From NCBI GenBank assembly GCA_018266845.1, contig JAFDZO010000004.1, positions 62,001 through 126,000 of the forward strand: a DNA stretch of 64,000 nt. The letters are read 5' to 3'. Of this stretch, positions 1-64,000 are shown piece after piece. Origin of the DNA: Bacteroidota bacterium (GTDB lineage Bacteria > Bacteroidota > Ignavibacteria > Tepidaquicellales > Tepidaquicellaceae). Both the position numbers and the translations under genes were made by a program. A model generated the notes under the pieces. It searched no databases. It was not told the DNA's origin and saw only the letters and a program-made list of their open reading frames with translations. Within the stretch, counting starts at the first letter, position 1, and each line of letters opens with the position of its first letter.

Positions 1-123
1 GCATAAGAGAATGCCTTCTTTAATACCGCTTTCACGAAGACAGTCCTCAAGAACCGGAGTTATGTTTATCAGTTTTCTTCTATTTTTGATTTCAAACCAG
101 AGTTCTTTTCTGTAACTTTTCAT
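1..123 (-). CDS. YjbQ/UPF0047 family protein, N-terminal part (cut by window edge)
   Basis: Reading the minus strand from the ATG at 123 gives 41 uninterrupted codons to the window edge. The start [12 protein letters not shown], then RRKLINITP and [14 protein letters not shown], matches the beginning of the YjbQ/UPF0047 family (about 130-140 aa), some members of which have been reported to have thiamin-phosphate-synthase-like activity. The conserved His-containing centre is outside the window, so activity cannot be judged. It starts 3 nt after the stop of the upstream gene (127-1179), so it is the last visible gene of a four-gene minus-strand operon. Confidence 0.8.
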
Positions 124-126
124 TAT

Positions 127-1179
127 TTATTGAAATGGATTTTTATATTTATACAAAACAGGAATCAGCTTTGTTATATTTATTTTCTCCTCTTCGCTCA
201 ATAGAGCCTTCGGAGTCAAGTCGGGTTTATACAGGTCAGACCACGGGTCAACATCTGTGTAAATGTTCCCCTCATCGTCAACTGCAATCGCCTCTACACC
301 GGTCATTTTATCCATTGAGAAATCGGGATGCTGGGGCATAGGTAAATCAAATGATTTATCTTTATGTTCTTTGATAGAAAAGTCAGGATTGAATTTTATA
401 TAAAATATTTTTTTCGATTCGCGGTCAACTCCATACAAAGTAAGATCATCTTTTGCGCACAGTCCGGTAATCGAGCGTACATTAAACAGCTTGCTTGATA
501 TTTTTTTTATAGCCCTCGTATTTCTATCCATTATATACAAATAGGTGCTATCGGAAAATTGCGAATTCACATCAGTGATGTTCTCAAGCCCGAGATATAT
601 ATAGTTATCGGTGATTGCAAATCCCTCAAAAGTTACGTTATCATTGGTGTAAAGAAAAAGTTCTTCGGGCAATGGAATCTTTTTTACTTTTTTTAGTGTA
701 TCGCAATCTAAGATAGTTTTGTTGAATTCGAGCTCGTATAAACCTTCAGTTTTTTGATATGAGACTCTTCTCGGCGGTACGAAATCGGAATTTCCCTCTA
801 TGGAAACTAAAATCCTATTGGTTACTTTATCGTAAACAATATCTTCAAAATCCATTTTCGCCAACTCAGCAAAAAATTTTGCAGTTGAGGCAACTTCAAA
901 ATGTAAAACCTGCACATCAAATTTAGGAGGAGAAAATGATTCATCTAAAGAAATTCTGTCTATCCTGCCGTTATCATTTGCGCTGAGAAAAAATTTTTTC
1001 TGCCCCTGCCTGCCAAGATAAAACAGTCCTGATGTCTGAAGCGAAAACTTGCCCTCTGGACTTTTCATCCAGATTGGATAACCTTCTGCCGGTTCAATTT
1101 TCTTATCGGTCAAATGTGAGGCGGCAATATATATTACTATTAATAAGAGCGGAGTTAATATTTTTATTAGTTGTCTCAA
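127..1179 (-). CDS. membrane-anchored or exported beta-propeller-like protein (SdiA-regulated/esterase-like)
   Basis: This 350-aa protein has a hydrophobic segment at residues 5-22, which suggests a signal anchor or an uncleaved signal peptide. The rest is beta-rich, with repeated patterns of the type ITDNYIYLGLEN and AVDDEGNIYTDVDP that resemble blades of the SdiA-regulated or phytase-like esterase propellers. No catalytic residues can be assigned. It lies 2 nt downstream of an MFS permease and 3 nt upstream of yjbQ in one transcription unit. The fold call is by eye; the function is unknown. Confidence 0.5.
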   Translation of the reverse strand: MRQLIKILTPLLLIVIYIAASHLTDKKIEPAEGYPIWMKSPEGKFSLQTSGLFYLGRQGQKKFFLSANDNGRIDRISLDESFSPPKFDVQVLHFEVASTAKFFAELAKMDFEDIVYDKVTNRILVSIEGNSDFVPPRRVSYQKTEGLYELEFNKTILDCDTLKKVKKIPLPEELFLYTNDNVTFEGFAITDNYIYLGLENITDVNSQFSDSTYLYIMDRNTRAIKKISSKLFNVRSITGLCAKDDLTLYGVDRESKKIFYIKFNPDFSIKEHKDKSFDLPMPQHPDFSMDKMTGVEAIAVDDEGNIYTDVDPWSDLYKPDLTPKALLSEEEKINITKLIPVLYKYKNPFQ

Positions 1180-1181
1180 AT

Positions 1182-2459
1182 TTAAGAGCGTTTGCTTTCC
1201 GCAAGCATTAAAATACCGGATGCGCCGAATAATATTGATGATAATATTAAAGCCGTTTCAATAGAAAAAGTCTGCATGATGATATAGCCGAGCGCAGGAG
1301 AAAACAATCCTCTTACGCCGGTAAGGGTTACATGCACACCTTGATAATTTGAAACTTCATTATGGGGAGCGTAATAAATCGAGCTTAAATTCCATGCTAT
1401 TGTAACACCGCTCATTGCAGAGCCGAAAAGAAAAAATGTGAAAAATAAAATTTCCACAGGTGAACTGTAAATACCCCACAATGGAAAATACTTTGCTGAA
1501 AGAAGCGAAAGAGGAAACAAAACCAAAATCAAAAACATATACCCGGAAAATTTCGTTGGGTTATTTGTGCCAAGAATTTTTCCTGAAATTGGAGTAAATA
1601 TAATAAGCGCAGAATGAAATATTAATCCCTTCGCAAATGATATGGGAGTGTATGCAAGGTGCAGCCCGTCAACAAGAAAAACAGGAACGGCGGGGCTGGA
1701 AATCATAAATGCCATTCCGTAAACGAAAAAATTTATTTCAAATATTAAAAATCTTCTGTTGGTTTTTAAAATTCTTATTGAGTTTCTTATGGGAAGAATC
1801 AGAATATCTTTAAATAGCCTGAAATCCATTTTAAAGCTTCGCTGAACTGTTTCTTTTTCTCCTTTGAATGAAAAATTCAGCATTTTCATCAGATTAAAAT
1901 ACATTACTATCCCGAGTATCCCCGCAGCCGGAAAAAATAATTTATACAAGTCGTGGTTAAAGTCAAGAAAATATCCGAATAAAGTTGTTGTGCTTAGCAG
2001 CAGCGCAGTTGATAAGCTTGAGGCGTAGGAATACAACGAGCTTCTTTTCTGCGGAGTGTAGTTGTGCTTATAGACAATATTCCACGTAGGAATCAGAAGA
2101 GAATCAATTATACTCATTACTGCTATTGAGAAAATAAAAACAACAGGTGTATCGAAAAGCGGAATTAAAAACAAAAATAATTTCCCCGAACTTCCAAGAA
2201 GAAAAGCCGTCAGCCCGGGGTTTGATGCTCTGTTTATTATCTCAGCCCCGTAAATTGAAAAGAGGAATGCAATGCTTGTAACAAGTATAAGAACAGTTAC
2301 TTCAAAGTTGCTTGCCTCGAGGGATTTTTTTAGAATGACATCCTGAAGCAAAAGAATGCCGAGCGAAATACCGTTAAAAAACTGAGAGATTAGGTGAAGC
2401 CGGAAGGTCTTTTTTTCAAGCTGTCTTTCTTCTAACGAATTGTATTGTTCTATTTTCAA
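1182..2459 (-). CDS. MFS-type permease
   Basis: The 425-aa protein has about twelve hydrophobic segments in two halves, with a longer charged loop around residues 195-220 (FKGEKETVQRSFKMDFRLFKD). This is the usual layout of a major facilitator superfamily permease of the inner membrane. The N-terminus (about 25 residues, MKIEQYNSLEERQLEKKTFR) is hydrophilic and cytoplasmic. No substrate motif is recognised. It is followed after 2 nt by the propeller gene and preceded after 14 nt by the RapZ-C gene, so the four genes are probably co-transcribed. Confidence 0.75.
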   Translation of the reverse strand: MKIEQYNSLEERQLEKKTFRLHLISQFFNGISLGILLLQDVILKKSLEASNFEVTVLILVTSIAFLFSIYGAEIINRASNPGLTAFLLGSSGKLFLFLIPLFDTPVVFIFSIAVMSIIDSLLIPTWNIVYKHNYTPQKRSSLYSYASSLSTALLLSTTTLFGYFLDFNHDLYKLFFPAAGILGIVMYFNLMKMLNFSFKGEKETVQRSFKMDFRLFKDILILPIRNSIRILKTNRRFLIFEINFFVYGMAFMISSPAVPVFLVDGLHLAYTPISFAKGLIFHSALIIFTPISGKILGTNNPTKFSGYMFLILVLFPLSLLSAKYFPLWGIYSSPVEILFFTFFLFGSAMSGVTIAWNLSSIYYAPHNEVSNYQGVHVTLTGVRGLFSPALGYIIMQTFSIETALILSSILFGASGILMLAESKRS

Positions 2460-2473
2460 GCCTCAAATCAAAT

Positions 2474-2884
2474 TTAAAATGTTTCCGTTAATCCCAGCTC
2501 TCTGTGTTTGATTTCAACCTTAATTTCAGGATATTTTTTTTTCAAGTTGTGAGCGAGTTTTTCGCTTGCGTAAACAGAGCGGTGCTGTCCGCCTGTGCAT
2601 CCAAAGCCTATTAACAAATCAGAGAAATTTCTTTGCAAAAAATTTTCAACTGCCATTTCGGAAATTTTGTAAACATTCTGCAAAAAATCGGGCATAACTG
2701 TCCGTGTTTCAATGAATTGAATTACTTCATCGTCTTTTCCTGTTTTAAATTTAAAATCAGGCAGCCTCCCCGGATTATTCATAAACCTGCAATCAAAAAT
2801 AAATCCTCCGCCATTCCCGCTTTCGTCTTTTGGGATTCCGCTTTTGTTGTACCCGAATGAAAAAATAGAAACCTTTAATGCCAT
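2474..2884 (-). CDS. stand-alone RapZ C-terminal domain protein
   Basis: The 136-aa protein matches only the C-terminal domain of RapZ (YvcJ), an RNase adaptor and metabolite-binding protein. The hallmark GCTGGQHRSV is at residues 95-104, and the N-terminal half has the typical FSFGYNKSGIP and DCRFMNNPG segments. The P-loop kinase-like N-terminal domain of full-length RapZ (about 285 aa) is absent, and there is no room for it before the divergent gene at 2945. First gene of a minus-strand operon. Stand-alone forms are known in Bacteroidota; the role here is unknown. Confidence 0.85.
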   Translation of the reverse strand: MALKVSIFSFGYNKSGIPKDESGNGGGFIFDCRFMNNPGRLPDFKFKTGKDDEVIQFIETRTVMPDFLQNVYKISEMAVENFLQRNFSDLLIGFGCTGGQHRSVYASEKLAHNLKKKYPEIKVEIKHRELGLTETF

Positions 2885-2944
2885 AAATTTTTTAATAGAT
2901 ATTTAATATATTAATCGTATATTTTAATAAAATTGCAATAATAA

Positions 2945-3274
2945 ATGGATATTCGGTTTATCACTACTACCTTCGAAATTCCGGGGTGCAAAGTAACAAA
3001 GCATTTGGGAGTCGTAAGAGGAGTTACTGTGCGCTCAAGAAATTTTTTCGCAAACATCGGAGCTGCTTTTCAAACTCTTGCCGGCGGTAATATTACTCTT
3101 TACACCGAGCTTTGCGAGCATGCAAGACAGGAAGCTTTTGATATTATGGTTAAACATGCTGAGGAAATCGGCGCAAATGGAATTATAGGCATGAGGTATG
3201 ATGCTAATGAGGTTATGAATGGTGTAACGGAAGTTCTTGCTTATGGCACTGCCGTAGTACTTGAAGCAGCTTAA
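2945..3274 (+). CDS. YbjQ/UPF0145 family protein
   Basis: The 109-aa protein fits YbjQ (UPF0145, DUF74), a small cytosolic beta-alpha protein that forms pentamers in solved structures and is sometimes described as heavy-metal-binding. Visible family features are the repeated VRGVTVRSRNFFANIGA stretch (residues 24-40) and the C-terminal GANGIIGMRYDAN block (residues 77-89). It is transcribed divergently from the RapZ-C gene across a 60-bp AT-rich gap that must hold both promoters. The biochemical role of the family is not settled. Confidence 0.85.
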   Translation: MDIRFITTTFEIPGCKVTKHLGVVRGVTVRSRNFFANIGAAFQTLAGGNITLYTELCEHARQEAFDIMVKHAEEIGANGIIGMRYDANEVMNGVTEVLAYGTAVVLEAA

Positions 3275-3283
3275 AACCTAAAA

Positions 3284-3835
3284 ATGTTCTTCACCCTTAC
3301 GAACTATATAAAACAGAGGAAGTTTCTACTAGTCTGCCTTTATTCTTTTTTCTGCGCAGTCTTGATGAGCGTTATGTATTTTATCGCTAATGATTTAAAT
3401 CATTTGAATGATTCGTATTATTATACGAATGATTTTCTGGTGAACTCAATAGCCATAGTTAATATTGTCTGCATTTCTATAGTTTTCCTTACTTTTGTTT
3501 ATAAGATTTTATTTGAACTAAAGATTGTCCGCTATAATATACCTATGGTGAACCGTCTTATTGTAATTGTAGTCTGCGGATTTTTAATCGCTTTTTTAAT
3601 CTGGTATGAATTCTATTATGTAACGCTTTTTTATCAGGGCGAAGTGAAGATTTTAACAGGTTATCTTATCGGTTCAAGTGTACTAATGGCGATTTCAATC
3701 ACTGTAATCGTTTCTACTAAGTTTAAACACATTTCAATTTTATTTTTCATTTTTGCCATCCTTTCATATTTTATATATGAATGCCAGCTTGCAATTCTTG
3801 CTCAATATATGGATTTGATGAGTATTTCATTTTAA
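3284..3835 (+). CDS. integral membrane protein, unknown function
   Basis: The 183-aa protein has about five hydrophobic helices separated by short loops, for example residues 15-35, 50-72, 85-108, 118-140 and 145-165. I do not recognise a family. It begins 9 nt after the ybjQ stop and is probably co-transcribed with it. Its stop codon abuts the stop of the convergent radical SAM gene with no gap, so any terminator must lie inside a coding region. Confidence 0.7.
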   Translation: MFFTLTNYIKQRKFLLVCLYSFFCAVLMSVMYFIANDLNHLNDSYYYTNDFLVNSIAIVNIVCISIVFLTFVYKILFELKIVRYNIPMVNRLIVIVVCGFLIAFLIWYEFYYVTLFYQGEVKILTGYLIGSSVLMAISITVIVSTKFKHISILFFIFAILSYFIYECQLAILAQYMDLMSISF

Positions 3836-4894
3836 CTAAAACAATCTTTCCTGTTCAGGATTTTTTTCAAATAAATCATTTCGCAGAAAAGGTTTTTCTA
3901 TATTTAGATTATTCCTGCGGCAGTTCAGATAGAATATTTGGGAAATTGTATCAGCCCATTCACCTTCTCCCGTCATTCTAATACTCCAGCCTGATTTGTA
4001 AAGCTCACCGTCTCTAAGGCTTTTCACCCTGTTAAGGATTTTGGCTGATCTTGCCGGAAAATTTTTTTCAACCCAATTTGTAAAAAGCTCCTTTGTTTGC
4101 CATGGAAGCCTTAAAATTATCTTTCTTGCGCTTTTTGCTCCGGCATCCGCTGCAGATTTCAGCACAAAAGGAATTGTATCATCTGTAAGCCCGGGAACGA
4201 CAGGCGCAATATTTACATTCACATATATTCCAGCTTTTGAAAGAGCTTCTACTGTTTTCAATCTTCTCGAAGGGGCGGATGTTCGCGGTTCCATCTTTGC
4301 GGCAATTTCTTTATCCAACGTCGGGATAGAGATTGTTACGAATACCAGATTTAGTTTGCTTAATTCCAGAAGCAAATCTAAATCTCTTTCTATCAGTGAA
4401 TTTTTAGTAATAATTGCTAAGGGATTTTTATATTTCAGAAATACCTCAATGAGACTGCGGGTTATTTTGAGTTTTCTTTCTGCGGGCTGGTAGCAGTCTG
4501 TATTGCCGGAGAGAAGAACCATCTGAGGTTCCCACGATGCTTTTTGAAATTCCTTTTCCAGCAGACTTGACGCTTTGCTCTTTACCATTATTTTAGTTTC
4601 AAAATCAAGCCCGGATGAAAAACCCAGATATTCGTGTGTTGGTCTTGCATAACAGTAAATGCAGCCATGTTCACATCCGCGATATGGATTTATGCTGAAA
4701 TTGAAACTCAGGTCGTCGCTGTCATTTTTTGCAAGAATTGATTTTGTGTTGTCATTGAAGAATTGTGTAACAGGCTTTTCGTTTTCATCCTTTGTGTGCT
4801 CAAGGTACTCATCAAGAATTTCCATCTTTATATTTTCAAATCTGTTATCGGGATTTAACGCCGTCCCGCGTCCTTTTATATTATCCAAGCCCAT
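3836..4894 (-). CDS. PA0069-type radical SAM protein
   Basis: The 352-aa protein has the radical SAM 4Fe-4S motif CEHGCIYC with Cys 74, 78 and 81, preceded by the INPYRGC block typical of the SplB-like/PA0069 group of uncharacterised radical SAM enzymes. The N-terminus (GLDNIKGRGTALNPDNRF) also matches that group. Later blocks such as VLLSGNTDCYQPAERKL and EPRTSAPSRRLKTVEAL are conserved in it too. The substrate is unknown. The upstream 90-260 bp carry six GTAACATT sites, which may control it. Confidence 0.85.
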   Translation of the reverse strand: MGLDNIKGRGTALNPDNRFENIKMEILDEYLEHTKDENEKPVTQFFNDNTKSILAKNDSDDLSFNFSINPYRGCEHGCIYCYARPTHEYLGFSSGLDFETKIMVKSKASSLLEKEFQKASWEPQMVLLSGNTDCYQPAERKLKITRSLIEVFLKYKNPLAIITKNSLIERDLDLLLELSKLNLVFVTISIPTLDKEIAAKMEPRTSAPSRRLKTVEALSKAGIYVNVNIAPVVPGLTDDTIPFVLKSAADAGAKSARKIILRLPWQTKELFTNWVEKNFPARSAKILNRVKSLRDGELYKSGWSIRMTGEGEWADTISQIFYLNCRRNNLNIEKPFLRNDLFEKNPEQERLF

Positions 4895-4983
4895 AGCGTT
4901 ATATTAGGTATTTTGCATTAAGCAATTAAAAAATTTTAAAGAAAATGAGTTTGAGTATGACTTCTCCGAACTGTTCGCATAAG

Positions 4984-5151
4984 AGTAACATTATTGTAAC
5001 ATTCTTTGTTTTTGAGGCTCTTTTAAAATTTTGCTGCACTTTCTCGACCGGTCGAAAAAGTAACATTATTGTAACATTTTGAATTTTAAGTATTGATTAT
5101 TCAATATTTCTCACTTTTTTGAAATGTTACTTTTTGAAGCTGTGTAACATT
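4984..5151. promoter_or_regulatory. array of six GTAACATT half-sites
   Basis: The octamer GTAACATT occurs at 4985, 4996, 5060, 5071 and 5144, and in reverse at 5123-5130. The first four sit in two identical 20-bp copies of AGTAACATTATTGTAACATT (4984-5003 and 5059-5078), in which the octamers are 11 bp apart, about one helical turn. A 12-bp palindrome TCGACCGGTCGA (5044-5055) lies between them. Same-face spacing is what a multi-dimer transcription factor site would show. The nearest start is the radical SAM gene at 4894 on the minus strand. Confidence 0.55.
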
Positions 5152-5351
5152 TCTGCAAAATAACGTGAGATTTAAAAATACAATGAACGACAACACATGA
5201 GAAACCCAGTATTTTAGTAAAAAATAGTTTCGTTTTAATACCCATAATAAATTATGGCGATATATCCAGAATATAAAGTCATTTTTTTATGTATATTAAA
5301 ATTTTAGAACCTGCAAAAATTTATTGGACGGACTTGCAGTTTAAGTGATGT

Positions 5352-5395
5352 CCTCCCAAGCCATACTGCTCTCAACAGTCTGCCGGCTCAGGAGG
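5352..5395. ncRNA. two-tier hairpin of unknown role
   Basis: Arms CCTCCCAAGCC (5352-5362) and GGCTCAGGAGG (5385-5395) pair at nine of eleven positions. Inside them ACTG (5365-5368) pairs with CAGT (5376-5379). There is no U-run on either side, so a plain intrinsic terminator is unlikely. It lies just downstream (minus strand) of the DUF4349 gene. It could be a structured 3' end or simply a repeat remnant. Confidence 0.3.
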
Positions 5396-5411
5396 GGATT
5401 ATGAAGGGAAT

Positions 5412-6338
5412 TTATGGTGTTGTTACTAATTTCTTGGCTCTGGATTTTTTATAGAGCATAACCACAATGTAAGCAATAATTCCGAGTATAATTATTATTG
5501 GCAGCAGCGCAATTGTAACTGTAATAATTCCTGAAAGAATTTCCGTAAAGCCTTTCAATCCTTTCTTGAATCCGTTTCCAATCTCATAGAAAAACCCGCC
5601 GCCGCTTGATGTAGTCATTAATGAAGGTTCATAAATGGATATTGTCAGCGTTGAATAGTCGGTTTGATTTTTTAAAAATTTCATGCGCCCCTGAATTTTC
5701 TCAATTTGTTCTCTTACATTTGAAAGTTTCTGTTCAACTTCAACCACATCAGTCAGCCGTGCAGTCTTTTCGTTAAGAAGGTTTAACAGTCTTTTTTCAA
5801 GCTCACCTTGAGTAGTTAATCTTGCCTGCAAGTCAATGTATTCAGAGGTAACATCGTTTCCGCTTATCTGGGAATTCAAAATTTTACCAAAATTTCCCAT
5901 ATCTTTTACCATCTGGTCGTACTTGTCCGATTGAATTCTGATTGTCATGCTTCCTTGCTTTTTCCCGGAGGCATTTACAGATGAATTTGAATTGGTAATA
6001 AACCCGCCTGCTCTTTTAATATAGTCGGTAATTTGATTCAGCGCTTCATCATACTTCTCTGTTTCCAAGTTCACCGTTCCCGTTTTTATTATCATTCTGT
6101 TTGTAATATCGGGTACGTCAGAAACCTGCTTAATCTCTCCGCTTTTATCCTGAAGGGACGTTGAAGTTTTGTTAGTATTTTTTCCGAATTCATCTAAAGG
6201 CACCGTGGGAGAATTATAAACTTCTTTTGTTTTATCTTCAGTGCCGGAATTTGAAATTTTCTCGGAAACTTTTCCGCAGGAGAAAATAGGGAGTGTAAGT
6301 AAGAGGAATAGTATTGTGTAAAATTTTGATGCTCTCAT
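5412..6338 (-). CDS. DUF4349-domain lipoprotein
   Basis: The 308-aa protein begins with a lipoprotein signal, and Cys21 follows LPIFS. A low-complexity linker (residues 25-75) leads into the DUF4349 domain (about 80-285). That domain has the typical MIIKTGTVNLETEKYDEAL start, a GGFITNSNSS block, a coiled-coil stretch around residues 185-220, and a C-terminal membrane helix (about 268-296) with a basic tail KKSRAKK. Such proteins are envelope-associated and of unknown function. Transcribed alone. Confidence 0.85.
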   Translation of the reverse strand: MRASKFYTILFLLLTLPIFSCGKVSEKISNSGTEDKTKEVYNSPTVPLDEFGKNTNKTSTSLQDKSGEIKQVSDVPDITNRMIIKTGTVNLETEKYDEALNQITDYIKRAGGFITNSNSSVNASGKKQGSMTIRIQSDKYDQMVKDMGNFGKILNSQISGNDVTSEYIDLQARLTTQGELEKRLLNLLNEKTARLTDVVEVEQKLSNVREQIEKIQGRMKFLKNQTDYSTLTISIYEPSLMTTSSGGGFFYEIGNGFKKGLKGFTEILSGIITVTIALLPIIIILGIIAYIVVMLYKKSRAKKLVTTP

Positions 6339-6460
6339 AAAAGCTCATTTTTTCTTTTGATACTTTTATTCAGCAATAAAGTTCCCGTGTATAATTAAAC
6401 CTGACAGATATTAATCCTGCCTGCTTCGATATGGCGGAGTCTGGTATTACAAAGGGCAAT

Positions 6461-6493
6461 AAAAAAAGCCCGCAGGAAAATTTCCCGCAGGCT
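6461..6493 (-). terminator. intrinsic terminator of glnA
   Basis: On the minus strand, just after the glnA stop, arms AGCCTGCGGG and CCTGCGGGCT (8 of 10 pairs) enclose a 7-nt AT loop and are followed by seven U residues (6467 down to 6461). This is a standard rho-independent terminator geometry. Confidence 0.85.
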
Positions 6494-6521
6494 TTCGGTT
6501 CATTTCTTGTGTAACTATTAA

Positions 6522-7967
6522 TTACACTTCATAGTATAAATGGAATTCATATGGATGCGGTCTTAGCTGTACTTCTTTTACTTCTTTGTTCATTTTGTAT
6601 TCAATCCATGTACTAATTAAATCCTCTGTGAACACGTTTCCTGCTTTTAAGAACTCGTGGTCTTTTGCCAGGTTATGCAGAGCATTTCTTAACGAATCGG
6701 GAGCATGATTTATTTTTGCTGCTTCCACTGCATCTAAGTGGTAAACGTCTTTATCCATCGGCTGACCCGGATCAATTTTATTTAATATACCGTCAATACC
6801 TGCCAGTAATAATGCACTGAATGCAAGGTATGGGTTTGCAGAGCCATCGGGACATCTGAACTCAACTCTTTTTGCTTTAGGATTATCTGAATACATCGGG
6901 ATTCTGATTGCCGCGCTTCTGTTTCTCATAGAGTAAACAAGATTTACAGGGGCTTCATATCCGGGAACTAATCTTTTATATGAGTTAGTAGTCGGGTTTG
7001 TTATCGCAAGTAAAGCAGGAGCGTGCTTCAGCAATCCGCCTATGAAATGTAATGCGGTTTCGCTAAGTCCGGCATATTTATCGCCTGCAAAAAGAGGCTT
7101 GCCGTCTTTCCATAAGCTGATGTGGGTGTGCATACCGCTTCCGTTATCACCAAAGATTGGCTTAGGCATAAATGTAGCAGTTTTGCCTGCTGCCTTAGCA
7201 GTATTTTTTACTACGTATTTGAACATCTGTAAATCGTCAGCGCATTTAAGCATCGGGCAGTATTTGAAATCAATCTCTGCCTGACCTGCTGTAGCAACTT
7301 CATGATGCTGTGTTTCAACATCAATGCCGGCTGCCATTAAATTTACAACCATTTCATTTCTTAAATCATTTGTAGAGTCAGCCGGAGGGACAGGGAAGTA
7401 GCCTTCTTTAATTCTGATTTTATGTCCAAGGTTTGCTTCGTGCTCAGTTCCTGTATTCCAGAAGCCTTCCACGGAATCAATTTTATACCAGCTTGAGTAT
7501 TCATTCACATTGTATGCAACGTGGTCTAAGATGAAGAACTCTGCTTCCGGTCCGAAATAAACTGTATCTGCAATTCCTGTAGATTTCAAATACTCCAGCG
7601 CTTTTTTAACAACATAGCGCGGGTCCATATCATAATATTGTTTGGAGATAGGGTCAAAGATATCGCAAATCATGCTGAGAGTCGGCACTTTAATAAAAGG
7701 GTCAACATTAGCTGTAGTTGGGTCAGGAATACATAGCATATCCGATTCGTTGATTTGCTTCCATCCTCTGATAGAAGAACCGTCAAAGCCGAATCCTTCA
7801 TAAAAACTTTCTTCGGTAAGTCTGTGCGTGGGCACTGAAAAATGCTGCCATCCGCCAACCATATCTGTAAATCTGAAATCAATCATTTTGATTTCTTTGT
7901 CTTTAATGAGCTTGAAAACATTATTAATATTTACAAGCTTTTCTTTGTGTTCTTCTGCAGAAGCCAT
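6522..7967 (-). CDS. glnA: glutamine synthetase, type I
   Basis: This 481-aa cytosolic enzyme makes glutamine from glutamate, ammonia and ATP. Family blocks are in order: [11 protein letters not shown] (N-terminal beta-grasp region), YFGPEAEFF (metal-binding Glu), NGSGMHTH (ammonia and glutamate site), NRSAAIRIP and [15 protein letters not shown]. The segment [10 protein letters not shown] aligns with the region carrying the adenylylation Tyr in enterobacterial enzymes, and a Tyr is present, but no adenylyltransferase gene is in view. An Lrp-type regulator lies 34 nt upstream on the same strand. An own terminator follows at 6461-6493. Confidence 0.97.
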
Positions 7968-8001
7968 GTTGAGATTAGTTTAAGTTTATTAATTAATTTT
8001 T

Positions 8002-8490
8002 TTACTTTTTTTGATGTATATCTAAGTTAAGAGTTTCTTTTAATGTGCTGAGCACAATGCTTGTGCGCGTTGATTTAACTCCCTGCCACGATTGAATTTT
8101 TGAAAGCAGTTTTTCAAGTGTCGTGGTATTTTCCGTTCTGATTTTTAAAACATGCGAACCTTCTCCTGTTATCGAATGGCACTCAAGAATTTCTTTTGTG
8201 TTTTGGCAATGCTCGATAAAGCTTCCATAATGCTTCGATGATTCGCTGACAACAAAAATAAATCCGGTAATATCAAAGTGGAGTTTTTTATGATTTAAAA
8301 TAGCGGTATAACAATTTATGTAACCGTGATTTTCAAGTTTGTATATCCTATCAATTGTAGATGGCAGCGACAGCCCGATTTTTTCAGCAAGCTCATTTCT
8401 TTTAATGTGCGCATTTTTTTGCAGCTCGCTTAAAATAGCGTAGTCAATGGAATCTAACTTAATATCTTCGTTCTGTTTCGCGGAGTGCAT
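8002..8490 (-). CDS. Lrp/AsnC family transcriptional regulator
   Basis: The 162-aa protein has the N-terminal winged helix typical of Lrp/AsnC regulators (LDSIDYAILSELQKNAHIKRNELAEKIGLSLPSTIDRIYKLENHGYI, given here in part: residues 12-59). The C-terminal RAM-type effector domain follows (about 70-150), with the GxxHVLKIRT strand. It is encoded 34 nt upstream of glnA, which points to control of nitrogen or amino acid metabolism. Two near-palindromic 15-mers just upstream of its start suggest autoregulation. The effector is unknown. Confidence 0.92.
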   Translation of the reverse strand: MHSAKQNEDIKLDSIDYAILSELQKNAHIKRNELAEKIGLSLPSTIDRIYKLENHGYINCYTAILNHKKLHFDITGFIFVVSESSKHYGSFIEHCQNTKEILECHSITGEGSHVLKIRTENTTTLEKLLSKIQSWQGVKSTRTSIVLSTLKETLNLDIHQKK

Positions 8491-8492
8491 TG

Positions 8493-8538
8493 CCTTATTA
8501 ATTAAGGAATATTATTTAATTTACCTTATAAAATAAGG
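8493..8538 (-). promoter_or_regulatory. pair of 15-bp palindromes upstream of the Lrp-type gene
   Basis: CCTTATTAATTAAGG (8493-8507) and CCTTATAAAATAAGG (8524-8538) share the CCTTAT and TAAGG ends and are exactly 31 bp apart, close to three helical turns. They sit directly upstream of the regulator start at 8490. Lrp-family proteins bind phased AT-rich near-palindromes of about 15 bp, so these are good candidate autoregulatory sites. The core TTATTAATTAA recurs at 7987-7997, just upstream of glnA. Confidence 0.55.
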
Positions 8539-8590
8539 ATATTAAGTTTTTTTGTCAATGCAGTTACGAAATTCAGTTTGTTTGTTAAGT

Positions 8591-8626
8591 ATGATGCTAA
8601 ATATGATGCTAAATATGAACTAAACT
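8591..8626. repeat. 12-bp tandem repeat
   Basis: ATGATGCTAAAT occurs twice in tandem (8591-8602, 8603-8614) and is followed by a degenerate third unit ATGAACTAAACT (8615-8626). It lies between the Lrp-type gene and the HEAT-repeat gene. No function is evident. Confidence 0.6.
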
Positions 8627-8637
8627 ATGAGAAGGAT

Positions 8638-8673
8638 ATAAAAACTGCGGCATTGCTTTCGCTGCACCGCAGT
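8638..8673 (-). terminator. probable terminator of the HEAT-repeat gene
   Basis: On the minus strand after the stop at 8705, arms ACTGCGG and CCGCAGT form a 7-bp stem whose inner part can close on a GAAA tetraloop. The U-tract is short (four U, then AUAUCC), so the terminator is weaker than that of glnA. Confidence 0.5.
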
Positions 8674-8704
8674 ATTTTTAATGATAAGTGATTTTTGTGA
8701 AATG

Positions 8705-9343
8705 TTATTCCTTTTGTGCGCTGTTAGCTTTTACGGGTATTTTTCTTTCCTTTTTTTCAACATTAATTATAGATTCAATTTCTCTTTTAATTGCCGAATC
8801 TTTGGTATTTTTGAGCGCCTGATAAAGCGATTCCTTCCCGTTCGCTGTTGAAATTTCTGCAAGCGCATATCTTGCGGAAGTTTTTACTAAGTCAGAGCTG
8901 TCTTTTAAAGCGCCTAACAAAACCGGAATGGCTGCCGTTTGAATATTAGCGCCAAGTGAATTTAAAGCTCCGCTTTTTACGTACTCGTCTTCGCCGATGG
9001 ATGCAAGCTCAGTCAAAATATTTATTGACTTGGGAGATAAATAATGCCTTAAAGCATAGATTGCTTTTTTCCTTATTGCAGGTTCGCATCCTGTTGTTAC
9101 GGTTTCAAGTGATATTGCTTGAATTATTGGCTCATACTCCGGCTTTAACATTGATGAAAAATCAGCTCCGCTGCAATGATTCAGCAATACAGAATTAACT
9201 TTTTCTCTCAGTGCGATTGCAGGATATTTATCTCTGGAAACAAACACGGAATTTTTTTTCGAGCCTCCCTTTATTTCCCGCGCAGGCTCGTTGTTTTTGA
9301 ATTTAATATTCTTTGCTGTTATTGAATTTATTTTATTGCTCAT
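8705..9343 (-). CDS. HEAT-repeat protein
   Basis: I chose the ATG at 9343 (212 aa, MSNKINSITAK), because GGAG stands 9 nt before it. The longer frame would overlap the upstream gene. Residues about 80-190 contain three HEAT/PBS-like helical pairs (AIYALRHYL, SGALNSLGA, SARYALAEIS), a scaffold for protein-protein contact. The first 70 residues are polar and probably flexible. There is no signal peptide. It starts 22 nt after the stop of the metzincin gene, so the two form an operon and the HEAT protein may bind or restrain the protease. Confidence 0.75.
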   Translation of the reverse strand: MSNKINSITAKNIKFKNNEPAREIKGGSKKNSVFVSRDKYPAIALREKVNSVLLNHCSGADFSSMLKPEYEPIIQAISLETVTTGCEPAIRKKAIYALRHYLSPKSINILTELASIGEDEYVKSGALNSLGANIQTAAIPVLLGALKDSSDLVKTSARYALAEISTANGKESLYQALKNTKDSAIKREIESIINVEKKERKIPVKANSAQKE

Positions 9344-9365
9344 TTTTATTTTCTCCATTTTAAAA

Positions 9366-10925
9366 TTAATAAACAAATACGCGACCGTAGTCCAGAATAG
9401 TTTTGTACTGGTCGTAAGTAATATCAGTATCGGTTTCACCGCTGCTTGAAAGCATTAGGTTGCCCGAATCGCTTGTGTGTGAAAGTCCAAGGAAGTGTCC
9501 AAGTTCGTGAGCAATTAACATCCCCAAGTAATCAATGCTCAGCCTTTTATCACCTGAGCCGTCAACGTATCCGGTCTTATCAACACCGACTCCGCTTTTT
9601 CTTCCCGAGTCCGACATAGGTCCGGGAATATCTCCGGCTAAACCATCAAATGAAGTTCCAACGAAGTCGTGAGTAACAAATGTATCAATGTTTACACCAT
9701 CAGCATCGTAAGCAGTCCAGTCTTCAAACATATCGCGGCATTCACTTTCAGAGTTTATATACTTGTAACTGCCTGCCGAAGAATCTGGAATGGCATATCT
9801 GCCTATATCCCGCAATGTTATATCCATCGCTTCATAAATGCTTTGAGTTACATCTACGGCATCAAACAAGTCTGTATATTCCTGTGATGTGAATGAATCG
9901 CTGGCAACTCTGATAATATCAACTCCAAACGCAGCCATTACTCTTGCAGTAAGGGTATCGCTTACTTTTGTTCCGCTTGTTTTCTGCATTTCAATTTTCA
10001 AAGTCATATCTTCCTTATCTTCATATTTCTTATAAATTCCGCTGCCGCTTGGTGAAGAAAAAGTAATAGTTGTGCTCCAGGTGCTATAAGCATCAATTGT
10101 GAAATTACTTGAAAGACTTCCTGTGCCTGATTCGACCGAACTGCCGCCGACTCCGCCATCCCAAAACTCCCAATTAATATTTTTAGACATTGTTACAGAT
10201 GAACTTGCGCCGTTATACACTGAAAGTTTGACTACAGTATAAAATTTATCGGAAGAGGAACTATAATATCCTCTTAAACTATAAGTTCCGGTTACGTAAT
10301 ATGTAGAAGGAGAAAGTGTTAACGAAAGTGGGTTTGAAGGCAGCACAGCATACGTTACCTTAAACATGCTTTGCCCTCCGTCTTCGCTGAAGAGGTTGAC
10401 AATAAATCTTGCCGGACCGGGAGGAAGCGTCTGGCTGTCTTCGAAATCAAAAATCATGAAACCCTGTTCAGATTCCTTTCTGCTGACTTCCTTTTCAATA
10501 GTAAATGGTTCGCCATTCCAGAATACTTTTATCGAAGCGATTGCAATTTTTTTATTTGAAGGGTTCAGGAAAGAAATTTTCAGCGAAATTTTTTTAAAGC
10601 TGAATACATAATTTTCTACAGGCTGCACATCGGTAATTGCGAATTTATTATCATTGTTTCCGTATCCGCATCTCCTAAGGATTTCAAAATCCTTTTTCTT
10701 TATTTCTTTTAAATGCAATACCTCATCAGGGCGGCTGATTGCCGATTTTTTCCTGATTGATAGAAGCATTTTCGCAGCATCAGAGCTTATGCGAAATTTG
10801 TCGGTAAGTTCTTTTTGCGTTACCGTGTTTAAATCGAACGCAGAAAATGGAGTTGAGTCGCCTGCGTGATACCTGTTTGCCGGTAATACGCGAAGCTTTT
10901 TGGTTTGAACTACGGTTTGTTCCAT
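9366..10925 (-). CDS. HhH-domain plus metzincin-type zinc protease, no signal peptide
   Basis: The 519-aa protein has the zinc site HELGHFLGLSH (about residues 470-480) followed by SGNLM, a Met-turn candidate, which places it among the metzincins (matrixin or archaemetzincin-like). Residues about 25-90 (FDLNTVTQKELTDKFRIS, then a second helix pair) resemble a ComEA-type helix-hairpin-helix segment. Residues about 110-330 are beta-rich, Ser/Thr-rich and of unknown fold. Most relatives are secreted, but this one starts MEQTVVQTKKL with no hydrophobic signal. Two-gene operon with the HEAT protein. Confidence 0.8.
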   Translation of the reverse strand: MEQTVVQTKKLRVLPANRYHAGDSTPFSAFDLNTVTQKELTDKFRISSDAAKMLLSIRKKSAISRPDEVLHLKEIKKKDFEILRRCGYGNNDNKFAITDVQPVENYVFSFKKISLKISFLNPSNKKIAIASIKVFWNGEPFTIEKEVSRKESEQGFMIFDFEDSQTLPPGPARFIVNLFSEDGGQSMFKVTYAVLPSNPLSLTLSPSTYYVTGTYSLRGYYSSSSDKFYTVVKLSVYNGASSSVTMSKNINWEFWDGGVGGSSVESGTGSLSSNFTIDAYSTWSTTITFSSPSGSGIYKKYEDKEDMTLKIEMQKTSGTKVSDTLTARVMAAFGVDIIRVASDSFTSQEYTDLFDAVDVTQSIYEAMDITLRDIGRYAIPDSSAGSYKYINSESECRDMFEDWTAYDADGVNIDTFVTHDFVGTSFDGLAGDIPGPMSDSGRKSGVGVDKTGYVDGSGDKRLSIDYLGMLIAHELGHFLGLSHTSDSGNLMLSSSGETDTDITYDQYKTILDYGRVFVY

Positions 10926-11354
10926 AGGGTTCTCCTTTGGTTAGAGTTTTTAAGAAATGTATTTAAATCGCGGAGAAGAGACGCGGTGATGCCAGGAAGA
11001 AAAAATTTTTTGAAGCTGTTGTTGAAAGCTTACCGGTTTGGTAAGTTGGGAGTGCTTTTATTGAAAAGGTATTACCTTTTTCTGTGATAGACCAACTTAA
11101 AATATAATTACAATAAAGTCAATACATATAATTCTGAAACTTAGCGTAATATACTGCAAAATTTTTGAGTATAGTTCGAATAGTAAAATAAATGAAAATA
11201 TAAATAATTTAATGGTTTTAAACTTTGAAACTATGGGCGTGTCTCACTTTATAGGCAAAAAATCTTTAGGAAAGAAATGAAGATTCTTTACAAAAAAATT
11301 TGAATTGAAAATGCCTTTCAACATTAGAATATTGCTTAAATTAAATTTTTTGAG
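10926..11354. other. 429-bp divergent intergenic region with nested palindromes
   Basis: This region must hold the promoters of the metzincin operon (minus) and of the 11355-12834 operon (plus). At 11064-11080 lies a perfect palindrome, AAAAGGTA-T-TACCTTTT. It is enclosed by TAAGTTGG (11042-11049) and CCAACTTA (11092-11099), next to another inverted repeat, CTTACC/GGTAAG (11029-11045). The right half is AT-rich with no recognisable gene. Confidence 0.5.
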
Positions 11355-11705
11355 ATGAAAGAATACGCTGTAATGCTAATAAATGGACTAATTTTACTTT
11401 TTTTAAGTCTTATTCCCTACCTGATAGCTGAACCTGAACACAAAAGCCCGACGGCATTTATAGGGGTGGGTGTGGGACTTATTCTCATCCTCCTTTCTTT
11501 CCCCACAAAAAATGAAAACCACATTGCAGCCCATATTGGCGTTGTTTTAACTTTGATTGCGGCAGTTGCATTTTTTATTGTCGGACTGAAGAGAAATAAT
11601 ACTTTCGTATTAATAATGGCAGCGACTTCTTTAGTTTCCGTTATCTTATTTATAATGGGATTTTTCAAAAGAAAAAAAGAAAGAGAAAACGCAGTAAAAA
11701 ACTAA
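11355..11705 (+). CDS. small integral membrane protein, unknown function
   Basis: The 116-aa protein has four hydrophobic helices (about residues 6-24, 34-50, 56-76, 84-104) and a basic tail FKRKKEREN. This is a small inner-membrane protein with both ends probably inside. No family is recognised. Its stop overlaps the next start (TAATG), so it is translationally coupled to the ABC membrane-domain gene. Confidence 0.65.
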   Translation: MKEYAVMLINGLILLFLSLIPYLIAEPEHKSPTAFIGVGVGLILILLSFPTKNENHIAAHIGVVLTLIAAVAFFIVGLKRNNTFVLIMAATSLVSVILFIMGFFKRKKERENAVKN

Positions 11706-12565
11706 TGCACTTAAGAGAGCTGTTCAAAAAATATAAAGCAAAAATTTCATTTGCTGTTTTTCTTGTTATAATAGAGAATGTTGCATGGATTATAGAGCCA
11801 TATTTAATAGGGCTTGTGATAGATATTCTTATTGATAAAGCTTATGTTGACCCGCATGTAAATACATTCTGGCCCATTTTCGGATGGGTAGGGCTTTATG
11901 TTGTTAACTCTGCTGCCGGTACTTACAGACGGGTATATGATACGAAGCTCTTTACATCCATCTTTACAAAAATTGCAACATATGTTTCGCAAGACTCTCT
12001 TGAAAAAAACCTCACGGTATCACAAACTGCTGCCCGCGCAGAGCTTTCTTATCAGTATATTGCATTCCTTCAATACAGAATGCCGGAAATAATTGACCAG
12101 CTTGTCGCAATTTTCGGAGCTGTAATAGCAATGTATCTTTTTGACTGGCGCATTTCTTTAGTCTGCGCTTTTATAATAGTGCCGCTGTACATCATTAATA
12201 AATCTTATATAAACAAAGTATCGAAACATCAAAAAAACTATCATGACATGTATGAGGATGTTGTAGATATTATTTCTAAGAAAGACCCTAAGCATGTAGA
12301 GGAGTATTACGCGGAGCTTGCTAAGCCGCAGGTGAAAATTTCCAATTGGGGGGCGCTTAACTTCAGTCTCATGCGCTTTGTGCTTCTTTTAATCTTCGGA
12401 ACTGTGATTTTTATCTCAATAGAACTCGATGAATGGAGCGCAGGAGAGCTTTTTTCTATAGTCGCATATTTATGGACGTTTGTTACTGCATCCGAAACAA
12501 TCCCGGAGCTTCTTGAAAGCTGGACATCACTTCAGGATATTTCCCGAAGATTAAAGAAAGAATAA
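11705..12565 (+). CDS. ABC transporter six-helix membrane domain protein without ATPase domain
   Basis: The 286-aa protein aligns with the membrane domain of type IV ABC exporters: six hydrophobic segments and the intracellular-loop type sequence LEKNLTVSQTAARAELSYQYI. It ends right after the membrane domain (SWTSLQDISRRLKKE), where exporters normally continue into the nucleotide-binding domain. No Walker A or signature motif occurs here or in the neighbouring genes. Both junctions are TAATG overlaps, so it forms a three-gene operon. Confidence 0.75.
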   Translation: MHLRELFKKYKAKISFAVFLVIIENVAWIIEPYLIGLVIDILIDKAYVDPHVNTFWPIFGWVGLYVVNSAAGTYRRVYDTKLFTSIFTKIATYVSQDSLEKNLTVSQTAARAELSYQYIAFLQYRMPEIIDQLVAIFGAVIAMYLFDWRISLVCAFIIVPLYIINKSYINKVSKHQKNYHDMYEDVVDIISKKDPKHVEEYYAELAKPQVKISNWGALNFSLMRFVLLLIFGTVIFISIELDEWSAGELFSIVAYLWTFVTASETIPELLESWTSLQDISRRLKKE

Positions 12566-12834
12566 TGCTTGAGCTAAGACCAACTTGCGAAAACTGTAAC
12601 ATCTCTCTTCCCTTTGATTCTGAAGAAGCTATGATTTGCTCATTCGAGTGCACGTTTTGCAAAAAATGCAGCTGTGAGCTTCTTAAAAATATCTGTCCTA
12701 ATTGCGGCGGGGAATTGGTGAAACGCCCAAAGCGGCATCCCGGGAAAATAGAAAAATATCCGGCTTCAACAAAAATTGTTCATAAGCCGGTGGATTTGGC
12801 AAAGCACAATGAAATGCTTTTGAAAAAAAATTGA
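12565..12834 (+). CDS. DUF1272-type zinc-ribbon protein
   Basis: The 89-aa protein matches DUF1272. It begins MLELRPTCENCNISLP and has several Cys pairs (CENC, CSFECTFCKKC, CPNCGG) that would form two zinc ribbons, and a basic tail KRPKRHPG. Cytosolic, function unknown. Coupled to the preceding ABC membrane-domain gene by a TAATG overlap. It ends 14 nt from the end of a convergent gene. Confidence 0.85.
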   Translation: MLELRPTCENCNISLPFDSEEAMICSFECTFCKKCSCELLKNICPNCGGELVKRPKRHPGKIEKYPASTKIVHKPVDLAKHNEMLLKKN

Positions 12835-12848
12835 TTTGATTTTTGCCC

Positions 12849-13088
12849 TCAGTTGTCAAGCGGTTTGCACATAAATCCAAGCGTGTGCATTTTCTCAATT
12901 ACGTATGCTTCATTCACTTCTTCCTCATCTATTTCAAGCCTTAGCACTTTATCAACATCATCTAAATCAACCGTCGCATCATGAACTCCGTATATGGAAT
13001 TCATTATTATCTGCACATATGACCTCTGAAATTCGTTTTGAACATTAGTTTTGAATACTAAAACATTTTGGCAGTCTATTCCTGTCAT
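12849..13088 (-). CDS. HMA-like ferredoxin-fold protein lacking the metal CxxC
   Basis: The 79-aa protein has the pattern of a heavy-metal-associated domain: strand (CQNVLVFKTNV), helix, strand (VHDATVDLDDVDKVLRLEI), helix, strand. The metal-binding CxxC of copper chaperones is missing from the first loop, where NVQNEFQR is found. Cys6 and Cys74 are too far apart to replace it. It may bind a different ligand or a protein partner. Transcribed alone; family membership is by eye. Confidence 0.5.
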   Translation of the reverse strand: MTGIDCQNVLVFKTNVQNEFQRSYVQIIMNSIYGVHDATVDLDDVDKVLRLEIDEEEVNEAYVIEKMHTLGFMCKPLDN

Positions 13089-13205
13089 TTTTGTTTTTTA
13101 AAATTTTGAAATGATATTGTAAAATTTTTTCACCCGAATCTGCTGCGAGACATTTCAGGCGGTTTAAAAACCGGTCGGTCTTTTGTGCGAGATATATTTG
13201 TAAGC

Positions 13206-13226
13206 GCCTGCCGTTTTCAGGCAGGC
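13206..13226. repeat. 7-bp hairpin
   Basis: Arms GCCTGCC and GGCAGGC enclose a 7-nt loop between the 12849-13088 gene and the end of the 13236-13601 gene. It has no U-run on the minus strand, so it is only a possible transcript end for the sigma-factor operon. Confidence 0.4.
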
Positions 13227-13235
13227 ATTGCTTTG

Positions 13236-13601
13236 CTAACTGATATTTACGGAAAAAGACCTCTTAAAGTTTTGCTTAAATTTCTCTTTTTCTTCGTCGC
13301 TCATTCCTTTGAATTTCTCTTCCATTTTCTCTTTCCAGTTATCTCCGAATTTTTCTTTCCAGTGCATGCACTTTTCTCTTTTCCTGTCCTTCCAGTCTCT
13401 TCTGCCGCCTCGGTGCCCGAACCCGCCGAATAGAATCTTGGAGAGTATCAGCAGCCCGACTGTCTGCCAGAATGTTAATTCAGGTCCGTGAAACAGGAGC
13501 GGTATAAGCCAGTTCCATAAGCCCATTGTGATAAATCCGCCTATTGCAAGAAACAATACTGCGAATATGATGAATCTAACTACTTTAAATAATTTTCTCA
13601 T
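13236..13601 (-). CDS. small membrane protein with charged C-terminal helix, downstream of the ECF sigma factor
   Basis: I prefer the ATG at 13601 (121 aa, MRKLFKVVRFIIF), because the upstream in-frame codons run through palindromic repeats and a poly-A stretch. Two hydrophobic helices (about residues 8-30 and 42-60) are followed by a highly charged segment rich in Lys, Glu and Trp (KEKMEEKFKGMSDEEKEKFK). It follows the sigma factor gene by 119 nt. The tail resembles Spy/CpxP-like or anti-sigma-associated segments only loosely. Function unknown. Confidence 0.6.
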   Translation of the reverse strand: MRKLFKVVRFIIFAVLFLAIGGFITMGLWNWLIPLLFHGPELTFWQTVGLLILSKILFGGFGHRGGRRDWKDRKREKCMHWKEKFGDNWKEKMEEKFKGMSDEEKEKFKQNFKRSFSVNIS

Positions 13602-13653
13602 AAAATTTTTATTATTAAATGTTAAATAATTCTTTTTCAATTTTTTTTTTGTC

Positions 13654-13711
13654 ATTCCCAATGTCTTCATTGTGAATTTCTTATTGCTTCCCAACGAGGA
13701 CGTTGGGAAGC
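13654..13711. repeat. two adjacent hairpins of the TCCCAA/TTGGGA type
   Basis: The first hairpin has arms ATTCCCAATG (13654-13663) and CATTGTGAAT (13668-13677) and loop TCTT, with one mismatch. The second has perfect 11-bp arms GCTTCCCAACG (13686-13696) and CGTTGGGAAGC (13701-13711) and loop AGGA. They lie in the gap between the sigma factor and the small membrane protein. They belong to a hairpin family that recurs at 15617, 15769 and 22299. Confidence 0.7.
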
Positions 13712-13720
13712 AGCGGGCGT

Positions 13721-14326
13721 TCAAATGTTAAATAATTCTTTGTAAAGTGTCTGAAGCCGCTCCCTCAGATAAAGCACAGCATATCTTTTTCTAGAAATCA
13801 CCGTCTTCAGCGGAACGCCCGTCTCTTCCGCAATTTCATTCAGCGTTTTGCCTTCAATCTCATTCATAACAAAAGCTGCGCTTTGATTTTCAGGAATCTC
13901 GTCAAGCGCCTCTTCCATCATTTCAAAAATTGCTTCCTTCAGCATTTCATCTTCGGGAGCGTTTTCCATTGCAGGAAGCACATCGGCAAGCATCAGCGGC
14001 TCATCGTCGCTGCCGAAGCTGTACTCCTCTTCCAGTGAAAGCGGTTTTTTCTTCCTGTAGAAATCGGTTATCTTATTCCGTGCGACTGTGTATAGCCACG
14101 AAGCAAGTTTTTCAATCGGCTGCATCAGGCGTTTGCTTTCAATCAGCTCGAAAAAAACATCCTGCAGAATGTCTTCCGCTTCATCAGCCGCAGGCACCTT
14201 GCTTTTTATAAATGAAAGCAGCTTCGCCCGCTCCGTATTGACGGTTTCGTGAATCTCTGCATTTTGCAAATTTGTAACTTCGATATTTTCTATAGCATGT
14301 TCCACTTCAGCGGGAGTTTTTTCCAT
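13721..14326 (-). CDS. ECF-type RNA polymerase sigma factor
   Basis: The 201-aa protein has sigma region 2 (about residues 35-95: AEDILQDVFFELIESK, then ASWLYTVARNKITDFYRKKKP) and region 4 (about 135-190: IPENQSAAFVMNEIEGKTLNEIAEETG and the VISRKRYAVLYLRERL helix). An acidic linker lies between. These fit the extracytoplasmic-function (RpoE-like) class. No classical anti-sigma gene is adjacent. The only co-directional neighbour is the small two-helix membrane protein at 13236-13601. Confidence 0.92.
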   Translation of the reverse strand: MEKTPAEVEHAIENIEVTNLQNAEIHETVNTERAKLLSFIKSKVPAADEAEDILQDVFFELIESKRLMQPIEKLASWLYTVARNKITDFYRKKKPLSLEEEYSFGSDDEPLMLADVLPAMENAPEDEMLKEAIFEMMEEALDEIPENQSAAFVMNEIEGKTLNEIAEETGVPLKTVISRKRYAVLYLRERLQTLYKELFNI

Positions 14327-14499
14327 TATACTTATATAGTCGTATGAACGAGGAAAATACTTTAAAAGTTGGGGGAGATTTTATGCTAAGTTTTGCCTTA
14401 CTGTGTTAAGGGGGTATATACGCTTATGTCTTTTCTGGGGAATTTCATTATTCTTTTCTCCCTATTACTTTCTCCAAAAGACAATTAAATTACTGTCCT

Positions 14500-15087
14500 A
14501 TGAAAATCCTCTCTTCAGAATACATAAAAAGTTCTGCAAAATTATCCCAATGTCCCAAGCCCGAGATGCCGGAGTTTGCGTTCATCGGAAGGTCGAATGT
14601 GGGGAAGTCGTCTCTGATAAATATGATTGTTAATAAGCAGGGACTTGCGAAGACCTCCTCCAAGCAGGGAAAAACTGTAACCATAAACCATTTTCTGATT
14701 AATAAAAAATTTTATCTCGTTGATTTGCCCGGCTACGGTTATGCGGCGCGCTCGATAAAAATGCGCGAGGAGTGGGAAAGAAATCTATGGGAATATATAA
14801 TGAAAAGAGAGAGCTTAAAGTATTTGTTTGTGCTCATAGATACGCGCATACCTCCGCAGAAAATTGACATAGATTTTATAAACAAATGCGGCGAGCGCGG
14901 AGTGCCGATTGTGATTGCCTTCACAAAAACCGATAAGGAAAAAGAATCCAGAATCAAAAAGAATATTAATGAGTTTTGCGCCGAGCTTCTCAAGTATTGG
15001 GACGAACTGCCGGTGATGATAGAAACATCTTCGCTTAATAAAAAGGGCAAGCCGGAAATATTGAAATTTTTAGCTGATAATTTGTAA
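14500..15087 (+). CDS. engB: GTPase EngB/YsxC, ribosome assembly
   Basis: This 195-aa TRAFAC GTPase acts in assembly of the large ribosomal subunit. Motifs are G1 GRSNVGKS (30-37), the G2 Thr around 59-61, G3 DLPGYG (75-80) and G4 TKTD (142-145). Length and start (MKILSSEYIKSSAKL) match the family. The gene is transcribed alone, divergent from the sigma factor gene, and is followed by a repeat-rich gap. Confidence 0.95.
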   Translation: MKILSSEYIKSSAKLSQCPKPEMPEFAFIGRSNVGKSSLINMIVNKQGLAKTSSKQGKTVTINHFLINKKFYLVDLPGYGYAARSIKMREEWERNLWEYIMKRESLKYLFVLIDTRIPPQKIDIDFINKCGERGVPIVIAFTKTDKEKESRIKKNINEFCAELLKYWDELPVMIETSSLNKKGKPEILKFLADNL

Positions 15088-15531
15088 ATACCCTTCATAA
15101 AAGAACTAAATCTAACCTCAAAAGCTCCGTTTTTAAGTATTTCGGGTTAAAAAAACTGTTTTTTAGCGACTGTAAATGCTGTAAAAACATATACCAAAAC
15201 TTACGCCCCCTCGTAAGAAATCACCTAAGTAACTGTTAAAACAATATAAAAAAATTGTTAGTTTTTGCTAATTTTTGAAGTATTTCTAAAGAACTTTGTA
15301 AATTTAATTATCAAAAGATTAATTTCAAAGATAAACTTGCCTATTACTATATATAGGTAATTTTTTTAAGAATCTTCTTGACATAATTTTTAATGTACAA
15401 TTACCGGATTTTTTTTTATTGCGTTCTGCTAAAGCGCTTGGTTGAAAGTGCCCGCGAAACTCCGTTTTGCAATGAAGCAGGGAAAGCAGATTTTTAACAC
15501 TATATCAGGAGTTTGTGGCGGAGTAGAAATT

Positions 15532-15702
15532 CAACATCATATTTCGGGTGTTTGAGAGACGCAATGTATTGCGTCTCTACCCCAAGAGGCAGAGTTGTTA
15601 AGTTCTATATTACTCTGTCCCAAACCTTCGTTTGGGACGACAATAAACTCGTAACATCATATTTCGGTTGTTTGTAGAGACGCAATACATTGCGTCTCTA
15701 CC
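15532..15702. repeat. duplicated 50-bp unit with AGAGACGCAAT hairpin
   Basis: Units at about 15532-15580 and 15652-15702 share ACATCATATTTCGG, then TGTTTG, then an 11-12 bp stem AGAGACGCAAT/ATTGCGTCTCT with a 2-nt centre (GT in one, AC in the other). Between them lies a GTCCCAAAC/GTTTGGGAC hairpin (15617-15638, loop CTTC). Confidence 0.75.
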
Positions 15703-15768
15703 GTAAGAAGTGAGATAATATTCACATCATTAGGAACTCCTTGCAAGTTTAACCTATCGTTTACTCTG

Positions 15769-15873
15769 TCCCAAACCTGCGTTTGGGATGGAAAGTGCCC
15801 GTGAAACTTCGCTTTGCAACGAAGCAGGAGCTTCATAAAACATATTCCTTGCGAAGCAGGAGCTTCGCAAGGA
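15769..15873 (+). repeat. 105-bp composite repeat, copy 1
   Basis: The order is: TCCCAAAC/GTTTGGGA hairpin (15769-15788); a GAAAGTGCCC segment; a CTTCG...CGAAG hairpin; AGCTTCATAAAA; and a 12-bp stem TCCTTGCGAAGC/GCTTCGCAAGGA with loop AGGA (15846-15873). The same order recurs at 22299-22402. A partial copy of the GAAAGTGCCCG segment stands at 15444-15482. Confidence 0.8.
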
Positions 15874-15940
15874 GTTCGCTTTCAAATCAGGACACAATTA
15901 ATTTATCCTTATCACACGACAAAAATTTTTCCTAAAAAAT

Positions 15941-16150
15941 TGAATTTAACCGCAAAGATGCAAAGTTTTTGCAAAGCACGCAAAAAAAAATAAAATATTT
16001 TTCCTAAATATCTCAAAAATAAAACTAATTGCGCTTTAATGTCTGTTCTGGCTGAACAATTTCGAGTTTGAAAAATCACATTTTGAGTTTGTTTTTAAGG
16101 TCTTTGCGGACTTCGCTGTCATATTTTGCGTTCTTTGCGTTTAAATTAAT
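15941..16150. repeat. inverted GCAAAG-type repeat element
   Basis: The left arm (about 15941-15990: AATTTAACCGCAAAGATGCA, then more GCAAAG motifs) and the right arm (about 16100-16150, reverse complement AATTTAAACGCAAAGAACGC) are imperfect inverted repeats around a 110-bp centre with no ORF. It looks like a small dispersed non-coding element. Confidence 0.5.
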
Positions 16151-16264
16151 ATTTACAAGTTATAAAAATTTTTTCTTGTAATGAATAATTTATCCACTCC
16201 GCAGGAAATTCGTTTTTTTTAGATTTATATTTTAGCATTTTTCCTGTTAACCTCAAACTAAATA

Positions 16265-19200
16265 ATGAAAAAGTACCTAACTCTACTGTTTCTATTCGTT
16301 TCTATAACTGCATTTTCTCAATCAGTTTTGTGGACACGCTACTCAGCCATCTCCCCGGATGGTCAAACCATTGCCTTCTCATATAAAGGAGATATTTATA
16401 CAGTGCCCGCCTCCGGCGGAGCAGCCTCGCCGTTAACAATTCACGAGGCATACGATTTTATGCCCGTCTGGTCTCCCGATGGAAGAAACATTGCCTTTGC
16501 TTCTGACAGGAACGGCAACTTTGATATATATCTTATTTCTGCCTATGGCGGAGCTCCTAAGAGACTTACTTATTATTCAAATTCAGAATATCCGTCCAGC
16601 TTCACCCCTGACGGACAAAATATAATTTTCACTTCACTAAGAATGGATTTGAATACTTCGGTCAGCTTTCCAACCGGAGCATTGCCTGAGCTATACAGCG
16701 TCTCAATTGACGGAGGTTCCGTAAAGCAGGTATTATCTATTCCTGCCGATGATGCTGTGATGGATAAATCCGGTAACAGAATTTTATTTCATGACAGAAA
16801 AGGATTTGAGGATAAGTGGAGAAAACATCACACGTCTTCATTTGCAAGGGATTTATGGTGTTATGATAAATCGAATGATTCGTTTACAATGCTTACAGAT
16901 TACATAGGAGAAGACAGAAGTCCAGTCTTTTCTCCCGATGAAAATTCAATTTATTTTTTGAGTGAGAGAAGCGGCACTTTCAATGTTTGGAAAATGGATT
17001 TCAAAAATCCTTCCAATACAACTCAATTAACTTTTTTTGAAAATCACCCCGTAAGGTTTTTAACAATTTCAAAAGAAGGGACTTTGTGTTTTGGCTGGGA
17101 CGGAAAAATTTATACAATGCGTGAAGGAAGCCAGCCGCAGGAAGTAAATGTAAGAGTTACTCTGGAAGAAAAATCGAATTCAGAAAAGGTAATCAATTTC
17201 TATGGCAACGCAACTGAAATGGAACCCTCTCCCAACGGAAAAGAATTTGCAGTAATTGTAAGAGGGGAAGTTTACGTTGCTTCCGTTGAAAGCGGAGTAA
17301 CAAAAAGAATTACAAATACACCCGGGCAGGAAAGAAGCGTTTATTTTTCTCCCGACGGGCGCAGCTTGATATATGCTTCAGAAAGAAATAATATATGGGG
17401 AATTTATCAAACGACAATAGCCCGGGATGGAGAGCCGTACTTTTTTAATTCGACTTTATTAAAGGAAGAGGCAATAGTTAATAATGGCAAAGAATCTTTT
17501 TTTCCGAAGTACTCTCCTGACGGAAAAGAGGTTGCATATCTGGAAGAAAGAACAGCGGTTAATATTGTAAACCTTGAAACAAAACAAATAAGAAATATTC
17601 TTCCTGTAGAAAAAAATTATTCCTACTCTGATGGAGACCAGTGGTTTGACTGGTCGCCTGACAGCAAATGGCTGCTTGTGCATTTCTTAGATGAAAATCA
17701 GTGGCAGACACAAATTGGACTTGCAGATGCAAGCGGAAAAGAACCGCTGAAACAATTGACACGCGCGGGCTATGATAACTTCAGCCAGAAGTTTATGATG
17801 GGCGGGAAAATGATGATGTACTTTTCTACAGAAAACGGATTAAGAAGCGCGGCTAACTGGGGTTCGCAGTCAGATATATACGCTATGTTTTTTACTCAGG
17901 AAGACTATGATAAATTCAAACTAAACAAAGAAGAGTATCAGCTATTAAAAGAGAAGGAAGAAAAAGAAAAGAAAGATAACAAAGATGAGAAGAAAGACGA
18001 TGCGCTCAAATTTGAATTAGATAATATAGACGGAAGAAAAGTAAGATTGACAAACATCTCTTCTGAAATATCCGATGCTGTCGTTTCGCCTGACGGAGAG
18101 AAGCTATATTACCTTACAAAGTTTGAAGGCGGGTTTGATTTATGGGTAAGGAAAATAAGAGAAAACGAAACGCGTACTCTTGCCAAGCTCGGCACCGGAG
18201 GCGGAGGTTTGATATTGGATAAGGAAGGAAAGAATGTATATGTAATCAGTGACGGCAATGCTTCAAGAATTAATACAGAATCGGGAGAAGTGAAGCGCCT
18301 GAATTTTAATGCAGAAATGAATCTGAATGAACGTGCTGAGAGGGAGTATATCTTCGACCATATTTGGAGACAGGTTGTTAAGAAATTTTACAAGACGGAT
18401 TTACATGGTGTTAAATGGGATTTTTACAGAACGGAGTATTCCAAATTTTTACCATACATAAGCAATGACAGAGATTTTGCTGAAATGTGTTCGGAGATGC
18501 TGGGTGAATTGAATGCCTCTCATACCGGCTGCCGGTATTTCGGACAAAACAATAATGGAGACCAAACTGCGGAGCTTGGCGTTTTCTATGACCAGAGTTA
18601 TTCAGGCAAAGGAATGAAGGTAATAGAAGTAATCGAAAAAGGTCCTTTCAATAATTTCTCTTCAAAGGTTACTGCCGGTACTATAATTGAAAAAATTGAC
18701 GGGATTGAAATCAGCAGCGAAAATCCTTTGGATAAAATTCTCAACCGCAAAGCCGGGAAATATACTTTGATAAGTCTTTACAACGAAAGCACCGGCGAAA
18801 GATGGGATGAAACAATTAAACCTATTACTTTCGGAGAACAATTCGAGCTTCTCTACAAACGCTGGATTAAGCATGAACAAAAATTAACCGACAGCTTATC
18901 AAACGGAAGGCTGGGATACGTTCACGTAAGAGGCATGAATGACGGCAGCTTTAGAGCAGTGTTTGATAAAGTGATGGGCGAATATCAGGGAAAAGAAGCA
19001 TTGATAGTTGATACGAGATTTAACGGCGGAGGAAACCTGCATGACCAGCTTGTTGTTTTCCTCAGCGGGAAAAAATATTTTGAGTTTTTGCCGAGAGGGC
19101 AAAGAATAGGCTACGTACCTTATATGAGGTGGATAAAGCCGTCAACAGTAATAATGAACGAAGGAAATTATTCCGATGCGCATTTATTTCCTTTAGCATA

Positions 19201-19453
19201 TAAAGAACTTAACTTAGGCAAAACTGTCGGTATGCCTGTTCCGGGTACTGGCACTTCAGTATGGTGGGAAACATTGCAAAATCCTTCATTAGTCTTCGGG
19301 ATTCCTGAAGTCGGATACAGATTATCCAACGGCACATTAGCAGAAAACCAGCAGCTTGAACCGGATTATATGGTATTTAATAAATATAATTTGATGACAC
19401 GAGGAAGAGACGAGCAGCTTGAAAAAGCAGTGAATGTGCTGCTGAATAGATGA
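16265..19453 (+). CDS. tricorn-type protease (S41 family), exported
   Basis: The 1062-aa protein begins with a signal peptide (MKKYLTLLFLFVSITAFSQS). TolB/WD-like propeller repeats with SPDG motifs follow (about 25-690), including a charged Lys/Glu stretch (about 560-585). Then come a PDZ domain (about 770-850) and an S41 catalytic domain (about 860-1050). By comparison with archaeal tricorn, the active residues are Ser752/His753 (SHTG), Ser970 (in NYSDAH) and Glu1027 (AENQQ). The usual SDGD after the nucleophile reads SDAH here. Likely a periplasmic peptidase. Transcribed alone. Confidence 0.93.
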   Translation: MKKYLTLLFLFVSITAFSQSVLWTRYSAISPDGQTIAFSYKGDIYTVPASGGAASPLTIHEAYDFMPVWSPDGRNIAFASDRNGNFDIYLISAYGGAPKRLTYYSNSEYPSSFTPDGQNIIFTSLRMDLNTSVSFPTGALPELYSVSIDGGSVKQVLSIPADDAVMDKSGNRILFHDRKGFEDKWRKHHTSSFARDLWCYDKSNDSFTMLTDYIGEDRSPVFSPDENSIYFLSERSGTFNVWKMDFKNPSNTTQLTFFENHPVRFLTISKEGTLCFGWDGKIYTMREGSQPQEVNVRVTLEEKSNSEKVINFYGNATEMEPSPNGKEFAVIVRGEVYVASVESGVTKRITNTPGQERSVYFSPDGRSLIYASERNNIWGIYQTTIARDGEPYFFNSTLLKEEAIVNNGKESFFPKYSPDGKEVAYLEERTAVNIVNLETKQIRNILPVEKNYSYSDGDQWFDWSPDSKWLLVHFLDENQWQTQIGLADASGKEPLKQLTRAGYDNFSQKFMMGGKMMMYFSTENGLRSAANWGSQSDIYAMFFTQEDYDKFKLNKEEYQLLKEKEEKEKKDNKDEKKDDALKFELDNIDGRKVRLTNISSEISDAVVSPDGEKLYYLTKFEGGFDLWVRKIRENETRTLAKLGTGGGGLILDKEGKNVYVISDGNASRINTESGEVKRLNFNAEMNLNERAEREYIFDHIWRQVVKKFYKTDLHGVKWDFYRTEYSKFLPYISNDRDFAEMCSEMLGELNASHTGCRYFGQNNNGDQTAELGVFYDQSYSGKGMKVIEVIEKGPFNNFSSKVTAGTIIEKIDGIEISSENPLDKILNRKAGKYTLISLYNESTGERWDETIKPITFGEQFELLYKRWIKHEQKLTDSLSNGRLGYVHVRGMNDGSFRAVFDKVMGEYQGKEALIVDTRFNGGGNLHDQLVVFLSGKKYFEFLPRGQRIGYVPYMRWIKPSTVIMNEGNYSDAHLFPLAYKELNLGKTVGMPVPGTGTSVWWETLQNPSLVFGIPEVGYRLSNGTLAENQQLEPDYMVFNKYNLMTRGRDEQLEKAVNVLLNR

Positions 19454-19462
19454 TTGAATTTA

Positions 19463-19488
19463 CTTTACGAAGCTGGAGCTTCGTAAAG
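19463..19488. repeat. 11-bp hairpin with loop TGGA
   Basis: Perfect arms CTTTACGAAGC (19463-19473) and GCTTCGTAAAG (19478-19488) lie just after the tricorn gene. The core GAAGC-nGGA-GCTTC is shared with the hairpins at 15846 and 22375, so this is a repeat-family member rather than the terminator itself. Confidence 0.7.
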
Positions 19489-19500
19489 AGGTTTGTTTTT

Positions 19501-19532
19501 AAAAAAAGGCAGAGAGAACCTCTGCCTTTTTT
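19501..19532. terminator. bidirectional terminator
   Basis: Arms GGCAGAG and CTCTGCC enclose loop AGAAC, with A7 before and T6 after the stem. The same hairpin can end the tricorn transcript (plus) and the liv operon (minus), which converge here. Confidence 0.85.
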
Positions 19533-19534
19533 AT

Positions 19535-20431
19535 TTAGACTTTTTCTACTTCTTTTTTACCAAGTAAACCTGTGGGTTTTACAAGCAGAATTATTATAAG
19601 AATTGCGAATGCAATTGCATCTCTGTAAGTGGGTGAAAGATAACCTACGGTGAAAGTTTCAATCAATCCTATGACAAGCCCTCCGAGAACTGCTCCGGGA
19701 AAATTACCTATGCCGCCAAGTACTGCGGCGATGAAAGCTTTTAAGCCGGGAAGAATTCCCATAAGCGGGTCAATGCTGGGATAATTTATGCTGTATAAAA
19801 TTCCTGCTGCAGCGGCAAGCGATGAACCGAGAACGAATGTAAACGAAATAACATTGTTGATATTTATCCCCATCAAAGAAGCAGCAGTGAGATTGTTTGA
19901 TACTGCCCTGATAGCCGTTCCGATTTTTGTTCTCATCACAATTTCTCTTAATCCGAACATAAGCACAATTGAAGAGACAATTACAACAATCTGGTTAGAG
20001 CCGATGTTTGCTCCTGCAATTTTGAAGTTTACATTTGTGAGCAGAGTAGGGAACGACTTCGGGTCTGCGCCGAAAACCAATTGCCCTGTATATTGCAGGA
20101 ATAACGAAACTCCGATAGCAGTAATAAGCACAGTGAGTTTAGATGCAGAGCGCAATGGCTTATAAGCAAGCTTCTCGATTGTAACGCCTATCAAAGCGCA
20201 AGTGGTCATTGAAAGCATCAGAATAATCAATGCTCCGATAATAGAGCTTTCATTGAATCCAAGTAAGCGCGCAATATAAAACCCGCTGAATGCGCCCAGC
20301 ATAAAAATTTCCCCGTGGGCAAAATTGATAAACTTGAGAATACCATATACCATTGTGTAACCCAGAGCTATCAGTGCGTAGATAGCGCCGAGTGATAAGC
20401 CGTTGATGACTTGCTGAATGAACTCTGACAT
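19535..20431 (-). CDS. livH: branched-chain amino acid ABC transporter permease LivH
   Basis: This 298-aa inner-membrane permease has the classic LivH start (NGLSLGAIYALIALGYTMVYGILKFINFAHGE in part, residues 10-41) and about eight hydrophobic segments. The EAA-like loop GIGNFPGAVLGGLVIGLIE lies near the C-terminus. It works with LivM, LivG and LivF and the binding protein LivK to import Leu/Ile/Val. Only livK and livH are present here, and a terminator follows livH, so LivM, LivG and LivF must be encoded elsewhere. A foreign-looking gene separates it from livK. Confidence 0.93.
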   Translation of the reverse strand: MSEFIQQVINGLSLGAIYALIALGYTMVYGILKFINFAHGEIFMLGAFSGFYIARLLGFNESSIIGALIILMLSMTTCALIGVTIEKLAYKPLRSASKLTVLITAIGVSLFLQYTGQLVFGADPKSFPTLLTNVNFKIAGANIGSNQIVVIVSSIVLMFGLREIVMRTKIGTAIRAVSNNLTAASLMGININNVISFTFVLGSSLAAAAGILYSINYPSIDPLMGILPGLKAFIAAVLGGIGNFPGAVLGGLVIGLIETFTVGYLSPTYRDAIAFAILIIILLVKPTGLLGKKEVEKV

Positions 20432-20443
20432 ATTTGATAAAAA

Positions 20444-20477
20444 GTGAAATGGCTAAATAGTGAAATAGTGTTTAGCC
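20444..20477. repeat. simple repeat flanking the four-helix-bundle gene (left)
   Basis: GTGAAATGG is followed by CTAAATAGTGAAATAGTG, and GGCTAAA (20451-20457) pairs with TTTAGCC (20471-20477). The same GTGAAATAGTG word occurs inverted on the other side of the gene (20845-20887), so the gene is bracketed by inverted simple repeats. Confidence 0.65.
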
Positions 20478-20484
20478 AAAAAAA

Positions 20485-20841
20485 TTATTTTGAAAATTTG
20501 AAATTCTTCCTGGTAACAGATGCAATTTTAGTTATTTCCATTGCTTCATTTGCTATATCTTTTAGTTTAGATTCAGGAAATATTTTAGATTCACTAAGTA
20601 AGTCCAACCAATACAACGTTTCATCAGCTTCTTCAACTACTATACATATTTTTGCATAAAATTCTTTAGAAGATCTTGCTCTGGTGGCAGCTCTAAAGTT
20701 TGCTCCTATTGAAGTTGAGCTTCTTAATAATTGCCTGCCAATTATCTTTGCCTCTTCAGTTTTTGGCAATGCTTGAAATAGTTTGATAATTCTTAATGAA
20801 AACTTTTTAGTTCTGTCTCTAAATTCGTCATTAAACCCCAT
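20485..20841 (-). CDS. four-helix-bundle protein (S23 / rRNA intervening-sequence type)
   Basis: The 118-aa protein fits the four helix bundle family (TIGR02436), first described from 23S rRNA intervening sequences and related to the Avd accessory protein of diversity-generating retroelements. It has the FRDRTKKFSLRIIKLFQALP start, the RQLLRSSTSIGANFRAA core (residues 37-53) and the SKEFYAKICIVVEEADETLYWLDLL helix. No 23S rRNA or reverse transcriptase is nearby. It sits between livK and livH, bracketed by GTGAAATAGTG-type repeats, which suggests insertion as a cassette. Confidence 0.9.
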   Translation of the reverse strand: MGFNDEFRDRTKKFSLRIIKLFQALPKTEEAKIIGRQLLRSSTSIGANFRAATRARSSKEFYAKICIVVEEADETLYWLDLLSESKIFPESKLKDIANEAMEITKIASVTRKNFKFSK

Positions 20842-20844
20842 AAC

Positions 20845-20887
20845 ACTATTTCACTATTTTACTATTTCACTATTTTACTATTTCACC
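20845..20887. repeat. 16-bp tandem repeat flanking the four-helix-bundle gene (right)
   Basis: ACTATTTCACTATTTT occurs at 20845-20860 and 20861-20876, with a partial third unit at 20877-20887. It ends 6 nt before the livK stop and begins 3 nt upstream of the four-helix-bundle start. Confidence 0.85.
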
Positions 20888-20893
20888 ATTAAA

Positions 20894-22039
20894 TTATGGA
20901 GCGATGGTTTCTTTATACTTAAACTTTCCGTCTTTGATTTCAAGAACTACGGCAGGTTTTACTGCATTTCTTTGTTCGTTCATAGTGATATTCCCTGTTA
21001 CGCCCGGGAAATCTTTTTCTTTGGCAAGTTCGTTCTTAATTTTTTCGCCTTCGGTTGAGTTTGCTTTTTTAATTGCATCGAACAACATCATTCCTGCATC
21101 GTAAGCCAAGAAGCTCATTGCATCAGGTTCTGAATTATATTTCGCTCTGTATTTTTTTATGAAATCCTGAATCTTGGGATTAGGGTCTTCGGTTGAAACG
21201 TGCGTTGAAAAGAAGCTGCCTTCAAGCGCATCTTTTGCTTTTCCTTCTGTTAGCTTTTCAGATTCCCATCCGTCGCTTCCGAATAGCGGACATGTTAATC
21301 CGATTTCTCTTGCCTGAATTGAAATTAAATTCACGTCCGTATAATATCCCGGAATGAAAATTGCTTCGGGATTTTTTGCTTTTATGCTTGTTAACTGCGC
21401 TTTGAAATCCTTATCGCCTGCTGAATATTTCTGCTCTTCGATAATTTCTCCGCCCATCTGTGTGAAGATTTTTCTGAAGTTTTCTGCAAGTCCTGTTGAG
21501 TAAGCATTTTTCTGGTCAATGAGCATTGCAACTTTCTTTACCTTCATTGAGTTAAGCGCAAACTTGCTCATAACCGTTGCCTGAAACGGGTCAATGAAAC
21601 AAACTCTGAAAATATAATCGCCTATTGCTGTAACTTCTGGATTGGTTGATGCAGGTGAAATCATCGGAATTTTATTCTGCTGGCAGATTGGCGCGCCGGC
21701 TTTACTTCGTGAAGAAGCAACTTCACCGATGATTGCAACAACTTTATCCCTATTGATAAGTTTTTGAACTACGGTTTGGGTTTCCTGAGGTTTGCCCTGA
21801 TTATCTTCCGTAACTAATTTTACCTGTTTGCCTAATAATCCGCCGGATTTATTTATTTCCTCAACTGCTAATTTTAAGCCGTTATCTGAAGAGATTCCGA
21901 AAGTAGCTTCGCTTCCTGTTAAAGATGCAAATTGTCCTATTAAAATTTCATTTCCTGAGCCGCCTTTGTTGCATGAGTACAAAGTAAATCCGATTGCAAT
22001 AAAAATTGCAATTATAGAAAATTTTGCAAAGTTTTTCAT
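20894..22039 (-). CDS. livK: branched-chain amino acid ABC transporter substrate-binding lipoprotein
   Basis: The 381-aa protein has a lipoprotein signal with Cys23 (GFTLYSC) and the type I periplasmic binding fold of the LivJ/LivK family. Visible blocks are ILIGQFASLTG, GLKLAVEEINKSGGLLGK, VVAIIGEVASSRSKAGAPIC, IPMISPASTNP and the two-lobe hinge region DGWESEKL. It captures branched-chain or related amino acids for LivH-type permeases. In Gram-negative bacteria this protein is usually soluble; a lipid anchor is less common but known. First gene of the split liv operon. Confidence 0.92.
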   Translation of the reverse strand: MKNFAKFSIIAIFIAIGFTLYSCNKGGSGNEILIGQFASLTGSEATFGISSDNGLKLAVEEINKSGGLLGKQVKLVTEDNQGKPQETQTVVQKLINRDKVVAIIGEVASSRSKAGAPICQQNKIPMISPASTNPEVTAIGDYIFRVCFIDPFQATVMSKFALNSMKVKKVAMLIDQKNAYSTGLAENFRKIFTQMGGEIIEEQKYSAGDKDFKAQLTSIKAKNPEAIFIPGYYTDVNLISIQAREIGLTCPLFGSDGWESEKLTEGKAKDALEGSFFSTHVSTEDPNPKIQDFIKKYRAKYNSEPDAMSFLAYDAGMMLFDAIKKANSTEGEKIKNELAKEKDFPGVTGNITMNEQRNAVKPAVVLEIKDGKFKYKETIAP

Positions 22040-22161
22040 TGTTTGTTTAATGGTATTATTTGAAAATATTTTGTGAAAAATACCTTAATTTGATTTTAAA
22101 AACAATTTAGTTTGAGTTTCAAGTGCCAAGATTCAAGTTATGAATTTAGAGTCAAGCAAAT

Positions 22162-22465
22162 CTCATCGCACGACAAAAAATAGTTTTAGAATGTATAATT
22201 TTTTCGAAATTAGACATTTCATCAGGACTTACTAATAATACAGTAGCCCCATCCTAAAGAGGTTGTGTGAAAAGTCAAAAACTAATTGAAGGTTCTTCGT
22301 CCCAAACCCCGTTTGGGACGGAAAGCGCCTGCAAAACTCCGTTTTGCAATGAAGCGGAGCTTCATAAAATATATTCCTTGCGAAGCAGGAGCTTCGCAAG
22401 GAGAAATACTGACTTTGAGACAGCCTTTTTAGGATAGGGCTACAAATTTTTTGTCGTGTGATGAG
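22162..22465. mobile_element. MITE-like element, 304 bp, 20-bp TIRs, 9-bp target duplication
   Basis: The left end is CTCATCGCACGACAAAAAAT (22162-22181). The right end, read in reverse complement, is CTCATCACACGACAAAAAAT (22446-22465), 19 of 20 identical. Both are directly flanked by CAAGCAAAT (22153-22161 and 22466-22474), a 9-bp direct repeat typical of transposition. There is no transposase ORF. A second inverted pair GTAGCCCCATCCTAAA.../...TTTAGGATAGGGCTAC lies inside, and the centre carries copy 2 of the 105-bp repeat. A solo end (ATCACACGACAAAAA) occurs at 15911-15925. Confidence 0.8.
22299..22402 (+). repeat. 105-bp composite repeat, copy 2
   Basis: Same hairpin order and orientation as at 15769-15873: GTCCCAAAC/GTTTGGGAC (22299-22319), a GAAAGCGCC segment, GCAAAAC/GTTTTGC, AGCTTCATAAAAT, and TCCTTGCGAAGC/GCTTCGCAAGGA with loop AGGA (22375-22402). 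This copy is inside the MITE-like element. Confidence 0.8.
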
Positions 22466-22669
22466 CAAGCAAATATGCTTCCAAGGATGTAGTGTTGATG
22501 TGAAGTATTGCGTAAAATAATAACGATTTGAAATTTGGCACTTGAAACTTGGCACTCGCGAGTGCTTCTACATTGTATTTCATTGGAAATAAAGTTATTT
22601 TTAAGGTTTTATAAAACTAATAAATTAATTCAAAAACTGAATAGAAAAAGAGCAGGTATAAACGATTAA

Positions 22670-23776
22670 ATGAAGTTACAAAAAAGCAATTTGACAAATA
22701 TAAAGTCCAACGATAACAGACGACGAAGACATTATCACAGACCAAAACCTCAATCGGAAAATCAACCGAAAAAGAATTTGACTGAGAATCCTATACAGCA
22801 GCAGCAGCCTAAAAAGGAACCTGTTCAGGAAAAACGTTCAGCGAATAATTTTCCTTTGGTTTCCGTAGTTGTGCCTCTATTGGATGAAGAAGATTCTCTT
22901 CAGGAACTCGCTTCAAAAATAGAGAATGTATTTTCCGGTATTAATTACAATTTTGAAGTTATATTCATAGATGACGGAAGCACGGATAAATCATTTGATG
23001 TAATTAGAAATCTTCACAGAAGAAATCCGCGGTTCCACTGCATAAAATTCAGAAGAAACTATGGAAAATCGGCAGCGCTTGCAAAAGGATTCAGAGCTGC
23101 AAAAGGCAGTATTGTAATCACAATGGATGCAGATTTACAGGACGACCCGAATGAAATTCCAGAATTGATTAACATGATAAACTCAGGTTATGATTTAGTT
23201 TCAGGCTGGAAGAAAGTAAGATACGACCCCTTTATAAAAAAATACACATCCAGATTTTTTAATTATGTTACATCAAAGCTTTCAGGTATCCGCCTGCATG
23301 ATTTTAATTGCGGACTAAAAGCATACAGAAAAGAAGTTGTTAAATCGGTTCGTGTATATGGTGAAATGCACAGATACATTCCCGCAATAGCTCATTTATC
23401 GGGATTTAAAGTTACGGAGAAAATTGTTAAGCACCATGCAAGGAAACACGGCAAAACAAAATTCGGTCCCGGAAGATTCCTAAGCGGATTTTTTGACGTT
23501 CTTACGCTTGTATTCACACACAGGTTTATGAAAAAACCGCTGCACTTTTTTGGAGTGCTCGGTCTTACAAGCGCGGGATTGGGTTCACTAATTAGCTTAT
23601 ACCTTATTGCTCTAAAATATTTAGAGGGAAAAAATTTAAGCGATAGACCTCTCTTTCTTGGCGGAATATTTTTAATAATTGTAGGTATTCAGTTGTTCTC
23701 CATAGGGCTTTTGGCAGAAATGATGACTAAGTACAACGAAAAAGATGATGATATTCAGATAGAAAAATTATTTTAA
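22670..23776 (+). CDS. GT2 family glycosyltransferase (polyprenyl-phosphate glycosyltransferase type)
   Basis: The 368-aa protein has a 65-residue polar, basic and Gln-rich N-terminus. A GT2 domain follows with VVVPLLDEEDSL, IDDGSTDKSFD, the NYGKSAALAKGF block and the catalytic MDADLQDDP. Two membrane helices (about 295-320, 330-352) close the protein. This is the layout of DPM1/GtrB/ArnC-type enzymes that load a sugar onto undecaprenyl phosphate on the cytosolic face. The basic tail at the N-terminus is unusual. It is 21 nt upstream of the lpxA operon and may be co-transcribed. Confidence 0.88.
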   Translation: MKLQKSNLTNIKSNDNRRRRHYHRPKPQSENQPKKNLTENPIQQQQPKKEPVQEKRSANNFPLVSVVVPLLDEEDSLQELASKIENVFSGINYNFEVIFIDDGSTDKSFDVIRNLHRRNPRFHCIKFRRNYGKSAALAKGFRAAKGSIVITMDADLQDDPNEIPELINMINSGYDLVSGWKKVRYDPFIKKYTSRFFNYVTSKLSGIRLHDFNCGLKAYRKEVVKSVRVYGEMHRYIPAIAHLSGFKVTEKIVKHHARKHGKTKFGPGRFLSGFFDVLTLVFTHRFMKKPLHFFGVLGLTSAGLGSLISLYLIALKYLEGKNLSDRPLFLGGIFLIIVGIQLFSIGLLAEMMTKYNEKDDDIQIEKLF

Positions 23777-23797
23777 AAGTTTTTTAATTCTTACTTA

Positions 23798-24565
23798 ATG
23801 AAATTCGCCTCCGTAAGCAGCAAAGCGAAAATCGGGAATAATGTTACGATAAAAGATTTTGCTGTAATTGAAGATGATGTTGAAATCGGCGATAATGTTG
23901 AAATCGGCTCTAATACTTTTATAGGTAATGGTGCGCGTATTGCAAACGGTGTGAAAATTTTTCATGGAGCCGTTGTCAGCACAGTTCCGCAGGATTTGAA
24001 ATATAAAGGCGAACCGACCACTCTTGAAATTGGCGAGGGAAGTGTTGTGCGGGAATATGCTACTCTCAACAAAGGGACAACTTACAATGATAAAACTGTC
24101 ATAGGTAAAAATTGCCTTATAATGAATTACGTTCATCTTGCCCATGATTGTATAGTCGGCGATAATGTGATTATTGCCAACAGTGTTCAGTTCGGCGGAC
24201 ATGTTGAAATTGAAGACTGGGCAATTATAGGCGGAATGGTAGGCGTTCACCAGTTTGTAAAAATAGGGCAGCATTCTATAGTGGGGTTCGGATTCCGGGT
24301 TCCTAAAGATGTTCCCCCGTTCATCACTGCCGGACACGACCCGCTGCGATTTGAAGGGTTAAATCTTGTAGGGCTTAAACGAAGAGGGTTTTCGGATGAA
24401 GCAATAAAAAGTATTTCCGGCGCTTACGATGTAATCTATAAAAGCGGACTGAATGTTTCCGACGGTATAAAAAAATTAAGAGAAGGCAATATTACAAAGG
24501 AAGTTGAAACCATAATTAAGTTTATCGAGGGAAGCACAAGAGGAATTATTCGCGGGGAAAAATGA
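23798..24565 (+). CDS. lpxA: LpxA-type UDP-GlcNAc acyltransferase (first of two)
   Basis: The 255-aa left-handed beta-helix protein has hexapeptide repeats over residues 1-180 and a helical C-terminal domain (GLNLVGLKRRGFSDEAI). The catalytic His of E. coli LpxA (His125 in IAHDC) corresponds to His116 in HLAHDC. LpxA transfers a hydroxyacyl chain from ACP to UDP-GlcNAc, the first step of lipid A synthesis. The stop overlaps the next start (ATGA). First gene of a tight operon with a paralogue, CYTH, panB and nrnA. Confidence 0.93.
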   Translation: MKFASVSSKAKIGNNVTIKDFAVIEDDVEIGDNVEIGSNTFIGNGARIANGVKIFHGAVVSTVPQDLKYKGEPTTLEIGEGSVVREYATLNKGTTYNDKTVIGKNCLIMNYVHLAHDCIVGDNVIIANSVQFGGHVEIEDWAIIGGMVGVHQFVKIGQHSIVGFGFRVPKDVPPFITAGHDPLRFEGLNLVGLKRRGFSDEAIKSISGAYDVIYKSGLNVSDGIKKLREGNITKEVETIIKFIEGSTRGIIRGEK

Positions 24566-25335
24566 AAAACGTTGAGATAGGAAGCAAAGCAGTAATCGGA
24601 AATAATTTTCACGCAGGCAGCTTTACTGTAATTGAAGATGATGTTGTAATTGGCGATAATGTAAGTGTAGGAAATAATGTTTATATAGCTAATGGCGCAA
24701 GAATAGCGGACGGAGTGAAAATTTATTCTTCGGCGCAAATCAGCATTGAGCCTCACGATTTAGGATATAAAGGCGAACCCACAACTTGTGAAATCGGCGA
24801 AGGAACGGTAATAAAAGAGCTTGCTACATTGTGCAGAGGAACAGTGGGTAAAAACGGCTCGCGTTCAAAAAGTGTTGTGGGAAAAAATTGTTACATAATG
24901 AATTTTTCTCACGTCGCTCATGATAATATTATCGGTGATAATGTGATAATGACTAACAGCGCTAACTGCGGCGGACATGTTGTGCTTGGAAAACATGTAA
25001 ATATCGGCGCTCTTACAGGTATTCATCAGTTTGTGCACGTAGGCGACTACTGTATGGTAGGAACTTGTATAAAGGTCGTGAAAGATGTTCCGCCGTATAT
25101 AATGGTTTCACGGGAGCCGTCGAGATTTATAGGGCTGAACAAAGTCGGCTTAAAGCGCAAAGGGTTTTCAGCAGAACAGATAGAAAATATTTCAAGAGCT
25201 TATGATTTCATTTACGGGACAGAATACAACGTAAGCGATGCAGTCGAAAAAATAAAATCGGAACTTGAATTGACGGAAGAAGTAAATAACATTTTAAATT
25301 TTATTTCAAACAGTAAAAGAGGTATAATAAGATAA
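24562..25335 (+). CDS. LpxA-type acyltransferase (second, tandem paralogue)
   Basis: This 257-aa protein is clearly paralogous to the preceding LpxA: the same hexapeptide start, YKGEPTTCEIGEG, the HVAHDN catalytic block with His120, and the GLNKVGLKRKGFSAEQI C-terminal helix. A longer loop (CRGTVGKNGSRSKS, about 91-104) replaces TTYNDK in the first copy, near the active site. It may use a different acyl chain or sugar nucleotide. Starts inside the last codons of lpxA (ATGA) and overlaps the next start by one base. Confidence 0.88.
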   Translation: MKNVEIGSKAVIGNNFHAGSFTVIEDDVVIGDNVSVGNNVYIANGARIADGVKIYSSAQISIEPHDLGYKGEPTTCEIGEGTVIKELATLCRGTVGKNGSRSKSVVGKNCYIMNFSHVAHDNIIGDNVIMTNSANCGGHVVLGKHVNIGALTGIHQFVHVGDYCMVGTCIKVVKDVPPYIMVSREPSRFIGLNKVGLKRKGFSAEQIENISRAYDFIYGTEYNVSDAVEKIKSELELTEEVNNILNFISNSKRGIIR

Positions 25336-25865
25336 TGCCTAAAAATTACGAAATAAAATTCCCTGTCGAAAATTATAATCAGGTAAAGAAAAAAGCTCTG
25401 GCTTTGCGCGGAAAGTTTCAGTCTCAAAATCATTATTCGGAAGCGCAGAAAGATTTTTACTATAAAGTAAAAAAAGCCCGCCTGAAACTAAGAGTGATTA
25501 ATAACAGCTTTGGAAGCTTAATTTTTTACGACAGACCCGAAGAGGAAGGAAAGAGAATTTCCGAATATTTGCTGGTGCGTACAAAAGACCACAACGAAAT
25601 GAAGGAAATACTTGATAACCTTTTTGATGAGCTTGTAACAGTTTCCAAAAAAAGGGAAATTTTTATTTATGATAATATCAGGATTCATCTTGACAAAGTT
25701 AAAAATCTTGGAGTGTTTCTTGAGTTTGAGATAATTTTTTCATCAATTGATAAAGCTAAAAAACAAATGAAGGAGATGATTGAGCACTTCGGACTGGATG
25801 AAGATAAATTTATTAAAAATTCTTACTCTGACCTTTTACTGAAAGAAAATAAGAAGCATAAATAA
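25335..25865 (+). CDS. CYTH-domain protein (class IV adenylate cyclase/thiamine-triphosphatase-like)
   Basis: The 176-aa protein matches the CYTH triphosphate tunnel fold: an N-terminal EIKFPV (the ExExK-type strand, here YEIKF), DFYYKVKKARLKLRV, FYDRPEEEGKR, REIFIYDNIRIHLDKVKNLGVFLEFEI. These residues coordinate a triphosphate and metal in the family. The first motif is incomplete compared with ExExK, so activity is uncertain. One-base overlaps on both sides place it firmly in the lpxA-panB operon. Confidence 0.82.
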   Translation: MPKNYEIKFPVENYNQVKKKALALRGKFQSQNHYSEAQKDFYYKVKKARLKLRVINNSFGSLIFYDRPEEEGKRISEYLLVRTKDHNEMKEILDNLFDELVTVSKKREIFIYDNIRIHLDKVKNLGVFLEFEIIFSSIDKAKKQMKEMIEHFGLDEDKFIKNSYSDLLLKENKKHK

Positions 25866-26683
25866 TGCACAGCGGCAAAGATATATCTAAGCATATCACA
25901 ACAAAGGTTCTGCTCGAGAGGAAAAAGAAAAAAGAGAAAATCACTATGCTCACTGCATATGATTATCTCACTGCAAAATTTCTTGACGAAGCAGGAATAG
26001 AAATGATTTTAGTCGGCGATTCGCTCGGAAATGTAATACAGGGCAACGAAACAACCCTTCCTGTTACATTAGAGCAGATTATATATCACACCAATATGGT
26101 AAAGAAGGCGGTAAAGAATGCCTTAGTTGTCGGTGATATGCCGTTTATGAGTTATCAAATCGGAACTGAAGAAGCAATAAGAAATGCCGGGCGGCTGATG
26201 AAAGAAACCGGATGCGACGCTGTAAAAATGGAAGGCGGAAAGTACCTTGTTGAAACAATCAGAAGAATTGTTGAAATAGGAATCCCTGTAATGGGGCATC
26301 TTGGCTTAACGCCGCAGTCAATAAATAAATTCGGAAGTTATAAAACACGCGGTGTTGAAAGGGCTGAAGCCGAAGCTATAAAAAGGGATGCTCTTTTGCT
26401 CGAAAAAGCCGGCTGCTTTGCTATTGTGCTTGAAAAAGTGCCGGCAGCATTAGGTAAGGCAGTTTCAAAGTCGTTAAAAATTCCAACCATAGGAATCGGC
26501 GCAGGACCTGATTGCGACGGGCAGGTTTTGGTTACGCAAGATATGCTTGGAATGATAGAAGATTTTAAGCCGCGTTTTGTAAGAAGATACATGAATCTTG
26601 CTAAGGATATGAAAGAGGCATTCAAAAGGTACAGCAAGGATATAAAAGAAAATAAATTCCCTTCTGAGAAAGAAAGTTATTAG
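25865..26683 (+). CDS. panB: 3-methyl-2-oxobutanoate hydroxymethyltransferase
   Basis: This 272-aa TIM-barrel enzyme is the first committed step of pantothenate synthesis, adding a hydroxymethyl group from methylene-THF to ketoisovalerate. Motifs are ITMLTAYDYLTAKFLDEAGIE, LVGDSLGNVIQGNETTLPVTLEQI (partly: residues 48-70), VVGDMPFMSY, KMEGG and GIGAGPDCDGQVLV. Length is normal for the family. It shares one base with the CYTH gene and is followed after 2 nt by nrnA. Confidence 0.96.
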   Translation: MHSGKDISKHITTKVLLERKKKKEKITMLTAYDYLTAKFLDEAGIEMILVGDSLGNVIQGNETTLPVTLEQIIYHTNMVKKAVKNALVVGDMPFMSYQIGTEEAIRNAGRLMKETGCDAVKMEGGKYLVETIRRIVEIGIPVMGHLGLTPQSINKFGSYKTRGVERAEAEAIKRDALLLEKAGCFAIVLEKVPAALGKAVSKSLKIPTIGIGAGPDCDGQVLVTQDMLGMIEDFKPRFVRRYMNLAKDMKEAFKRYSKDIKENKFPSEKESY

Positions 26684-26685
26684 TA

Positions 26686-27675
26686 TTGGATAGTTTCAAA
26701 AACATTTATGATATCATTGATAAATACCGGAACATAGTTATTACGACTCACTTAGTTCCTGACGGCGATGCAATAGGCAGTGTTCTTTCGATGTATTATT
26801 TTTTAAAATCAAAAGGAAAAAATCCCATTGTAATAAATCATTCCCCTACGCCCCCGAATTTTGAATTCCTTGACTCTGGCATAATCAAGGTATTCTATGA
26901 TAATCAGGAAGAAAACGAAAAAATTATTAATGAATGTGATTTGATTTTAGTTCTTGATACCAATGAGTATTCCAGAACAAAATCAATGGAGCAGATTTTA
27001 AGAAACTCAACAAAACCTAAAATCTGCATAGACCATCATCTTGGAATAAACGATAAAGATTTTACCGCATATATTTCCGATACGGATTATCCGGCAAACT
27101 GCCAGCTTCTATTTGATTTTTATAAAACAATTGATGCAGATGCCATAGATGATAAAATTGCCTCGCTGCTATATACAGGAATAATGACAGATACGGGAGG
27201 GTTCAGGTTTCCGAGAACTTCATCGCAGACTTTTATTACTGCGGCAGAATTAATTCAAAGAGGCGCAGACCCCGTAGAACTATATGATAAAGTTTACGGG
27301 AATACAAGCTTGAGAAAGTTAAAGCTGATTTCCAGATTTATTCACAGTCTTGAGTTTTTTAACGAAGGCAGGCTTTGCATTGGTTATGTAACTCAAAAAG
27401 ATTTTGGAGAGCTTGGGCTAAAAGAAGATGATATGGAAGGGCTTTCAGCCTACACGATGGATATAGATAAAGTAAGAGCAGGTATAGTTGTAGTAGAGTT
27501 GAAAACGGGATTAAAGCTTTCGTTCCGTTCTAAAGGCGAAATTAATATGAACGGATTTGCAAAGGAGTTTGGCGGAGGCGGACATAAAAACGCAGCAGGC
27601 GCAAGAGTTTATGATATGAATTTACATCAGCTAAAAGAAAAAATTCTTGAGCTTAAAGACAAATACATTCCATAA
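26686..27675 (+). CDS. DHH-family phosphoesterase (NrnA type)
   Basis: The 329-aa protein has the DHH/DHHA1 layout of NrnA (nanoRNase and pAp phosphatase): THLVPDGDAIGS (residues 21-32), the IDHHLG block (about 115), MTDTGGFRFPRTS, and the C-terminal FAKEFGGGGHKNAAG substrate loop. The proposed start is TTG at 26686, 2 nt after the panB stop; no in-frame ATG occurs before the first conserved strand. Likely cytosolic degradation of short oligonucleotides or pAp. Confidence 0.88.
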   Translation: MDSFKNIYDIIDKYRNIVITTHLVPDGDAIGSVLSMYYFLKSKGKNPIVINHSPTPPNFEFLDSGIIKVFYDNQEENEKIINECDLILVLDTNEYSRTKSMEQILRNSTKPKICIDHHLGINDKDFTAYISDTDYPANCQLLFDFYKTIDADAIDDKIASLLYTGIMTDTGGFRFPRTSSQTFITAAELIQRGADPVELYDKVYGNTSLRKLKLISRFIHSLEFFNEGRLCIGYVTQKDFGELGLKEDDMEGLSAYTMDIDKVRAGIVVVELKTGLKLSFRSKGEINMNGFAKEFGGGGHKNAAGARVYDMNLHQLKEKILELKDKYIP

Positions 27676-27714
27676 AATTTACAAAAATAATATAATAGGG
27701 GAAAAATCCGTAAT

Positions 27715-29217
27715 ATGAAAATCACTTTTGATAAGAGTCCGGCTAATAAAATAAAATCGGATGCTTTCGTTTTTCTCTGCTATGAGGATAAGGATTTACT
27801 TACAGCAGAATTGAAAAACATAGAAACAACTCTTAACACCGAAATACTGGGAATCACCCTCGAAGATTTCTCGGGAAGAGATACGGAAGTTGAGATTATA
27901 TATTCAAACGATAAAAGAATTATCTTATCGGGTTTGGGGAAAAAAGATGAGCTTACCCTTGAGAAAGTAAGGAAAGCATGCGCCAGAGCAGTAAAGAAAG
28001 CAAATGATTATAAAATTGAAAAAGTAGCAGTAGAAATTGTTCAGGATGAATCTCTTAAAAGAACTATTGATGTTATTGCAAAAGTGCAGACTGAAGCCTG
28101 CATAATGGCTTTGTATGCTTTTGATAAATATATCACGACTGCTAAAGAGAAACGCATTACGATAGAAGAAATTACATTCTTCTCCGAATTTAATAATCTT
28201 AAAAAGTTTGCAAAGCAAATCGAAGAAGGAATTAAAGTAGGCAGCATTATAGGGAAGGCAGTTCATTGCGCGAGAGATTTAGGCAATGAGCCTTCAAACG
28301 TTCTCTATCCTGAAGAGCTTGCAAACAGAATAAAGAAGCTCGGCAAGCAAAGAGGATACGCTGTCAGGGCATTCGCTATGAATGAGCTTCAGAAAATGGG
28401 CATGGGCGGCATAATTGCAATAGGCAAAGGAAGCAAAAATGGTCCTTATCTTATAGAGATGAAATATAACGGCGGAAAGAAAGGAGATGCTCCTGTTGTT
28501 GTAGTGGGCAAAGGCGTTACTTTTGATTCCGGCGGTATTTCAATAAAACCTTCTGCTGGTATGGAAGCCATGAAAATGGATATGTGCGGAGCAGCAGCAG
28601 TTGTGGGAGTTTTTGAAGCTGTTACACAATTAAAGCTGAAAGTTAATCTTGTCGGACTAATCCCTTCGGTTGAAAATATGCCGGGCGGAAATGCAATAAA
28701 GCCGGGAGATATAATAAAATCTTACAGCGGTAAAACAATAGAGGTAGGGAACACTGATGCAGAAGGAAGAGTTATACTTGCAGATGCAATTACATACGGT
28801 TCGAGAATGAAACCAAACTGTATTATAGACTTAGCAACATTGACCGGAGCGACTGTAGTTGCTTTAGGGCATTTTGTTACTACGGCAATGACGAATAACT
28901 CCGACCTCAAGAATGAAATTATTGAGTCAGGTCAGGCAACTTATGAAAGAGTATGGGAACTGCCAACATGGATGGAATACGATAAATTAATTGACTGCGA
29001 TAATGCAGATGTAAGTAATATGGGAAATCCTGCGCGTACTGCGGGAACGATTGTCGGTGGAATGTTCTTAAAAAGATTTGTTGAAAATTGCCCATGGGTA
29101 CACCTCGATATTGCAGGCACTGCGATGAGTAACTCCACCGGAGATTATATTCCTAAATATGCAACCGGTGTGGGTGTGCGGTTGATTACTCACTTCTTAA
29201 GAAAAAGATATTCATAA
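27715..29217 (+). CDS. pepA: leucyl aminopeptidase (M17 family)
   Basis: This 500-aa cytosolic two-metal aminopeptidase has an N-terminal macro-like domain (1-170) and a catalytic domain with VVGKGVTFDSGGISIKPS, the metal-binding NTDAEGR (residues 346-352) and the final HLDIAG block. Length is standard. It follows nrnA after 39 nt and ends at a strong terminator, so it may be the last gene of the lpxA operon. Confidence 0.95.
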   Translation: MKITFDKSPANKIKSDAFVFLCYEDKDLLTAELKNIETTLNTEILGITLEDFSGRDTEVEIIYSNDKRIILSGLGKKDELTLEKVRKACARAVKKANDYKIEKVAVEIVQDESLKRTIDVIAKVQTEACIMALYAFDKYITTAKEKRITIEEITFFSEFNNLKKFAKQIEEGIKVGSIIGKAVHCARDLGNEPSNVLYPEELANRIKKLGKQRGYAVRAFAMNELQKMGMGGIIAIGKGSKNGPYLIEMKYNGGKKGDAPVVVVGKGVTFDSGGISIKPSAGMEAMKMDMCGAAAVVGVFEAVTQLKLKVNLVGLIPSVENMPGGNAIKPGDIIKSYSGKTIEVGNTDAEGRVILADAITYGSRMKPNCIIDLATLTGATVVALGHFVTTAMTNNSDLKNEIIESGQATYERVWELPTWMEYDKLIDCDNADVSNMGNPARTAGTIVGGMFLKRFVENCPWVHLDIAGTAMSNSTGDYIPKYATGVGVRLITHFLRKRYS

Positions 29218-29225
29218 TATATTTT

Positions 29226-29256
29226 CTCCCTGCGATATTCGCGGGGAGAATTTTTT
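29226..29256 (+). terminator. intrinsic terminator after pepA
   Basis: Arms CTCCCTGCG and CGCGGGGAG pair over nine positions (one U-G), with loop ATATT, followed by AATTTTTT. The stem lies directly after the pepA stop. Confidence 0.85.
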
Positions 29257-29261
29257 CACCT

Positions 29262-30503
29262 ATGAAAATTCTCATCTTTAGTTTTGTCTTCTTATTATCA
29301 AATTTTTTAAACCGCTGCGAAGTTCAAAGCGGCGCGGAAAAAAATTCCATTCAGTTAGATTTCAAGCTTGGTAATGAAGTTTTATTAAATGAAAAAATTG
29401 ACCTGCTGAGCGGAAAGAGAATCGGCGTAATTACAAATCAAAGCGGAATAACTTCCTCCGGCTCGCATATTATTGATGAGCTAAAAGGAAAAGCAAATGT
29501 AGTAAAAATATTCAGCCCGGAGCATGGTTTCAGAGGTGATGATAATACCGGAAGCTATGTGGATGCGCAGACAGGCATTAATGTCGTTTCGTTGTACGGA
29601 GGGAAAAAGAAGCCCTCTTCAGGCGATTTGAATGATGTTGACGTATTGGTATATGATATTCAGGATGTCGGCGCGAGGTTTTATACATACATAAACACTC
29701 TTTTTTATTGTATGGAAGCGGCGAATTCGTCAGGTAAAAGCTTTATTGTTTGTGATAGACCGATTATGATAAATCCCGATTATACTGACGGATTCATGCT
29801 GGAAGATGATTGTAAATCATTTGTCGGTATGCTGGATATTCCGGCTGTTTACGGGTTAACATGCGGAGAGCTTTCAAATTTTCTTAACGACACTTATTTT
29901 GCCGGAAGATTGAATCTCGAAGTAGTTCAGATGAGCAATTATTCCAGAAGTATTAAATATGAATTGCTAAAGCTGAAATGGATAAATCCTTCACCGAGTA
30001 TTTATTTTCCCAGTTCCGCCGTATGCTATGCCGGAACATGCTTGTTTGAGGGGACAAATTTTTCCGAAGGCAGAGGAACCGATAGACCATTTGAATATTT
30101 AGGCGCTCCTTACTGCGATGGCGATAAATTAGTTTCCGAACTCGAGCAGTATAATCTTCCCGGTGTGAAGTTTGAAAGGATTAGCTTTATTCCGAATTCA
30201 ATAACCAGTCCTTCAAATCCGCCTAAATTTGTAGGGGAGAAATGTGAAGGTATTTTTGTTAATGTTCAGGATATAAAATCTTTTCAGCCATTTAAGACAG
30301 CAATTGCAATTATTATTTCCTGCAAAAAGCTTTTTCCTGAATTTAACTTGCGGAAAGATAAATTTATTGATAAGCTTGCCGGAACAAAAACACTAAGAGA
30401 GATGCTGAACTCAAATAAAAATCTAAGTGAAATAACGGAATCGTACAGCACAAATTTAGAGGTTTTTAAAAACAAAAGAGAAAAGTATATTATGTATAAA
30501 TAG
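29262..30503 (+). CDS. DUF1343 / NamZ-like exo-beta-N-acetylmuramidase candidate, exported
   Basis: The 413-aa protein has a signal sequence (KILIFSFVFLLSNFL) and the DUF1343 layout: GKRIGVITNQSGI, FSPEHGFRGD, YDIQDVGARFYTYINTL, and WINPSPSIYFPSSAVCYAGTCLFEGTNFSEGRGT in part. NamZ of Bacillus subtilis, from this family, removes terminal MurNAc from peptidoglycan fragments. A role in cell-wall recycling is inferred. Cys19 has Arg before it, so a lipobox is doubtful. Transcribed alone. Confidence 0.85.
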   Translation: MKILIFSFVFLLSNFLNRCEVQSGAEKNSIQLDFKLGNEVLLNEKIDLLSGKRIGVITNQSGITSSGSHIIDELKGKANVVKIFSPEHGFRGDDNTGSYVDAQTGINVVSLYGGKKKPSSGDLNDVDVLVYDIQDVGARFYTYINTLFYCMEAANSSGKSFIVCDRPIMINPDYTDGFMLEDDCKSFVGMLDIPAVYGLTCGELSNFLNDTYFAGRLNLEVVQMSNYSRSIKYELLKLKWINPSPSIYFPSSAVCYAGTCLFEGTNFSEGRGTDRPFEYLGAPYCDGDKLVSELEQYNLPGVKFERISFIPNSITSPSNPPKFVGEKCEGIFVNVQDIKSFQPFKTAIAIIISCKKLFPEFNLRKDKFIDKLAGTKTLREMLNSNKNLSEITESYSTNLEVFKNKREKYIMYK

Positions 30504-30531
30504 GTTAAAAAAATCCCGCCGAAAATAAACC

Positions 30532-30582
30532 TTGACTTTAACCTCCAAACTCAATAATTTTGTTGTAGTAGAAACTACGACA
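30532..30582 (+). promoter_or_regulatory. promoter and overlapping operator of the TrmB-family gene
   Basis: CTTG ending at 30534 and TAATTTTG at 30555-30562 are separated by 20 nt and fit the Bacteroidota consensus TTTG-N19-21-TAnnTTTG. An inverted repeat TGTTGTAGT (30561-30569) / ACTACGACA (30574-30582), 8 of 9 pairs, loop AGAA, overlaps the -7 element and the expected transcription start. This is the position of a repressor site, probably for the regulator encoded 22 nt downstream. Confidence 0.65.
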
Positions 30583-30604
30583 TAGAAATCGTTCCCCGCG
30601 CATT

Positions 30605-31456
30605 ATGGAAGAAACAATTAAAAAATTAGAAACACTGGGATTCACCATATACGAATCAAAGGTTTTCACCGTACTGATGAGCGGCCACAATATGACCGCT
30701 GCCGAAATTGCCGAGAAAGCCAATATACCCCGGACTTCTGTATATGATATCCTGAAGCAGTTTGCCGAAAAGGGATTCTGCAATGAGATACAAACCTCCA
30801 CAAAACTCCGCTATGAGATGATTGACCCCGATGTAATTGAGGGGAAGATAGAGGAAGAACTGGTTGTTTCACATGACAAGAAATTGAAACAGCTAAAAAG
30901 TTCATTTTCCACATTAAAAAATTTGTACAAAGCAACAGAGCCGGATGAGAATAAAGTTGATGTAGAACTTATTAAAGGGTTTAATAAATTCAGAGCATTA
31001 AAATTTATTGACCTTTTAAAAAACTCTGATAAAGAAATGCTTTTGATGAATCGCCTTGAGGGACATGTTTCCCAAGAGGTAGATGAAGAAGTATTGAAAT
31101 TTTATAAAAGAGGCGGCAGAATTAGAAGCATATATGAAGCAACTACAAATTTTAAAATGGAAAAAGATAATAAGTGGGTAAGTGTTACATCTAAAGATGA
31201 ATTAATAAAATTGTGTGTTTCCTTTGAAAAACAAGGAGAGAAGATTAGGTTAGCGCAAAAAGTGCCTCAAAACGTTGCAATCTTTGACGAAAATATTGTG
31301 TTCTTGAGTTTAATGGACTTAACAATTCCAAAAGTAAATCGAACGGATGTAATCATTCGTAATAAGAATTTTGCGCAATATATGATTGAGTTGTTTGAAG
31401 TTTATTGGAAAGCAGGTTACACAGTTGAAGAATTTAAAAATTTGAAATCCAAATAA
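30605..31456 (+). CDS. TrmB-family transcriptional regulator
   Basis: The 283-aa protein has an N-terminal winged helix (about 5-75: KLETLGFTIYESKVFTVLMSGHNMTAAEIAEKANIPRTSVYDIL, quoted in part as residues 6-49) that is the TrmB signature. A C-terminal phospholipase-D-like effector half (about 115-280) follows. In archaea TrmB senses sugars; the ligand here is unknown. It is followed after 1 nt by a T9SS-exported protein, its likely target. An inverted repeat in its promoter suggests autoregulation. Confidence 0.85.
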   Translation: MEETIKKLETLGFTIYESKVFTVLMSGHNMTAAEIAEKANIPRTSVYDILKQFAEKGFCNEIQTSTKLRYEMIDPDVIEGKIEEELVVSHDKKLKQLKSSFSTLKNLYKATEPDENKVDVELIKGFNKFRALKFIDLLKNSDKEMLLMNRLEGHVSQEVDEEVLKFYKRGGRIRSIYEATTNFKMEKDNKWVSVTSKDELIKLCVSFEKQGEKIRLAQKVPQNVAIFDENIVFLSLMDLTIPKVNRTDVIIRNKNFAQYMIELFEVYWKAGYTVEEFKNLKSK

Positions 31457-31457
31457 G

Positions 31458-33416
31458 ATGAAAAAGTTTTTTATTATAATATTTAGCCTCATGGTTAGCA
31501 GGGTTGTTTTCCCTCAGACAACAGGCTGGACCAATTTAGGAATGGGTTTGAATGGAAGCGTAAATGCTGTAACATATTTTAATGGGAAACTAATTGCTGC
31601 CGGCGGCTTTTCAGGCGGAATAGCGCAATGGGATGGAAACACCTGGTCAATATTAGGAGGCGGATTAAATGATACTGTTTACGCATTGACTATAGTCAGC
31701 AATAAACTATATGCGGGGGGAAAATTCACACAGGCAGGCTCTACAACAGCAAATAATATCGCTGAATGGACAGGTTCACAATGGAATGCTTTAGGAACCG
31801 GTTTGTCAGGTCCTGTTTATGCCTTAATAGATTATAATTCATATGTGTATGCCGGCGGAGAGTTTACCAATGCAGGAAGCACTGTGTTAAATAATGTTGG
31901 ATATTGGGATAATGGAAACTGGAGACCTTGCACTCAGGGGGTTGATAATACTGTCTATGCTCTTGCGCTAAATGGCGGAGATATGATAGCTGCTGGCAGA
32001 TTCAGCAGTGCAGGCGGAAGCGCTGCCGGAAAAATTGCCAAATGGAACGGTTCAAATTGGACGGCATTAGGTTCTGCAACCTTTAATGACAGAATTTTTG
32101 CTTTAGAGGCAGGCAACGGTAAAATTTATGCCGGCGGCAGGTTTACTACAGGCGGCGGAATTCCGTCAAACTACCTTGCTGTTTATGACGGTTCTACATG
32201 GTCGGCAGTCGGAGGGGGAGTGGAAGACAGAGTTTACGCCTTAAAAATGTTTAATAATGAACTGATTGTGGGAGGACAGCATAAATTTGCCGGAAGCGGA
32301 AACAGCTTATATTGTAACAGAATTTCAAAGTGGAATGGAACGAGCTGGTCAAGCTATAGCACAGGAATGAATGATAAAGTTAATGCCATTTTGGCTCCTG
32401 ATACCGCTATATCAATTATCGCCGCAGGTGAGTTTACAACTGCGGGCGGAAGAACAGCATACAGAGTTGCATCGTGGAAAAATTTATCTACTTATACAAT
32501 CTCGGGAACAGTCAAATATTCCGGCAGCGGTTTACCTGTAACTTCGGGAAAAGTAAAAGCTATAAGATTAGATTTATATACCAGAGAGGTGTTATCGGTT
32601 GATAGTGTTAATATTCAGGCAAACGGAACTTTTAACTTAGTGAGAACACGTCAGGATACGGTTGACGTAATAGCTTTTCCGAATGATGTAAGTCAGGTAG
32701 AAGATTTTGTTCCAACCTACTATCCTTCTACATTACAGTGGCAGAATTCTCAAAGAGTAATAGTAGCCGGGAATGTTTCAAATATAAATATAGATGTAAT
32801 TCCGGCAACTCCTATTGCTTCAAACGGAGTAATCGGCGGTAATTCAATACTAAATTATTTGCCGGCGGGTTTGATAAATGGCAGCGGGCTGCCGTTTAAA
32901 TCGAAAACAATTATTTATGCAAAGCAGGGCAATCTTTATCGCGGATTTGCATTGAGCAATAATAATGAATTGTACGGAATGTCAGCATTGCCTCCCGGTA
33001 ATTATGATATTATAGTAAATAGAATAGGATATACATCTGCATCTGCAAATGTAACTTTGTCTTCTGCCAATAACTTTACAATTGATAATCTTAATTTCAC
33101 ATTAAACCCATTAGACAGGGTAGGGGTACAAAATATCGGAACGACTGTTTCCAAAAATTTTGTTCTTCATCAAAACTATCCGAATCCTTTCAATCCTGAA
33201 ACAAGGATAAAATTTGAAGTAGTTTCAACAAAGAATGTAAGCATTCAGGTTTTCGATGTTTTAGGTAAAGAAGTCGCTACATTAGTAAATAAAAAGTTTA
33301 CGCCGGGTGTTTATGAAGTAAGTTTTGAAGCTTCAAAGCTCTCAAGCGGAATTTACTTTTACAAATTAGTTACAGATGATTTTGCAGATACAAAGAAGAT
33401 GATATTAGTAAGATAA
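31458..33416 (+). CDS. T9SS-exported beta-propeller protein with C-terminal sorting domain
   Basis: The 652-aa protein has a signal peptide (MKKFFIIIFSLMVSRVVFPQ). About seven repeats of the form LYAGGKFT..G...N.IA.W.G..W..LG (30-360), a propeller built on the delta-60/kelch pattern, come next. A carboxypeptidase-regulatory-like beta segment follows (375-560). The type A type IX sorting domain (about 570-652) has HQNYPNPFNPETRIKFEV, VFDVLGKEVATLVN and the final GIYFYKL. Likely displayed on or released from the cell surface. Co-transcribed with the TrmB gene. Confidence 0.9.
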   Translation: MKKFFIIIFSLMVSRVVFPQTTGWTNLGMGLNGSVNAVTYFNGKLIAAGGFSGGIAQWDGNTWSILGGGLNDTVYALTIVSNKLYAGGKFTQAGSTTANNIAEWTGSQWNALGTGLSGPVYALIDYNSYVYAGGEFTNAGSTVLNNVGYWDNGNWRPCTQGVDNTVYALALNGGDMIAAGRFSSAGGSAAGKIAKWNGSNWTALGSATFNDRIFALEAGNGKIYAGGRFTTGGGIPSNYLAVYDGSTWSAVGGGVEDRVYALKMFNNELIVGGQHKFAGSGNSLYCNRISKWNGTSWSSYSTGMNDKVNAILAPDTAISIIAAGEFTTAGGRTAYRVASWKNLSTYTISGTVKYSGSGLPVTSGKVKAIRLDLYTREVLSVDSVNIQANGTFNLVRTRQDTVDVIAFPNDVSQVEDFVPTYYPSTLQWQNSQRVIVAGNVSNINIDVIPATPIASNGVIGGNSILNYLPAGLINGSGLPFKSKTIIYAKQGNLYRGFALSNNNELYGMSALPPGNYDIIVNRIGYTSASANVTLSSANNFTIDNLNFTLNPLDRVGVQNIGTTVSKNFVLHQNYPNPFNPETRIKFEVVSTKNVSIQVFDVLGKEVATLVNKKFTPGVYEVSFEASKLSSGIYFYKLVTDDFADTKKMILVR

Positions 33417-33442
33417 AAAATTTAACATTAGTAATTAAAATG

Positions 33443-33475
33443 GCGGAACCGGAAAATTTCTGGTTCCGCTTTTTT
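33443..33475 (+). terminator. intrinsic terminator after the T9SS protein
   Basis: Arms GCGGAACC (33443-33450) and GGTTCCGC (33462-33469) enclose an 11-nt loop and are followed by six T residues. Confidence 0.85.
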
Positions 33476-33583
33476 ATTGTTCAACCCGGAAATTTATTCG
33501 TTTTTGTAAATCTCATGGATTTTATATACTCGTATAATGCAAGTTTTTTAAATTAGCAAAATTAGTAAATTTGTGAATCAGGT

Positions 33584-34006
33584 TTGGATAAAAATAAATC
33601 AAATAAGAAAATAAGCAAATTTAATAAACAAGCTTTGGTGCTGGCAGGGCATTCTTTTGTCGGGCTTGGAATCCTCGGAATGATATTACCTCTGATGCCT
33701 ACCACAGTTTTTCTACTTCTTGCCGCAGCTTGTTACGCAAAAAGTTCACCTCAGTTTTATAGCTGGCTGCATACAAATAAGTATTTTGGAAAACACTTAA
33801 AAAATTATAAAGATAAGAAGGGCACACCGCTATCTGTTAAAGTATTTAGCTTAGTATTTCTTTGGCTTTCTATGTTGTTTTCGATTTACACTATTAAAGA
33901 TAATTCCAATTTTATTTATATTACCATTCTTCTGTTAATAATTGCCGGAGCAGTTACCATTCATTTGCTAACACTAAAAACTTACAAAGAGAAGGAAGAA
34001 AAATGA
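33584..34006 (+). CDS. DUF454 / YbaN-type membrane protein
   Basis: The 140-aa protein has the DUF454 core GILGMILPLMPTTVFLLLAAACYAKSSPQFYSWL (residues 30-63, quoted in two halves elsewhere as the hallmark PLMPTTVF) and three to four membrane helices. The only possible in-frame start before the first helix is TTG at 33584, with a basic N-terminus (DKNKSNKKISKFNKQ). Function of the family unknown. Transcribed alone. Confidence 0.82.
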   Translation: MDKNKSNKKISKFNKQALVLAGHSFVGLGILGMILPLMPTTVFLLLAAACYAKSSPQFYSWLHTNKYFGKHLKNYKDKKGTPLSVKVFSLVFLWLSMLFSIYTIKDNSNFIYITILLLIIAGAVTIHLLTLKTYKEKEEK

Positions 34007-34124
34007 TAATTTTCTTCAAAATTCCTATCAAAAATCCATTTTCTTTTTAAATTGAATTAATAAAGCATTAAAGGTATTTTCTTTTTAAAGCAGGTCTTTT
34101 CTCAAATTATATTCTGAATTTTTA

Positions 34125-34209
34125 TATATTTGCAGGAAAAAGAAAAGATGAAAAATATGGAAAATCTCTGCTCCTATCTGCGTATTGGACTGTGATAGGA
34201 TTAGCGGAG
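34125..34209 (+). promoter_or_regulatory. candidate promoter and structured leader of the polysaccharide cluster
   Basis: TATATTTG (34125-34132) fits the -7 consensus TAnnTTTG, although no -33 TTTG stands at the right distance. Downstream, CTCTGCTCCTATC (34166-34178) can pair with GATAGG (34194-34199) and AGCGGAG (34203-34209) around a 15-nt loop. The short ORF at 34148-34195 covers the left arm. gmd starts at 34253. Confidence 0.4.
34148..34195 (+). CDS. possible 15-codon leader peptide before gmd
   Basis: ATG at 34148 opens MKNMENLCSYLRIGL and ends at TGA 34193-34195. It is preceded by AGGAAAAAG, a plausible ribosome site. Its second half forms the left arm of the hairpin in the leader, so translation would disrupt the fold. 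No run of one amino acid is present, which argues against classical attenuation. Could be chance. Confidence 0.35.
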   Translation: MKNMENLCSYLRIGL

Positions 34210-34252
34210 CTATAGTTAAAAAATAATTTATAAATCAAAATATATTAATTTA

Positions 34253-35281
34253 ATGTCAAAAAAAGCGTTAATCTCAGGAATTACCGGACAGGATGGCAGT
34301 TACCTTGCGGAAATTTTGTTAAAGAAAGGTTATGAAGTGCACGGAATAATTAGAAGGAGCAGTTCGTTCAATACCGGGCGTATTGACCACCTTATGGGAG
34401 ATAAAGAAATAATGAATAAATCATTTTTTCTATATCACGGAGACATAACAGATACCAGTAATCTAAACAGGCTGCTTGAAAAGATTGAACCGGATGAAAT
34501 TTATAATCTTGCTGCTCAGTCGCACGTAAAAGTTTCGTTTGAAGTTCCTGAATATACTGCGGAAGTTGATGCAATCGGCACTTTAAGATTTTTAGATGCT
34601 ATCAGAGAAACCGGAATTAAAACGAAATTCTATCAGGCATCCACCAGCGAGCTTTACGGAAAAGTACAGGAAGTTCCGCAAAAAGAAACAACTCCCTTCT
34701 ACCCGAGAAGTCCTTACGGCGTAGCTAAAATTTACGGCTATTGGATAGTTGTTAATTACCGCGAAGCGTATAACCTTTTTGCATGCAACGGAATTTTGTT
34801 TAATCATGAGTCTCCGCGCAGAGGTGAAACATTTGTAACAAGAAAAATTACGCGGGCAGTTGCGGCAATTAAAAAAGGAAAGCAGGAAAGGCTGACACTT
34901 GGCAATTTGGACTCTAAAAGAGACTGGGGATATGCTCCTGAATATTGCGAAGGAATGTGGATGATTATGCAGCAGGATAAACCGGAAGATTATGTTCTTG
35001 CAACGGGGGAAACTCATACTGTAAAAGAATTTACCGAGCTTGCTTTTAAATCTGTGGATATAGAATTAGAGTGGGAGGGAAAAGAAGAAAATGAAATCGG
35101 CAAAGACAAAAAAACCGGAAAAGTATTAGTTGCTGTTGACCCTGTTTATTACCGCCCGACGGAAGTAGATTTACTCATTGGCGATGCTGCAAAGGCAGAA
35201 AAAAATCTTGGATGGAAACCAAAGGTAAAGTTTGAAGAGCTGGTTGATATTATGGTGAAAGCCGATTTAGAAATAATGTAA
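34253..35281 (+). CDS. gmd: GDP-mannose 4,6-dehydratase
   Basis: The 342-aa SDR enzyme converts GDP-mannose to GDP-4-keto-6-deoxymannose, precursor of fucose, rhamnose, perosamine and others. It has [15 protein letters not shown] (nucleotide-binding Gly motif), the [13 protein letters not shown] block, the catalytic Ser/Thr in [22 protein letters not shown] (Tyr and Lys) and the [17 protein letters not shown] block unique to GMD. First gene of the cluster. No GDP-fucose synthase or RMD follows, so the final sugar is undetermined. Confidence 0.96.
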
Positions 35282-35289
35282 TTGCTCTT

Positions 35290-37209
35290 TTGAAAATTTC
35301 TTTTGAAAAAAATAAAAACCCTGAATCCGGCGGCAGGGAAATTTCTATTGCCGGAGGATTCCTTTCTGTTTCTGATTTGAGGCACGTTCTCTGCGCCCAA
35401 AACGGAGACAAAGAAATTTTCTTTGAAGGAGAAATATATTATACAATTAACGGAGAAAAGGTTTCCCATATAAAAAAAAATGAGTATGCTGCGTTATTAT
35501 CCCGGAAAATTTCCGGTTTTGATGTTTCATCTTTTGTAAATACTGTTGAGGGAATCTACAATGCAGTCTATATAGATAAAGGGAAAAATGAAGTTGTGAT
35601 TTTTTGTGATTACTTACAGAGAAGAAACTTTTTCTATGCTAATTATAATGGTATATTCACCGCTTCAAACAATCTTGAAAATATCATCTCAGGCATCGGT
35701 GAAGTTAGATACAATCAAGAGGGTTTACATTCTTATCTGACGATGGGATATACTCCCGCATATCAAACCCTCTATGATGGAATTGAAAGATTTTCTGTAA
35801 ATGAGTATGTGAAAATTTCTGCCGGTTCGGTTAAAAATTGTTTTTTAGAGGAAGTGTATTCTGTTGAGAACTATGGCTTGCAGAATATAGAAAAATATGA
35901 CAGGCTGATTTCAGATTCGGTGATTTCCCGCTCTGCCGATACTAACTTTGTTCTTAACAGCGGAGGTTGGGATTCTACGGCAATTATCTTTCAGCTTTTG
36001 CAGGCGCACGAGGCATCTAAAGTAAATTCATTTGTATATGAAACAAAGCTAAAAGACGGACAAATATATAACATTTATGAATCCGATAAAGTAAAGAAGA
36101 TAGCGGACTATTACGGTATCAAATCTGAAACGATTGAAATAGATTTTGGAAATAAAAGTTTGATTGATGACTGGAAATCTTTAAGCGCATGCCTTAAAAA
36201 AAATCACACGTATTTTTTTGTTGATATGCCGAAAGCAGTTAATGATATTTTTTTAAAAGATTCATCAGCATCTGTTTTCAGCGGAGAAGCTTCCGACTCA
36301 ATACATAATTTCGGATTTTCTCAATACGTTTCTGTTACATATCCCGGCAGGGCTTTACGTGAATATGGAGATAAAATGAAAAGCTATCTTTTCAGCCCGG
36401 AGTTTTTTTCTAAAGTTAAGGGCGATTCATTTGAAGAAGATAGAGTGTATCAGTTTTTTCGATATTATTTCGGAGATGAGAATTTTGAGAAAAATATGAA
36501 CAACGGGAAAGAAAAATATATCAGGTATTTTAACTCATTTATGATTTCAGGCGGCAGAGTACCGTTTTTTTTGCCGATTGAAAGTGAATTTGCAAGAAGC
36601 GCGTTAAAAAATAAAGTTAATGAAAATTTAAACGGCAGCATTTTTGAAGCAATAGCGGAAAAAGCTGATGCCGGAAATTTATATTTCTACCTTCTTCAGC
36701 TTTACAGGTTTTATCATTTTCACAGCCCGCAGATTGAGGTGAAGCACTCACCTATGAGAGAAGCCAATGGGAATTGCAAAATCCCATTCCTTGATATTAG
36801 CTTATTAAAATTTATGTATTCTATGCCGCAATGCTGGGGCAGGGGGCTGGAAATGTCTCCAACCAAATTTCCGCTCAGGTATCTTGCTAAAGAGAAATGG
36901 AATTTTCCACGCCATATTCTTGAAGATGCGGAAGCGCATTCATATATTGCAGAATCTGATAAAAGATGGAATTATTCAGGCGGCAAATGGAATCTTAACT
37001 GCGAAACAATTTATAACTCAGTTTTTGGAGAAGCTTTTAAAGAAATATTATCTGAAGCAGAATTGGAGAAATACTTTAGCCCTGAATATTTTAAAACTGA
37101 ATTGATGAAAAAAACTATCTCTGAGTATTTAGATGGAAAACAGGATTTATCTCAAAGCGGATTTATTTATAAACTCGGTTCATTATTTTTTACAGGTCTG
37201 TATGAATAA
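35290..37209 (+). CDS. asparagine-synthetase-like protein without the glutaminase cysteine
   Basis: The 639-aa protein has the AsnB C-terminal synthase domain with the pyrophosphate loop NSGGWDSTAI (about residues 223-232) and late blocks IPFLDISLLKFMYSMP and PLRYLAKEKWNFPRHIL. The N-terminal 200 residues keep an Ntn-like pattern (EGIYNAVYIDKGKNEVVIFCDYLQRRNFFY) but lack the Cys2 nucleophile. It may use free ammonia or another amine donor. The start is TTG at 35290, 8 nt after the gmd stop. Probably modifies a sugar carboxylate. Confidence 0.78.
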   Translation: MKISFEKNKNPESGGREISIAGGFLSVSDLRHVLCAQNGDKEIFFEGEIYYTINGEKVSHIKKNEYAALLSRKISGFDVSSFVNTVEGIYNAVYIDKGKNEVVIFCDYLQRRNFFYANYNGIFTASNNLENIISGIGEVRYNQEGLHSYLTMGYTPAYQTLYDGIERFSVNEYVKISAGSVKNCFLEEVYSVENYGLQNIEKYDRLISDSVISRSADTNFVLNSGGWDSTAIIFQLLQAHEASKVNSFVYETKLKDGQIYNIYESDKVKKIADYYGIKSETIEIDFGNKSLIDDWKSLSACLKKNHTYFFVDMPKAVNDIFLKDSSASVFSGEASDSIHNFGFSQYVSVTYPGRALREYGDKMKSYLFSPEFFSKVKGDSFEEDRVYQFFRYYFGDENFEKNMNNGKEKYIRYFNSFMISGGRVPFFLPIESEFARSALKNKVNENLNGSIFEAIAEKADAGNLYFYLLQLYRFYHFHSPQIEVKHSPMREANGNCKIPFLDISLLKFMYSMPQCWGRGLEMSPTKFPLRYLAKEKWNFPRHILEDAEAHSYIAESDKRWNYSGGKWNLNCETIYNSVFGEAFKEILSEAELEKYFSPEYFKTELMKKTISEYLDGKQDLSQSGFIYKLGSLFFTGLYE

Positions 37210-37220
37210 AACTCATTTAG

Positions 37221-38720
37221 TTGCAGGGCAGTAACAAAAGTTCGGCAGAGATTCTTGAATATATCCTTGAACTTGAAAAAAACTTTCCCGTAAAAACCTG
37301 GAAGGCTTTTGGGTTTCACATTTGGCCCATAATAAGAATTTCACTTGGTCTGCATCTATCGGCGAAAAATTTTTTCACAAAAAGTAACCAGATTTCCTCT
37401 TACCGTTCCTCGCTATTATCTGATTCTATTAATTCAATTTGGGCTTCTGTTTATTCGGGCTGGAGCGATTCGGTAAATAATCAGAAGATTGATGGTAAAT
37501 TCGGCGCTGTTTTTTTAAATGTTACATCCACGCGCTATTTCAAACTTGGCGGTAAATGGTTTAATCCTTTTTCGGATTCCTTTACAGGCTATTTTGAAGA
37601 AAAAAAAATAAACTCCTTAGTGCTGGAGTACACCGATACCATGGAGAAAAAAATACCCCGTTACCGGAATTCAAAATATATAGGAACGGGTATAAATTTG
37701 ATGAACTTAAACACCCTTTTTCAATTAAAATTTGAGAAGTTTAATTTTTCAGAATTGAGCGGATTTGATGACTTTTTGGAAAAAACTAAGTTCACTGAAA
37801 AATTTTTCTTAAAAAAAATTTTAAGAGTTCTTAATTACTCGGTCTATTTTGAAAAAATTCTAAAAAAGGCAAAGCCCGGAATAGCAATAGTGGAAGGATA
37901 TTACTCTTACATTGCAATGGGAATGCTTTTAGCGGCGCACCGGCTCAAAATTAAAACAGCGGATATTCAACATGGCGTTCAATCAGAGAGCGATTATTTA
38001 TATTCATTATGGAATGAAATTCCCGATGAGGGATATGAAACTCTGCCGAATATTTTTTGGTGCTGGACAGAAACGGAAAAAGAAAATATTAACTTATGGG
38101 GCTTAAACACTAATGGTAAATATTTATCGCTTGCAGGCGGTAATCCGGTGCTTGAGTTGAATGAAAATGATGAGCACGTTAATTATTATACAAAAGAAAT
38201 CAATGAACTCAAAAATTCCAAGCCCAATCAGATAAATATTTTATATACTCATCAGGCAGAGTTTGAACTAAATGAACTGCTGGTAAGAATTATTCAACAA
38301 TCACCGGAAAACTGGGTATGGTGGATTAGATTTCACCCCCAATACTTTGAAGCTCAAAGCAAAGTAACTGAACAGCTAAGCCGTTTAAAATTAAAAAATG
38401 TAATATACGATAATATTCATTCCTATCCTCTTTCTCTGTTGTTAAAAAATATGAGCCTGCACGTAACGGAATTTTCCAGCTCTGTTCTTGAAGCTGACAT
38501 GCTTGGAGTGCCAAGTATAGTACTCTCACGAACCGGGGAAGAGTTATTCAGAAAGCAAATTGAATCAGGAGCTGCAAAATACTCGTCAAATGAGAGTGAG
38601 TTTTTTTCCTGCGCTGCCGCGATGCTTTCTATGAAGACTATTGTTAAGGAAAATCCTAATTCCGAAAACTTCAAAAAAGGAATTGATGTGCTGATTAATA
38701 TGATAAACGGACGAAACTAA
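37221..38720 (+). CDS. capsule-type GT-B-like glycosyltransferase candidate
   Basis: The 499-aa protein is not closely recognised. It has features of GT-B capsule transferases: an RFHPQ segment (the HP motif, about residue 373) and TEFSSSVLEADMLGVPSIVL near the C-terminus, where nucleotide-sugar ligands bind in KpsS/CDP-glycerol transferase-like families. The first half is unusual and contains IDGKFGAVFLNVTSTRYFKL. An in-frame TAG stands just before the proposed TTG start at 37221, so no longer form is possible. Glycosyl transfer is inferred. Confidence 0.5.
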   Translation: MQGSNKSSAEILEYILELEKNFPVKTWKAFGFHIWPIIRISLGLHLSAKNFFTKSNQISSYRSSLLSDSINSIWASVYSGWSDSVNNQKIDGKFGAVFLNVTSTRYFKLGGKWFNPFSDSFTGYFEEKKINSLVLEYTDTMEKKIPRYRNSKYIGTGINLMNLNTLFQLKFEKFNFSELSGFDDFLEKTKFTEKFFLKKILRVLNYSVYFEKILKKAKPGIAIVEGYYSYIAMGMLLAAHRLKIKTADIQHGVQSESDYLYSLWNEIPDEGYETLPNIFWCWTETEKENINLWGLNTNGKYLSLAGGNPVLELNENDEHVNYYTKEINELKNSKPNQINILYTHQAEFELNELLVRIIQQSPENWVWWIRFHPQYFEAQSKVTEQLSRLKLKNVIYDNIHSYPLSLLLKNMSLHVTEFSSSVLEADMLGVPSIVLSRTGEELFRKQIESGAAKYSSNESEFFSCAAAMLSMKTIVKENPNSENFKKGIDVLINMINGRN

Positions 38721-40013
38721 TTGCACACTGTTAAATTATACTATTCAAGATTTCTAAAAAGCAGACTTGCTAAGGATGCAGGAGTATATACTACATTTAC
38801 AGTTTTAGACCGCGCCGTACCTTTTATTTTGCTTCCGGTAATAACCAGATTTTTATCTCCTGACGAGTATGGTGTGTATGTTACATTTCAGACGCTGCTT
38901 AGTTTCTTTGTCCCCTTTTTGTCATTGGGAACCGATGCTTCTATTATTATAAGCTACTTTAAATTATCCTATGAAAAATTCAAAGAATATTTTTTTAACA
39001 GCTTTGTTATTTTTCTTTCTCTTTCGGCGATAGTATTTGTAGTTTTTTATTTTTTATCTTCTCAAATTTCAGATGTTGTAAAATTTCCTTCTCAATGGCT
39101 GATGTGGGTGTTTGCCGGATGTTTTTTTCAATATATAAATGATTTGAACGCGAATCTCTGGCAGTCGTTTCGCAAGCCGCACAGATACGGTGTTTTTAAA
39201 ATTTCATACACAATATTAAAGAACGGCTTAAACCTTTATTTTGTAATTAGTCTGGGGTTAAGCTGGCAAGGATTGATTTACAGCCAGATAATTACGGCTG
39301 TTATCTTTTGTTCCGTCAGTCTTGTTATTTTTTTAAGAAGAGAATATTTCAATTTCGATTTTAACGCATCATTTATGAAAGACAGCTTGCGCTATGGGAT
39401 TCCTCTTTCTCTTCACAATCTCGGCGCATGGGCTGCCGATTTAGCAAGCCGTTTAATATTAAATTCTATGGTTGGCATTGCCGCAACGGGAGAGTTTGGC
39501 GCAGGCGCAACTTTGGGAATGATTGTTTCTCTTATTCAGGATTCTTTTAACAGGGCGTTCGCGCCGTATCTTTTTGAGCAGCTGAAAAATCCTACTCTGG
39601 AAATCAAAAAATCTTTGGTAAAAAAAACTTATCTCTATTACGTTATAATTTTTATTGTTGCTGCAATAGTCGGTATTGCCGGGTCGCTAGCAGCGTCAAC
39701 AATACTCGGAGAAAAGTATAAAAATTCCCATCAGTTTATCATCTGGATTAGCTTTGCTTATGCGTTCACGGGGCTTTATAAGATGCACGTAAATTATATT
39801 TTTTATGAAAAAAAGTCAAAGTTATTGATGCTTATCACTCTCATTTCGGGAGCTGTAAATATTCTGCTGTGCTTTTGGCTTATTGAGACAAACGGCGCAA
39901 TCGGTGCAGCGCAGGCATTTCTTCTTAGTAATGCTGTTTCTTACGCAGTAACTTTTTACATAGCGAACAGGCTCGTTCCTATGCCGTGGAATGTTTTTAA
40001 ATTAGCCGGATAA
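38721..40013 (+). CDS. polysaccharide flippase, Wzx type (first)
   Basis: The 430-aa protein has about twelve membrane helices and the MOP-superfamily polysaccharide flippase start (RFLSPDEYGVYVTFQTLLSFF). It would move lipid-linked repeat units across the inner membrane. The proposed TTG start directly follows the preceding TAA, and the stop is directly followed by the ATG of the Wzy-type gene. A second flippase is at 53325-54557. Confidence 0.9.
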   Translation: MHTVKLYYSRFLKSRLAKDAGVYTTFTVLDRAVPFILLPVITRFLSPDEYGVYVTFQTLLSFFVPFLSLGTDASIIISYFKLSYEKFKEYFFNSFVIFLSLSAIVFVVFYFLSSQISDVVKFPSQWLMWVFAGCFFQYINDLNANLWQSFRKPHRYGVFKISYTILKNGLNLYFVISLGLSWQGLIYSQIITAVIFCSVSLVIFLRREYFNFDFNASFMKDSLRYGIPLSLHNLGAWAADLASRLILNSMVGIAATGEFGAGATLGMIVSLIQDSFNRAFAPYLFEQLKNPTLEIKKSLVKKTYLYYVIIFIVAAIVGIAGSLAASTILGEKYKNSHQFIIWISFAYAFTGLYKMHVNYIFYEKKSKLLMLITLISGAVNILLCFWLIETNGAIGAAQAFLLSNAVSYAVTFYIANRLVPMPWNVFKLAG

Positions 40014-41318
40014 ATGAACCTTTTTAGATTATCATCTGAAATAAAAAAACGTCTGGTATTCGGAGTTGTTTTTTTTTATTTAACCGGTCCCGTATTTAGA
40101 ATTTATCATGCTTATATTTCGGACATATTCTTTCTTGTTACTTTTCTCTTAGTCTTGTTTAGCGGGACGAGATTTAAGTTAGATAATATATATATGAGAA
40201 TATTTCTCATCCCTTGTTTTATTACCGTCATTATTATTGCCGGAAAATTTTTTATGGGATTTGAATTAGGCTCGGATGAGTTAGCGAATTTTTTAAACTA
40301 TGTTAAGCTGTTTTTTTTGTTTGTTTTAGTTTACTCAGTCTTTATGGAAAGCAGTTCGGAGAATACGGCGCGGAGAGATTTACGATTATTTAACTCAATT
40401 TTAATTTTTTTTATTATCTTAGTCAGCTCTATCGGAATTCTACAATTTACAAACAGTCCCATTGCAGATTTCATAATTAAAAATTTTTATCATGTTGTGC
40501 ATAAGTCAGGTTCGGATAATATATACGAGTTTCAGCTTCTTAACAGAGTAACAAGTATTTTTGACAGCTTCAATGGAATGGGTATTGTTTTATGCTTCAC
40601 TCTATTTATATTTATTTTTGTTAACACGGAATTGAAAAACTATTGGAGCATACTGATTATTCTACTTGGAATTTTAATGATTTTTCTCTCAGGTAACAGA
40701 GCTAGCCTGATTATGCTTTTCCTAATGTCTGTTTCTTATCTGCTGTATATAAAAAAGGGATTTAGCTTGAAAATTTTTGGCGTTATTTCTGTCATACTTA
40801 TTTCAAGCGGTTTAATATTTTTTTTGCTTTCAAATTTCCTCAGCTTTGATAACTATATTAGATTCTACGAGTTCAAGTTGTTTTTGCAAAATGGAAGCAT
40901 TCCCCCCACTCTGCAAGTGAGATTAGAAAAATGGCAATGGATTCCCCAGTATATGCTTTCTGTTAAGCAGGGATTTTTCGGCTATACTACAAATGATTTT
41001 ATTAAAGAAAAAATTTACACATCGCCCGATAATCAATATCTGAATTGGCTTGTTTACTATGGCTATATAGGAGCTTCTCTGTTTGTTCTTTGGGCAATAT
41101 ATTCACTTACTTTATTAATGAAAAAAAGAGCGGGAACAATTTTAAGCAGAGCTGTACCATTTACGGTTATCTACTGGAGCGGATTAATTTTGATTGGCTT
41201 GGTTCAGGAAAGTTTTTTCTTTGGAAGATTGAGAGAGCTTTTTATATTCTTACTGGCAATGACTGCTGCGTATAACTCATTAAGCAAAAAAAACATTATA
41301 GAGACGAATAATGTATAG
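40014..41318 (+). CDS. O-antigen polymerase/ligase-like membrane protein (Wzy type)
   Basis: The 434-aa protein has about eleven membrane helices and the Wzy/WaaL pattern: a loop with FDSFNGMGIVLCF, FLSGNRASLIMLFLMSVSYLL (the GNRA block of Wzy_C) and a large periplasmic loop near residues 290-340 with TTNDFIKEKIYTSPDNQYLNWLVYYGYIG (quoted in part). Joins repeat units in the periplasm. Adjacent to the first flippase. Its end overlaps the LpxD-like gene by 8 bp. Confidence 0.85.
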   Translation: MNLFRLSSEIKKRLVFGVVFFYLTGPVFRIYHAYISDIFFLVTFLLVLFSGTRFKLDNIYMRIFLIPCFITVIIIAGKFFMGFELGSDELANFLNYVKLFFLFVLVYSVFMESSSENTARRDLRLFNSILIFFIILVSSIGILQFTNSPIADFIIKNFYHVVHKSGSDNIYEFQLLNRVTSIFDSFNGMGIVLCFTLFIFIFVNTELKNYWSILIILLGILMIFLSGNRASLIMLFLMSVSYLLYIKKGFSLKIFGVISVILISSGLIFFLLSNFLSFDNYIRFYEFKLFLQNGSIPPTLQVRLEKWQWIPQYMLSVKQGFFGYTTNDFIKEKIYTSPDNQYLNWLVYYGYIGASLFVLWAIYSLTLLMKKRAGTILSRAVPFTVIYWSGLILIGLVQESFFFGRLRELFIFLLAMTAAYNSLSKKNIIETNNV

Positions 41319-42255
41319 CATAAAAGAAATAGAAGCCTGTCTGGGAAGCAAGTTTATATTGGAAGGAAATACCGATATTCAAAATTTTGCGAAGGTTTCG
41401 GCAGTTTCGGAAGCTGATGAAAACGCATTAGTATGGATAAGCCCCAGAAAAAAAAATGCAGATGAGGTAATATCTTCAACTAAAGCAAGAATTATAATAT
41501 GTCCCTTAAATATAGAGCCGCGAGAAAAACTTTTAAAAGAAAAACTATTTTTAAAAGTTGAGAATCCTAAATTAGTTATCATAAGGGTTCTGGAAAAATT
41601 ATATGCTCCAAAAATAAAGTTTGAAGTTCACCCTTCATCGGTGATTCATAGTGAAGCACAGATTCATAAGAACGTTTATATAGGACCTTTTACATACGTT
41701 GGCAAAGCGGTCATTGAAGAAGGGACAATTATTCACGGACACTGCCATGTTTTTGATAATGTTAAAATCGGAAAAAATGTTTCTATAAATGCAGGCAGTA
41801 TAATTGGTTCAGAAGGGTTTGGATATGAAGTGAACGAAAACAATGAATATGAAAAATTTACTCATATAGGAGGGGTCGAAATTCACGACAATGTTGATAT
41901 TGGCGCAAATACCTGCGTGGTAAGAGGCGCTCTTGCAAACACAATCATAGGAGAAGGAACAAAAATTGATAACCTTGTGCATATCGGGCACAATGCAATC
42001 ATAGGTAAACATTGTATCATAACCGCAAATAATATGGTAGGGGGAAGCGTGCGAATAGAAGACCATAGCTGGCTGGGACCTTCCTCTTCAACTTTGAATC
42101 AGCTGACGCTTTCAAAAAATTCATATGCCGGGCTTGCATCCGTAATTACAAAGAATCTTCCTTCAAACGAAATATGGGTGGGCAATCCGGCAAGACCAAT
42201 TGGCGATATGAAAAAGCTTCAGAATAAAATCCGGGAGCTGCTTTCAGATGAGTAA
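41311..42255 (+). CDS. LpxD-like hexapeptide acyltransferase
   Basis: The 314-aa protein has an N-terminal LpxD-type domain (FAKVSAVSEADENALVWISPRK, about 25-46) and hexapeptide repeats from about 108 on (HPSSVIHSEAQIHKNVYIGP). The LpxD catalytic block is GSEGFGYE and HIGGVEIHDNVDIGANTCV, with an active-site His equivalent at HIGHNA. It is slightly shorter than E. coli LpxD (341). Because it is inside the O-antigen cluster, it may acylate a polysaccharide sugar nucleotide instead of the lipid A precursor. Confidence 0.85.
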   Translation: MYSIKEIEACLGSKFILEGNTDIQNFAKVSAVSEADENALVWISPRKKNADEVISSTKARIIICPLNIEPREKLLKEKLFLKVENPKLVIIRVLEKLYAPKIKFEVHPSSVIHSEAQIHKNVYIGPFTYVGKAVIEEGTIIHGHCHVFDNVKIGKNVSINAGSIIGSEGFGYEVNENNEYEKFTHIGGVEIHDNVDIGANTCVVRGALANTIIGEGTKIDNLVHIGHNAIIGKHCIITANNMVGGSVRIEDHSWLGPSSSTLNQLTLSKNSYAGLASVITKNLPSNEIWVGNPARPIGDMKKLQNKIRELLSDE

Positions 42256-42261
42256 TGGTTT

Positions 42262-43395
42262 ATGAGTAAAAAAATTTTAATACTTTGTCCTTTTTTTGAA
42301 AATCATGTGGGATATCAGGAAGTTCAATTTGCAGACGCTTTGGCATCAATGGGGCACACGGTGAAGGTGCTGACTTCCGACAGAAGTAACTTAGATTTAA
42401 CCAAAAGATATGAAGACTATTCAGGAAAGTATGAAGTTAAAAGAATAAAGAAATCTTTGCGGATTAAAAACACTTTTTATCCAAAGGAAGATTTAACCGG
42501 GTTTTTTTTAAATTTCTCTCCGCAAATAGTTTTCTCCCTGCTGCCCGGCTCGGGGCTTCCGTTTTTTCTGCTTAAATATGTAAACCAAAATTCTAAGGTA
42601 ATTTCTGTTTTTAGCGATACGACAATTGATAACAGAGTTGCTAACGCAAAAGGGACAAAAGGAAATAAAACTATTTTCAATTTATTAAAGAAAAAATGGT
42701 ATAAGGATGTTTTTAAAAAATCGGATTTGATAATGGCTAATACGAATGAAACTGCTGATATTTTAAAAAGCATTTCTCTGCCTGATGTTGCAGCAAAGTT
42801 ACGGGTTTATGGTTTGGGTTTCGATAGCTCTAAATATTTTTTTTCGCAGCAGCTTAGAGATGAATTCAGAAAGAAGCTTGGCTTATCCGAGAAGCAAAAA
42901 TTATTAGCTACAGTAAGCCGTATTTACAAAGGTAAGCCGTTTGAGTTTTGGGTTGAGCAGGTGAAAAATTTTCTTAGCAAAAACAAAAATTTTATTTACC
43001 TTCTTGCAGGGTTTGACGATACTTCTTACTCTAAGGAAACAGAGGCAAATCTCAAAAAATTGAATCTTCCTAATTTGATTTTGCACCGGTTTGTTTCGCC
43101 GGAAGAGGCGAACTTAATTTTTAACGCTGCCGATTATTCTCTATGGTTTGCTCCGTCAATTTCAATTCAGCAGTCTATGGCATCGGGGTGTTTCCCTATA
43201 ATTCCCTTTGATTCAACTCTTGACCACCTCTTGGAAAACAAAGTAACAGGATTTTATTATAATACATTTGATGATTTAAAAAATATTTTGCACACGCTTG
43301 ACAGTCATTCGTATAACAGGGAAGCAGCCGCCGGTATAAACAGCAAGTACTCATATCAAAATATTTTGAGTAAAGTAATAGAAGAGGTGAGCTGA
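42262..43395 (+). CDS. GT4 family glycosyltransferase with altered EX7E motif
   Basis: The 377-aa protein has a GT-B fold with HVGYQEVQFADALASMGHTVKVL at the N-terminus (quoted in part) and a GT4 nucleotide-sugar half (about 195-377). The usual GT4 motif with two Glu seven residues apart is changed: WFAPSISIQQSMASGCFPII shows Gln where the second Glu would stand. Activity may be altered or it may belong to a divergent group. Starts 6 nt after the LpxD-like gene. Confidence 0.8.
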   Translation: MSKKILILCPFFENHVGYQEVQFADALASMGHTVKVLTSDRSNLDLTKRYEDYSGKYEVKRIKKSLRIKNTFYPKEDLTGFFLNFSPQIVFSLLPGSGLPFFLLKYVNQNSKVISVFSDTTIDNRVANAKGTKGNKTIFNLLKKKWYKDVFKKSDLIMANTNETADILKSISLPDVAAKLRVYGLGFDSSKYFFSQQLRDEFRKKLGLSEKQKLLATVSRIYKGKPFEFWVEQVKNFLSKNKNFIYLLAGFDDTSYSKETEANLKKLNLPNLILHRFVSPEEANLIFNAADYSLWFAPSISIQQSMASGCFPIIPFDSTLDHLLENKVTGFYYNTFDDLKNILHTLDSHSYNREAAAGINSKYSYQNILSKVIEEVS

Positions 43396-43399
43396 TTGT

Positions 43400-44560
43400 T
43401 TGAAAGGTTTGATTCAAAAAAGGTTAAACTCTCTTGAGCAGCGCTTCTGTGAAACGAATTTATTTTCCTATGACCCTTACGATGGACTAAATACTCCTTT
43501 AAGCGGAATTTTTTTCCGTAATAAATTTCTTGAGAGAATATGGCAGCAGTCTATCCGTCTTGCTCCTGTAAATATTCGTCCGGTAATCGGCATAAAAAGA
43601 AAAATTCATACTAAAGAAGTATCAGATTTACTTACTGCATCTTCGATACTATGCAGAAAATTTAATGAGGAAAAACACTACGCAAGCGCCGGAAAACATT
43701 TTTTATTGTTAAAAGAGTTAGCGATAAAAAAAAACAAAGGTTTTGCGTGGGGACTGCGGTTCAAATTTACAACACGTTTTGTTCAGGCAGATGAAGTTAC
43801 CCCAAATTTGTTTAACACGGTTAATGCTTTAAACTCACTTTTGGATTTCTATTTGTTAAGCAAAGAAAAAAGTAATGATGAAGTCTGCGGAGAAGTGGAA
43901 TTTTTAATTCAACGAGGCTTAAATTATATTTTTTATGACTTAGGATTTTCGGAAAATAATAACGAAGTAACATGGAATTACTGGGAAAATTTAGAGGCAA
44001 AAATTTTTAATGTTAATGCGCTTATGGTAGGCTTGCTTTCAAGGTGTCAAAATATTTTTAATTCAAATGGATACGATGTCTTAATAAATAAAACAATAAA
44101 TTTCCTCAAAAATAGTCAAAATGAAAATGGCTCATGGTATTATTCAAATGACGGAAAGGGTAATTTCATTGACGGATTTCATTCAGGGTATATTTTGGAA
44201 GCGCTATCGGTTGCTTCATTAAACGGATTTGTTTTTGAAAAAAAATTCTTTGAAAAAGGAGCTATGTTCTTTTTGAAAAATTTTTTCACAGAAGATTATC
44301 TTCCGAAATATTTTCATGATAAGCTGTATCCGCTTGACGGGCAGAATTTTGCGCAAGCAGTGCAGACTCTTTTTTATCTGAATAAGCTTAACTATGTGGA
44401 AAAAGATTTTTTGCATAAAGTTTTTGAAAACGCCGATAAAATGTTATGGAATAATAAAGGGTACTACAATTATATGAAGTCAAAATACTTTTTTTATAAG
44501 ATGCCGATGGATAGGTGGGTAAATGCGCCCATGTATCTAGCGCTTTCCTACATTGCTTAA
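43400..44560 (+). CDS. alpha/alpha-toroid protein (prenyltransferase/squalene-cyclase repeat type)
   Basis: The 386-aa protein contains QNENGSWYYSNDGKGNFIDG (residues about 238-257), close to the QW repeats of squalene/hopene cyclases and alpha/alpha-toroid enzymes, and further helical repeats. There is no catalytic DxDD. Proteins of this shape occur in many surface-polysaccharide loci without a known role. The proposed start is TTG at 43400; it ends one base before the methyltransferase ATG. Confidence 0.6.
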   Translation: MKGLIQKRLNSLEQRFCETNLFSYDPYDGLNTPLSGIFFRNKFLERIWQQSIRLAPVNIRPVIGIKRKIHTKEVSDLLTASSILCRKFNEEKHYASAGKHFLLLKELAIKKNKGFAWGLRFKFTTRFVQADEVTPNLFNTVNALNSLLDFYLLSKEKSNDEVCGEVEFLIQRGLNYIFYDLGFSENNNEVTWNYWENLEAKIFNVNALMVGLLSRCQNIFNSNGYDVLINKTINFLKNSQNENGSWYYSNDGKGNFIDGFHSGYILEALSVASLNGFVFEKKFFEKGAMFFLKNFFTEDYLPKYFHDKLYPLDGQNFAQAVQTLFYLNKLNYVEKDFLHKVFENADKMLWNNKGYYNYMKSKYFFYKMPMDRWVNAPMYLALSYIA

Positions 44561-45313
44561 ATGGAAACCCAGGCTCTCATACCGCAAAATTCTTCATCAC
44601 GAAGAGCGATAAATTTTTTGAAGAATGTTAGATTGATTAATATTCTTACGAAAAAAATTAATGCCTGCCGAAAAGTTGAAATAAATTTTATCGCTAAAAA
44701 TGCCGGGTTCAAAAATACCGATGTTGTTCTTGATATAGGAAGCGGCGACGGCTATTGGACGAATTACTTCGGTAAGATGTGTTTTAAAATGTTCGGAATT
44801 GAGCCTTACGAGGAACACTATCAAATAGCAAAGAAGAATTATTCCAATGAATGCAGTTTTTATCTAAGCAGCGCAGAGAGCTTGAATTTTTTGCCCGAAT
44901 CTTTTGATAAAGTGATAAGTGTCTGCGTGTTTGAACATTTGTATAACGATAGGACGGCATTTAAAGAAATTTATAAAGTGCTAAAGCCCGGCGGGAAGCT
45001 TCTTGCTACGGCAGATAGCTTAAGTTCAAAACACATTTCTGAATCGCACAGAAAGAAACATATCAAAGAGTGCTATTGCGCGCAGCTTTATACGGTTGAG
45101 GAGTTATCCAACAAATTATCAGAGGCAGGTTTCCGAAATATAAATGCCCATTATATCATTGGTTCAAAACTCGGCATTTTTTATGAAATGCTGTCTGAAA
45201 AAATCGGAGCAGTATCGTATTTTCTTTTGTTATCACTCTACCCTGTAATTTTGTTCATGGAAAGAGAATTTAAAACTTCTGGATATAAAATATTTGTGGA
45301 AGCGGAGAAATAG
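44561..45313 (+). CDS. class I SAM-dependent methyltransferase
   Basis: The 250-aa protein has the Rossmann SAM-binding motif VVLDIGSGDGYW (about residues 57-68), the acidic loop FGIEPYEEHY and the motif IV region FDKVISVCVFEHLYND, then KVLKPGGKLLATADS. A C-terminal hydrophobic stretch (AVSYFLLLSLYPVILF) may associate with the membrane. It probably methylates a sugar or lipid-linked intermediate. Confidence 0.85.
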   Translation: METQALIPQNSSSRRAINFLKNVRLINILTKKINACRKVEINFIAKNAGFKNTDVVLDIGSGDGYWTNYFGKMCFKMFGIEPYEEHYQIAKKNYSNECSFYLSSAESLNFLPESFDKVISVCVFEHLYNDRTAFKEIYKVLKPGGKLLATADSLSSKHISESHRKKHIKECYCAQLYTVEELSNKLSEAGFRNINAHYIIGSKLGIFYEMLSEKIGAVSYFLLLSLYPVILFMEREFKTSGYKIFVEAEK

Positions 45314-45316
45314 TTC

Positions 45317-45829
45317 GTGAAATTTCTATTTAGGTTTTTATATTATTCATTCGGGAAACATCTTCCTAACTCTAATTTTCCATTGGGAAATTTATTTTCA
45401 GGAGTGAGGTATTTGTTTGCAAAACTTTTTTTGAAAAGGCTTGAAAATAATGTTACTCTTGAATCAGGAATTTTTTTCGGAGATGGAAGGGATATTGAAA
45501 TAGGCGCTAACTCCCAAATAAATGAAGAATGCTGGATAAGAAACTGCAAAATCGGAAAAGATGTTATGATAGCGCCGTATGTGATGATTTTAAACTACGG
45601 TCATAAATTCGATGATGTAAATATACCGATGATGAAGCAGGGAGTGCAGAACTACCCTCAAACCATTATTGAAGATAATGTATGGATTGGCGCGCGGGTA
45701 ATTATTCTACCTGGAGTGAAAATAGGGACGGGTTCAATCATTGGCGCAGGCTCTGTTGTTACTAAAAATGTTGATGCTTTTTCAATAGCAGCCGGAAACC
45801 CTGCAAAATTAATTAGGTTAAGAAAATAA
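45317..45829 (+). CDS. LbetaH acetyltransferase (maltose/WbbJ-like)
   Basis: The 170-aa protein has hexapeptide repeats (IFFGDGRDIEIGANSQINEE, later VWIGARVIILPGVKIGTGSI in part) and the typical end GAGSVVTKNVDAFSIAAGNPAKLIR. The conserved NYGHKFDD provides the catalytic His. Acetyl-CoA dependent O- or N-acetylation of a sugar is inferred. GTG start at 45317, 3 nt after the preceding stop. Its last base is the first of asnB (TAATG). Confidence 0.88.
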   Translation: MKFLFRFLYYSFGKHLPNSNFPLGNLFSGVRYLFAKLFLKRLENNVTLESGIFFGDGRDIEIGANSQINEECWIRNCKIGKDVMIAPYVMILNYGHKFDDVNIPMMKQGVQNYPQTIIEDNVWIGARVIILPGVKIGTGSIIGAGSVVTKNVDAFSIAAGNPAKLIRLRK

Positions 45830-47712
45830 TGTGTGGAATCGCGGGAGTAATTGATAGTTCCGGTAAGTTGAATGTGAATTTATTAGAAAAAATGTCAGAA
45901 GTAATTAAACATCGCGGACCGGATGACAAAGGAATTTATTTCGACAAGGAAAATGGTATGGGGCTGGTTCATAGAAGACTCAGCATAATTGACTTAACTT
46001 CCGGGCATCAGCCTATGGAAAGTGAGAGCGGGAATTCTTTGATAGTTTTTAACGGAGAAATTTATAACTATAGAGAATTGCGCGAAGGACTTGCAAAATC
46101 AGGAGCGCGTTTTAAAACAAATTCAGATACTGAAGTCATCTTAAGTGCTTATGAAATGTATGATACGGAAAGTTTTGATATGCTGAACGGGATTTTTGCA
46201 TTTGCTATTTATGATAAAAGAAAAAGAAAGTTAATAATTGCGCGGGATTGTTTTGGCGTTAAGCCGCTTTATTATTCTTTTACCTCCGGTGGGATTACAT
46301 TCGGTTCTGAAATTAAAGCGATTCTTTGCAATGAAGATTACAAGGCTGAATTAGATTATACTGCATTCAATAGTTTTTTAACATACAGATATAATCCTTC
46401 TCCTCAAACGCTTTTTAAAAATATCTTTAAGATAAAACCGGGTGAAATTCTTGAGTATAACTTGAACGGTAAATATTCATTCAAAAAGATAAATAACAGC
46501 AATCTTTCCATTAACTACAATATAAAAGAAGAAGAAGCTATTGAAGAATATTCTTTTTTATTGAAAAAGGCAGTTGAAAGGCAGATGATAAGCGATGTTC
46601 CGGTAGGATTGTTTCTGAGCGGCGGAATTGATTCTGCTGTGATAGGTTATTTTATGCAGGGTAAATCGAAAACGAAAATTAGTTCTTTCGCAATCGGTTT
46701 CTCAGGTAAGGGAAATTATAACGAACTTAAAGATGCAGAAGAATCATCGCGTTTTATTAACTCAATACATCATGGAACAGAATTATCGAAGGAAGAATAC
46801 TTAGACTTTTTTGGTAAATCATTTTATCATCTCGAAGAGCCGGCTGCTGAAACTACAATACCTGCTTTATATTACCTTTCGAAACTCGCTTCAAAAAAAG
46901 TAAAAGTTGTTTTGGCAGGGCAGGGAGCGGATGAGCCTCTTGCCGGATATAAAAGATACTATGGAGAAAGCAAGATAAGTAAATACAGACCGCTTCTAAA
47001 TCTGATTCCGGTTAACCTTCTTTCAAGTGTTCTTCCAAGAAATGAGAGAATTAAACGCGCATCCTATGCGCTAAATTTTTCTGACGAACTTCAGAGATTT
47101 CTTGCTATCTATACAATTTTTACTCCGCAGCAAAAAGAAAAATTGTTAAATGAGGATGCTTATGGTAAAATCAAAAACGAAGATATTGATTTACTGAAGC
47201 CATGGTATTCGATGACGAAAAATTTAGATGACTCACTTTCTAAAATATTATTTATTGATACAAGAATGAAGCTTGCTGATGATTTGCTTATGTTCGGTGA
47301 TAAAATGACCATGGCAAACTCTCTTGAAATGCGTGTTCCGTATCTTGATAAGGAACTTGTAGGTTTTCTTGAAACGATGCCTTCAAATTTTAAGCTCAGA
47401 GGAAATAAGCATAAATACATTCACAAAAAAGCTGCAGGGAAATGGCTCCCCAAAGAGATAATTGGCAGAAAGAAAAGGGGATTTGAGACTCCGATGGATG
47501 AATGGCTTCAGGACAGTTTTGCAGATGATGCGAAGAAAATTCTAAACGATAGAAATTCTGCTGGCAATAATTTTTTTAATTTGGATTTTTTAAATAAAAT
47601 GATTGATAACCATAAATCGGGCAAGGAAAATAATCTTCGCCGGATTTTTGCCATACTTTCATTTGAAATGTGGTATAAAACTTTTTTTGAAAACTATACT
47701 TCGGCTTCATGA
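45829..47712 (+). CDS. asnB: glutamine-hydrolysing asparagine synthetase family amidotransferase
   Basis: The 627-aa protein starts MCGIAGVID, with Cys2 as the glutaminase nucleophile, followed by RGPDDKG, LVHRRLSIIDL and GEIYNYREL. The synthase domain has FLSGGIDSAV (about residues 261-270) and a C-terminal RVPYLDKELVGFLETMP and KRGFETPMDEWL. In O-antigen loci such as Pseudomonas wbpS, family members amidate uronic acids. Its stop overlaps the start of an AlgD-type dehydrogenase (ATGA), which supports that role here. Confidence 0.92.
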   Translation: MCGIAGVIDSSGKLNVNLLEKMSEVIKHRGPDDKGIYFDKENGMGLVHRRLSIIDLTSGHQPMESESGNSLIVFNGEIYNYRELREGLAKSGARFKTNSDTEVILSAYEMYDTESFDMLNGIFAFAIYDKRKRKLIIARDCFGVKPLYYSFTSGGITFGSEIKAILCNEDYKAELDYTAFNSFLTYRYNPSPQTLFKNIFKIKPGEILEYNLNGKYSFKKINNSNLSINYNIKEEEAIEEYSFLLKKAVERQMISDVPVGLFLSGGIDSAVIGYFMQGKSKTKISSFAIGFSGKGNYNELKDAEESSRFINSIHHGTELSKEEYLDFFGKSFYHLEEPAAETTIPALYYLSKLASKKVKVVLAGQGADEPLAGYKRYYGESKISKYRPLLNLIPVNLLSSVLPRNERIKRASYALNFSDELQRFLAIYTIFTPQQKEKLLNEDAYGKIKNEDIDLLKPWYSMTKNLDDSLSKILFIDTRMKLADDLLMFGDKMTMANSLEMRVPYLDKELVGFLETMPSNFKLRGNKHKYIHKKAAGKWLPKEIIGRKKRGFETPMDEWLQDSFADDAKKILNDRNSAGNNFFNLDFLNKMIDNHKSGKENNLRRIFAILSFEMWYKTFFENYTSAS

Positions 47713-49016
47713 CAATTTCTGTGTTTGGAATCGGTTATGTAGGGTGTGTGAGCTTGGGCTGCCTTGCTGCTGACGGCTATGATGTAATTGGTGTTGATAC
47801 AAACTCCGCGAAGATAGATTTAATTAATTCAGGGATACCTACAGTTCTTGAAAAAGGAATTGATGAAAAAATTAATTATGGAGTGAGTGAAAAGAAAATC
47901 ATCGCAACGGATGATTTTAAGTATGCAGTTAGAAACTCTGAAATATCCGTTATCTGCGTAGGCACACCATTGGATAGGGACGGCGCATTGAATTTATCAC
48001 ATGTATTTACGGTTGCAAAACAAATCGGCGCTGCTTTAAAAAGCAAAAAGGAATTTCACATCGTCTCGGTCAGATCGTCTGTACCCCCGGGCACAATTTC
48101 TCAGATTGGAAATATTATCGCCGCCGAATCGAAAAGAATTTCAGGAAAGGATTTTTCCGTGCTTGCTAACCCGGAATTTTTGCGGGAAGGGAATGCAGTA
48201 AATGACTACTATAATCCTCCTTATACATTAATTGGCGGAAATGATAAAATGGCAATGAGCAAGCTTGCAGAAATCTACAGCAGTGTGAATGGCGAGGTAA
48301 TTTTTAGCGATATAAAAAATGCGGAGCTTATAAAATTTGTGAATAATTCTTTTCATGCGCTGAAAGTAAGCTTTACAAATGAAGCGGCAAATATCTGCTC
48401 AAAACTGGGCATAGATGCAAACGAATTTATGGAGCTTTTTGTTAAAGACACAAAACTGAATATCTCTTCAGAGTATATGAAGCCGGGCTTTGCATACGGC
48501 GGTTCGTGCCTTCCGAAAGATTTGAGCGCGTTAAAGAATATTGCCTCCAGTAACAAAGTAACCGCTCCTATTATAGATAGTATTTCGATTTCAAATGAAT
48601 CTATTATAAATAAAGCTTTTGAGCTAATCATTAATACCGGAAAAAAAGATATTGGATTTATCGGGATAACTTTTAAAGACGGGACAGATGACGTGCGTAA
48701 TAGTCCTTATGTAAGCTTAGCAAAGAAACTGCTTGATAAAAGATATAGTGTTAAAATTTTCGACAGCAGAATTAACCTCGAAAATCTGACGGGCGCAAAT
48801 AAGGAGTATTTATTTAAAGAACTGCCGGTAATTTCGGATTATCTTTTACATTCGTACAGGGAGTTATTAAGTGAATCGGAAGTGATAATAGTAAACAGCT
48901 ATGAATTAGTGAAAAAATCCGAGTTGATGAAAATAAAAAACAAAATTATTGTTGATTTAATCTTCGCGGACGAAAGCCTGAAATCAAAGGAAAACTATAT
49001 TGGCCTCTACGCCTAA
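47709..49016 (+). CDS. GDP-mannose 6-dehydrogenase type nucleotide-sugar dehydrogenase (AlgD-like)
   Basis: The 435-aa protein has a Rossmann start VFGIGYVGCVSLGCLAADGYDVIGVD (residues 5-30, quoted partly), GTPLDRDG, NPEFLREGNAV and the catalytic GGSCLPKD with Cys267. The phrase KDTKLNISSEYMKPGFAYGG is close to the equivalent AlgD block, which separates it from UDP-glucose enzymes (GGSCFPKD). It would oxidise GDP-mannose to GDP-mannuronate. Coupled to asnB upstream. Confidence 0.88.
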   Translation: MTISVFGIGYVGCVSLGCLAADGYDVIGVDTNSAKIDLINSGIPTVLEKGIDEKINYGVSEKKIIATDDFKYAVRNSEISVICVGTPLDRDGALNLSHVFTVAKQIGAALKSKKEFHIVSVRSSVPPGTISQIGNIIAAESKRISGKDFSVLANPEFLREGNAVNDYYNPPYTLIGGNDKMAMSKLAEIYSSVNGEVIFSDIKNAELIKFVNNSFHALKVSFTNEAANICSKLGIDANEFMELFVKDTKLNISSEYMKPGFAYGGSCLPKDLSALKNIASSNKVTAPIIDSISISNESIINKAFELIINTGKKDIGFIGITFKDGTDDVRNSPYVSLAKKLLDKRYSVKIFDSRINLENLTGANKEYLFKELPVISDYLLHSYRELLSESEVIIVNSYELVKKSELMKIKNKIIVDLIFADESLKSKENYIGLYA

Positions 49017-50226
49017 GCACATACTATTTGTTGTGGAAAACTGCTCCGTACCGGATGACCAGCGTGTATGGAAGGAAGCGAAAGCTGTTAAAGAAATGGG
49101 CTTTGACGTAAGTGTAATTTCTCCTAAGAACAGTGATAGCGATAAAGAAAATTTTGCTCGTCTTGAGGGCATAGATATTTACAGGTATAAGCAAATTGTG
49201 ATTGGAAGAGGATTTATCTCTTACATAATTGAATATCTAAACTATCTTATAAGAACTTTTTTTTTAGTTTTTACTTTAAATATAAAAAAAAAAATTCATG
49301 TTTTTCATTCGGCAAACCCTCCCGATTTATTCTTTCTGATTTTTGTTTTTTACAAACCGTTCGGAGCTAAGTATATTTTTGATGTTCATGATTTGTTTGT
49401 CAACACTTTTGAATCAAAATATTCCGAAAAAAAATCTGCAGTAAAGAAGATATTCATTGCGGTTTTGAATTTAGTTGAAAAATTAAATTTAAAAATGACA
49501 GATTATATCGTAACGACTAATCAATCATATAAAGAATATCTTATTGAGAAATATGGAATCAATGAAAGTAATTTTTTTATTGTTAGAAATGCGCCGGAAC
49601 TTGACGGCAGGTTAGATGTACAAAAAGACGAAAGTTTAAAAAACGGCAGAAAGTATCTGTTGGTTTTTTTCGGGATGATGGGGGAAGATGACGGAGTTGA
49701 TGTAATTTTGAAAGCTTGTCATTACTTAGTTCACGAGAAAAAGTTTACTGATTTTTACTGTTGTTTAATTGGTTCGGATAATATAGAAAGAAGTCCTTAT
49801 ATAAAAGAGCTAAAGGCAATTCATAAAAATCTTGCTTTAGAAGAATATGTAAAGTTTACCGGATATTTGTCATGGGAGAAAATACATTCCTATCTCAATA
49901 CTGCCGATGTCGGGCTTTCGCCGGATTTATTTACAGTGCAGAATAATATTTCCACTATGATAAAGATTATGGAGTATATGTCGCATGGTCTTCCCATACT
50001 TTCTTTTTCGTTAAAAGAAAATCAATATTCTGCGGGAGATGCAGCGGTTTATTGCGAGAGCTTTGATTATAAAGATTTTGCCGGTAAAATTATTTATATG
50101 TGCGGCAATCCTGAACTGCTCAGTCAAAAGAAACAGATAGGTCTTGAGCGGTACAAAAATACTTTTAATTGGAGTAATTCAAAAAAAAGCCTTACAAACC
50201 TCTATTCCCGTTTTTTAAATGTATAA
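49000..50226 (+). CDS. GT4 family glycosyltransferase
   Basis: The 408-aa GT-B enzyme has VVENCSVPDDQRVWKEAKAV near the start and KYIFDVHDLFVNTF in the first half. The GT4 nucleotide-sugar site is STMIKIMEYMSHGLPILSF with Glu in KIMEY. The proposed TTG start at 49000 overlaps the dehydrogenase gene by 17 bp. A 140-bp gap follows, the largest in the cluster, so this may end the first sub-operon. Confidence 0.88.
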   Translation: MASTPKHILFVVENCSVPDDQRVWKEAKAVKEMGFDVSVISPKNSDSDKENFARLEGIDIYRYKQIVIGRGFISYIIEYLNYLIRTFFLVFTLNIKKKIHVFHSANPPDLFFLIFVFYKPFGAKYIFDVHDLFVNTFESKYSEKKSAVKKIFIAVLNLVEKLNLKMTDYIVTTNQSYKEYLIEKYGINESNFFIVRNAPELDGRLDVQKDESLKNGRKYLLVFFGMMGEDDGVDVILKACHYLVHEKKFTDFYCCLIGSDNIERSPYIKELKAIHKNLALEEYVKFTGYLSWEKIHSYLNTADVGLSPDLFTVQNNISTMIKIMEYMSHGLPILSFSLKENQYSAGDAAVYCESFDYKDFAGKIIYMCGNPELLSQKKQIGLERYKNTFNWSNSKKSLTNLYSRFLNV

Positions 50227-50366
50227 ATTTTGAGGTTATATTAATATCTTGATTATAAATTAAACTAATCTAAAATTAGGTTAAGAAACTGTATTTGTAT
50301 CAATCACTAAAATTTAATATATAGAACAAAAATATAGCATTCCCCTTTAAGTTATATTTGGCATAA
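50227..50366. other. 140-bp gap within the polysaccharide cluster
   Basis: No terminator is evident. TATATTTG at 50353-50360 fits the TAnnTTTG core but stands only 6 nt before the GTG start at 50367, which would give an almost leaderless mRNA. The -33 element is not seen. It may mark an internal promoter that divides the cluster. Confidence 0.35.
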
Positions 50367-51809
50367 GTGATAAAGTACCCTAAATATAAATATTTTTACG
50401 CCATAGCAGATTTTTTAATTCTGTGCGCATCATTTGTTGCATCTGAATATATATCAGAGAGGATATTTCATAAGAGAATTCTTGCAGATGTTGACCTCCC
50501 CACAACTCATTTGATAAACGTAATATTTTCACTTTTCTTTATATTCATTTTCCAGAATAATAATCTTTATAAGATTAATATTTTTCTTTCGCGTTCTTCG
50601 CAAATTGTTTCTATAATAAAATCATTTATATACGGCGGATTAATTCTTATTCTGATTTCTTTCTTTTTACAATTGGATATTGTGCTTGGTTCACGGACTG
50701 TTGCTGTTACCTTTATCATGCTTGGAATCAGTTCTATCACTTTTTGCCGCGTTGTAATATTGAAACCGCTTTATTTTTACTTCACTAAGTATAATCTGAT
50801 TAAACGGAATGTGGTTATTGTCGGTTCCGGTAAATCAAGTAAGCTGCTGGCTGAAAAAATATTATTCGAAAATTTTTACGGTATAAATATTCTTGGCTTT
50901 ATTGATAACGAATCTACGTCTGGGAAATTTATTTATGGTAATATCAGGTCGCTTGGAGGTATGAACAAGCTTGAAAAAATTGTTTCAAATGTTAAAGTTG
51001 ATGAAATAATCATAGCTACCGATGATATTGATTACGAAAGGCTGCTGCAAATAATTGACTATTGCAACACTCTTCATCTGAATGTAAAACTTTCATCTGA
51101 ACTTTTTAGGATTATCCCCGAAAAAATTGTTACCGAGTCATACTCTGGAATTCCGTTAATTGATCTTTCTGAAAAAGTTAATAAAAATATTAATATTATT
51201 TTTAAAAGAGGGTTTGATGTAGCGGCATCGGTACTTGGATTGCTGGTTTTATCGCCTTTACTGCTTTCTGTTTCTCTTATTATTAAGCTGACATCAAAGG
51301 GAAAAGTATTATTTTCGCAGGAGAGAATCGGCAAGAACGGAAAGAAGTTTAATCTTTATAAGTTTCGTTCGATGATAGATGTCCCTGAGTCAGAAGAAGA
51401 GCATAAAAAATGGGTGCGTGCTCTCATTAAGGAAAGCTACGAAAACGATTCTGTGCTTACAAAAATAGTAAATGAGAAGAGGGTTACACGAATTGGAAAG
51501 TTTTTAAGAAAAACTTCCATAGATGAGCTTCCGCAGCTTTTCAATGTAATAAAGGGAGATATGAGTCTGGTCGGACCCCGTCCTTGCCTGCCATACGAGT
51601 ATGAAGTTTTTGATGAATGGCACAAAAGAAGACACTCAGTGCTTCCGGGCTGCACAGGAGTTTGGCAGATAAACGGCAGAGGAAGTGTTTCATTTAAAGA
51701 TTCAATAATTTTAGATTTGTATTATGTAAATAATGCAACACCTTGGCTAGACTTGCAGCTAATAATAAAAACCTTTCCTGTAATGCTTACGGGCAGGGGA
51801 GCAAAATAA
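50367..51809 (+). CDS. polyprenyl-phosphate sugar-1-phosphate transferase (WbaP type)
   Basis: The 480-aa protein has four to five N-terminal membrane helices, a CoA-binding-like Rossmann segment (VVIVGSGKSSKLLAEKIL, about 148-165) and a re-entrant helix (about 275-300). The catalytic C-terminal domain has FSQERIGKNGKKFNLYKFRSM, RKTSIDELPQLFNVIKGDMS and LVGPRP. It starts polysaccharide synthesis by moving a sugar phosphate to undecaprenyl phosphate. The proposed start is GTG at 50367, after the largest gap of the cluster. Confidence 0.93.
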   Translation: MIKYPKYKYFYAIADFLILCASFVASEYISERIFHKRILADVDLPTTHLINVIFSLFFIFIFQNNNLYKINIFLSRSSQIVSIIKSFIYGGLILILISFFLQLDIVLGSRTVAVTFIMLGISSITFCRVVILKPLYFYFTKYNLIKRNVVIVGSGKSSKLLAEKILFENFYGINILGFIDNESTSGKFIYGNIRSLGGMNKLEKIVSNVKVDEIIIATDDIDYERLLQIIDYCNTLHLNVKLSSELFRIIPEKIVTESYSGIPLIDLSEKVNKNINIIFKRGFDVAASVLGLLVLSPLLLSVSLIIKLTSKGKVLFSQERIGKNGKKFNLYKFRSMIDVPESEEEHKKWVRALIKESYENDSVLTKIVNEKRVTRIGKFLRKTSIDELPQLFNVIKGDMSLVGPRPCLPYEYEVFDEWHKRRHSVLPGCTGVWQINGRGSVSFKDSIILDLYYVNNATPWLDLQLIIKTFPVMLTGRGAK

Positions 51810-51829
51810 ATAAAGTTCTTTACTGTTAA

Positions 51830-52846
51830 ATGAATATTGCTATTATAGGATTAGGATACTGGGGACCTAATTTAGTCAGAAATTTTTCGGCGATAAAAGA
51901 AGTAAAAAAAATTATCTGCTGTGATAATAATCAAAAAAGACTTTCATTAATAAAGTTAAAATATCCTTCCGTAGAAACAGTCAGCGATTTTGACCAGCTG
52001 CTGAAGCACTACAGTTTTGATGCCCTTATTATTTCAACACCGGTTGGCAGCCATTACAAATTTGCAAAAGCAGCTTTAAATGCCGGCAAACATGTATGGG
52101 TAGAAAAGCCATTCACGGGTTCTTCCAAAAATGCAGAGGATTTAATTAATCTCAGCGAGAAGAAAAACTTAAAACTCTTCGTTGACCACACTTTTATTTA
52201 CACAGGCGCTGTCAGAAAGATAAAAGAGATTGTTGATAAAGGCGAGCTTGGAGATGTAATTTATTTTGATTCGGTCAGAATTAACCTTGGTTTGTTTCAG
52301 CACGATGTGAACGTTTTATGGGATTTAGCCTGCCACGATTTATCAATAATGAACTATATTCTCCCCGAAAATAAAATTACGGGGATTGCTGCAAATGGCA
52401 TAGCTAATTTTTACGACCACGAAAACATTGCATACCTTTCGATTTATTTTGAGAATAATTGTTTTGCGCATATTCACTCTAACTGGACTTCTCCTGTAAA
52501 AATCCGAAGAACTATCGTCGGAGGAAAAAAGAAAATGCTGGTTTTTGATGATATGGAAAATGTGGAAAAAATCAGAGTGTATGATTCAGGTGTGCTCATG
52601 AGAAAAGATGAGGAAGAGAGTATTCACGAAGCTTTAGTGCAATATAGAATTGGAGATATGTATTCACCAAAAGTTGCGCAAACAGAAGCGCTTTCCCTTG
52701 CATCGAGAGAATTTATTGACTGCATTAATGAAGACAGAGTGCCTCTCACGAACGGTTATGACGGATTGAAAATCGTAAAAATTTTAGAGGCTGCCGATAA
52801 ATCAATAAAAGAGCGCGGTAAAATAATGGAGTTTAATGGAAAGTAA
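51830..52846 (+). CDS. Gfo/Idh/MocA oxidoreductase (WlbA/WbpB-like)
   Basis: The 338-aa protein has the NAD-binding start IIGLGYWGPNLVRNF (residues 5-19), ISTPVGSHYKFAKAALNAGKHVWVEKP (quoted in part; the EKP motif supplies the catalytic Lys) and the HD motif in DLACHDLSIMNY. The sequence and the adjoining acetyltransferase fit the WlbA/WbpB type, which oxidises the C3 of UDP-GlcNAcA. The aminotransferase that normally follows is not in this window. Its end overlaps the next gene by 11 bp. Confidence 0.88.
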   Translation: MNIAIIGLGYWGPNLVRNFSAIKEVKKIICCDNNQKRLSLIKLKYPSVETVSDFDQLLKHYSFDALIISTPVGSHYKFAKAALNAGKHVWVEKPFTGSSKNAEDLINLSEKKNLKLFVDHTFIYTGAVRKIKEIVDKGELGDVIYFDSVRINLGLFQHDVNVLWDLACHDLSIMNYILPENKITGIAANGIANFYDHENIAYLSIYFENNCFAHIHSNWTSPVKIRRTIVGGKKKMLVFDDMENVEKIRVYDSGVLMRKDEEESIHEALVQYRIGDMYSPKVAQTEALSLASREFIDCINEDRVPLTNGYDGLKIVKILEAADKSIKERGKIMEFNGK

Positions 52847-53300
52847 AAAAATACGAGACGTAAAGCTGGGCAAAGATGTAGTGATAAATGATTTTGTAAA
52901 TTTATACGGCTGCACAATTGGCGATAACAGTAAGATTGGTCCGTTTGTAGAAGTGCAAAAAAATTCTTTGATAGGAAAAAATTGTAAAATTTCATCCCAT
53001 ACATTTATCTGTGAAGGCGTTGAAATAGAAGATAACGTATTTATAGGTCATAACGTAACGTTCATTAATGACAGATATCCCCGCGCTGTTAATGAAGACG
53101 GGAGCCTTAAAACTGAAGCGGACTGGAAGCTCGAAAAGACTTATGTAAAAAAAGGTGCTTCTATAGGCTCATCTTCAACTATCCTTTGCGGTATTACAAT
53201 CGGAGAAAATGCCGTAGTCGGCGCAGGTTCTATTGTTACAAAAGATGTAAAGCCTGACACCATAGTAGCAGGAAACCCTGCGAAGCAAATAAAGAAATAA
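52836..53300 (+). CDS. LbetaH acetyltransferase (WlbB/WbpD-like)
   Basis: The 154-aa protein has hexapeptide repeats with KIGPFVEVQKNSLIGKNCKI and FICEGVEIEDNVFIGHNVTF (each in part), then FINDRYPRAVN and a final GSIVTKDVKPDTIVAGNPAKQIKK. These features are typical of WbpD/WlbB N-acetyltransferases acting on 3-amino sugars. The start lies within the oxidoreductase gene, so the two are translated together. Confidence 0.87.
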   Translation: MESKKIRDVKLGKDVVINDFVNLYGCTIGDNSKIGPFVEVQKNSLIGKNCKISSHTFICEGVEIEDNVFIGHNVTFINDRYPRAVNEDGSLKTEADWKLEKTYVKKGASIGSSSTILCGITIGENAVVGAGSIVTKDVKPDTIVAGNPAKQIKK

Positions 53301-53324
53301 TAGCCCGATAATTATCCTTTCTGT

Positions 53325-54557
53325 TTGAAAACCCTTTCAAAATTCTTTTCCAAAAATAAATTTAATTTATTTCAGAACATTTTTGATAAATTATTTTCAT
53401 TTTTTCTTTTTTTATATATAGCGAGAAAATTTCCGTCTGAAATTTACGGAGAGCTTATTGCGTTAATGGCTCTATCTTATATAATAGTTTCTTTTTTTGA
53501 TTTCGGGCTGCCTGTCTTTTTTCAGAGAGATGTCTCACAAGCAAAAAAAATCGGCTCGGCATATAAAACCTCTCTCCTTCTATATGTAATGATTTTCCCT
53601 TTGTATTTTGCTTTGTGTTTTATTTATGCTGAATATTTTCAGCCTTTCAGTTCTGTGATAATATTTATTGCAATTGCGCTTTCCTCATATTTGAGTTTGT
53701 ATCTGAATATGATGAGTAAAATTGTATCAGGTATGCTGGATTTCAAAGCGCAGTTTTATTTTTTGATAATTTCCAGATGCCTGTTTGCGGCGCTCCCTGC
53801 TGCCTATTTTTTAAACTTCAATGTTTCAATTGAATCTGTAGTAATTGTTTTGCTTCTTTCCTATTTGCTAAACCTGATATTTCTTTATACGTATATCGAA
53901 AAAAATTTATTACAGGAAGCAAAAGAAAAAATTGATTTTAAGCTTCTTGGTTCTATAATAAAAATCTCAATTCCGCTTGGCATAATTGTTCTTGTTAACC
54001 TAATGTATGATAGAGTTGATGTGCTGCTTATATCTAAGCTCCTGAGCTATTCCGATACCGGTAAATACAATATTGCTTACGGACTTTTGAAAGCGTCAAC
54101 TCTGTCTTTTTCTTTTATTTTAATCGAAGGCTTTTCGAAAGTGTCTTACCTAAGCCGAAGAATCAGCTCCGTCAGTTTGTTTCTAAAAAAATATGCGAAA
54201 ATTGTTTTGACAGTAAGCGCAGGCGCTATGCTGATACTTTTTTTTGCTCCTGATATACTTGTCGTTTTCTTTTATTCCGCTAAGTATGCCGAATCGTCCG
54301 CGCTTCTAAAATTGTTGAGCTTTGCTGTTATTCCTCTGGCGCTGAACAATCTTACCGGAATTGCGCTAAACGCTCTCGGGAAATTTAATTTTGTCCTCAT
54401 TGCAGTTACAGCAGGACTTATAACAAACGTTGCGCTAAATATTATTCTCATACCAAAAATAGGTCTTGTTGCTGCATGTTACTCTACAATAATAACTGAA
54501 ATTGTTGTTCTTATACTTGAAAGCGCTTTTCTTGTTAAAGTATTGCGATACAGATGA
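53325..54557 (+). CDS. polysaccharide flippase, Wzx type (second)
   Basis: The 410-aa protein has about twelve membrane helices and the flippase start LFSFFLFLYIARKFPSEIYG (about 24-43), with the PVFFQRDVSQAKKIGSAYK loop. MOP-superfamily lipid-linked oligosaccharide flippase. The proposed TTG start is 24 nt after the previous stop. Its end overlaps the next GT4 start by 4 bp (ATGA). A second flippase in one cluster may serve a different glycan. Confidence 0.88.
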   Translation: MKTLSKFFSKNKFNLFQNIFDKLFSFFLFLYIARKFPSEIYGELIALMALSYIIVSFFDFGLPVFFQRDVSQAKKIGSAYKTSLLLYVMIFPLYFALCFIYAEYFQPFSSVIIFIAIALSSYLSLYLNMMSKIVSGMLDFKAQFYFLIISRCLFAALPAAYFLNFNVSIESVVIVLLLSYLLNLIFLYTYIEKNLLQEAKEKIDFKLLGSIIKISIPLGIIVLVNLMYDRVDVLLISKLLSYSDTGKYNIAYGLLKASTLSFSFILIEGFSKVSYLSRRISSVSLFLKKYAKIVLTVSAGAMLILFFAPDILVVFFYSAKYAESSALLKLLSFAVIPLALNNLTGIALNALGKFNFVLIAVTAGLITNVALNIILIPKIGLVAACYSTIITEIVVLILESAFLVKVLRYR

Positions 54558-55651
54558 AGATTTTATTTTTTGGGAGGCACAATAAGTCGGAAATGTTATC
54601 CGGTCCTGAAAAAGTCGCGAAGCGGATTTTTTCATCCGCATCAACAAAAAATCAATGCGTATTTGTCCAATATTTTTTTGAAGGGAATGTTTATTCCTTA
54701 ATGCAAAAAATGTTCGGATGTATTGAAGAGCATGAAGGAAATTTGAAGATATATCGTTTAGGAATTTTTAGAATAATTCCTTTTGTCTTACGATTTCGCC
54801 CTGATATTATTCATGTAATTACTTTTGAACGCTTTGCCCTGCTCGGATATATTTGTAAAATTTTTTCGGGGGTTAAAATTATTTACAATGTGCATGGAGT
54901 TGCTATTTATGAAAATAATGAATTAAAATCCGTGCCCGAAGGATTGAAGCTAAAGGATTCATTTTGTGAAAAAATATTTATGAAGTTTAGCAGTGTTTTG
55001 CTATTCTTATCCCGCTTTGAACTCAATATTGCCCGGAAGTATTATAACATTCCCGAACGTAAAATTTGCTATGTAAGTAATGGAATAGATGAAGAGTTTT
55101 CTAAAGCAAAAACCGGTAGCAGCAATATTATTCCATCTATCGTTTTTATTGGAGATAGTGAAAGAAGGGATAAAAATTTTCAATTTCTATATTCTGCTTT
55201 GGATAAAGTTAAATTCCAATGCCGGCTATACATAGTAGGGAGCTTTAATACAAAAATTTTTGATAAGAAATTTGAAAATGTTGAGATTTCTCCTATTCAA
55301 AAAATGAATAAAGAGGCGCTTGTGAAATTTTTATCCGATAAAGATATTTTTGTTTCACCAAGCTTTTACGATACCTTTTCTATTGCGGCGGCAGAGTGTA
55401 TGGCAGTGGGTTTAGTTCCTGTCGTATCTGAAAATACGGGAATCTCAAAATTCATTACTAAAGGAGTTAATGGGTTTGTTGCAGCGACAAATGATGAAAG
55501 TGATTTGGCTGAAAAACTCAATTTTCTTTTGAGCAGCAAAGAGCTGCGCATAAAGCTGTCATCGGCGGCTTCTGAAATATACAAAGAGCTAAACTGGAAT
55601 AAAGTGTTTACGGAGTACAGCAAAATTTACGATAACGCTTTAGTTGGATAA
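54554..55651 (+). CDS. GT4 family glycosyltransferase
   Basis: The 365-aa GT-B protein has a start KILFFGRHNKSEMLSGPEKVAKRIF and IIYNVHGVAIYE in the N-terminal half. The GT4 site SPSFYDTFSIAAAECMAVGL has an E in AAECMA and Asp at the first Glu position. Overlaps the flippase by 4 bp and the next gene by 8 bp, so it belongs to a translationally coupled series. Confidence 0.88.
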   Translation: MKILFFGRHNKSEMLSGPEKVAKRIFSSASTKNQCVFVQYFFEGNVYSLMQKMFGCIEEHEGNLKIYRLGIFRIIPFVLRFRPDIIHVITFERFALLGYICKIFSGVKIIYNVHGVAIYENNELKSVPEGLKLKDSFCEKIFMKFSSVLLFLSRFELNIARKYYNIPERKICYVSNGIDEEFSKAKTGSSNIIPSIVFIGDSERRDKNFQFLYSALDKVKFQCRLYIVGSFNTKIFDKKFENVEISPIQKMNKEALVKFLSDKDIFVSPSFYDTFSIAAAECMAVGLVPVVSENTGISKFITKGVNGFVAATNDESDLAEKLNFLLSSKELRIKLSSAASEIYKELNWNKVFTEYSKIYDNALVG

Positions 55652-57311
55652 TAGAAAAACATATTTGTTCCTTTCGGCAATATTAATCGTATATGTTTTC
55701 CTGAATCTTCCCATAGTAAAAAACTGCGCTTTCATTGCAGATGACCTTCCCGTAATATATTTTTCGAACAATAATCCTTTTCCTATAGCAACTTACTGGG
55801 AAAACGGCATCCGGCAGTTGATACCATCTGTTCAGATAGAATCCGTTCATTACAGGCCGCTTACATCCCTGCTCTCATATATTACGTTTTCAGTTTTTCA
55901 TTTTGAAGTTCCGTACTGGGCTTTGCTTTCACAGTTGATACATCTGGTGAATTTCTTTTTACTCGTTGTAATTTTCTCTAAAATACAAAATTATTTTAGC
56001 GTAAATAATAAATATGCTTGTTTAACGGCAGCTTCTCTATATCTTTTCTATCCGGGGAATGTTACTAATCTTGCATGGGTATCAGCCCGGACGGATTTAG
56101 TTGTTATATTGTTTTGTTTAGTCTCGTTTTATTTTACTTTTGTTTTTATTGAAAAAAACAAAAAATTTTTTCTTGTTGCTTCAGCCTTAGTTTATCTTGC
56201 TGCATTGCTTAGTAAAGAAAATGCCGTCAGCTGGTTTATAGTAGAATTTATTTTGATTTGGTTGTTATACTTTCTGAATAACAAGCCTCCTGCGCTATTT
56301 TCGTCTTTGATGAAAATCTTTAACGCGAAAATTACTGCGCTTATTGTTTTTGTGTTTTGCAGGAGCGCCCTTGCCTCTTTGGAAACCAAAACTCTTTTTA
56401 CGAACCTCAATATTTTTAATACTATCATTGCCTATGTAAAATCAGTTTTATTTACTTTCCTCCCTGTTGATTCAGGAACGCTCATTTATTTTTATGCACA
56501 ATATAAATTAACCTTCTTTGTGATGGCGTTCCTTTATTGCGCGGCTTTTTTATTTATACTTTGGTTTGCTTTTGCAAAAAGGAAATATTCAGCAATAATA
56601 TTTTCTGGAATCGGGATTACACTTTCCACGTTGTCTTTCTATGCTATTGCAGGCGGGGGAACTTACCGCTTATTTTCTCTTACTTTTGTTTCGTTCCTGA
56701 TATTCGTTTTTACTTTTTTAAGCAGCAGACTGAAATCTTCGGAGAAAATAAAAATACCCCTAAAAATTTCTTACTCTATTGTGATAGTTCTTTTTATTCT
56801 TGGATATTACACGATAACGAATTATTGGCTTACTAATTATAAAGTGCAGGAGGAAAGCCTTAGCTCGCTTACAAATACGTATGATAAAGGAAAAGAAAAT
56901 CTGATAATTAATTATCCTCACTCACTTGGTCAGTCATATTGTTTTTCCGATATTGGGGTTTATCTTTTTTTTAAGATGAATAATTCCATTGGAAGGTTTA
57001 ACAATATAACTTCTCTTGCTGCTATAAATTCATTTGATGCCGGGCATTATATTAGCGGCGGAGTTATTACAAAAAACGGAAATGATTTTATTGTATCATC
57101 GGATTTTAATGATACATATTTCACTCACGAGCCGTTTTATACTCAAAAATATAGTTTGGGAATTCATACCGCAGAAAGAAAAGATGCCATATATGAAGTA
57201 CTGAAATTAAACATGTTTTCAAAGCCTCTCACAGTTAAAATTACTCCGGGTATTAATACAGCTTCGGTTAATGTAGTCAAATTTGAAAACGGAAAGTTTG
57301 TAAAATTTTGA
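55644..57311 (+). CDS. GT-C-type membrane glycosyltransferase (PMT/TMTC-like)
   Basis: The 555-aa protein has about eleven membrane helices. FIADDLPVIYF in the first periplasmic loop carries the DD acid pair, followed by VHYRPLTSLLSYITF, AWVSARTDLVVILFCLVSF and LLSKENAVSW. These are typical of GT-C enzymes of the PMT/TMTC type that use polyprenyl-phosphate sugars in the periplasm. A C-terminal beta-rich periplasmic domain (about 400-555) follows. The TTG start overlaps the previous gene. Confidence 0.72.
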   Translation: MDNRKTYLFLSAILIVYVFLNLPIVKNCAFIADDLPVIYFSNNNPFPIATYWENGIRQLIPSVQIESVHYRPLTSLLSYITFSVFHFEVPYWALLSQLIHLVNFFLLVVIFSKIQNYFSVNNKYACLTAASLYLFYPGNVTNLAWVSARTDLVVILFCLVSFYFTFVFIEKNKKFFLVASALVYLAALLSKENAVSWFIVEFILIWLLYFLNNKPPALFSSLMKIFNAKITALIVFVFCRSALASLETKTLFTNLNIFNTIIAYVKSVLFTFLPVDSGTLIYFYAQYKLTFFVMAFLYCAAFLFILWFAFAKRKYSAIIFSGIGITLSTLSFYAIAGGGTYRLFSLTFVSFLIFVFTFLSSRLKSSEKIKIPLKISYSIVIVLFILGYYTITNYWLTNYKVQEESLSSLTNTYDKGKENLIINYPHSLGQSYCFSDIGVYLFFKMNNSIGRFNNITSLAAINSFDAGHYISGGVITKNGNDFIVSSDFNDTYFTHEPFYTQKYSLGIHTAERKDAIYEVLKLNMFSKPLTVKITPGINTASVNVVKFENGKFVKF

Positions 57312-58267
57312 ATTCCAGCGGAGAAAATATTTATCTTTCAGTTGTCATGAGCGTCTTCAACGAAGAAAAGTATGTTGCCGCAGCTATCAAAAGTATTTTA
57401 AGCCAAACGTATCCCTACTTTGAATTCATAATTATCAACGATGGTTCAACTGATAACTCCGAATCGGTAATCAAATCTTTTGTTGATGAGAGGATAGTTT
57501 ATAAAAAAATAAGCAAAGTAAATTTTTCGAAGGCGCTAAATGAAGGAATTGCGTTAGCAAAGTATGACTACATAGCGAGGATGGATGCTGATGATATTTC
57601 AATACCTGACAGGCTGGAAAAGCAGGTAAACTATATAAAGAAAAACCCCGGTGTAAATGTTCTTTCATGCGGGTATGCTCTTTTCAAAAATAAAAAAATA
57701 TCGCATATAAAGTATCTTCCCGAAAAAAATACAGAAATCAAAAAAGAATTAAACTACTCAAGCGCAATTTGTCATGCAGGTTCTGTGTATTCAAAAAGGC
57801 ATATAGAAAAATTCGGAGGATACAATGAAAATCTTGATTGTCTGGAAGATATAGACTTGTGGCTTAGGATAAGGGAAGAAACTGTGTTTCATAATTTGAA
57901 AGAAGCATTATATATGATTCGCCTGAAGGAAAATTCCATGACATCAATGGAAGCACGAAAGCCTAAAATTTTTTTTCAGGATATTTATTTTAAGAATTTT
58001 AAACCGCAATATTTTAAAAGTCAGAACGCTGCGAAAGCCAAATATGCCGTTTTGCTTTTTAAGTTTTCATCAGTAAAGGATTTCAGGGAATATTCACTCC
58101 GCGAAAAGATTTTGTTCTTCCCTGAAGTTTTTCTTCTTTTTCTATGGAGCTTTTTGTCGTCGAAAAATATTCTTGAGTGGCTTAGGTGGAAAGCGATTGG
58201 AGCCGGAACTATCTTAGGCGAAAAGAAACAAAATCTTGAACACATAATCAAAAATATAGAAGATTAA
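57308..58267 (+). CDS. GT2 family glycosyltransferase
   Basis: The 319-aa protein has the GT-A domain SVVMSVFNEEKYVAAAIKSI (10-29), IINDGSTDNSESVI, the metal-binding ARMDADDISIPDRLEKQ and a later CHAGSVYSKRHIEKFGGYNE block. A C-terminal helix with LFFPEVFLLFLWSFLS may touch the membrane. The TTG start overlaps the preceding TGA (TTGA). Paralogue of the next gene. Confidence 0.92.
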   Translation: MNSSGENIYLSVVMSVFNEEKYVAAAIKSILSQTYPYFEFIIINDGSTDNSESVIKSFVDERIVYKKISKVNFSKALNEGIALAKYDYIARMDADDISIPDRLEKQVNYIKKNPGVNVLSCGYALFKNKKISHIKYLPEKNTEIKKELNYSSAICHAGSVYSKRHIEKFGGYNENLDCLEDIDLWLRIREETVFHNLKEALYMIRLKENSMTSMEARKPKIFFQDIYFKNFKPQYFKSQNAAKAKYAVLLFKFSSVKDFREYSLREKILFFPEVFLLFLWSFLSSKNILEWLRWKAIGAGTILGEKKQNLEHIIKNIED

Positions 58268-58268
58268 G

Positions 58269-59234
58269 ATGCGAAAACTTTCAGTATTAATGACAACGTA
58301 CAACAATGCAGGGTATTTGCCGTTTTCGATTAAGAGTATTTTAAACCAGACTTTAAGTGATTTCGATTTTATTATTATTGATGACGGTTCAGAGGATAAC
58401 TCAAAAGAAATAATTGACGGGTTTAAAGATGACAGGATAAAATATTTTAAGATTCAAAATTCAGGTCTTGGCGCAGCGTTGAATTACGGCTTGGCAAAAT
58501 GTGAAACTGAATTGGTTGCGCGAATGGATGCAGATGATATTTCTTTACCGGAAAGGCTTCAAAAGCAGTACGATTTTATTTCCCAAAGGAAAAAATATGA
58601 TGTTGTTTCCTCTTGGTATGCTGCATTTGAAAATTCAAAGCTGCTTTATTCTATTAAGACACCGGAAAGCGATGAACAAATTAAAAAGAGATTTGCTCTT
58701 CACAGTGAAGTCATTCATGCGGGCATGCTGTATAAAAAAGAAAAGATAATTACAGCAGGAGGATATACTCCGGGAGTGTTTGAGGATTATGAGCTATGGC
58801 TTAGAGCAAAAGATAAGCTCTGCTTTTATAATATTCAGGAAGTTCTGCTTCTTGTAAGATACAGGAAAAATTCTTTCTCAAGAGAAAACATTACAGAAAA
58901 GAATAAGCTGGTGTATGCAATACAGGAGCCGTATTACAGGGATAATTTCAAAAACAATTTTAGTATTGAATCTAATGAAGAAGAATATGAGTACAGAGGA
59001 TGGCGGGAATTTTTTTACGGGGCAGAAAAAAAAGCCCCTTCATATTGGAATAAGTTTGGAGCGGGAGTTTTTTTGAAACCAAGAATTATTCTGGCAAAAA
59101 TTGTTTTGCTTTTCCCAAATAAATTTGTCTTATGGTTTAAAGAAAATAGAATTAAATTCAGGTTGGAATATTTACTGAGTTATTTTTCTCATCAGAACTC
59201 AGTGCTCAGAAAATTTTTATCGCAGCAAAGTTGA
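58269..59234 (+). CDS. GT2 family glycosyltransferase
   Basis: The 321-aa GT-A protein shares its layout with the preceding gene: SVLMTTYNNAGYLPFSIKSI (5-24), FIIIDDGSEDNSKEI, ARMDADDISLPERLQKQ and VIHAGMLYKKEKIITAGGYT. The two probably arose by duplication and add two different residues. ATG start one base after the previous stop; its TGA overlaps the next TTG. Confidence 0.92.
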   Translation: MRKLSVLMTTYNNAGYLPFSIKSILNQTLSDFDFIIIDDGSEDNSKEIIDGFKDDRIKYFKIQNSGLGAALNYGLAKCETELVARMDADDISLPERLQKQYDFISQRKKYDVVSSWYAAFENSKLLYSIKTPESDEQIKKRFALHSEVIHAGMLYKKEKIITAGGYTPGVFEDYELWLRAKDKLCFYNIQEVLLLVRYRKNSFSRENITEKNKLVYAIQEPYYRDNFKNNFSIESNEEEYEYRGWREFFYGAEKKAPSYWNKFGAGVFLKPRIILAKIVLLFPNKFVLWFKENRIKFRLEYLLSYFSHQNSVLRKFLSQQS

Positions 59235-60178
59235 AAAAAATTCTTCTTATATCTACAAATGCGCTGGGCGATACTTATCTTGTATGCTCTGTGCTGAAAA
59301 CTTTGAGGCATCATTTCGAAAAATCGCAGATTGATATTATCTCCTCGGAGAGCGCAAGGTTTTTTTTGAATGAGGCTGGTTTTGATAATCTATATTTAAT
59401 AAAAAGAAAATCATTCTCTGAAGTTCATAGGATAATTTTTAAAATCAGGAATACCGGATACGACTTTGTGTTTAATTTTTTCCCGGGACAGATGAATACA
59501 TCGCTTTTTAAGCTTTCTAAGGCAGATGAGAAAATAGGCTTCGTGAATATCATTAAAAAGAAAAGCTGGCATAATGATGAAGATACTTTACGGATAAAAT
59601 CGCAGCCTAAAAACAAAGCTGCAATATGGAAACCCGAGGAAAATTACCTTCAAAGAATGAGACTGGCGCTAAATTATGCCGGGATAAAAAATGCCCAAAT
59701 CACGAAACACATTTTTGATTTTGAAGATGAGGCTTGCGGGACGTATGACATTGTTGCGCATTTTTTTTCAAGTGATGCAAACAGACAAATCGGCGAAGAT
59801 TCTATAAAAGAAATTTTAAATGAGCTTTGTATTACAAATAAAAAGAAAGTTTGTCTTATCGGCAGCAAAGATGAGCTTAAAAAAATAAAAGGGTTTGTTA
59901 CTGTATCGGGACTTCACTTTGAGGAATCACCCGGTATAAAAAAGCTTGTTTCGCTAATAAAAAATTGCAAGCTGTATATCGGAGTTGATTCTTTTCCGCT
60001 GCATATTGCAGATGCGTATGGAGTAAAAACTCTTGGAATATTCTATTACAAAAACGAGAAATCCGTTTTTCAGAATATGGATAACAAGTTTATTTTCAGA
60101 ACTGAAAGCGCTGCTATTGATACTAAAGAATTTTTTAATTTTATTAAGAAAAAACAAATTTTATCCGGTATAAATTGA
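59231..60178 (+). CDS. GT9 family glycosyltransferase (heptosyltransferase-like)
   Basis: The 315-aa protein has the GT9 pattern: ILLISTNALGDTYLVCSVLKTLR at the start (quoted in part), YDFVFNFFPGQMNTSLFKLS, KKVCLIGSKDE and LVSLIKNCKLYIGVDSFPLH with the acceptor-site Asp/Ser/His near residues 252-258. GT9 enzymes add heptose or other sugars in LPS. The TTG start overlaps the previous stop. Confidence 0.82.
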   Translation: MKKILLISTNALGDTYLVCSVLKTLRHHFEKSQIDIISSESARFFLNEAGFDNLYLIKRKSFSEVHRIIFKIRNTGYDFVFNFFPGQMNTSLFKLSKADEKIGFVNIIKKKSWHNDEDTLRIKSQPKNKAAIWKPEENYLQRMRLALNYAGIKNAQITKHIFDFEDEACGTYDIVAHFFSSDANRQIGEDSIKEILNELCITNKKKVCLIGSKDELKKIKGFVTVSGLHFEESPGIKKLVSLIKNCKLYIGVDSFPLHIADAYGVKTLGIFYYKNEKSVFQNMDNKFIFRTESAAIDTKEFFNFIKKKQILSGIN

Positions 60179-60936
60179 TGGGCTACAGGATAGATAGACT
60201 TAAATTGTCATTCAGGGAAAACGGAACAGGGTGGACGTTAAATTATCTTTTTAAGAGACTGACTAAGATGGAATATTTTTCTAAAAACCTCCAGAAACTT
60301 GAAGCTAAAAAAAAGTACCCGGGATGGAACAGCGTAACCCAAAACAAACTGACATGGAACAACTGGGATTGGAATCAGCTTGGCGAGGAGTGGACAAAAT
60401 CACCGCAATGGAAGGGTAAGCTTATTAGCGAAATAATAGGCAGGATAATTCCTGAAAAATCTTCAATCATAGAAATAGGTCCCGGCGGCGGAAGGTGGAC
60501 AGAGCATCTTTTGAAAAAAGCTGAGAAGCTTCACCTTGTAGATATTTCTGAAAAATGTCTTCAGCTTTGCAAAGAGAGGTTTGGAAATAACAGCGTGCTC
60601 CGCTATAATCTTATCAGCAATATTGATTTTGGCTTTGCAGAGAAAGAATCAATTGATGTGATTTTCTCCTATGATGTTTTTGTGCATATAGACAAAACTC
60701 AGATTGAGGAGTATTTCAACGAGTTTGCCGGAGTTTTGAAAAAATCTGGTAGAATAATTTTGCATTACAGTAAAGTAGGCGATAAGTTTGGAGAATACAG
60801 AAGCAGGTTTACATCTGAAGATATGAATGCTCTGCTTGCTAAGCACCGGCTTACCCTGATTGAGGAGTATGATGTTGAAACTTTGGAAAAGAATAAAGGA
60901 AATTTTTTTGAAGTAATTGCAGTGATAGAAAAATAA
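60178..60936 (+). CDS. class I SAM-dependent methyltransferase
   Basis: I chose the ATG at 60178, which overlaps the preceding stop (TGATG), giving 252 aa; a TTG one codon earlier is also possible. The SAM site is IIEIGPGGGRWTEHLLKKA (about 98-116). The acidic loop LVDISEKCLQLCKERFGN, DVIFSYDVFVHIDKTQ and ILHYSKVGDKFGEY follow. The N-terminal 80 residues are polar and Trp-rich. A sugar methylation role is inferred. Confidence 0.85.
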   Translation: MGYRIDRLKLSFRENGTGWTLNYLFKRLTKMEYFSKNLQKLEAKKKYPGWNSVTQNKLTWNNWDWNQLGEEWTKSPQWKGKLISEIIGRIIPEKSSIIEIGPGGGRWTEHLLKKAEKLHLVDISEKCLQLCKERFGNNSVLRYNLISNIDFGFAEKESIDVIFSYDVFVHIDKTQIEEYFNEFAGVLKKSGRIILHYSKVGDKFGEYRSRFTSEDMNALLAKHRLTLIEEYDVETLEKNKGNFFEVIAVIEK

Positions 60937-61671
60937 ATGCGGGCGATAAATATTCTCGGTTTTGATTTCCTTGATTCGGGCTATGATGAAATAATTAGTG
61001 TCGTTGATAAAAAAATCTCCGGCAGAGAAGTCTTTACTTTTCTGAATGTAAATCCGCATATCATTAATGAAGCTGCGAAGAATATTGAATTAGAAAAAAA
61101 CCTTAAAAAACTTTCTGCAATTTATGCTGACGGAATCGGAGTTTATATAGCGTCAAAAATTCTTTACGGGAATAACGGCTTTGCGCAGAAGATTACCGGC
61201 ACTGATTTGTATTATAAAATTTTATCTTATGCTGAGGCAAACCAAAGAAAGATTTTTTTCTTCGGGGGCGGGGACGAAGCTGTAGGGAAACTTGAATGCG
61301 TATTAAGAGAAAGGTTTCCTAAATTAAAAATAGGCGGAATAGTAAAACGGGAAACTAATTTCTCTGATTTAACTGTTACTAAGATTAGGTCTTCCAATTC
61401 AGATATTTTATTCGTAGGTTTAGGTTCGCCCCATCAGGAAGAGTGGCTTTCGCGTTACTCACATCTGGTAAATGTTCCCGTTCAGATAGCTATGGGCAGC
61501 GGCATCGAATTTATCTCCGGCAATTATAATCGCGCGCCGGTGCTTTTCCAAAATCTCGGACTTGAATGGTTTTATCGCTTTCTTAATGAGCCGGCAAGAT
61601 TATGGAAAAGATATTTCCTCGGGAACCCTTTGTTCATTTATAAAATTTTTTTTCAAAAGCTAAAAAAATAG
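60937..61671 (+). CDS. WecG/TagA/CpsF family glycosyltransferase
   Basis: The 244-aa protein has FLNVNPHIINEAAKN (30-44), the YADGIGVYIASKILYG block with the key Asp, GTDLYYKIL, IFFFGG and DILFVGLGSPHQEEWLSRYS. The family (GT26) transfers ManNAcA, ManNAc or related residues to lipid-linked sugars at the membrane. Last gene of the cluster; the AlgD-type dehydrogenase and the uronate modifiers upstream fit a uronic acid donor. Confidence 0.93.
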   Translation: MRAINILGFDFLDSGYDEIISVVDKKISGREVFTFLNVNPHIINEAAKNIELEKNLKKLSAIYADGIGVYIASKILYGNNGFAQKITGTDLYYKILSYAEANQRKIFFFGGGDEAVGKLECVLRERFPKLKIGGIVKRETNFSDLTVTKIRSSNSDILFVGLGSPHQEEWLSRYSHLVNVPVQIAMGSGIEFISGNYNRAPVLFQNLGLEWFYRFLNEPARLWKRYFLGNPLFIYKIFFQKLKK

Positions 61672-61686
61672 CGCCCCTATAAAAAA

Positions 61687-64000
61687 ATGAAAAAAGTACT
61701 TCTGTTTATGGCATTCTTTTGTGGGATAGGTACAGCTTTTTCACAAAATTACAATTGGATTACTCCAAACAAAACCTACCTAAAGCTATACATTGTTCAG
61801 GATGGAGTTTACCGGATTAACAAATCCGATTTTACGAATTCTGGTATTAGTGTATCAGCTATAGACCCCCGTACCGTAAAGGTCCTTTATAAAGGAAATC
61901 AAATTCCCATTTACTTTGAAGGCGAAGCCGATGGTGTCTTCAACGATAATGATTTTTTTGATTTTTACGGAACCCGTAATTACGGAGGGACTACCAGATA
62001 TTTAAATGGATACGAAAATACTTTAGTGTACACTAAGGATGAGTATTTTAGTTATTACTCCGATACTTCGGCATACTGGGTTGACTGGGGCGGAGCAAAT
62101 GGTTTGAGAATGACTGATGTCAGCTCTTCAAATTCTTTTTCCCTGTATTCATCGCCATACTACTATGAAAAATTTCATGCCGAGCGTGATGTAATATACT
62201 CTTTGGGTGAAAGCAAAAATGCTAACAGCGATTATAGAAACTACAACCCTGAATTGGTTGAAGGCGAAGGGTGGTACTGGGATGATTTGTTTCATCTTTA
62301 CAGTGTGCGGGATAGCGCTAAACTAAAAAATCTTTATGTATCGCCGCAGCCAATAGCGCAGATAAAATTTTTCGCTTATCCAAATGCGAATGATACAAAC
62401 AGACTCAGAATTTTAGTTGATAATTACACTCTCGGATTTTATAAAACAATCGGCTACTATAAATATGATACCACTGTATCATTCCCTTCGAGCTATTTTG
62501 ATACAACAGCGCAGCGTACAAAAGTCATTTTTACCTATTTTGACAGTACCGGAATGGGTCCCCCCCCCTTAGCTCCATTTGGGAATGTTTACTTTGATTA
62601 CTTCGACTTGATATATCCTTCTAAGTTTAAATTTTTTGAAAATAATTTCTACGCCGACTTAGCCTTTAATAATTCAGGCACGGATACTACAACAAAGCGT
62701 TTTAAAGTTTCCGGTTTCGGTTCGCCTAATAATCTTACGTTGTATGATGTTCGTAACGGCATAAGAATCACTAACTACGGCGTTTCATCTGATACAATAT
62801 TGTTTAGCGCAAAGAGCAACGCCAATCTAAAAATCACAAACTCGAATGCTTATCTAAAGCCATTGCGAATGAAGCAAAAGCAGGTTGCTAATCTTGTTAC
62901 CGGCGCGGCTGACTATATAATTGTGTATCCGCAGCAGTTTGTAAATGCGGCGGAACAATTGAGGCAGCACAGGCAATCGTTTGATACCATGCGCTCTGTA
63001 AAAGCAAGCATAGAAGATATATATGATATTTTTAATTATGGCATGGAAGACCCAAAGGCAGTTCGCTCATTTGTAAAAAATGCTTATACTACATGGACTG
63101 CGCCTAAAGCAAAATATCTTTGCCTATTCGGAAGAGGTTCTCTCGACCCGAAAAAGAATTCAAACAGTTCTCAATTTTTCGTAAATGTTGTCCCAAGCTA
63201 CGGGAATCCCACCTGCGATGGTTACTTTGGCAATGTTTATGATTCCGCAAAAGTTTATGTGCAGCATGTTGCTGTTGGAAGGCTGCCGGCATATTCAGAG
63301 CAGGAAGCAAATGATATTGTGAATAAAATAATCAGCTATGATAATCAAAGAAACAGTTATGCTTACTGGTGGAAGAAAGATGTGATGGTAACAGGCGGGC
63401 TGAACAGAGGTGAGCAGACCAGCTTCCAGTTAGAAGCAAATTCAATAATTAATACTTACTTTAATGTAAATCCTCTGAGGTTTTTGTCAGATAAAATTTA
63501 CAGAAATGATTCAACAGGCGGTATATCCTATCAGTTTTCCGATTCGATTAAAAATACTTTCAACCGCGGCGCGATGTTTTTTAACTATATAGGACATGCA
63601 GGAAACGGAACGTGGGATAACGGGCTTGAAGACCCAAGTGTGCTTTCAAACGGACAAAAACTCCCTTTTGTATTTAGTATGACGTGCTTTACGGGGAAAA
63701 ATGCCATTAATGAATATCGCGGATTCGGTGAAAAATTTATTTATCTCCCGAATAAAGGCTCAATAGGATATGTAGGAAATTCCGGCTGGACGTTTGCCGT
63801 TAACGGAGAGGCTCTCAATAAGAGATTTCTTGACGGGCTAAAAAGCGGACTTCGCAGGCAGGGAGAGATGATGCAATATGCTATTAAAAGCGATTCATTG
63901 AATACAAGTTATCAATCACGGTTTACTTTAAATACTTATGTATTGCTTGGAGACCCCTCTGAAAAAATATTGCTGCCTACTTATCCTGAATTTGAAATTT
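61687..64000 (+). CDS. C25-family (gingipain/PorU-like) peptidase, start of gene, open at the window edge
   Basis: The frame from ATG 61687 stays open to 64000 (771 codons seen). A signal peptide (MKKVLLFMAFFCGIGTAFSQ) is followed by a propeptide-like beta region and the caspase-like C25 domain with His637 (YIGHAGNGTWDNG) and Cys667 (MTCFTGKNA). PorU of this family is the T9SS signal peptidase/sortase, so it would process the exported sorting-domain protein. A run of nine C (62560-62568) encodes three Pro at residues 292-294. Start is 15 nt after the cluster end. Confidence 0.9.
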   Translation, partial: MKKVLLFMAFFCGIGTAFSQNYNWITPNKTYLKLYIVQDGVYRINKSDFTNSGISVSAIDPRTVKVLYKGNQIPIYFEGEADGVFNDNDFFDFYGTRNYGGTTRYLNGYENTLVYTKDEYFSYYSDTSAYWVDWGGANGLRMTDVSSSNSFSLYSSPYYYEKFHAERDVIYSLGESKNANSDYRNYNPELVEGEGWYWDDLFHLYSVRDSAKLKNLYVSPQPIAQIKFFAYPNANDTNRLRILVDNYTLGFYKTIGYYKYDTTVSFPSSYFDTTAQRTKVIFTYFDSTGMGPPPLAPFGNVYFDYFDLIYPSKFKFFENNFYADLAFNNSGTDTTTKRFKVSGFGSPNNLTLYDVRNGIRITNYGVSSDTILFSAKSNANLKITNSNAYLKPLRMKQKQVANLVTGAADYIIVYPQQFVNAAEQLRQHRQSFDTMRSVKASIEDIYDIFNYGMEDPKAVRSFVKNAYTTWTAPKAKYLCLFGRGSLDPKKNSNSSQFFVNVVPSYGNPTCDGYFGNVYDSAKVYVQHVAVGRLPAYSEQEANDIVNKIISYDNQRNSYAYWWKKDVMVTGGLNRGEQTSFQLEANSIINTYFNVNPLRFLSDKIYRNDSTGGISYQFSDSIKNTFNRGAMFFNYIGHAGNGTWDNGLEDPSVLSNGQKLPFVFSMTCFTGKNAINEYRGFGEKFIYLPNKGSIGYVGNSGWTFAVNGEALNKRFLDGLKSGLRRQGEMMQYAIKSDSLNTSYQSRFTLNTYVLLGDPSEKILLPTYPEFEI

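Follow-up and report, generated by a model that had tools for sequence, protein, structure and literature searches.

Between two divergent genes in the window, by which we mean the whole 64,000-nucleotide stretch of a Bacteroidota draft genome analysed here, lies a short sequence bounded by inverted repeats. What kind of element is this, and which transposase could have moved it? The element (22162-22465, 304 bp) is intergenic, between a periplasmic binding protein gene (20894-22039, minus strand) and a family 2 glycosyltransferase gene (22670-23776, plus strand). Its 20-bp terminal inverted repeats (TIRs) are complementary at 19 of 20 positions: the left one (22162-22181, plus strand) is the IS4/ISAba33-like end CTCATCGCACGACAAAAAAT, the right one (22446-22465) reads CTCATCACACGACAAAAAAT on the minus strand. 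The same 9 bp, CAAGCAAAT, adjoin the element on the left (22153-22161) and on the right (22466-22474). The 20-bp TIRs and intact 9-bp target-site duplication (TSD) described in the initial annotation are both present. Only one ORF, an unlikely one of 107 amino acids, lies over the element, and in the interiors of the MITEs nothing scored meaningfully as a remnant of a transposase. We conclude with high confidence that the sequence is a MITE, a transposon that is not autonomous, and that its ends are those of an ISAba33-like insertion sequence (IS) of the IS4 family. The element is not itself a member of IS4, because it encodes no transposase; none was found in the genome either.

The element belongs to a family. 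A genome search for the family ends, CTYAYCACACGACAAAAAWT, with up to three mismatches returned 64 sites, and the reversed-pattern control returned none. These ends form about 30 paired elements of 219 to 475 bp. Searching with the whole element gave two more full-length copies, 88-89% identical to the one in the window, besides many partial copies. Subfamily A is about 280 bp long and has about 27 copies, subfamily B (304-306 bp) has three, including the window copy, and subfamily C (219-221 bp) has two. The interiors, at least three in number, are unrelated, and the subfamilies have only the ends in common. In the window copy the left shell of subfamily B (22182-22242) is common to L015 and L016, and is found at 79% identity in L031, a 257-bp element in which a B shell surrounds another interior. 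The window holds a second MITE of the family at 15908-16185 (subfamily A, 278 bp), with the TSD TAATTTATC at 15899-15907 and 16186-16194. The insertion sites are AT-rich and intergenic, they avoid long ORFs: the longest stop-free stretch over an empty site is 137 amino acids and most are below 80. A search of 43 other genomes of the order found no copy of the family, its ends are private to one genome among 44. The sequence is therefore neither unique nor fixed in relatives, the two findings that the initial annotation had named as speaking against it. Elsewhere in the window genome, L082 (G000:C25, about 23290-24300) contains several unpaired, same-strand copies of an end-like sequence, CACATYACWCGAC, spaced roughly 110-280 bp apart, a possible array of single ends.

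One family member is a chimera. L017 (G000:C2, 2805-3177) is 373 bp long; the first 194 bp are those of A, the remainder is the right part of B, and a perfect 9-bp pair, AATAATCAT, flanks the whole. Had two resident copies simply crossed over, the flanks would not match; the chimera therefore probably transposed as a unit after it had formed. A search of the literature for prokaryotic MITEs of nested, chimeric or composite structure gave no relevant result.

The TSDs are characteristic of the family as a whole. Over 30 paired elements the flanking repeats have an identity of 0.867 at exactly 9 bp and of 0.29-0.38 at 5-8 or 10-13 bp. The 9-bp repeat is perfect in 13 of the 30 and matches at 8 or more positions in 18 (10,000 shuffles gave a mean of 0.6 and a maximum of 5), figures that are slightly selected because L089 (375 bp, without a 9-bp repeat at its ends) was omitted and the outer end pair of L076 was picked among alternatives. 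Together with the many copies, the TIRs and the lack of convincing coding capacity, these duplications support the classification as a MITE.

Intact flanks had been taken to mean recent movement, this argument is weak. Subfamily A copies are 89-97.5% identical to their own consensus, the three B copies are 93-95% identical to theirs and 88-89% identical in pairwise comparison. With a divergence of 5-7%, (1-d)^18 predicts that about one 9-bp pair in three stays perfect, which is near the 13 of 30 observed, so the intact flanks do not show recent movement. As to empty sites, the MITE is missing from the orthologous intergenic region in a genome of the same genus (G001); that region, however, has about the same length (426 bp) and is not alignable, so it offers no clean empty site. 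Within the genome no convincing empty site was found.

The ends point to the origin of the family. Complete ISs in other genomes carry the same core, CT....ACACGACAAAAA, at their ends. Complete IS4-family elements with ends CTNNGTACACGACAAAAAWT are present in L126 (1165 bp), L157 (1162 bp) and L200 (1189 bp), and have perfect 9-bp duplications (L126/L137, AGGAAAAAT; L157, TTTCCTCTT; L200, AAAAATTTC). The L126 transposase (353 amino acids) matches DDE_Tnp_1 and the IS4-family model NCBIfam NF033591 (E 1.5e-64), the transposases of L157 and L200 are its homologues at 41-42% identity. For the L126 protein, the spacing Y-(2)-R-(3)-E-(6)-K, which defines IS4 (PMC2266710), is readable in the translation of this transposase as YKQRWTIENLFGYLK (L099 1501-2562). 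Direct repeats in IS4 are about 10 bp long, 7-13 bp by subgroup (PMC2266710, Table 1), and the 9 bp found in the MITEs, L126, L157 and L200 lie within this range. The nearest named plasmid relatives are ISAba33-like, at about 42% identity, and the ends of ISAba33 (CTTTGTACACGACAAG / CTCTGTACACGACAAA) have the same core as the MITE. The initial guess of an IS4-like transposase holds, because the ends match complete IS4-family elements with a DDE transposase and 9-bp duplications.

The MITE and these ISs share their ends alone. The MITE differs from the ISAba33-like IS4 group (NF033591), whose end core and 9-bp duplications it has, in its missing transposase gene, its unrelated interior and end positions 3, 5 and 6: its ends read CTYAYC... 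against CTNAGT... in typical IS ends, a mismatch at positions 5-6. The match to an autonomous element is thus one of the core. The search for full IS elements with these ends, suggested in the initial annotation, succeeded for core-sharing ISs, in other genomes only; among the matches listed, none of the complete ISs had ends identical to those of the MITE. The CT start and 9-bp repeats are compatible with both IS10 and IS50; where IS50 has Y at position 9, the MITE has A.

We could detect no source of such a transposase in the genome itself. A PF01609 profile search gave no match, not even a fragment, and an IS4 transposase protein query found no homologue there. Elsewhere in the taxonomic family the same query was positive in six genomes, and 9 of 14 control genomes were positive for PF01609. 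With no PF01609 match in a genome that is 98.14% complete, and no copy found in 43 others, the MITE family looks private to this genome and orphaned. As a draft in 46 contigs, the assembly could lack an IS whose multiple copies had collapsed, and in the relatives G012 and G030 transposon-type ends do lie at contig ends. We nevertheless consider it unlikely that an autonomous IS4 parent persists in the genome and was dropped from the draft in this way, given the high completeness, the absence of even a fragment or homologue, and the fact that, close to contig edges in this genome, the matching ends are those of MITE copies and not of ISs. Most likely a parent IS entered the lineage, drove the expansion and was then lost, or is absent from the draft. 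The family is probably immobile now, because no transposase of IS4 type is detectable in the genome. G012, which is of another genus, contains two MITE-sized elements with IS4-type ends (L128 1616-1977, 362 bp; L129 1498-1774, 277 bp), one with a perfect 9-bp duplication and the other with 8/9, and no transposase was detected in that genome either.

The interior of the window copy is layered. The second inverted pair seen in the initial annotation is present at 22243-22272/22414-22443 (83%). It contains the arms of a host palindrome, GTAGCCCCATCC (22243-22254) and GGATAGGGCTAC (22432-22443), each with half of a loop, GTAGCCCCATCC-TAAA at 22243-22258 and TTTA-GGATAGGGCTAC at 22428-22443 (both plus strand). 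Between them, splitting the loop in subfamily B, is a 169-bp inverted-repeat element (22259-22427, plus strand) with ends GAGGTTGTGTGAAAA / AAGGCTGTCTCAAAG. L031 holds the uninterrupted palindrome, CCCCATCCTTTAGGATGGGG, in the form CCCCATCC-TTTA-GGATGGGG. In L018, L025 and L023 the inner element occurs alone, without the IS4-type shell, and is again flanked by complementary arms; not every copy fits, the arm pairing in L019 and L021 is poor. The split palindrome, the standalone copies and the uninterrupted form in L031 bear out the suggestion of an element inserted in an element.

Relatives of the inner element are found in another genus. In G010, inverted-repeat elements of 119 bp (L252 645-763 and L253 1051-1169) have ends GAGGCTGTGTGAAAA and lie in CCCAATC hairpin loops. 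All 10 positions of the hairpin arms pair; at least 8 do so in 1.3% of random pairs. The loop halves are TGGA/TGGA and GGGA/GTGA, a pattern that we read as a duplication of 4 bp. Those of the window genome are often reverse complements of each other (TAAA/TTTA) and not direct repeats, one possibility is correction of an imperfect palindrome. Some insertion sequences target the loops of palindromic repeats, for example IS1397 inserts in PU/REP loops. The inner element resembles IS1397-type sequences in occupying hairpin loops, its own ends being GAGGCTGTGTGAAAA.

Several parents were considered for the inner element. IS1182 was one candidate origin, to which the element was not assigned. For IS256, a PF00872 search of the genome gave no match, and this origin was rejected. 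In L254 (G007:C42, 790-1950) a CCCAAGC-AGGA hairpin is split by a GAGGCTGTGTGAAAAC end, after which comes a transposase gene of the IS110 family, beginning about 130 bp inside the GAGGCTGTGTG end; we have not adopted this gene as the parent because it may be a later insertion. At contig edges in G030 (L250, L251) ends AGAGGCTGTGTGAAAATTC adjoin TAGCCCACGG arms, which suggests an unassembled multi-copy element targeting palindromes.

The inner element contains a cluster of four hairpins with covarying stems (22296-22402), in agreement with the inner hairpins first noted. The four hairpins recur at many other sites in the genome, and the cluster is present outside any MITE too; a further one lies at 15768-15874 in the window, likewise outside any MITE, and the subfamily A MITE at 15908-16185 is 33 bp away. 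In 16 copies, seven stem pairs have changed on both sides, a count reached in 0 of 500 shuffles. The hairpins have been kept, the count by itself does not imply an RNA function, because copy relatedness and hairpin-templated repair also raise it.

It could be argued from this covariation that the host keeps the interior as a structured RNA or regulatory hairpin array, the IS ends being a mere vehicle. The element has a strong predicted fold (-138 kcal/mol) and terminator-like sites on both strands, which would suit such a role. We think this very improbable, however, since an Rfam search with the element gave no match, the cluster is found outside MITEs, the interiors of other subfamilies are unrelated, and templated repair yields paired changes as well. 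The earlier suggestion of a structured RNA was accordingly not upheld for any known one. A chance or decayed inverted repeat with no transposon deserves almost no credence: the full B interior is known in three copies only, but the TSD statistics of about 30 elements refute it, the control pattern counts are zero and IS4 elements match.

We therefore return to a MITE of IS4 origin. Its movement would have been by cut-and-paste, with a DDE transposase from a past parent IS acting in trans to bind the 20-bp ends and cut the element out; the excised element would be joined into a staggered target, and repair would leave the 9-bp duplication. From the split palindrome we infer that the subfamily B shell came first and had a palindrome, whose loop received another inverted-repeat element, the one with the four hairpins; shell and inner element together would then have spread as a single unit. 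A broader and quite tentative idea is that IS4-type ends are a general wrapper that captures unrelated palindromes (AACCGCAAAG pairs, CCCAAAC clusters, AGGGTG hairpins and TAGAGACGCAAT hairpins). A separate mobile element may seed these by hairpin-loop insertion with 4-nt loop duplication, the arrays growing by nesting and then travelling inside MITEs.

In kind the element is ordinary. It is like other bacterial MITEs in size, TIRs, TSD, stable predicted fold and AT-rich intergenic sites, which MITEs favour (PMC10969869); QMITE2, for example, has 7-9-bp direct repeats, 23-29-bp TIRs and a strong fold (PMC10969869). It is unlike usual MITEs in that at least three unrelated interiors occur under one end type, in the nested palindrome-loop element, in the chimera, and in that the parent transposase was not found in the genome. 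The unusual part is the orphaned family and the layered palindromic interior.

The family is an orphan MITE burst tied to a named transposase group through end sequence and duplication length, in a host genome from which that transposase is now apparently gone. It offers a readable case of how bacterial hairpin arrays can be built, by loop insertion, pickup by MITE ends and spread. The chimera, with its perfect duplication, suggests that an exchange of interiors can leave the ends mobile.
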